IMG/VR virus record: IMGVR_UViG_3300028193_000008 | Span: 1 to 22,836 of that record | Direction: 5' to 3' (one strand) | DNA: 22,836 bases | From: a virus | Shown: positions 1 to 22,836 of the stretch, piece after piece | How positions within the stretch are numbered: position 1 is the stretch's first letter | How the letters are laid out: every line of letters starts with the position of its first letter | Made by a program: the position numbers and the translations under genes | The notes under the pieces: model-generated | The model's database searches: none | Told to the model about the DNA's origin: nothing | Seen by the model: the letters and a program-made list of their open reading frames with translations, nothing else

Positions 1-2689
1 ACGATGCAACATCTGAAGGCGGCACGGACTTGCCGACAATCGTAATCTCCTGCATAGGCGAGGTATCAAATGAGCCTTCCTCACCTGTGTCTGCTACTGA
101 TACAACCCTCACCTTGTAGGTATGTCCATCAATAATATCCCCGAGTATTTGAAAATGCGTACCCGTGGTTTCACCTCTAAGGCCCCAGCTGGCTCCGTTG
201 TTATCGCTTATATATATCTTTGCCCTTGCATAAGTTTTGACATAATAGGATGCCGCATCCGGCTTATCAAACCAGACATCAATAGCGTCCTCAATAGTGC
301 CGTCAGCTTTTTTGACAAGACTTTCGGTTAGGTTCAAATTCTCAACATTGGGAATCTCAGATGAGAGCGATGAATAATTATTATCCGGCAGTATAATGTC
401 GGAATCGTCATAGACATTTTCGTTGTATTCTAAGGCCTGTATCTGACATTCGTTCGTTCCTTCTCTTTGAATTGACACCACCCTGAAATCTTTCTTAATT
501 TTGTTTGTTTCTCCGACAGCATACACGTCAAAGACCTGGGGCGCATTGCTGAAAGCCTCGCACTCAATCTCTGTGTAACTGCCCATTGGAGAAGTGATGT
601 TTTTCTCCTCAATAGTATCGTCGGAAAATCTAACCTGAATCTTGTAGGATTTGCCGTCTTCAATTACCATGGTGCGGTCAAGTTTAACCAAAGTCATGGT
701 TGATCCTATCTGCACCCGGCCCGAAAAACCCCACTGCGGAACATCATGCGACATTGAAATGATATCTCCGGCTTGGCAGGCGATAGCGTCAATTCCAGCC
801 TTAAAGGTAACAGAACGGTCGATATACTTTGCGACTTTCAAAGCATACCGGCCAGCTCGTATTGCATAGCTTGTGCGGGTAGTAAAGAGGCGAATTTGGC
901 TCTTGCGCATGGGATTGCCAGCGGCCAATGCGTCCTCGTCAATATAAGAAATAGTCTCCTGCCGGTATCCTTTATCCTTATCCATAAACTGAATCTCAAT
1001 GACATTGGGGATCTCTTTTAACGTTTTCCAGCTTTGAGCAAAGCTGTCCTTAACTATATTCCCGACACCAAACAACTGCGTTGGGTTAGCTTGTTTGTCT
1101 ATCTTAAAGGATATCCCGCCAGCTGAGTATACAGGCATAGCATTGAATGTCGCACACAGCTGAATTAAAAGATCCAAGGCTTTTGTATTTGAATCAATAA
1201 CAACATCCATCCTGAAGCGTTTCTCAAAACCGCCTTTGCCGTCGGCGACTTTCTCTTCGCAATACTGAGACATCTCCAAAAGCGACGCGTTATCCAAGTT
1301 CGTGCTTGATATAAATTCGCCCAACCCATAGCGCGCGTTTGTAATAAAATCTTTCAGGCACCACACCGGATTAGCGCTGTATTTGTTTGTAAAAGTCATA
1401 CCGTCCCAAGTTAATAACGTATCATCCAAAAGCAGTCTGTAATCACTGCCGTCCCAATAATAATCATCCCAATCAACCGGCGTGCCAGCGTTGCGAATAT
1501 CAGGAACCGTCACCAGCTTGCCCTTAACAACGCATGTTATATTAGGCATTGATCCGGACAGCTGATCCGTGGCCAGAAGTTTAAGGCCCAAAAGGACAGT
1601 GTTTGGATATATGAGATCATCTGTCTTAAGCTCATCCAGCTGGAACCACATCAGATCGCCTTGTTTAAGAGGATCAAGCGTCGAATCGTCGGAAGTTCTT
1701 GTCACCCGAATATCGTATTGCCCAGGGGCCAGTCCTTCTTTGCGAAAGATCCTGCGAACAGACGATCTTGATTTGCCTGAGATAGTGGTTTCACCTAAAT
1801 CAATATAAGTTGGGTCCGTATGCAGTTTATATTCAACTCGATATGTGACGCTCCAGCTTGATATGCCACCGCCGCCGGACTGCTGATACAAACCGTTATT
1901 AAGCCTTAGGTGAATCTCAAAACCTTCAACATCTGAATCAACCATTGTGTAAACATAGGGGTTGTCTTTTGTAAGGTTTACACTAATAGGATAAATATTA
2001 TGCAGATCCTCAAAGTTCGGTATTAAGCTCTGATTATTCGTGCCGTATCTTTTAATCATATCTATTCCGCTAAAATTGACGCTGGGATTGTTGTTGATCT
2101 CGATATCGTCTATTGACTCAATCTCGCCTTCGCATAACCCTAAAAGAATATTCAAATAGTTTTTATCACCATCGTCCCGCAGGAACTGATTGATTATATT
2201 TCCGCCGATTTTATGCTCGCCGTAAACCACTGCCAACGGCACGCCCACTTCCTGAATCGTCTGAACGCCGTCCCAGCCGTACGTTGGTGATCCTTCATCA
2301 AGCCCGCCTCTGGGTCCTGATCCTAAATTGAAGTCAGGCATTTTGGGCTGGTTCATGTATTGATATATGGAATAACCGATAGACAATATAAAAAAAGTAA
2401 ACAAAAACGGATGAGCAACTGCCACTGCCCATACCGCTGAAATTATCACTGAAATCACCGCGACAACAGGGGCTTTGACTTCAGGAATAACAGTAATCTC
2501 GTCGCCTTTTTCAATCCGCACGTCAAGGTCTTTAACTCTTTTGCCGGTAACGATAACCCGCTTGTCTTTATAGTCAAATCCCGAAACGTCAAGGAATCCG
2601 CGCAGAGTTTTATCCCTTGAATATGAAACCTCAACGGTTTCAGCTTCGTTTACTTTAAAAGGATTTTTTATGTTTCGTACAGTTACCAT
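1..2689 (-). CDS. Tail tip / host-specificity protein, lambda gpJ-like with an N-terminal gpI-like domain (partial, runs off left edge)
   Basis: The frame is open from an ATG at 2689 to the window edge, giving about 896 residues without a stop. Residues 1-115 resemble lambda gpI: a small beta-rich domain ending in a GDEITVIPEV-type strand, then a hydrophobic segment at about 73-110. From about residue 120 it follows lambda gpJ: a YGEHKIGGN segment, a YPNTVLLGLKL strand, a WCLKDFITNARYGLG block and a YCEEKVADGKGGFEKR block all have clear gpJ counterparts. The last visible 100 residues look like the start of a fibronectin-III-type domain. In the gpJ family this protein forms the tail tip, contacts the host receptor and closes the tail tube. 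The start overlaps the NlpC gene's stop by 7 bases. No separate gpI gene exists, so the N-terminus probably supplies that part. The receptor-binding end lies outside the window. Confidence 0.9.
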   Translation of the reverse strand, partial: MVTVRNIKNPFKVNEAETVEVSYSRDKTLRGFLDVSGFDYKDKRVIVTGKRVKDLDVRIEKGDEITVIPEVKAPVVAVISVIISAVWAVAVAHPFLFTFFILSIGYSIYQYMNQPKMPDFNLGSGPRGGLDEGSPTYGWDGVQTIQEVGVPLAVVYGEHKIGGNIINQFLRDDGDKNYLNILLGLCEGEIESIDDIEINNNPSVNFSGIDMIKRYGTNNQSLIPNFEDLHNIYPISVNLTKDNPYVYTMVDSDVEGFEIHLRLNNGLYQQSGGGGISSWSVTYRVEYKLHTDPTYIDLGETTISGKSRSSVRRIFRKEGLAPGQYDIRVTRTSDDSTLDPLKQGDLMWFQLDELKTDDLIYPNTVLLGLKLLATDQLSGSMPNITCVVKGKLVTVPDIRNAGTPVDWDDYYWDGSDYRLLLDDTLLTWDGMTFTNKYSANPVWCLKDFITNARYGLGEFISSTNLDNASLLEMSQYCEEKVADGKGGFEKRFRMDVVIDSNTKALDLLIQLCATFNAMPVYSAGGISFKIDKQANPTQLFGVGNIVKDSFAQSWKTLKEIPNVIEIQFMDKDKGYRQETISYIDEDALAAGNPMRKSQIRLFTTRTSYAIRAGRYALKVAKYIDRSVTFKAGIDAIACQAGDIISMSHDVPQWGFSGRVQIGSTMTLVKLDRTMVIEDGKSYKIQVRFSDDTIEEKNITSPMGSYTEIECEAFSNAPQVFDVYAVGETNKIKKDFRVVSIQREGTNECQIQALEYNENVYDDSDIILPDNNYSSLSSEIPNVENLNLTESLVKKADGTIEDAIDVWFDKPDAASYYVKTYARAKIYISDNNGASWGLRGETTGTHFQILGDIIDGHTYKVRVVSVADTGEEGSFDTSPMQEITIVGKSVPPSDVAS

Positions 2690-3183
2690 CTTTTTTTCCT
2701 TAAGCGATAAAAACCCTCTATTCTTTTGCTCCACGCCTCATCGTCAAGCCTTGAAACCACCACGCCTTGTCTGGGGCAGTGGATAAACTTTCTGTTCTTA
2801 AAAACAACTCCCGCATGGTTCGCTATGCCTCTTGAATTTAAAAACAACACAGCGTCCAGAGTTTGAGGATCCTCGCTTTTCTCCCAGTCGTTCTCGTAAT
2901 TCTCTCTGAAATAATCTTTGCCTCTAAGGCCCCAAACCTTCTCATATTCCAAATCTTCGATGTCAAACAACTTAAACCCTAAGTCCTGATACACCAGCTT
3001 AAGAAATCCCCAGCAGTCCAAACCTTCCAAGGCCCGGCCCCTGTGTGAATAGGGGATGCCGAGGTACTTATCGATGATCAGCTTTTCTACATGATGTATA
3101 TTCGTCTCGTCGGCACCGAAGGAAAAGCTCCGAACCTCTGGTAATTGTTCAGTTGTTTGCATCTTTGCTGTGTCTTGTTGCAT
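2683..3183 (-). CDS. Tail assembly peptidase, NlpC/P60 family, lambda gpK-like
   Basis: An NlpC/P60 cysteine peptidase fold is visible. With the start at 3183, the nucleophile is Cys57 in GLDCWGFLKLVY, the general-base His is His123 in ANHAGVVF, and His135 is the likely third residue. In lambda, gpK acts in tail-tip assembly and may cut peptidoglycan during DNA entry. Lambda gpK also has a JAMM/MPN domain in front, which is absent here, so this is the short, NlpC-only form. The start is uncertain. An ATG at 3183 follows an AGGAG at 10 bases and gives 166 aa; a GTG at 3210 and an ATG at 3162 are alternatives. All of them overlap the 3' end of the upstream gpL-like gene by 76-124 bases, and no in-frame ATG or GTG start lies after that gene's stop before the conserved domain. 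Confidence 0.85.
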   Translation of the reverse strand: MQQDTAKMQTTEQLPEVRSFSFGADETNIHHVEKLIIDKYLGIPYSHRGRALEGLDCWGFLKLVYQDLGFKLFDIEDLEYEKVWGLRGKDYFRENYENDWEKSEDPQTLDAVLFLNSRGIANHAGVVFKNRKFIHCPRQGVVVSRLDDEAWSKRIEGFYRLRKKRW

Positions 3184-3698
3184 TCTGTTTCTGCTCCTGC
3201 ATATCCGCACTCGGATGATTTAAACTTCCAACTGCAGTAATTCCTCGCATATCTGCGCGCTGGAAGGTCCATACCCAAAACATCAAACTTGCCTGTTAAA
3301 GTAAACTCAACATTAGTTTGATCCGCCGTATAATTATCTATATAAAAAATGTCGTCAATATGCGCGTCCGGATCCGCCAGCTGATTTGCCCACACTGTGC
3401 GGATAATAACTTTTTTGCCTCTAAAATCGTACTGCTCTAAATACAGTTGAATGAGCCTCGAGACATTCGCCAGCCTCACCTTGACTTGATCAATACGACC
3501 CTGATTGTTTTCACCGGTGAATTCATGCATGATAGGGAAGCGGGTGTAAGTCACTGAATCATATACAACATCCTCATCATAACTGGCCAAATACAAATCA
3601 TTCGACCCGTCATAATTTTCGATGATGTATAAATATATAGGTCGATTTTCCTGTTTTGCTTTTTCCTGTTTGAAGGTCGGGTCAATATCTCTTGGCAT
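3087..3698 (-). CDS. Minor tail protein, lambda gpL-like with a four-cysteine cluster-binding C-terminus
   Basis: The 203-aa protein starts at an ATG that overlaps the previous gene's stop (TAATG). Residues 1-150 form a beta-rich domain. The C-terminal part has the gpL hallmark: four cysteines (155, 164, 173, 180) with CGY and an FGAFPSVP ending. In lambda gpL these cysteines bind an iron-sulfur cluster, and the protein belongs to the distal tail tip. It sits between the gpM-like and gpK-like genes as in lambda. The conserved FGAFPSVP end falls in the stretch shared with the NlpC frame, so the overlap with the next gene is real coding on the L side. The function assignment rests on motif and order. 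Confidence 0.85.
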   Translation of the reverse strand: MPRDIDPTFKQEKAKQENRPIYLYIIENYDGSNDLYLASYDEDVVYDSVTYTRFPIMHEFTGENNQGRIDQVKVRLANVSRLIQLYLEQYDFRGKKVIIRTVWANQLADPDAHIDDIFYIDNYTADQTNVEFTLTGKFDVLGMDLPARRYARNYCSWKFKSSECGYAGAETECNKTQQRCKQLNNYQRFGAFPSVPTRRIYIM

Positions 3699-4036
3699 TA
3701 TTTCACCTCTACAAAATCAAATTCAAAGTCATAAATCTGATACGACTTCATAGCGAATTTAAAACTATCGTCAACAAACCTGACGGTGTATTCCAAAGAA
3801 TCATTTGGATTTGTCCAAGTAAAACTCGCAAATGCTCCATACTTGCTGATAAAGAAATTCTTGACGTTATTCATCTCAGACAATGTTCTTGTCCTAAACC
3901 GCAGGGACCATTTTCTCAAGGGGTTTTCCCATTTACGCCGTCTCTGTTCAACGCCGTTTTCAAACTCTGAAATCAACGTCTTATATTCAACTGTTTCATC
4001 TATCACAAAATCAGGGTTAAAATTAAAATCGCTCAT
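3698..4036 (-). CDS. Minor tail protein, lambda gpM-like
   Basis: The 112-aa protein is a small beta-rich protein whose length and layout match lambda gpM (109 aa). It has an N-terminal beta segment with a run of basic residues (VEQRRRKWENP), a helix ending in KYGAFASFTWTNP, and a final set of strands. GpM is a tail-tip component that links the distal tube to the L/I/J complex. The ATG overlaps the tape measure stop as ATGA, and its own stop overlaps the gpL-like start, so these genes are translationally coupled. Similarity to gpM is by pattern and gene order rather than strong residue identity. Confidence 0.78.
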   Translation of the reverse strand: MSDFNFNPDFVIDETVEYKTLISEFENGVEQRRRKWENPLRKWSLRFRTRTLSEMNNVKNFFISKYGAFASFTWTNPNDSLEYTVRFVDDSFKFAMKSYQIYDFEFDFVEVK

Positions 4037-5964
4037 GTGTAACTCCTGATAACCGACCGTATTTTTCCGTTATTGTAAATATCGTCGGCAATTGCGTTTG
4101 ACAGCATCTTGCGGTTGCGCCACACATCCTGCGCGTCCCAAGCCTGAATAACCTGATTAACATTGATGGTTACGCCGCCGCCTCTAACATTTTCGCCATT
4201 ATTAAGGGCCCTTAGGTTGTCTGACCCGCCTAATGCGCTCATGCCGCGTCTTGACAAGACGCCTTCGCCGGTCTGTGCCACGATCGGCACTTCGTCGGGA
4301 GCCAACCCTTGATGAGCTTTGATAAAATTTCTTTGCCGGTTCCTTACCATGCCGCCTTCATGAAAGAGACTGCTCACAGCCACGCCGAATATGTTTCCGC
4401 CAGCTCCGCCAGCAAAAGCAGTAAGCAGTTTAATCATCACTATCTTGGCAAGTATCTGTGATATCATCTGAAGCATAGATCTTCCGAAATCCGCAAAAAC
4501 TTCTTTAACATTCCTAAGCTCACCTGTGAACGCCTTAAAAAAGAGATTGGAAAAAGCGCTCTCCATATTCCTTGCGGTCTGCTTTGCAAACGCCTCCATA
4601 GCGTTAAATTGTTTCTTTACATTGCCCAGCCCTTTTCCCGGCTTGCTAAGTTCTTCCATAAATTGCGCATATTTATTTTTAATCTGGTCAAATACACTTA
4701 TAATTTCTTTTGCCGATTTTTTAGTATTACTGGTATTTTCGTTTAAGGCGTCCGCCGCTTTCTTCATAGCCAACACATAGCTCTTATCTAATGTCTTGGC
4801 AAAATCAATAAGGTTGGAGGCGATTTCAGTAAAAGCCTTTTTATGCGGCCCGGGCAGTTGCGATATTCTTAATGCCCATCGGGCGAGTGTTGTGATGACG
4901 GATTTCAGCCCTTCATTAACTCCGGCAACAAACGACCAGAATAACGCTTTAATCACATTCCATTTCTTAAAAGCAATCCATATTGCTACTATGCCAGCGG
5001 CAACGGCAAGCAATATCGGGGCAATGGGTGCGATAGCCACCCATAATCCTGCAAACGCTCCCGACATAACACCTATGCCTGTAGAAACAGCGGGGATAGC
5101 AAGCCCCACTACTCCTAAGACAGCGGCCAACGCAGTAAGCGCAATAACTGTAAACAATATACTTTTAACAAACAAGGGGTGCTCTTTTGCCGCATTTTTC
5201 AGCCAATTCGCAAAAAGAGCCAGGGCAAATGCAACCTTGCTTACAGGTGGAAGCAACACTGACCCGACAACGATTCCAAGTTCCTCTGCAGATGATTTAA
5301 GTCTTCGCAATAGGTTCGTCAATGAATTGGCTGTTCTCAACATATCCCCCTGCGACGTCTCTGTCTGTTCCAACATAACTCTAAACCTCGCCCAAATCTT
5401 CTGCTGTTCTGTCATGACTTCGCCTTGTTTAATCATTCCATTTGTCAGCGCCCATGCCTTTATTGTATTTTCATTGACGAGGATACCCAAACGCTTCAAT
5501 GGCTCGATCTCTCCTGATATGCCCGACTGCAGTTTCGTAAAAGCTTCCTCAGGCCTTAAATTATAAAACGAAGCCATATCATAGCTTAATTGTGTCAGCG
5601 CCTTTGACATCTCGTAAGCCATTTCTTCTGAGAGCTTCATGGATTTCAACATAACATTAAAGGTGCTGACCACTTTTCGTATCTCAAAAGAGTTTAACCC
5701 AAGAGTTTTGGAGAGTTCATCGCTCCACTCACGCGCTATTCCTGCCATATTTGCCATAGACTCCTTAAATAAATTTTCAGACTCCTGGGCATCCATGGCC
5801 AGTTTGGTAAGCGCGGCGCTGATAGCGGCAATAGCTGCTGTTGCTATAACTCCGTATCTCTTCCATGCATTCCCAAAGCGTACAAGGCCCCCGCTCACCC
5901 CTTTGAGTTTTTTTGAGGCCTCGTCTCTCAGCTTTAAAATTATGGATAACTGCTTATTGCTCAT
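4033..5964 (-). CDS. Tail tape measure protein, lambda gpH-like
   Basis: This 643-aa protein is the longest complete tail gene. The N-terminus is helical with basic residues and a hydrophobic stretch at about 38-55. Long helical segments with the feel of the PhageMin_Tail family follow (QSGISGEIEPLKRLGI motif at about residues 145-160), then a strongly hydrophobic Ala/Ile/Val region at about 265-335, then more helices and a C-terminal domain rich in Gly. Tape measure proteins set tail length and enter the cell envelope on infection. At the usual 1.5 angstrom per residue, the tail would be just under 100 nm. The ATG overlaps the stop of the T-like frame as ATGA, the normal place for a tape measure after the G/GT chaperones. 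Confidence 0.92.
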   Translation of the reverse strand: MSNKQLSIILKLRDEASKKLKGVSGGLVRFGNAWKRYGVIATAAIAAISAALTKLAMDAQESENLFKESMANMAGIAREWSDELSKTLGLNSFEIRKVVSTFNVMLKSMKLSEEMAYEMSKALTQLSYDMASFYNLRPEEAFTKLQSGISGEIEPLKRLGILVNENTIKAWALTNGMIKQGEVMTEQQKIWARFRVMLEQTETSQGDMLRTANSLTNLLRRLKSSAEELGIVVGSVLLPPVSKVAFALALFANWLKNAAKEHPLFVKSILFTVIALTALAAVLGVVGLAIPAVSTGIGVMSGAFAGLWVAIAPIAPILLAVAAGIVAIWIAFKKWNVIKALFWSFVAGVNEGLKSVITTLARWALRISQLPGPHKKAFTEIASNLIDFAKTLDKSYVLAMKKAADALNENTSNTKKSAKEIISVFDQIKNKYAQFMEELSKPGKGLGNVKKQFNAMEAFAKQTARNMESAFSNLFFKAFTGELRNVKEVFADFGRSMLQMISQILAKIVMIKLLTAFAGGAGGNIFGVAVSSLFHEGGMVRNRQRNFIKAHQGLAPDEVPIVAQTGEGVLSRRGMSALGGSDNLRALNNGENVRGGGVTINVNQVIQAWDAQDVWRNRKMLSNAIADDIYNNGKIRSVIRSYT

Positions 5965-6284
5965 CTTCTAAACAAATTCCTTTTTCTTAATTTTTCCGCT
6001 TCAATTTTCTTTAATTCCTTTTCAATAACCTCAAACGCGTCTAAGAGTTTTGCCGATTGCTCGATCCAACCACCTGGGTTTGGCAAATATCCACGTTCAT
6101 AAAAATTAAATGCCCTTATAAAATCCGCGCTTTGACGCGTGACGATTTTAAAAGGGCATCCTTGATATTCTTCGCCGTTTAGTTCCCAAGTCTCTTGTCC
6201 TGGAATCTCAAACTCACATTGCGTCTTCTTTCCCGATAAACAGCTTTGGCAGTTCACAGCAAGGTCGCCCAAATGAACCGCCAC
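5961..6284 (-). CDS. T part of the tail assembly chaperone, read by -1 frameshift from the upstream G-like gene (GT fusion)
   Basis: The frame lies immediately upstream of the tape measure and is -1 relative to the G-like gene. It has a GTG at 6284, but no convincing ribosome site of its own, and the frame continues two codons further upstream to a slippery A AAA AAC that overlaps the last two sense codons of the G-like gene. The likely product is a fusion of about 250 aa (141 from G, two junction residues, then this 107-aa segment). The T segment has four cysteines in two pairs (CQSC, then single C and GCPF) and a basic helical end. In lambda, G and GT hold the tape measure before the tube forms. 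Calling it an independent protein would probably be wrong. Confidence 0.85.
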   Translation of the reverse strand: MAVHLGDLAVNCQSCLSGKKTQCEFEIPGQETWELNGEEYQGCPFKIVTRQSADFIRAFNFYERGYLPNPGGWIEQSAKLLDAFEVIEKELKKIEAEKLRKRNLFRR

Positions 6285-6286
6285 GA

Positions 6287-6712
6287 TCAGTTTTTTCGTT
6301 CGTCTCCCGAGAGCTTCGACTCATTTAATATAACTTCCGCAAGTTCCTGTCTAAGCTCGCTTGGAAACATCGCTATAATCCTGTCCGGCGCGGCGTCCCG
6401 CATTTTACCGGCATACTTGATCGTCTCGAAACTTAACTCAACCGCCTTTTTAGTTTGCGGATCCAAAAAGTTCTCCAACCCCTTAAGCCCAAACTTAATG
6501 GCTGTAATCTGGCGTTTATTCCAGTTAAGACGCACCTTTGCTTTATCATTGGGATTGGTCGAACTCATCTCATAGGTTGATGAATCATCGTCAATCTCAG
6601 CTCTCAACGCCGGGTCCAAAACGCCTATGTGAAACACCGTTGGATTGTCTTTATCCGGATCAAGTTTCGAGATATGCTTTCTTGTGGCATTAATATCAAT
6701 TCCTGTTAACAT
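6287..6712 (-). CDS. Tail assembly chaperone, lambda gpG-like
   Basis: The 141-aa acidic, mostly helical protein lies directly after the major tail protein and before the T frame and tape measure. It has a good ribosome site (AAGGAGG) before its ATG. The name rests on position, size, and the frameshift signal at its end rather than on recognisable residues. In lambda-type phages this protein is made in excess over the GT fusion, and both bind the tape measure. Its last codons (CGA AAA AAC TGA) form the slippery site. Confidence 0.82.
   Translation of the reverse strand: MLTGIDINATRKHISKLDPDKDNPTVFHIGVLDPALRAEIDDDSSTYEMSSTNPNDKAKVRLNWNKRQITAIKFGLKGLENFLDPQTKKAVELSFETIKYAGKMRDAAPDRIIAMFPSELRQELAEVILNESKLSGDERKN
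6290..6296 (-). promoter_or_regulatory. Programmed -1 ribosomal frameshift site, A AAA AAC
   Basis: The heptamer fits X XXY YYZ in the zero frame of the G-like gene and is followed at once by its TGA stop. Slipping back one base joins the G frame to the T frame without a stop. A GGGAG sits 7 bases upstream, like the internal Shine-Dalgarno sequence that stimulates -1 shifting at dnaX. I see no clear stimulatory hairpin after it. Confidence 0.82.
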
Positions 6713-6727
6713 GAAAAACCTCCTTTT

Positions 6728-7876
6728 TTATAGACACAAAATAGTTAGTTCGTCGTCGCCCGGCTCTAATGTCCCATTTAAAGAAAAGCTTGCCCGAGCG
6801 GTTGCAATGCCTTCTCTGTCTTCATCGGCGACTTTTGAATACTGAACCTTTGGAGCGTAAAACCAGAACTTGTTGCCCAATGTTTCGCCAACCTGAAAAT
6901 TTAAGATCATCTCATCGCCGTTGAACCACTTGCCAAAGAAGTCGTGGCTCGATACGCTTACCATTTCCGGATTTAATGAGCCTGCTGGCTTTCTGTCAGA
7001 GATGACGTAAGAGAATATCCCAGCCTGCTCGTTTACATCGTCGCGAACACCTAAGACGTTTGCCCAGTCAATCTCAAGCTCGCTAAGTTTTGCCTGCAGG
7101 TTGTCAAGCCAAAGATAGGCATTCAAGAAAACAGGCGGCTTGGTTGATTCGTGGCCAATAGAGGAAAGCAGACTTGCGTCCTGCGTGCTTAAATACGCTC
7201 CCGAAAAATCAAACTCTACTAGAACTGGCTCACCAACTTTAAAATTAAATTTCGCCTTGCCTCGCGCGCCTTTTAAAACTTTCTTGACTCCGTCTTCGTA
7301 AGTGGCCATGGTAAGAGAGGGCACACCGCTTGGATCCGTAATCGGTTTTAGTTCTTTGCCGACTTCGGACGGATCCGAACTGGCTGTCGCCGAAGCTCCG
7401 GACGTCGACCCTGTGATGGTTTCTGCATCTTGAAACGTACCGCTTATCTCCACAAAGTAGAGTGTAGTGGTACCGTCAGCTGTATCTACAACAACACGGC
7501 CTGTCGCCCCGGACGTGCCGCCGACAATGGTCTCACCGTGCTTAAAAGGTCCTGCGGTTACCGCTCCAATTGAAATAGACTGTAGCGGGGTAGACTGCCA
7601 TCCGCATGCCTTAATCAGCTTCAACCATTCAGGTTCAGTGGTGGATACACCAGAACCTCTTAAACGTAAACTGAAAGTGAGTTTTGATGCGCTTTTACCC
7701 GGCAGATCGCCGACTTTTGAAAAACTGCTTCCTACTGGATTTCTTTCATGTAGAGGCGGATCCACGTCCATAACAGGGTTTTCAATTAAAAGCTTTGCGT
7801 CCTGACTGGCCAGCGCCTCTTCAATGCCTTCCTGGCTTTCAACCTTTGCGGCAAGTTGTCTTCTTCGTGTTAACAT
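6728..7876 (-). CDS. Major tail tube protein, lambda gpV-like
   Basis: The 382-aa protein sits between the tail terminator and the tail chaperones, with a strong AAGGAGG ribosome site. It is beta-rich and ends in a compact C-terminal domain. It is much longer than lambda gpV (246 aa). Part of the difference is an insert at about residues 100-170 that holds two copies of a GETIxGxTSGAT-type repeat (about 114-125 and 151-162). Such Gly/Thr/Ser-rich repeats occur in surface-exposed phage domains and may decorate the tube. The tube role follows from position, size class and expected high expression; the insert's role is unknown. Confidence 0.83.
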   Translation of the reverse strand: MLTRRRQLAAKVESQEGIEEALASQDAKLLIENPVMDVDPPLHERNPVGSSFSKVGDLPGKSASKLTFSLRLRGSGVSTTEPEWLKLIKACGWQSTPLQSISIGAVTAGPFKHGETIVGGTSGATGRVVVDTADGTTTLYFVEISGTFQDAETITGSTSGASATASSDPSEVGKELKPITDPSGVPSLTMATYEDGVKKVLKGARGKAKFNFKVGEPVLVEFDFSGAYLSTQDASLLSSIGHESTKPPVFLNAYLWLDNLQAKLSELEIDWANVLGVRDDVNEQAGIFSYVISDRKPAGSLNPEMVSVSSHDFFGKWFNGDEMILNFQVGETLGNKFWFYAPKVQYSKVADEDREGIATARASFSLNGTLEPGDDELTILCL

Positions 7877-7892
7877 AATTTATCCCTCCTTT

Positions 7893-8363
7893 TTAACTAG
7901 ACAAAGTTGGATCAAGTCTTTGATGCCGATACTTTATCTCAATCTCAACAATGATCCCGGCGTAATGCTGACCTTCGGTCGTTTCAAACGGCGTAGTCCC
8001 CAGCACGTTTGTGTCAACCGCGTGTCCTCTACGAGTATGATCAGTCAAAACCGCCTTTTTTATATCGCCCTGCAATCTATTTAAATAAGTGTCCGTAGAA
8101 GTAGCCTCGTCTTCGTCGCTTACAAAAAAACAATCAAGATAAACACTTAGTGTACATTCCTCAAGAGGATACGGCGCGGATTGTTCCGCTTCGTCACCAC
8201 AACTTAAAATAATAGCGGGAAGATTAACAAGACTGTTGCCGTGCATTGACCACCGCTGGATAGTTTCGGGGATAAAATCAAAATTAAAGCCGTTGGCAAT
8301 GGTTACACCTTCAAGCGTGGTTTTTAAATTCTCAAGTATTTTTTCTCTTACTGTTTCCGGCAT
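7893..8363 (-). CDS. Tail terminator protein, lambda gpU-like
   Basis: The 156-aa protein has an N-terminal helix (VREKILENLKTTLEGV), a central strand region, then a final strand with the EIEIKYRHQ ending seen in tail terminator folds. It lies between a gpZ-like gene and the major tail protein, the exact place of lambda U. The terminator caps the tail tube and joins it to the head. An AAGGAAG lies before its ATG, overlapping the end of the upstream gene. The assignment rests mainly on synteny and size. Confidence 0.7.
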   Translation of the reverse strand: MPETVREKILENLKTTLEGVTIANGFNFDFIPETIQRWSMHGNSLVNLPAIILSCGDEAEQSAPYPLEECTLSVYLDCFFVSDEDEATSTDTYLNRLQGDIKKAVLTDHTRRGHAVDTNVLGTTPFETTEGQHYAGIIVEIEIKYRHQRLDPTLSS

Positions 8364-8365
8364 AA

Positions 8366-8974
8366 TTAAATCTTCCTTAAAGCGTTATCTATTTTCTTAT
8401 TAAGAATATCTATCCTGTAATTAGCAAGTCCGTACCACGTCCTGTAAAAACCAAGTCTGGGCTTAAGCCGAACTTGTCTTTTTAACACAAACAACGGCAG
8501 AATCTTCTTTGCTCTTTTAGTAACCTTCGCAAGAAAGGTCTTTCCTCTAAACCTCATTGGCTGTACATTTTTTAAAGTCTTTGGCCGTCTGAATTTGGTT
8601 TTAAGCTTCCCGCGCGCGGTAAACATCTGCGTCCTTACCGACAGGGGAACGGCAAGCCTGCCGCCGCTGGGATCCTTTACAATGCCGCCGGTCTCATGAA
8701 GCTTGGCGATCTTTGAATCCGAGAAAATACGAACTCCCATCCCTTCGATAGAGGATGAAACCAAAAACGTCCGTTTAAACGTGCCAAAAAGACCGTAGCC
8801 TGAGGCGCCACGCACTCCCGGAGGGCCCTGCAGTTGTTGCTTTCTAAATCTTTTTAGAAAGCCCTTGCTGATCCTGTCAAAGCCATCTCCAAGCTCAAAT
8901 TTTAGTATCCTTGGCGCAATCTTTATTGCCCTCTCAAGCGCGTATTTATCTATTTCTGTCCAAACTTTTGCCAT
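8366..8974 (-). CDS. Tail completion / head-tail joining protein, lambda gpZ-like
   Basis: The 202-aa protein is very basic (many Lys and Arg, especially the second half). It has an N-terminal helix, an LHETGGIVKDPSGGRLAVP segment and a C-terminal helix. The HETGG segment is typical of gpZ/HK97-gp10-like completion proteins. In lambda, gpZ positions the DNA end and allows the tail to join. I chose the ATG at 8974, preceded by GGGGTGG, rather than an in-frame ATG at 8992, which would overlap the preceding gene by 14 bases. Confidence in the precise name is moderate. Confidence 0.7.
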   Translation of the reverse strand: MAKVWTEIDKYALERAIKIAPRILKFELGDGFDRISKGFLKRFRKQQLQGPPGVRGASGYGLFGTFKRTFLVSSSIEGMGVRIFSDSKIAKLHETGGIVKDPSGGRLAVPLSVRTQMFTARGKLKTKFRRPKTLKNVQPMRFRGKTFLAKVTKRAKKILPLFVLKRQVRLKPRLGFYRTWYGLANYRIDILNKKIDNALRKI

Positions 8975-8978
8975 TACA

Positions 8979-9323
8979 TTACCACCCCACAATTAAATGC
9001 CACATGCCTTCGTCGCTAGCCAGCACTTCGTTTATCCGAGCTTCTCTGGCTGTGCCTTCAACATCATTAAGCGTAATGCGGTCGTCTTTTTTGTCTATCG
9101 CAGTGACTCCATTAACATCGTCATTCACAAAATAGATTTCCGCCTGTTTTCTTAAAGAACGGCTGGCGTTCTCAGAAGACGGCTCAAGACCTTCACGCAC
9201 TACTACCGCTTTAATGGTTTTAGGAACTCCGCCCGAGGGAGCATAGGTAATCTCTTCGGCGAATTCACCGCTGTTAAGAAACGTATTGATAGAATCCTGC
9301 GGCAATTGATCCTTAAAACTCAT
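8979..9323 (-). CDS. Head-tail joining protein, lambda gpFII-like
   Basis: The 114-aa protein starts MSFKDQLPQDSINTFLNSGE and continues with FAEEITYAPSGG. This FLN-xxEFAEE-xTY opening is characteristic of gpFII-type connectors (lambda gpFII is 117 aa). It binds the completed head and forms the site for tail attachment. The ATG at 9323 has an AAGGAG 8 bases upstream; an in-frame upstream extension through the hairpin region has no such support. It lies directly after the capsid gene; a separate gpFI gene is not seen. Confidence 0.82.
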   Translation of the reverse strand: MSFKDQLPQDSINTFLNSGEFAEEITYAPSGGVPKTIKAVVVREGLEPSSENASRSLRKQAEIYFVNDDVNGVTAIDKKDDRITLNDVEGTAREARINEVLASDEGMWHLIVGW

Positions 9324-9347
9324 CAGGCAAGCTCCTTTAGTTAGCAC

Positions 9348-9368
9348 CCGGGGGCTTAACGCCCCCGG
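9348..9368 (-). promoter_or_regulatory. Perfect GC-rich hairpin between the capsid gene and the gpFII-like gene
   Basis: The arms CCGGGGGC and GCCCCCGG pair without mismatch around a 5-base loop, about 20 bases after the major capsid stop. No T-run follows, so it is unlikely to be a full terminator. A likely role is to protect the 3' end of the abundant capsid mRNA or to lower downstream expression. Confidence 0.65.
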
Positions 9369-9388
9369 ATACATAGTTACCTTTAAGT

Positions 9389-10345
9389 TTAAGCGTCAAC
9401 CTTCATAAGATGAGCAAAGTGAGGATCGATGATGATTTCGTCAACATGCTGTCTTACCCTGAAGATATCGCTCCTTGCGGCGTCGTCTCTATATTGCTCA
9501 ACTGTCGCGTTCTCCGGGCTGTCGGCAGTCCAAAGGAACGTCCTTCCTATGGAAGGATCCGAAAGCCTCTGGCCTTCGCCAATCACAGCTATCATGGCGT
9601 AGTCGTCGCTCCAGATGTCGGACCCTTTGAAAGCCTTGCCTTCTTTGGCGCTGTTGTAGATGCCTTTCCCAACAACAATCTTTTTAACGCCTAAGATATC
9701 CGCCAAAGCGTTAAGGATCTCCGCTTCAGTAAGCCGAGCCACATACTGAATCGCACCTTTAATCCCAGAGTTGGCAAGCAGTCTGTCGATGTTCGCCTTG
9801 CTCATGATGAGCGTTCCCGGATCCATACCGCAGTTTTTCCTTATCTTTTCCCGCACCTCGCGTACTTGGGCGATAACGTCGCTTGAGGCATTGTCCCAAG
9901 GCTCGGCGGAATAGTCGGTGAAAAGATCGACTCCTGAGAAGGTCGTGGTGTTAAAAACAGAGGCGGCGATACGCTTTTCCTGAGCCTGAAGAACCCTGCG
10001 GGTTACGATCTGCACAGTTGTAAGCTCCGAATCAAAGTCGCTTGCGTACATCTCGCGCTCTGAATCATCCAAAGGCCCTTCAAGACCATGCTCTTCGCAA
10101 GCATACTGCCTGTCTTTGGCCTGAAAAGAATCTCGGTTGTAGTTTCCTCTCGGCGCCCGCTTTGTGTCAGCGTCCCGGGTGAGACTTTCCCTTGTGATAG
10201 CAGGGAAAATGCTAGCCTTCTTTTTGGTAGGAAAGATAGGCAGAACCTTTGTGCCGATAAACTCATCCTGCGCGTGTATAAACTCCAGGGCCGCTTCACC
10301 CAGCTCGAGTCTCGGTATTGCTCTTGTTCCTTGATATTCTGGCAT
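9389..10345 (-). CDS. Major capsid protein, lambda gpE-like (HK97 fold)
   Basis: The 318-aa protein is close to lambda gpE (341 aa) in size and lies after the decoration protein, as in lambda. Recognisable capsid-E family features include the FPTKKKASIFPAITRE stretch near the N-terminus, a long spine-like helix around QIVTRRVLQAQEKRIAASVF, a central segment with NIDRLLAN, and a C-terminal RSDIFRVRQHVDEIIIDP strand pair. A strong AAGGAGG ribosome site precedes the ATG. It builds the icosahedral shell after scaffold-directed assembly and is probably the most abundant product of this operon. Confidence 0.92.
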   Translation of the reverse strand: MPEYQGTRAIPRLELGEAALEFIHAQDEFIGTKVLPIFPTKKKASIFPAITRESLTRDADTKRAPRGNYNRDSFQAKDRQYACEEHGLEGPLDDSEREMYASDFDSELTTVQIVTRRVLQAQEKRIAASVFNTTTFSGVDLFTDYSAEPWDNASSDVIAQVREVREKIRKNCGMDPGTLIMSKANIDRLLANSGIKGAIQYVARLTEAEILNALADILGVKKIVVGKGIYNSAKEGKAFKGSDIWSDDYAMIAVIGEGQRLSDPSIGRTFLWTADSPENATVEQYRDDAARSDIFRVRQHVDEIIIDPHFAHLMKVDA

Positions 10346-10377
10346 TTTAAATCCCTCCTTTTAAAACCTAAGTTCCG

Positions 10378-10731
10378 TTAAACAAACAATCCCTCGATTA
10401 CTTCCATGTCGTCGGTAGAAGCCTCCAACACCTTACCAACAACAGGACCCGCGACAACGCTTGAAACCTTTCCGTCGTCCGCACCGTAGAAGTCGCCTCC
10501 GGCACTGATAGCGTCCAGCGCAACCATTTTGAACGTGCGGCCTCTGGTTTTTAAATCAACGGTTATATGCTCGCCCTGGGCGGCTTTAGTTGCTGTGATA
10601 CCTATGCACTCGTCGCCTGCGTCAGCATACTCAACCTGCGATCCACTTCCTGCGGAAAGCTTAACTCTGCGGTAAGCCTCTAAAGCTTCACCCGCGACAA
10701 ACGCTTTTGAACCTATGTTATACTGTGACAT
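10378..10731 (-). CDS. Capsid decoration protein, lambda gpD-like (DUF2190-type)
   Basis: The 117-aa protein has a beta-rich, Gly/Ala-rich sequence with the DECIGITATKAAQGEHITVDL pattern typical of DUF2190 head decoration proteins. Such proteins bind the expanded capsid and stabilise it. It sits between the protease/scaffold gene and the capsid gene, the position of lambda D (110 aa). An AAGGAGG lies 7-8 bases before the ATG. Confidence 0.83.
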   Translation of the reverse strand: MSQYNIGSKAFVAGEALEAYRRVKLSAGSGSQVEYADAGDECIGITATKAAQGEHITVDLKTRGRTFKMVALDAISAGGDFYGADDGKVSSVVAGPVVGKVLEASTDDMEVIEGLFV

Positions 10732-10747
10732 TTTCGTCCTCCTTTTT

Positions 10748-11167
10748 TTATTGCTGTCTTTTTTCTGCAGTCTTCTGCAATGCTTCGGTCAGACTGCAGT
10801 TGTGTTTTTCCTTATATTCATTAGCCCTTTCAAGATGACTCTTTTTCTTTGGATCCTGGGGATCCTCGGGATTGTCCGGGCCAACGCCTTTAGTCGAAGA
10901 AGCTTTAAGACCTTCAAGCTGTTTATCCTGAAACTTGATGGTCGCCTGCTCTAAAGAGATTCCCTGTTCGACAGCTTCAAGAGCGGCAGAACCCATATCC
11001 TTAAACGTCTCTGCCTTCTTGAGTATCTCAACAGTTCTTTCTCTTTCGAGTTTTTGTCCTTCTTCAACACCTTGCTTTACACCTTCCTCGACACCCTGCT
11101 TGCGAATAGCGTCAAAGATATCCGCTCGCTGTTCCTTTAGTTTTTCTACTGTCAACTCTTCAAACAT
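10748..11167 (-). CDS. Predicted capsid scaffold, internal in-frame start inside the protease gene (lambda Nu3-like)
   Basis: Codon 234 of the protease frame is an ATG preceded by an exact AAGGAGGTG 8-9 bases away, the strongest ribosome site one could place there. The nested product would be 139 aa: strongly charged and helical, with a repeated GVEEGVKQGVEEG segment and a basic C-terminus. These are features of scaffolding proteins. Lambda makes its Nu3 scaffold in the same way from inside gene C. The site is directly visible; translation from it is inferred. Confidence 0.72.
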   Translation of the reverse strand: MFEELTVEKLKEQRADIFDAIRKQGVEEGVKQGVEEGQKLERERTVEILKKAETFKDMGSAALEAVEQGISLEQATIKFQDKQLEGLKASSTKGVGPDNPEDPQDPKKKSHLERANEYKEKHNCSLTEALQKTAEKRQQ

Positions 11168-11866
11168 TTTGTCCACCTCCTTTTTCTTTAATACGGTTTT
11201 TACTGCTTTCTCATTCACTCTATACCTCTCCAAGAACGCAATCACGCTTCCAACAGCGTCCGGTTCCTGTAAGAATCTATCTAAAAAAGCTGTCATCTCG
11301 GCTGACGGCTTTACGCTTTCTGAGAAGAACGGCATCCCAAAAAGTCCATTGTTAGCCGCTGGGTCATCAACCACATCCACCGAGAATAAGTTCTTTACCC
11401 GAATAAACGGCGGCAGTTGATTTCCGTTCTCGTCTTTTTCCTCACGGCTTTCCTCATCCCAATAAATAACCATAGAAGACCCAAACGCGTTGGGGTCGCT
11501 TTCGGCAAGGTTCACAACATAACTCGCTAAATCTCCGTCAGGCGTCGAGTGCGCCGTCTTGTCAACATGCAGATCCGCGCGCACAATATCGCCGTCGCGT
11601 CTAAAATTCTTAACCCGGCCAAGAAACGTCCCAAGAGCAGTTGAACTCATGTTGGGATGACCAAAACGAGACTTAACTCCGAGCTTGGACTTATTGCCAA
11701 GCTCCACAACTCTATCTAATGCGGCATCGTCAAATTCCCCCCTTTCATCATGCGTTATTCCTTTGGTAACCACGGCAAAGCCGCTTATAACGTCTGTGTT
11801 CTTATCAACGCGAATATCTTTGCTTCGCGCTATATCGGTTCTGAAAAAGGTATTTTTATCTGGCAT
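10748..11866 (-). CDS. Prohead protease with C-terminal scaffold domain, lambda C/Nu3-equivalent
   Basis: The 372-aa protein has an N-terminal protease domain (about 1-190) and a C-terminal charged coiled-coil (about 234-372). Likely catalytic residues are His70 in SRFGHPNMS and Ser130 or Ser131 in NAFGSSMVIYW, a layout like prohead proteases of the S78/U35 type. It would cleave scaffold and possibly itself during head maturation. The gene lies between portal and decoration protein. An AGGAG precedes the ATG. It is not a close match to lambda C itself (an S49-type peptidase), so the protease class is an inference from the His/Ser spacing. Confidence 0.83.
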   Translation of the reverse strand: MPDKNTFFRTDIARSKDIRVDKNTDVISGFAVVTKGITHDERGEFDDAALDRVVELGNKSKLGVKSRFGHPNMSSTALGTFLGRVKNFRRDGDIVRADLHVDKTAHSTPDGDLASYVVNLAESDPNAFGSSMVIYWDEESREEKDENGNQLPPFIRVKNLFSVDVVDDPAANNGLFGMPFFSESVKPSAEMTAFLDRFLQEPDAVGSVIAFLERYRVNEKAVKTVLKKKEVDKMFEELTVEKLKEQRADIFDAIRKQGVEEGVKQGVEEGQKLERERTVEILKKAETFKDMGSAALEAVEQGISLEQATIKFQDKQLEGLKASSTKGVGPDNPEDPQDPKKKSHLERANEYKEKHNCSLTEALQKTAEKRQQ

Positions 11867-11892
11867 GTTTTTCTCCTGTTTTTTCTTCCACG

Positions 11893-11931
11893 CAGACAGT
11901 CAGGCTGTGGGGCATAGCCATACACTGTCTG
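11893..11931 (-). promoter_or_regulatory. Two-tier hairpin between portal and protease genes
   Basis: The outer arms CAGACAGT and ACTGTCTG pair perfectly. Inside them GGCTGTG and CATAGCC pair with one G-T wobble around a short G-rich loop. It fills most of the 74-base gap between the portal stop and the protease start. There is no T-run, so it may be an mRNA processing or stability element. Confidence 0.6.
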
Positions 11932-11940
11932 TTTGAAACT

Positions 11941-13530
11941 TTAATCTTCTTTGTCTTCTTTTTCGTCTTTTTCGTCTTCATCTTCTTTGGTTTCTTCTTT
12001 CTCTTTTGCGCTTCCGTTGTTCTGGGGCAGGCCCAGCTCGGTCATCTTGTCAAGCTCGCGTTTTCTCTGCTCAAAACTTTCTTCCCAGTCCTTGCCTTGA
12101 GCCGAATACAGGTCTGAATGAGTAACTATGCCGTTTTTAAGTCCGACTTCCGCGGCTTTGGCTTCTTTCAGCGGATCAACCCATTCCCAGCCCGGCGCTA
12201 TCCAAGAAGCTCCGGTCCACCAGCGTCTTTTTTCATAAAAAGAAATCGATCCCAGTTCACCCTTTAAATAGGCTTCTTCCAAAACCATAGCCCACACAGG
12301 CTGGCAAAGTTTTCGCGACAACCATTCTTGTTTGACTTTAAAATATCTACGAGCTTCCAAAAGAGCCGCCCGCGCGCTTGAGTAATTGGTCTTTGAGAAA
12401 TCCTTGGCAACCAGCTCATACGGCAGGCCCAAGGCCGCTGAAATAGCTCTTAAAATTCGTTCCACAAACGGCTCGAATGTCGCTCCCGGACGTTGAGGAT
12501 TAAACGAGGTAATCGATTCGCCCGGCATTAAGTGTTTGATCATCCCCGGCTCTAACGACTCGATTATTTGCCCGGATGCATTCTTCTCATATGCAGAATT
12601 AACTGCGACATCCATCGAGGCCTCAGAGGTTATAAAAAGAGAAAAGCAGGCCGCAATACGTGCGGCAACAAGCTCTGCCTCGGCGTACTCGGCTAAATCT
12701 TTAAAGTAGGTCAGAACAGGGGCAAAGAAAGGCACACCGCGTGTCTGGCCGCTTCTTAACACGTGGTAAAGATGAAAGACGTTTCTTCGGCCGTATTCGT
12801 TCTTTGCCGGTATCTCCATAAACTTTTTTTCCCTTTTGGAGTACCTGAAATCTCCCGGGTGGGTCTTTTGAATAAAATAGGAGACCGGTTCGCCATTTTC
12901 GCCAATCTTAACTCCGCTTCGTATAGACTTATCGCTTCGTTTGTCAGGCGGCGTCTCTAATCTATCCGACTCTATAACCTGAAGAGCTAAAGAGTAAGGC
13001 CTGTCGCTGTCCTTAAGCATAAGAGGAACGATAATCGCTTCGCCGTTTTCTAAAATCTGGCGGTCAACCAACTGCTGAATCTCGTAGAAGTCCATACGCT
13101 CACCAGCATCAGAATAAGGGAGCCATCTTTTCCAAGCTCGCTCGGTTTTCTTTTGAAAGTTGGCCGCTGACTTGTTGCTTATGCCAAGAACCTCTTTGTC
13201 GACTCTTGACTGCGGCCTGATGCCGGTGCCGATGACATTGGTGGTCATAGTTGAAGTAATGCCGGAAGCGTGCGCGTCGTTGCGGTTTAAATCACGAGAG
13301 CGTTCGCGCATTTCGGCAAGTTCGGGAAGCAGAGCTTCGTCCGCTGATCCGCCGCGGGGCAACCATGACGAATGCATACGGTCGCGTCTCGCTCCTTTGT
13401 AGGCGCCGAACTTCTGCGAGATGTTGATTGCCTCACGGTACATTCTTCGTTTAAACCCAGCTCGAGGGGAGAAGAAAGAAACGACATTATCTATGCCGTT
13501 GGAAAATTTTTCTGACAATTTAGTTTTCAT
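11941..13530 (-). CDS. Portal protein, lambda gpB-like
   Basis: The 529-aa protein matches lambda portal (533 aa) in size and order. Visible family features are the DLNRNDAHASGITSTMTTNV segment near residue 80-100, an ENGEAIIVPL strand, the VIESDRLETPPDKR segment, an HLYHVLRSGQTRGVPFFAPVL block, and the ALGLPYELVAKDFSKTNYSS segment in the stem/crown region. The portal forms the dodecameric ring through which DNA is packaged and leaves. The last 30 residues are almost all Glu, Asp and Lys. The ATG overlaps the gpW-like stop as ATGA. Confidence 0.93.
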   Translation of the reverse strand: MKTKLSEKFSNGIDNVVSFFSPRAGFKRRMYREAINISQKFGAYKGARRDRMHSSWLPRGGSADEALLPELAEMRERSRDLNRNDAHASGITSTMTTNVIGTGIRPQSRVDKEVLGISNKSAANFQKKTERAWKRWLPYSDAGERMDFYEIQQLVDRQILENGEAIIVPLMLKDSDRPYSLALQVIESDRLETPPDKRSDKSIRSGVKIGENGEPVSYFIQKTHPGDFRYSKREKKFMEIPAKNEYGRRNVFHLYHVLRSGQTRGVPFFAPVLTYFKDLAEYAEAELVAARIAACFSLFITSEASMDVAVNSAYEKNASGQIIESLEPGMIKHLMPGESITSFNPQRPGATFEPFVERILRAISAALGLPYELVAKDFSKTNYSSARAALLEARRYFKVKQEWLSRKLCQPVWAMVLEEAYLKGELGSISFYEKRRWWTGASWIAPGWEWVDPLKEAKAAEVGLKNGIVTHSDLYSAQGKDWEESFEQRKRELDKMTELGLPQNNGSAKEKEETKEDEDEKDEKEDKED

Positions 13531-13739
13531 TTCGGATTATCGAATTTCGCGTACGTGGTCGTGTCTTTACCCGCCGTAATTTCTCTACGTAGTTGATCGC
13601 GCAGTTTTAAAAGTTCGCTTAAACTTATATACTGAATATTCCTGCCGCCGATTGAATACGACTGAACCGCTCCACCAGTCATTTTCGTGTTTATAGCGGT
13701 ATCGAGATTGTCAAGCATCTCTTGTTTTGTGGGCGCCAC
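13527..13739 (-). CDS. Head-tail connector, lambda gpW-like
   Basis: The 70-aa protein has the short helix-hairpin-helix layout of gpW (68 aa): an N-terminal helix, a YSIGGRNIQY strand pair, and a final helix. It starts at GTG with an AAGGAG 6 bases upstream. GpW closes the portal after packaging and links it to gpFII. It is the first gene after the promoter/terminator leader region and is translationally coupled to the portal gene. Confidence 0.85.
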   Translation of the reverse strand: MAPTKQEMLDNLDTAINTKMTGGAVQSYSIGGRNIQYISLSELLKLRDQLRREITAGKDTTTYAKFDNPK

Positions 13740-13756
13740 GAAAAACTCCTTTTTTT

Positions 13757-13815
13757 CCCAATAAAAAAGCCCGTTCCAGCTGGTGCACCAGAACGAGCTT
13801 TTATTATTTATTGGG
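13757..13815 (-). terminator. Strong Rho-independent terminator upstream of the gpW-like gene, inside an extended inverted repeat
   Basis: The core arms are AAGCTCGTTC and GAACGGGCTT on the minus strand (10 pairs, one G-T), with the 12-bp palindrome CTGGTGCACCAG in the loop, followed by six T. Outer CCCAATAA and TTATTGGG extend the repeat to 59 bases. On the plus strand the hairpin is followed by a T-rich run as well, so it could stop transcription both ways. It separates the terminase block from the head and tail block. Confidence 0.85.
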
Positions 13816-13851
13816 AGCGCTTTTTAAGGTTGATCAGACCTCTTGCGCTAT
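13764..13851 (-). ncRNA. Predicted short leader RNA from the pre-gpW promoter to the terminator (about 88 nt)
   Basis: The promoter at 13858-13886 would start RNA near 13851, and the terminator would end it near 13764. The RNA has a small stem-loop (AGCGC with GCGCT outside, AGGT with ACCT inside) and then the terminator hairpin. No open frame of note is in it. This resembles the terminated leader RNA made from the lambda late promoter. Existence is predicted, not shown. Confidence 0.45.
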
Positions 13852-13857
13852 AACCTT

Positions 13858-13886
13858 ATATTACTCAAAATAATACTTACTTTCAA
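13858..13886 (-). promoter_or_regulatory. Near-consensus sigma-70-type promoter, TTGAAA-N17-TAATAT
   Basis: The -35 box is at 13881-13886, the -10 box is at 13858-13863, and the spacer is 17 bases. A second, overlapping pair (TTGTAC at 13894-13899, TATTAT at 13870-13875, spacer 18) lies just upstream. A TTATAG lies within a few bases downstream of the -10, which could act as a second -10-like pause element. It is the best-matching promoter I see on the minus strand ahead of the virion genes. Confidence 0.65.
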
Positions 13887-13913
13887 ATAGTCGGTACAAC
13901 ATATTTGTACACG

Positions 13914-14156
13914 TCATTCTTCGTAATCTTTCTCAATCGACTTAAAACGATAGCCGCATTTTCTGCAATAGTGATATCTCGCCGGAAGACGATGGGCGTA
14001 GCACCTGACCTTTTTGCTGTGGCAACGAGGACAGCGAAGAGGAATAAAAGTAACGCCGTACGCTTCGCCGCCTGTTGAATCGTCATCTGGTTGTTTTTTA
14101 ATATTGTCAGCGTCATTTTTTAACCAATTGCTTTTTTTCTCAAGCCATTTACTCAT
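13914..14156 (-). CDS. Small zinc-ribbon protein, possibly an Ogr/Delta-like regulator
   Basis: The 80-aa protein has a basic N-terminal helix, then a zinc-ribbon: CPRC at 42-45 and CRKC at 64-67, with an RYHYCRKCGYRFKSIE ending. The Arg-Tyr-His-x-Cys and Phe-x-Ser-x-Glu spacing recalls Ogr/Delta late-gene activators of P2-type phages. However, many small phage zinc fingers of unknown role look similar. It starts two bases after the large terminase stop. It is an extra gene relative to lambda, and it is the last gene before the promoter and terminator ahead of gpW. A role in late transcription is therefore possible but unproven. Confidence 0.7.
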   Translation of the reverse strand: MSKWLEKKSNWLKNDADNIKKQPDDDSTGGEAYGVTFIPLRCPRCHSKKVRCYAHRLPARYHYCRKCGYRFKSIEKDYEE

Positions 14157-14157
14157 A

Positions 14158-16035
14158 TTAAAGCCAGCTTCCGTCGCGTTTTTTAATCCAGTCTTTGCGG
14201 GAGTTGTCTTGATTGATTATTCGCTGATGCACTTTGACTGCATCGTCTTTTCTGATGTTCAAGGCCCTGATAATATCCGCCGCGGCCACAGCGTAAACCT
14301 CGGCGTCAAGATAGTGATTCGCTATCGCGTCTTTTTTCTTTTTCCAAACCTCCTTGGCGCGGCCGGTGTTTCTATTGCGCACCAAAACTTTATGCTCCGA
14401 AGTAAACTGCGTTAAATATTCTTCGGTGTGATTTTGAAAAATATGCCATTTACAAGGATCCCGCGTAGTCACCAAACGATTGATTTTGTCTTTGTACTGA
14501 CTGACGTTTAAGTTCCACAAAACCAAACCGCCCCGGATAACGCTTCCAGTTCTTGAATTGATGTCAATCTTCGAGGCCCGATAGAAGCGGCCGCCGGTGA
14601 TTTCTTCCTGTCCTTTAATGGCTTTTGTTTTATCCGCCCACTGACGGCAGAAGCTATACACCTCGTCCGTGCGGTATCCCGAATCGATACAGCTCATGTA
14701 TACCGGCAGAGTTTCGCCGCTGGATAATCTTTTGTATTCTGTTTTGAAAAGAACGTCCACAATATCTTCCCAATACTCGACGCGGTCCGCGCGGATAAGC
14801 CACGATTCCTCGTAATACCCCCAACCGCGAATCACATAATAAAAATGGTCTTTTTGAACATCAACGCCAGCGGTCAAAACGATCACATCATCAGGCACGA
14901 CGCCTTGATCATAATCTCTGGACAGGGATTTTATTTTATCAACCGTGGTTTCTTCAATTTTTTCTTCCCAGACTTCGGCAAGCCACGAATTGACAAAGTT
15001 CATCAACAGCTCGATATAATCTTTTGACTTTAAGAACTCCGCGGCGATATCGCTCCAAGTAAGCCAAGGGGAATAGAGGGAGTTAATCGAAAATCCCCGG
15101 TGTTTACTTTTAACGATGTTCGCCGAAACGCTTCCATCGTCGTCAATCTCGGCGTCTTCCGGAACCCACTTGCCCTTAAGCAGTATTTTGTTTTTCTGAT
15201 AATCTTTTATGCGTTTATTACAGTGACAGCATTCATACCACGCAAGACGTTCGTTTTTAATGCGTTCGGTGGATTTTTCTTTTTTAGGCCATTTGATCTG
15301 GCCGAACAAGAGAACTTGATGTTTGCCGCAGTACGGACATGGCACATAATAGCGGCTTCGGTCCGACTTTTCGTATTCTCTGAAGACATATCCGTCCCTT
15401 GTGGTAGGCGTGGATACTTTAATAGTCTTCTTGTTCCAGAACGTCTTTTGCCGCTCGCTGGCCAGCTTGATCGGGTCGGCTTCGCGGCCCGAGAACTTAG
15501 GGTATTTGTCAATCTCATCCAAGAAGAGATAGCGAATAGGCCGGGACGCAAGATCGGCTGGCGAATTCGATCCAGCAAAATATAGAATCATTCTGTCTAG
15601 GTGGTATTCGAGTCTTGTTATATCATCAGAAAGTCTTGGTAAATGCTTGCATAGAGAATAAGAGCCTTCAATCATAGGCAGTACCCGGTTGCAGGAAACG
15701 CTTCTCGCGTCACTCTCACGCGGCAGAACCACAAGCGTCGGGCCCGGATCTTGATCGATAATAAACCCCAGCATATTGAACATAGCCTCGGTCTTGCCGA
15801 CTTGAGAAGCGGCCATAACCGTTACTTCTTCAATAAAAGGATCAGTGAATGCGTCCATAATGCCTTTAAGATAAGGCGTCCTCGAAGTTTTCCATCGACC
15901 CGGTTCGGCCGACGTAATCGGATTAAGATAACGAAAACGATCAGCCCACTGGCTTACTGTTATCTTTTCCGGACGTTTCCACGCCTGTTTTTCCTCCGGC
16001 GTCCAAATCTTTCTGTCTTGTTTTTTTGTGATCAT
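14158..16035 (-). CDS. Terminase large subunit, lambda gpA family
   Basis: The 625-aa protein (lambda gpA is 641) has an N-terminal packaging ATPase and a C-terminal nuclease. The Walker A variant ASQVGKT is at 76-82, and the Walker B YLFLDEID at 169-176. A zinc-binding insertion has CPYC at 234-237 and CxxC at 270-273. Nuclease-domain acidic residues are likely Asp394 in AGVDVQKD and Asp453 in CIDSGY, with a late HYLDAEVYA block. GpA-type enzymes cut cos sites and pump DNA into the prohead. The start at 16035 has a GGGAG ribosome site 6 bases away and lies 95 bases inside the small subunit gene. Confidence 0.95.
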   Translation of the reverse strand: MITKKQDRKIWTPEEKQAWKRPEKITVSQWADRFRYLNPITSAEPGRWKTSRTPYLKGIMDAFTDPFIEEVTVMAASQVGKTEAMFNMLGFIIDQDPGPTLVVLPRESDARSVSCNRVLPMIEGSYSLCKHLPRLSDDITRLEYHLDRMILYFAGSNSPADLASRPIRYLFLDEIDKYPKFSGREADPIKLASERQKTFWNKKTIKVSTPTTRDGYVFREYEKSDRSRYYVPCPYCGKHQVLLFGQIKWPKKEKSTERIKNERLAWYECCHCNKRIKDYQKNKILLKGKWVPEDAEIDDDGSVSANIVKSKHRGFSINSLYSPWLTWSDIAAEFLKSKDYIELLMNFVNSWLAEVWEEKIEETTVDKIKSLSRDYDQGVVPDDVIVLTAGVDVQKDHFYYVIRGWGYYEESWLIRADRVEYWEDIVDVLFKTEYKRLSSGETLPVYMSCIDSGYRTDEVYSFCRQWADKTKAIKGQEEITGGRFYRASKIDINSRTGSVIRGGLVLWNLNVSQYKDKINRLVTTRDPCKWHIFQNHTEEYLTQFTSEHKVLVRNRNTGRAKEVWKKKKDAIANHYLDAEVYAVAAADIIRALNIRKDDAVKVHQRIINQDNSRKDWIKKRDGSWL

Positions 16036-16612
16036 TTCTTACTCCCGCAAATTCGTCTATAATTTCACTGATCGCTTCGTACAGCTCGACTTCAATCTCG
16101 CGCGGTTCTTTCATGGCCAAAACCGGAGCCAGCCTTGTCGGCAGGGCAAGAAAGGTTCGCTTAACCGCAATGATCCTCGCAATTCTTCCTTTTTCAACTT
16201 CGTCCCGCGGCAAAAGCTCTCCGGTGACTCTTTTAAGTTCCAGCTCAAGCAAAGACGCTTTATATTTCCTGAGCTTGGTCTCCCAATAAATCTTGCCTTC
16301 GATTTCTTCATCAGCGTTAGCGGCTTTTCCGTCATACCATTTTTTGATTTCTTCCAAATCGTAAAATCCGTCTTTTGTAACAGGCATACCGTCGCGCTTC
16401 CATCTGTAGACCGTGCGCCAATTAACTTCCATGATCTTGGCAACTTCCTCAATGGTCTTCACAATGGCGTCTCCAAGCGGTTCGGCTTCAAAATCTTCAA
16501 GTTCTTTTATTTCCTGTTTAGACAGAGCGGTACCGCTGTGCAGTTTTTCGATTAAATGCAGGTATCGTTTCTTGCGGGCAATCTCCGCTAAATTCTGATT
16601 CTGTTCCGTCAC
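15941..16612 (-). CDS. Terminase small subunit, lambda Nu1-like DNA-binding protein
   Basis: The 223-aa protein has a winged-helix DNA-binding segment at about 53-92 (TIEEVAKIMEVNWRTVYRWK, then a DGFYDLEEIKKWY wing), like Nu1 and MerR-type folds. The central helices probably mediate oligomerisation or contact with the large subunit. The tail is basic and disordered-looking. It is longer than lambda Nu1 (181 aa). Its GTG start overlaps the methyltransferase stop as GTGA. It would recognise the packaging site and recruit the large subunit. The last 31 codons overlap the large subunit gene in another frame. Confidence 0.85.
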   Translation of the reverse strand: MTEQNQNLAEIARKKRYLHLIEKLHSGTALSKQEIKELEDFEAEPLGDAIVKTIEEVAKIMEVNWRTVYRWKRDGMPVTKDGFYDLEEIKKWYDGKAANADEEIEGKIYWETKLRKYKASLLELELKRVTGELLPRDEVEKGRIARIIAVKRTFLALPTRLAPVLAMKEPREIEVELYEAISEIIDEFAGVRNDHKKTRQKDLDAGGKTGVETSGKDNSKPVG

Positions 16613-17913
16613 TTAGGTTCCTCCAATACAGCCTTCTTGCCTGAAAACTCTTCCCAACGTCTAACTGAGACATCGCAGAATACAGGCTCAATCTCCATTG
16701 CAAAAACGCGTCTGTTGAGACGCTCCCCAGCAATAATCTGCGAACCTGAACCGCAAAACGGCTCATAGCAGATCTCACCGGACGAAGTATGTACCCTCAT
16801 AGGAATGGCAAACACCTCTGTAGGCTTAACCGTTGGGTGGTTGATTCCGGTGTTTCTTTTTTTACCTTCCCAATCCAGCTCCCAAAGGTCCGTGTAGTAT
16901 TCAGGCTTTGTGGGATCGCCTGACCTGATCAAATCAATAGTCCAGACACTTCCGATTGATTTGTTTTTAGGTTTATACGGCGGTTTGTTTCCGCGCACCC
17001 ACATAAGAAGACACGGCTCGTGCCGCCACGAATAAAACGAATAGGTGAGAATAGCGCAGGGCTTCACCCAAATAATCTGCTGATGAATAAGCAGTTTTAA
17101 CTCATCGCAGACCTCTTCAATCATTGCTTTACGCTTTGAAGCATGCCACAAATACAGGGCTGAGTTGTCTTTTATGTGCTTTAACCCCACTTTATAAAAT
17201 GATTTTATAAATTCTTTTGCGTCTGGGATGTCGACTTCGTGATACACCTCAGACCAGTCTTTTCCGCCAGTCGGTCTGTCGGCTCCGGTATAGTCAACGC
17301 AATAGGGCGGATCCGTGGCAAACAGACTTGCCTTATGACCAGCCATAAGCCTTGCGACATCTTGATCTTTGGTAGAATCGCCGCACAAAAGCCGGTGCTC
17401 TCCCAGTATCCACAGATCGCCTTTTTTAGTGATAGGCTTTTCCGGCGGCTCCGGAATGTCATCAGGCAGTGTTTTGCCCACACCTGTGTTTTCAGTCTCA
17501 AACTCCGCAACTTCATCCCTTAGCTCCTTCATGCGAAGCGCCACATAGTCGTCCGCGGCTTCAGTGCGAAGCTTCTCCAAAAGGGGAATAATAGCCTCTG
17601 TCCACGATCCCACGATCTGCTGAGAGTTGAGAGTAAGGTTCATGGCCATTTCGGACACCTCGTCAAGATCAACCATGATCGCGGTGACGTTCTCAACGCC
17701 CTCCTGCTGTAAAATCTTATACCTCTGATGCCCCGAGATAATCCTCATATTGCGTTTATTGACTACCAATAGATCCACCAGCCCGAACTTTTCAAGCGAC
17801 TGTCTAAGACCCGCAAGAGCCGCATCTGTGATCTCTCTTGGATTGTAGGGAGCCGGTTTGATTACTGACATTTTGACATCACAAATGTCAGGTTTTACAT
17901 TGATTTTTGCCAT
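16609..17913 (-). CDS. ParB-domain / DNA adenine or N4-cytosine methyltransferase fusion
   Basis: The 434-aa protein has an N-terminal ParB/Srx-like domain at about 10-95 (NPREITDAALAGLRQSLEKFG, then ISGHQRY at 59-65). It then has a beta-class DNA methyltransferase: DPPY catalytic motif at 201-204, HPTVKP at 359-364, and the AdoMet-binding EPFCGSGSQ at 384-391. The order, catalytic motif first, is that of beta-class N6-adenine or N4-cytosine enzymes. A perfect AAGGAGG lies before the ATG. Such orphan fusions are common in prophages; they have no restriction partner here and may protect phage DNA. No restriction endonuclease gene is in the window. The recognition sequence cannot be predicted. 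Confidence 0.92.
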   Translation of the reverse strand: MAKINVKPDICDVKMSVIKPAPYNPREITDAALAGLRQSLEKFGLVDLLVVNKRNMRIISGHQRYKILQQEGVENVTAIMVDLDEVSEMAMNLTLNSQQIVGSWTEAIIPLLEKLRTEAADDYVALRMKELRDEVAEFETENTGVGKTLPDDIPEPPEKPITKKGDLWILGEHRLLCGDSTKDQDVARLMAGHKASLFATDPPYCVDYTGADRPTGGKDWSEVYHEVDIPDAKEFIKSFYKVGLKHIKDNSALYLWHASKRKAMIEEVCDELKLLIHQQIIWVKPCAILTYSFYSWRHEPCLLMWVRGNKPPYKPKNKSIGSVWTIDLIRSGDPTKPEYYTDLWELDWEGKKRNTGINHPTVKPTEVFAIPMRVHTSSGEICYEPFCGSGSQIIAGERLNRRVFAMEIEPVFCDVSVRRWEEFSGKKAVLEEPK

Positions 17914-18109
17914 TTTAGCCTCCTTTTGACCATAAGTAAAAACTCCGTAATCCCTTGATTTACCTCGTGTTTCGAGCAGGTTGCCCCAAGGTTGCCCTTT
18001 TTCTTAGCTGTCCAACCTAATTGACCCTGACATCGAATTTTCAACCCAAAATCACTGACCAAGTGCGCCTCACCTGACCCTCGGCCCAAGCCCCCTCCGG
18101 AAGGACCCA
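17914..18109. other. Gap with direct repeats upstream of the packaging genes; possible packaging-site region
   Basis: The 196 bases hold no convincing gene. A 71-codon frame (17895-18110, minus) starts in a TAATG overlap with the preceding stop, but its product is Gly-rich and low in structure, so it may be chance. The DNA carries a 9-bp exact direct repeat (AGGTTGCCC at 17978-17986 and 17989-17997) and four TGACC copies (17927, 18022, 18056, 18075). Terminases of the gpA type use a cos site that often lies upstream of the small-subunit gene, so this stretch is a candidate. Confidence 0.35.
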
Positions 18110-18907
18110 TTATTTGTTCTGTCCTGCCATCTGTCTCAATATATCCGCCATCTTGCCGATGCCTTCCTTCTTGAATTTATTACTCTGCTCGACATTCGCC
18201 CGAGCAAAATAAGCCGAGCTTTCCATCTTAAGCACTTTGATAAACCAGGGGTAAGGCTGGCTAATCCTGCCCTTGTCCTTCTGATACTGCTGGCAGATCT
18301 TGATCAAAACCTCATCCGGTATATTCTCCTTCTTGTGCCATTTAGCGTCTTTCTTGAATTTATTAATAAGCTGGTAGATATTGAATCCCTGCTTATAAAC
18401 AGAATCTAAGAGTTTTTGAGTCTTTTCAGAAACAGCGGAAGCTGGCGAAGCCTGTTTACTAACTATCTCTTTCCCATTCTCTTTCCCATCCCCATCCCCA
18501 TTCCCAACTGAGATATTCGTAGCGTAACGGTTATTTAACGGTTGCTTAACGGTTAAAAGCTCTTTAGGTGGGGGTGGGATATCACTGTCCCGCTCTGTCT
18601 TGTGGGGTTTTTGATGTTTTTGCCAGTTGATTATCTGATAATATTTCTCGCCGTCGATTTCATAACGGACTATAAACGGTCTTTTACCGTTCTTCTTGTG
18701 ATGAGCCAAGAGCCGCATTATTTCTTCGGCATTGACCTCATCATAGGGCATGATTTCTATCTTAAGCCGCTCCGGTCTGTCTTCACCGCGCCCCTCTCGA
18801 TCAGCCTGAATCCATAAGCCCTGATAAAATAACCTTGCCTCAAAGGACAATTCTTTTATATCTTCATCTTTAAAAAAATCCGGTTTTAAGTATCTTATTC
18901 TTGCCAT
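18110..18907 (-). CDS. Replication initiator / replisome organiser-like protein
   Basis: The 265-aa protein starts MARIRYLKPDFFKDEDIKEL and continues with SFEARLFYQGLWIQADREGR. This opening belongs to a common phage replication protein family with an N-terminal winged helix. Then comes a Pro-rich and Ser/Asn-rich linker at about 110-160, and a C-terminal helical part (about 165-240) with PYPWFIKVLKMES, as in DnaD-like modules. It probably binds the phage origin, and may load host helicase. No helicase or helicase loader gene is in the window, so host proteins would be needed. An origin may lie inside this gene, but I do not see clear iterons. Confidence 0.8.
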   Translation of the reverse strand: MARIRYLKPDFFKDEDIKELSFEARLFYQGLWIQADREGRGEDRPERLKIEIMPYDEVNAEEIMRLLAHHKKNGKRPFIVRYEIDGEKYYQIINWQKHQKPHKTERDSDIPPPPKELLTVKQPLNNRYATNISVGNGDGDGKENGKEIVSKQASPASAVSEKTQKLLDSVYKQGFNIYQLINKFKKDAKWHKKENIPDEVLIKICQQYQKDKGRISQPYPWFIKVLKMESSAYFARANVEQSNKFKKEGIGKMADILRQMAGQNK

Positions 18908-18913
18908 AGTTTC

Positions 18914-19138
18914 TCATTGCGCCTTCACAAACTCATACCAGGCCATGTTGCCTTTCAAATTCCGTAGGATGCACTCATTCTTATCTAGCTTACGAAGCTT
19001 GCCTTCTTGAACAAAATCCCTAACCGTTCTGTCGGCCCGCAAATAGTAATTCTTGGTTCCATAAGCTATCACGTCTGCCTTTGAGAAAGTTCCCTTCTGC
19101 CTGCACCATGTTAATAACTCTTTCTTTTTATTGCTCAT
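18914..19138 (-). CDS. Small winged-helix-like protein, unknown function
   Basis: The 74-aa protein has an AGGAGGG ribosome site and an ATG. It looks like a helix-turn-helix or winged helix: FSKADVIAYGTKNYYLRADRTV, then a DFVQEGKLRKLDKNE wing. It ends 6 bases before the replication protein's start and probably shares its transcript. It may be a DNA-binding accessory or regulator; no named family is recognised. Confidence 0.72.
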   Translation of the reverse strand: MSNKKKELLTWCRQKGTFSKADVIAYGTKNYYLRADRTVRDFVQEGKLRKLDKNECILRNLKGNMAWYEFVKAQ

Positions 19139-19247
19139 TGTTCACCCTCCTGCGCTTGCTCTTTTTGCAATTCGCCTCTAAGAGCCTCATGCGGTTATAC
19201 CAGCTGAGCCGCTTATAGAGTTTCTTTAGTCCTCGAGTGACCTTCAT
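19128..19247 (-). CDS. Possible 39-aa basic microprotein
   Basis: An ATG at 19247 with an AAAGGG 7 bases upstream opens a 39-codon frame ending at a TAA. It overlaps the 3' end of the upstream 96-aa gene and the 5' end of the downstream 74-aa gene by a few codons each, filling the gap between them. The product is very basic (many Lys and Arg with WYNRMRLL in the middle). The tight bridging is typical of phage early operons. It could also be chance. Confidence 0.42.
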   Translation of the reverse strand: MKVTRGLKKLYKRLSWYNRMRLLEANCKKSKRRRVNNEQ

Positions 19248-19503
19248 CTCTTACCCTTTCTACCGTGAATGACTGCTCTCCATACTCTTTGATAAGAAGC
19301 CCGGTAAAAACCTCTGCAATATGTTCACCAACCGGACTTGAGACATCAATAACAACCTTGTTGTCTGCCGCAACGTAGGCCGCATTGAGCCTGACCTTTG
19401 CCTGGCCAAATGTGCATTCAGCGGAAATAACCGCAAAGGCAATTTTTTCCTCTACCTGTTCACGGTGTAATTTTTTATTGAGCTTGAACCTGCAAACTTG
19501 CAT
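19213..19503 (-). CDS. Conserved-looking small early protein, unknown
   Basis: The 96-aa protein has a strong GAGGAGGAG ribosome site just after a copy of the bipartite promoter/operator element. It looks like a small alpha/beta fold: an N-terminal basic strand, a hydrophobic strand (IAFAVISAECTFG), then VVIDVSSPVGEHIAEVFTGLL. I do not recognise a family. It is the first gene of the early/replication transcript and would be expressed whenever the upstream element is active. Confidence 0.65.
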   Translation of the reverse strand: MQVCRFKLNKKLHREQVEEKIAFAVISAECTFGQAKVRLNAAYVAADNKVVIDVSSPVGEHIAEVFTGLLIKEYGEQSFTVERVRDEGHSRTKETL

Positions 19504-19521
19504 CTACTTCTCCTCCTCAAG

Positions 19522-19556
19522 GCGTATATTCCGGAAAGTTCCCGAAAGTGTCGGAA
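19522..19556 (-). promoter_or_regulatory. Bipartite promoter/operator element, copy A (before the early/replication genes)
   Basis: On the minus strand it reads CCGACA-N14-CCGGAATATAC. The longer 35-base copy is shared with the element at 20483-20517 (GCGTATATTCCGGAAA and AAAGTGTCGGAA with the same 7-base gap). Three related 8-mers (TTCCGGAA, TTCCCGAA, TGTCGGAA) start at 19529, 19539 and 19549, exactly 10 bases apart. The 96-aa gene starts 19 bases further downstream with almost no leader left. Confidence 0.7.
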
Positions 19557-19563
19557 TTTTTTT

Positions 19564-20145
19564 TCAATCGAGATACTCGTTAAGTTTCTCCTGCTGGAAT
19601 ATGGCTTTAATACGCTTAATGTCTTCGTAGAGAGTTCCCCGAGGAATCTTAAGCGCTTCACTTGCCTCCTTAATGTTTAAGCCCTCTTCGCCTAAAAGGC
19701 GGCATAGCTCCTGTTGTTTCGGGGTTAGTTTTTGGATGCTTTTGGAAAGATCGATTTTGAGGTCCGAGCTGATATGCAGATTTGAGATATGGCCTGCGTT
19801 TTCTGGGAGCTGATCTAAATAGGTGGGCGAGTCCTCTTCATCCGAAATCGACTCGTTTAATGACACACAATTACTCGATACTTTGCGCTTATGTGCGGTA
19901 AGTTTTGCAACTAATCGCTGGAGCTTATGCTCCAGAACCCGGGACATAAACGTTCGTATATTTGCCCCTGCGGAAGGATCGTAATCATCTTTTGAAAAGT
20001 GCCAGTAGGTTAGGCATTCCTGAAGAAGATCGTCGAAACCTTCCAACTCTAAGCATTTCCACTGCTTTCTGAACCGCTCAATTACATTTTTTGCTACTCC
20101 AATTTCCCAGTCTTCAAATAGACTTTCGTACCTTGGACTCATCAT
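19564..20145 (-). CDS. Sigma-factor-like protein, candidate phage transcription regulator
   Basis: The 193-aa protein looks like a short sigma-70-type factor. Residues 37-85 resemble region 2 (FDDLLQECLTYWHFSKDDYD, then SAGANIRTFMSRVLEHKLQR). Residues 139-180 resemble region 4 with a helix-turn-helix (LTPKQQELCRLLGEEGLNIK, then EASEALKIPRGTLYEDIKRIK). The linker is acidic. The ATG pair at 20145/20142 follows an exact GAGGAGG; the longer TTG start at 20178 lacks such a site. It lies between two copies of the bipartite element, so it may read from that promoter or control it. It could instead be an ordinary sigma-related regulator with another target. Confidence 0.75.
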   Translation of the reverse strand: MMSPRYESLFEDWEIGVAKNVIERFRKQWKCLELEGFDDLLQECLTYWHFSKDDYDPSAGANIRTFMSRVLEHKLQRLVAKLTAHKRKVSSNCVSLNESISDEEDSPTYLDQLPENAGHISNLHISSDLKIDLSKSIQKLTPKQQELCRLLGEEGLNIKEASEALKIPRGTLYEDIKRIKAIFQQEKLNEYLD

Positions 20146-20177
20146 GAGACACCTCCTCTTTTTTTGGTGGTGTCTCA
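20145..20177 (-). promoter_or_regulatory. Inverted repeat covering the ribosome site of the sigma-like gene
   Basis: TGAGACACC at one end and GGTGTCTCA at the other pair perfectly (9 bp) around a 15-base loop. The right-hand RNA arm includes the GG of the ribosome site and the A of the start codon, so the folded RNA would hide the start. It could also be a DNA operator. Confidence 0.6.
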
Positions 20178-20218
20178 AGCAAGCCCCTGATAAGAATACT
20201 TTTTTAAACAGTAGGAGT

Positions 20219-20242
20219 AAATCACGGAGGGCTCCGTGATTT
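20219..20242 (-). terminator. Hairpin at the end of the 74-aa gene
   Basis: AAATCACGGA and TCCGTGATTT pair perfectly (10 bp, 4-base loop) and overlap the TAA of the 74-aa gene. Only a weak T-tract follows on either strand, so it may attenuate transcription into the sigma-like gene rather than end it. Confidence 0.5.
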
Positions 20243-20465
20243 AAGTTTTCTGACGAGGTTTAGCTTTAGATAAATCGGTAAGACCGAGTAACTCATCCTG
20301 TGTCGGTTCACGCCGAATGATTCCAGCAATCACCTGCGTAATGGCTTTTACCAGCACCTCACCCCGCGTTCTTTGCTCGGTTAGGTTGCGTGGTCGATCG
20401 GTATAAACCGCAGAGATTCGGTCTCCAAAGCGTTTTTGAAATTGACTCACTAATGGCTTGCCCAT
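20241..20465 (-). CDS. Small protein of unknown function at the head of the sigma-like operon
   Basis: The 74-aa protein is short and helical, with a basic N-terminal half (QFQKRFGDRISAVYTDRPRN) and a helix around GEVLVKAITQVIAGIIRREP. I do not recognise a family; its size and place suit an early regulator. The ATG at 20465 is 9 bases after a GGGGGTGA ribosome site; an ATG two codons earlier is too close to it. It follows a copy of the bipartite element with almost no leader. Confidence 0.6.
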   Translation of the reverse strand: MGKPLVSQFQKRFGDRISAVYTDRPRNLTEQRTRGEVLVKAITQVIAGIIRREPTQDELLGLTDLSKAKPRQKT

Positions 20466-20483
20466 TGGCATTCACCCCCAAGC

Positions 20484-20551
20484 GTATATTCCGGAAATAT
20501 GAAAAAAGTGTCGGAAAAAACCGACATAAATTCAAAAAAACCGGAATATAC
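20484..20551. promoter_or_regulatory. Perfect 68-bp dyad of two bipartite elements between integrase and the sigma-like operon
   Basis: GTATATTCCGG (20484-20494) and CCGGAATATAC (20541-20551) are perfect reverse complements. So are TGTCGG (20509-20514) and CCGACA (20521-20526). All are symmetric about 20517.5, with 14-base gaps on both sides and six A at the centre. Read outward on each strand it gives CCGACA-N14-CCGGAATATAC, the same element as copy A at 19522-19556. The left half faces the 74-aa/sigma-like genes and the right half faces the integrase. Confidence 0.8.
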
Positions 20552-20552
20552 A

Positions 20553-20584
20553 ATTAAGCCCGCCTAAAAGCTGGCGGGCTTAAT
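20553..20584 (+). promoter_or_regulatory. Strong hairpin in the integrase leader
   Basis: ATTAAGCCCGCC and GGCGGGCTTAAT form a perfect 12-bp stem with an 8-base loop, directly after the rightward half of the dyad. There is no T-run, so it is not a plain terminator. It would sit at the very 5' end of integrase mRNA and could limit expression or protect the RNA. Confidence 0.6.
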
Positions 20585-20646
20585 ATCGCTTGACTTGTCC
20601 AATGAATTGTTATAGGGGTTGTTGTGAAAGGAGAGCCAATAATACT

Positions 20647-22368
20647 ATGATAGTACCCGCTGAAAACAAAGATAGAAAACGATTCATTATTTACACCAGA
20701 TGCTCAACTGACGATCAGGCCCAGGGCGACTTCACAACCCTTGATGCCCAGGCTCACCACTGCAAGAACATGCTTGATGCGTTCGGTTATGAAATTGCTA
20801 ATTTCGGGAACAAAGGGATTGTGAATGAGGATGGATATTCGGGGAAGGATTTAAACCGACCGGGTATTCAGTCGATTCTGAAAGACATCCGATCAAAAAA
20901 GTCATTCGATGGTATCATATTTTTTAGACTTGATCGCCTGACAAGAAATCCTCGTGACCTCTACGCTATGATTGACCTGTTTAAGGAACACGAGGTTAAC
21001 TTCTTATCTGTGCGTGAAAATCTGGACAGCTCAACCGCCATAGGGCGTGTGGTTATTGGCATCATCGGGTTGTTATCTGCTTTTGAACGTGAACTCACCG
21101 GAGAGCGTGTCAAGGCATCGGCAATTGCCCGGGCAAGACAAGGCAAATGGGTTGCAGGTAATCCCCCTTACGGATATAAACTAGTCAAAAACGGCGATCC
21201 TCTTCCCAACGGTAGACAACCGCACCGGATTGAAATTGATAAGACAATCGCACAAAGCATTAAACTCATCTTTGAACTGGCCGCTAAAAATAAGACCTTA
21301 AGTGAAATAGGCCATATACTCATACAGAATAAAGTCCCGACATCTAAAAGCATGGTCTGGCGAAAACAAACAATTGCCAAAATTATCAAAAATACCTTCT
21401 ATAAAGGCATGATTTCTTATTCCGGCGAGATAAACAAAGGCAACCACACCGGAATCGTTGATGAAGACCTATGGAAAAAAGCTAACCGGGTAATCTCAGC
21501 AAACCTTCCCGGACACAGATTCATAAAAGTACCTAAAGACTACAGTAATCGACTAAAGGGAATATTAAAGTGTGGGAAATGCGGGAGTTTCTTTGTCTCG
21601 ACTATAGCTCATAGCCATACCGGAAAAACTTTTTATTACTATGAGTGCAGTCGGGCGAGACAAAAGCTCGGGTGTGATACCAAGCGGATATCCGCTACGG
21701 CATTTGATGAAGCGGTAATTGCTTTCTTTAGGCGGGCATCAAAAGACCAGGAAATTATCGTGAAAGCGATGGGGAATGCGATTAAAGATAATACGACCAA
21801 ACTGGAAGTCTATGATAAGGAAATCCGGATATTGCAAAAGAAACTTGCCAAAGCCAAAGCATCCGCAGAAAAACTATTAAACCTTGCCATTGAAAAGACG
21901 ATCACAAAAGGCGTTACCTACTCTGAAAAGATGGACGCTTTTGAAAAAGAACTCACCATATTGGAAGATAAATTGTCTAAGGTTGAGGCACATAGACGAG
22001 TCACTGATATATCGATGCATTCCAGTCAATATTTGTATTCAAATCTTAGATTTGCCATGGAGCATCTGGACGAGGCCCCGCCTGAGGCTCAAAATAACCT
22101 GCTAAGAGCCCTGATCAAAGCCATAGACGTCCACGACGACCACGTAATAATGCGGATGTATGTGGGAGAACCCTTTGAAGAAATTGCCTGCCAAATAGAC
22201 CCAGAAAAAAAGAAAACCCTGCCCGGTACTGATAACAGTACAGGACAGGGTTCTCCTGAGCGTCCACAATGGCGGAGAGGCAGGGATTTGAACCCTGGGT
22301 ACCCTTGCGAGTACTCCTGCTCTCCAAGCAGGTGCACTAAACCACTATGCGACCCCTCCGCGGAATGA
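20647..22368 (+). CDS. Large serine recombinase, phage integrase
   Basis: With the start at 20647, the frame encodes 573 aa. Domains: N-terminal resolvase domain at about 10-150 with catalytic Ser20 in YTRCSTDDQ and the FFRLDRLTRN motif; recombinase domain at about 165-290 (GNPPYGYKL); zinc ribbon with Cys at about 309, 312, 334 and 343; and a coiled coil at about 381-445. Large serine integrases insert and, with a directionality factor, excise phage DNA at attP/attB. An AAAGGAG lies 13 bases before the ATG; longer N-terminal options from 20590 lack a ribosome site. From about residue 523 to the end, the frame reads the antisense of the tRNA terminator and the tRNA-Ser. The native end of the protein is therefore doubtful. 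The gene is the only plus-strand phage gene. Confidence 0.93.
   Translation: MIVPAENKDRKRFIIYTRCSTDDQAQGDFTTLDAQAHHCKNMLDAFGYEIANFGNKGIVNEDGYSGKDLNRPGIQSILKDIRSKKSFDGIIFFRLDRLTRNPRDLYAMIDLFKEHEVNFLSVRENLDSSTAIGRVVIGIIGLLSAFERELTGERVKASAIARARQGKWVAGNPPYGYKLVKNGDPLPNGRQPHRIEIDKTIAQSIKLIFELAAKNKTLSEIGHILIQNKVPTSKSMVWRKQTIAKIIKNTFYKGMISYSGEINKGNHTGIVDEDLWKKANRVISANLPGHRFIKVPKDYSNRLKGILKCGKCGSFFVSTIAHSHTGKTFYYYECSRARQKLGCDTKRISATAFDEAVIAFFRRASKDQEIIVKAMGNAIKDNTTKLEVYDKEIRILQKKLAKAKASAEKLLNLAIEKTITKGVTYSEKMDAFEKELTILEDKLSKVEAHRRVTDISMHSSQYLYSNLRFAMEHLDEAPPEAQNNLLRALIKAIDVHDDHVIMRMYVGEPFEEIACQIDPEKKKTLPGTDNSTGQGSPERPQWRRGRDLNPGYPCEYSCSPSRCTKPLCDPSAE
22207..22252 (-). terminator. Rho-independent terminator of the tRNA-Ser gene
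   Basis: On the minus strand AACCCTG pairs with CAGGGTT, and GTACTG with CAGTAC around a TTAT loop, with two more G-C pairs possible between them. It is followed by TTTTCTTTTTTT. It lies 17 bases after the tRNA's CCA. It also lies inside the 3' end of the integrase frame. Confidence 0.85.
22270..22359 (-). tRNA. tRNA-Ser, anticodon GGA, with encoded CCA
   Basis: The 90-base gene folds as a full class II tRNA: acceptor stem GGAGGGG with CCTCTCC (one G-T), D stem GCA with TGC, anticodon stem CCTGC with GCAGG around TTGGAGA, a long variable arm (GTACTC with GGGTAC), and a T arm CAGGG with CCCTG around TTCAAAT. Discriminator G is followed by CCA. The gene is intact and read away from the host side toward the prophage, the usual arrangement when an element sits at the 3' side of a tRNA gene. 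A TATAGT (-10-like) lies about 15 bases upstream. Confidence 0.95.
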
Positions 22369-22406
22369 ACGGTACTATATGATTGTAACTAACGATATAA
22401 AAATAA

Positions 22407-22784
22407 TTATTTTCCGGTACTATCGGCTGGGGCGCTTTCTCCCCTTACTCCTAGTGCAGGCCTTGGCAATCCGATTTTGCTCTGTAAGCCAGTAGCATTC
22501 TTTTCTGCTGCTGTATTTTTGGGGCGTTCTCTCGCTGGTCGCGTTGTAGAACGCATGGTCGACCTTTGAGACCTTTTAATAGCTTTCTGAATAGTTGTAA
22601 CAGTATCCATTAAGTTAAAGATAGATAGCATAATACTAAACGCGATCATTATTATGCCAATGGCGTATCCGCCATATTTATAAAGCGTTGCATTATCTTT
22701 GGACGCCTTTACGCAAATTATATAGCCTATACCAAGAGATAATAAAAGTAACCCCCAGCCTCCATAATTTATGCCTGCATACAT
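22407..22784 (-). CDS. Small two-helix membrane protein, probably a host gene
   Basis: The 125-aa protein has two transmembrane helices (about 9-26, GWGLLLLSLGIGYIICV; about 40-62, GGYAIGIIMIAFSIMLSIF). The C-terminal 60 residues are basic, Thr/Ser/Arg-rich and likely disordered. I chose the ATG at 22784, which has a GGGAGGG 8 bases upstream, instead of the ATG 11 codons earlier. I recognise no function. It stands upstream of the tRNA on the same strand, beyond the presumed attachment site. Confidence 0.7.
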   Translation of the reverse strand: MYAGINYGGWGLLLLSLGIGYIICVKASKDNATLYKYGGYAIGIIMIAFSIMLSIFNLMDTVTTIQKAIKRSQRSTMRSTTRPARERPKNTAAEKNATGLQSKIGLPRPALGVRGESAPADSTGK

Positions 22785-22836
22785 ACGAATTCCCTCCCAT
22801 GAGCATTCCCGGGTCAATTCAAACCGAGAATGCGTA

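Follow-up and report, generated by a model that had tools for sequence, protein, structure and literature searches.

Which protein reads a short two-box DNA element that occurs three times around a sigma-like gene in a viral genome? The window analyzed here, which is a complete IMG/VR record of 22,836 nucleotides, has the gene content of a temperate phage or prophage, with genes for a serine integrase, a 74-aa protein (p74), a sigma-like protein, a 96-aa protein (p96), a replication protein, a ParB-methylase and a terminase. The original prediction for this locus offered two options, namely that the element is a phage-specific promoter read by the sigma-like protein or that it is one operator shared by the transcription units that it faces. 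Based on comparisons among relatives, we consider it highly probable that an ECF-type sigma factor encoded by the phage reads the element as its -35/-10 promoter, which would drive the integrase, the operon of the sigma factor itself and the early/lytic operon.

A repeated two-box element and a sigma-like gene

The element consists of box 1 (CCGACA), a gap of 14 bases and box 2 (CCGGAATATAC), and each of the three predicted copies is an exact match (Table 1). Allowing up to three mismatches returned the same three copies and none more, against an expectation of 0.02 from dinucleotide shuffles. As the original prediction had stated, the boxes and their spacing are identical in all copies while the gap sequence differs, with the gaps sharing 2-8 of 14 bases. 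The sigma-like gene was likewise confirmed to lie between elements, in the order integrase (plus strand) followed by p74, the sigma-like gene and p96 (minus strand). Copy 1 faces the p96 gene and the replication, packaging and structural genes downstream, and box 1 of copy 3 stands back to back with box 1 of copy 2. Copy 1 recurs in relatives with the same position and box type.

Table 1. Positions of the candidate promoter elements, genes and other features of the control region in the window.
Feature	Position	Strand	Details
Candidate promoter element, copy 1	19524..19554	-	box 1 (-35) CCGACA 19549-19554; box 2 (-10) CCGGAATATAC 19524-19534
Candidate promoter element, copy 2	20484..20514	-	box 1 20509-20514; box 2 20484-20494; faces p74/sigma operon
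Candidate promoter element, copy 3	20521..20551	+	box 1 20521-20526; box 2 20541-20551; faces integrase
ECF-type sigma factor, 193 aa	19564..20145	-	regions 2 and 4, flexible linker; TIGR02937, AF2/Foldseek, FDDLLQE
p74, first gene of sigma operon	20241..20465	-	family alignment with REPTxxEL motif
p96, first gene behind copy 1	19213..19503	-	
Large serine recombinase (integrase)	20647..22368	+	faced by copy 3; Pfam Resolvase, Recombinase, Zn_ribbon_recom; PHROG 95 integrase
Replication initiation protein	18110..18907	-	in unit behind copy 1; phrog_16167, E 2e-36
Hairpin over sigma Shine-Dalgarno	20146..20176	-	GAGACACC...GGTGTCTC; in most relatives
24-base palindrome	20219..20242	-	AAATCACGGAGCCCTCCGTGATTT; just after p74 stop, before sigma gene

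A ribosome site had been predicted close behind both minus-strand copies, and in the window a Shine-Dalgarno sequence begins 4-5 bases after box 2. The first ATG follows box 2 by 12 bases for p74 and by 20 bases for p96, and the conserved MGKP start of p74 lies a few bases beyond its first ATG. Among relatives, most copies that face p74 or p96 are followed by a ribosome site that begins 4-9 bases, and an ATG about 15-21 bases, after box 2, a spacing that can accommodate no more than a transcription start and a very short leader.

The sigma-like protein scores 48.2 bits against the TIGR02937 sigma70-ECF model, above its cut-off of 42.9. Sigma70_r2 is matched by 28 of 30 family members and Sigma70_r4_2 by 18 of 30, with the window member itself scoring under the Pfam cut-offs, and the broad phrog_1740 sigma family is matched by all 30 members scanned. 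Regions 2 and 4 are present in the 193-aa protein and region 3 is absent; the AF2 model comprises two helical domains and a disordered linker. The best PDB matches of this model in Foldseek are ECF sigma chains within RNA polymerase complexes (probability 1.00), with low TM-scores because the two sigma domains are not fixed relative to each other. The FDDLLQE core-binding stretch is nearly invariant across the family, and the window sigma has, upstream of its own gene, a two-box candidate promoter with a fixed gap, a feature of ECF (group 4) factors. Box 1 of the window, CCGACA, is not a -35 box of the GGAAC type, and among family members L041 and L044 alone have GGGAAC. The gene most likely starts at the ATG at 20145, and an upstream TTG was set aside in favor of that start.

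The p74 protein is small and helical, matches no known domain, family or fold and has no known relatives; an anti-sigma factor and a helper are both possibilities for its role. By eye, its conserved motif G-I-L-(K/G)-REPTxxELLG resembles sigma region 3.1. We rejected the idea that p74 is a detached sigma region 3, for which the motif likeness was weak and the profile support not significant (SigA, E 6). No CI-like repressor had been visible in the original prediction, and none of the control-region proteins scanned contains a repressor domain. A tRNA-Ser (GGA) gene on the minus strand at 22270-22359 overlaps the 3' end of the integrase reading frame and is a possible attachment site; this tRNA alone scored above the Rfam gathering score.

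Distribution and variation of the element among relatives

Searches with the sigma protein and its alignments identified about 35 distinct sigma relatives, of uncultivated phages and prophages, in viral contigs and MAGs, the latter with titles that name Omnitrophota/Omnitrophica (L024, L026), Deltaproteobacteria (L025) and Burkholderiales (L027). The sigma protein had no match in 50,697 annotated phage records (tblastn, E 1e-3), and plasmids yielded only two weak matches (25.8% identity, Methylobacterium). We sought the element in the relatives as gapped repeats, with no box sequence presupposed. Most relatives, down to about 33% sigma identity, have a two-box element with a 14-base gap at corresponding places, and most real pairs scored 15-16, against a maximum of 14 of 16 in shuffles. 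The layout features a divergent pair between the integrase and p74, to which the closer branches add a third copy just behind the sigma gene; of 34 phages tabulated, 19 have three copies, 13 have two and 2 have one. Entire records of up to 51 kb revealed no further copies.

Among the patterns that the original prediction had named as speaking against it are many unrelated copies in the host chromosome and absence of the element from relatives with the sigma gene. The 2.0-Mb Omnitrophota MAG that contains L024 has exactly three copies (up to two mismatches), all within the prophage cassette. The element is not absent from sigma-carrying relatives, save for a few short or distant loci: none was established in L033, L040 and L080, and L079 has a single uncertain one. 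In the reverse search, which used the exact element of three types, a sigma gene was present on 11 of 15 viral contigs, and the other four contigs had single matches apparently within coding DNA. The element and the sigma gene go together in both search directions. At L039:1304-1948, the sigma gene region contains an extra stretch and one in-frame stop, and the three elements there are intact.

Within a phage, 70 pairs of copies showed identities of 95% for box 1 and 91% for box 2, values that are inflated by the location of box copies through their match to a reference copy, and of 49% for the gap and 43-47% for the flanks. Boxes that agree amid dissimilar gaps and flanks speak against a longer repeat that is simply homologous or kept alike by gene conversion. 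Box identity falls to 55-60% between distant phages. Box 2 is of the CCGGAAT type in the window and L015-L017, GGGGAAT in L018 and L019 and GTCGTAT in L020; further types include CCGATAT behind GTGACA (L034-L036) and TCCGTAT behind CCGGCA (L042, L043, L054), among others. The change from CCGGAAT to GGGGAAT is found in every copy of L018, and that to GTCGTAT in every copy of L020. Box changes are thus shared by all copies within a phage, and the boxes track a reader that each phage encodes. Single-copy exceptions are the downstream copy of L025 and the integrase-facing copies of L030 and L047. The clearest break within a phage is at L025:4545-4575, the copy behind the sigma gene, where box 2 is CCGTAATACAC and the other two copies have GTCGTATATAT.

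Correspondence between the boxes and the sigma domains

We evaluated the link between boxes and sigma domains with partial Mantel tests that control for the rest of the protein, all of which are limited by shared ancestry. Box 1 distance correlated with region 4 (r 0.45, p 0.0002) and showed no link to region 2 (p 0.86), and box 2 distance correlated with region 2.3-2.4 (r 0.26, p 0.0004), with region 4 not clearly linked (p 0.08). When the set was reduced to one phage per 75% cluster (20 phages), the link of box 1 to region 4 remained (p 0.006), and that of box 2 to region 2 was not significant (p 0.13).

At the level of single residues, box 1 begins with G in 11 of 11 reference promoters whose sigma factor has Arg175, and with C or T in 23 of 23 whose sigma factor has an acidic residue or Ala at 175. 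This rule held in phages found after it had been set down, which have either Arg and G (L058, L082, L086 and L098, all counted among the 11) or Glu/Asp and C/T (L054, L070). Arg175 requires 4-5 changes on the tree; phylogenetically independent pairs were too few for significance, with the residue-175 pairs all concordant. Residue 174 shows a strong tendency with base 4 of box 1, with exceptions in L041/L044 and L082 and two L047 copies that differ. In an unbiased mutual-information ranking of all residue-base pairs, which is swamped by shared ancestry and rare letters, 175/base 1 came sixth and 174/base 4 twelfth. In our alignment, the window stretch GTLYEDIKR matches GTVMSRLHR of Mtb SigH, and residues 174 and 175 correspond to M181 and S182. 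In the SigH crystal structure, M181 and S182 contact the -35 element (PMC6411747); the co-varying residue 175, and less cleanly 174, aligns with such a contacting position. For box 2, a code based on sigma residue 74 alone (His/Asn; aligned with SigH N88) fitted the first set of phages well, failed in the larger one and was dropped.

Two natural chimeras combine the domains differently. L058 has region 4 and box 1 like those of L038 together with region 2 and box 2 like those of L030, and L060 joins an L023-like region 2 and box 2 to an L045/L050-like region 4 and box 1.

The three copies are placed as those of a shared operator would be, and in most cases copy 2 is followed first by p74, to which no function is assigned. 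In this reading, the element would be the operator of a repressor or co-regulator, whether p74, p96 or a protein not yet seen, that coordinates the three units, and the sigma-like protein would not be the reader. However, the boxes have no independent correlation with p74 or p96 distance, which contributed nothing when added to the Mantel tests and left the sigma links in place, and the element is retained where no p74 was found (L021, L022, L027), which in L027 extends to p96. The element is furthermore directional, at a fixed distance from the ribosome site, its two boxes follow two different sigma domains, and box 2 is non-palindromic in L018, L020 and L034. We regard the operator as very improbable, and of the two options originally offered it is the phage-specific promoter, with boxes that co-vary with two sigma regions at a fixed place upstream of the ribosome site, that the evidence supports.

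The weak Pfam scores of the window protein would also fit an activator that binds the element and works with the host sigma factor, as phage late regulators do, instead of replacing it, and box 1 alone would be sufficient for such binding. We consider this very unlikely, as both sigma regions and the core-binding region are conserved, TIGR02937 is matched above its cut-off, box 2 follows region 2.3-2.4 in the full set, and a consensus scan found no sigma-70-type promoter at the element sites. The possibility that the boxes are binding sites of the integrase or a replication protein (att arms, iterons) is suggested by their position next to the integrase and by their threefold repetition, but one copy lies behind the sigma gene, the fixed distance to ribosome sites is kept, and the box changes follow the sigma regions while the integrase and replication genes have other histories, which makes this explanation extremely unlikely.

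A divergent cassette and a proposed self-activating switch

In relatives with conserved neighboring genes, the p74-sigma-p96 segment has diverged far more than its neighbors to the left and right. Relative to the window, L036 shows identities of 81% for the integrase, 45% for p74, 48% for sigma, 53% for p96 and 80% for the ParB-methylase, and the corresponding values for L023 are 54%, 33%, 33%, 32% and 91%. The integrase is 53-81% identical in most relatives, which places it outside the hypervariable part. The phages with the closest sigma proteins have no related replication genes within the sequence stretch compared. One Omnitrophota MAG (G001) contains two members with different boxes, which are CCGACA/CCGGAAT in L024 and GCAACA/CCCGTAT in L098. 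An exchangeable specificity region would be expected to show such a pattern.

The hairpin over the sigma Shine-Dalgarno shows compensatory changes in 6 of 8 pairs, a count that is favored by the choice of arms for their pairing, and this conserved hairpin probably gates sigma translation. The 24-base palindrome is near-invariant in one branch of the family (about ten relatives) though the surrounding promoter boxes change; each of three MAGs searched has it at a single place, and it may be terminator-like or operator-like. In the integrase leader at 20590-20625, the motif CTTGACTTGT...TTATAGGG(T)TTG is common to nearly all relatives whose leader was read. This motif resembles a host-type promoter whose spacer is short, at about 15 bases, and could permit integration without the sigma factor. 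A twelve-pair hairpin at 20553-20584, directly downstream of the integrase-facing copy, is not kept in L020.

The element itself, its conserved architecture, its co-variation with two sigma domains and its restriction to the cassette are the observations on which we base a model. The phage sigma factor would bind the host RNA polymerase core, with region 4 reading box 1 and region 2 reading and melting box 2, 14 bases downstream, and transcription would start at the element. From the copy facing p74-sigma, the factor would start its own operon, which suggests positive feedback; from copy 1 it would start the early operon, which comprises p96, the replication genes and probably also the packaging and structural genes that follow, and from copy 3 the integrase, leading to excision. 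The element may in this manner couple integration, regulation and replication, which fits the positions of the copies. An active sigma factor would correspond to lytic growth and a loop that is off to quiescence, in which the hairpin over the sigma ribosome site would hold the loop off; the consensus scan found no evident host-type promoter on the minus strand to start the loop. Divergence of the cassette would keep phages in one host from cross-activating each other.

Because sigma and promoter change together across some 35 phages, in an exchangeable cassette, the locus looks like a self-activating switch that diversifies as immunity regions do. We tentatively propose that p74-sigma-p96 may be an immunity-like specificity region, in which the self-activating sigma loop would be off during lysogeny, kept shut by an RNA hairpin and perhaps also by p74, and diversification of the sigma/promoter pair would prevent phages in a shared host from waking or silencing one another. 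As in lambdoid immunity regions, a divergent hub lies beside the integrase, and the regulator and its DNA sites diversify together between conserved neighbors; unlike in those regions, an activator in the form of a sigma factor is the regulator, and no gene for a repressor was recognized.

In the lytic phages phiEco32 and 7-11, a phage sigma reads a small number of phage promoters. Some of these precede the sigma gene itself, which is therefore transcribed from both phage and host promoters (PMC4331800). The present system is similar in that a phage sigma would read few phage promoters. In contrast to their middle/late program, the window sigma is located at the integrase/early-control locus of integrase-bearing phages, with two or three promoters and an exchanged cassette, and a sequence relation was not detected (50,697 phage records, phiEco32 presumably among them, E 1e-3). 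Autoregulated ECF factors are common in bacteria (PMC5333181), and bacterial members such as Mtb SigH, E. coli sigma-E and B. subtilis SigW likewise have regions 2 and 4 only, a rigid-gap two-box promoter and a promoter for their own gene. The factors described here differ in that they are phage-borne, have -35 boxes of CCGACA, GTGACA or CCGGCA in most members in place of GGAAC, and have no recognized anti-sigma factor. Phage-carried sigma factors are also reported to alter sporulation by acting on dormancy genes of Bacillota hosts (PMC9429907), whereas the elements found here are confined to the phage cassette.

We found no description of this arrangement in the open-access literature. Phage sigma factors are already known, and the sigma/promoter arrangement in temperate phages and its diversification appear to be new; the features that seem new are the place (an integrase/early-control hub of integrase-bearing phages), a promoter set that is small and divergent, and a natural diversification that includes domain swaps. 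Because the family pairs some 35 variants of natural sigma factors, domain swaps among them, with their cognate promoters, the -35/-10 recognition code is readable from sequence and testable, and mutually orthogonal sigma/promoter pairs would be available as a ready set. If the role as a switch is true, temperate phages of poorly known bacteria rely on an activator loop for what a repressor does in well-studied phages.
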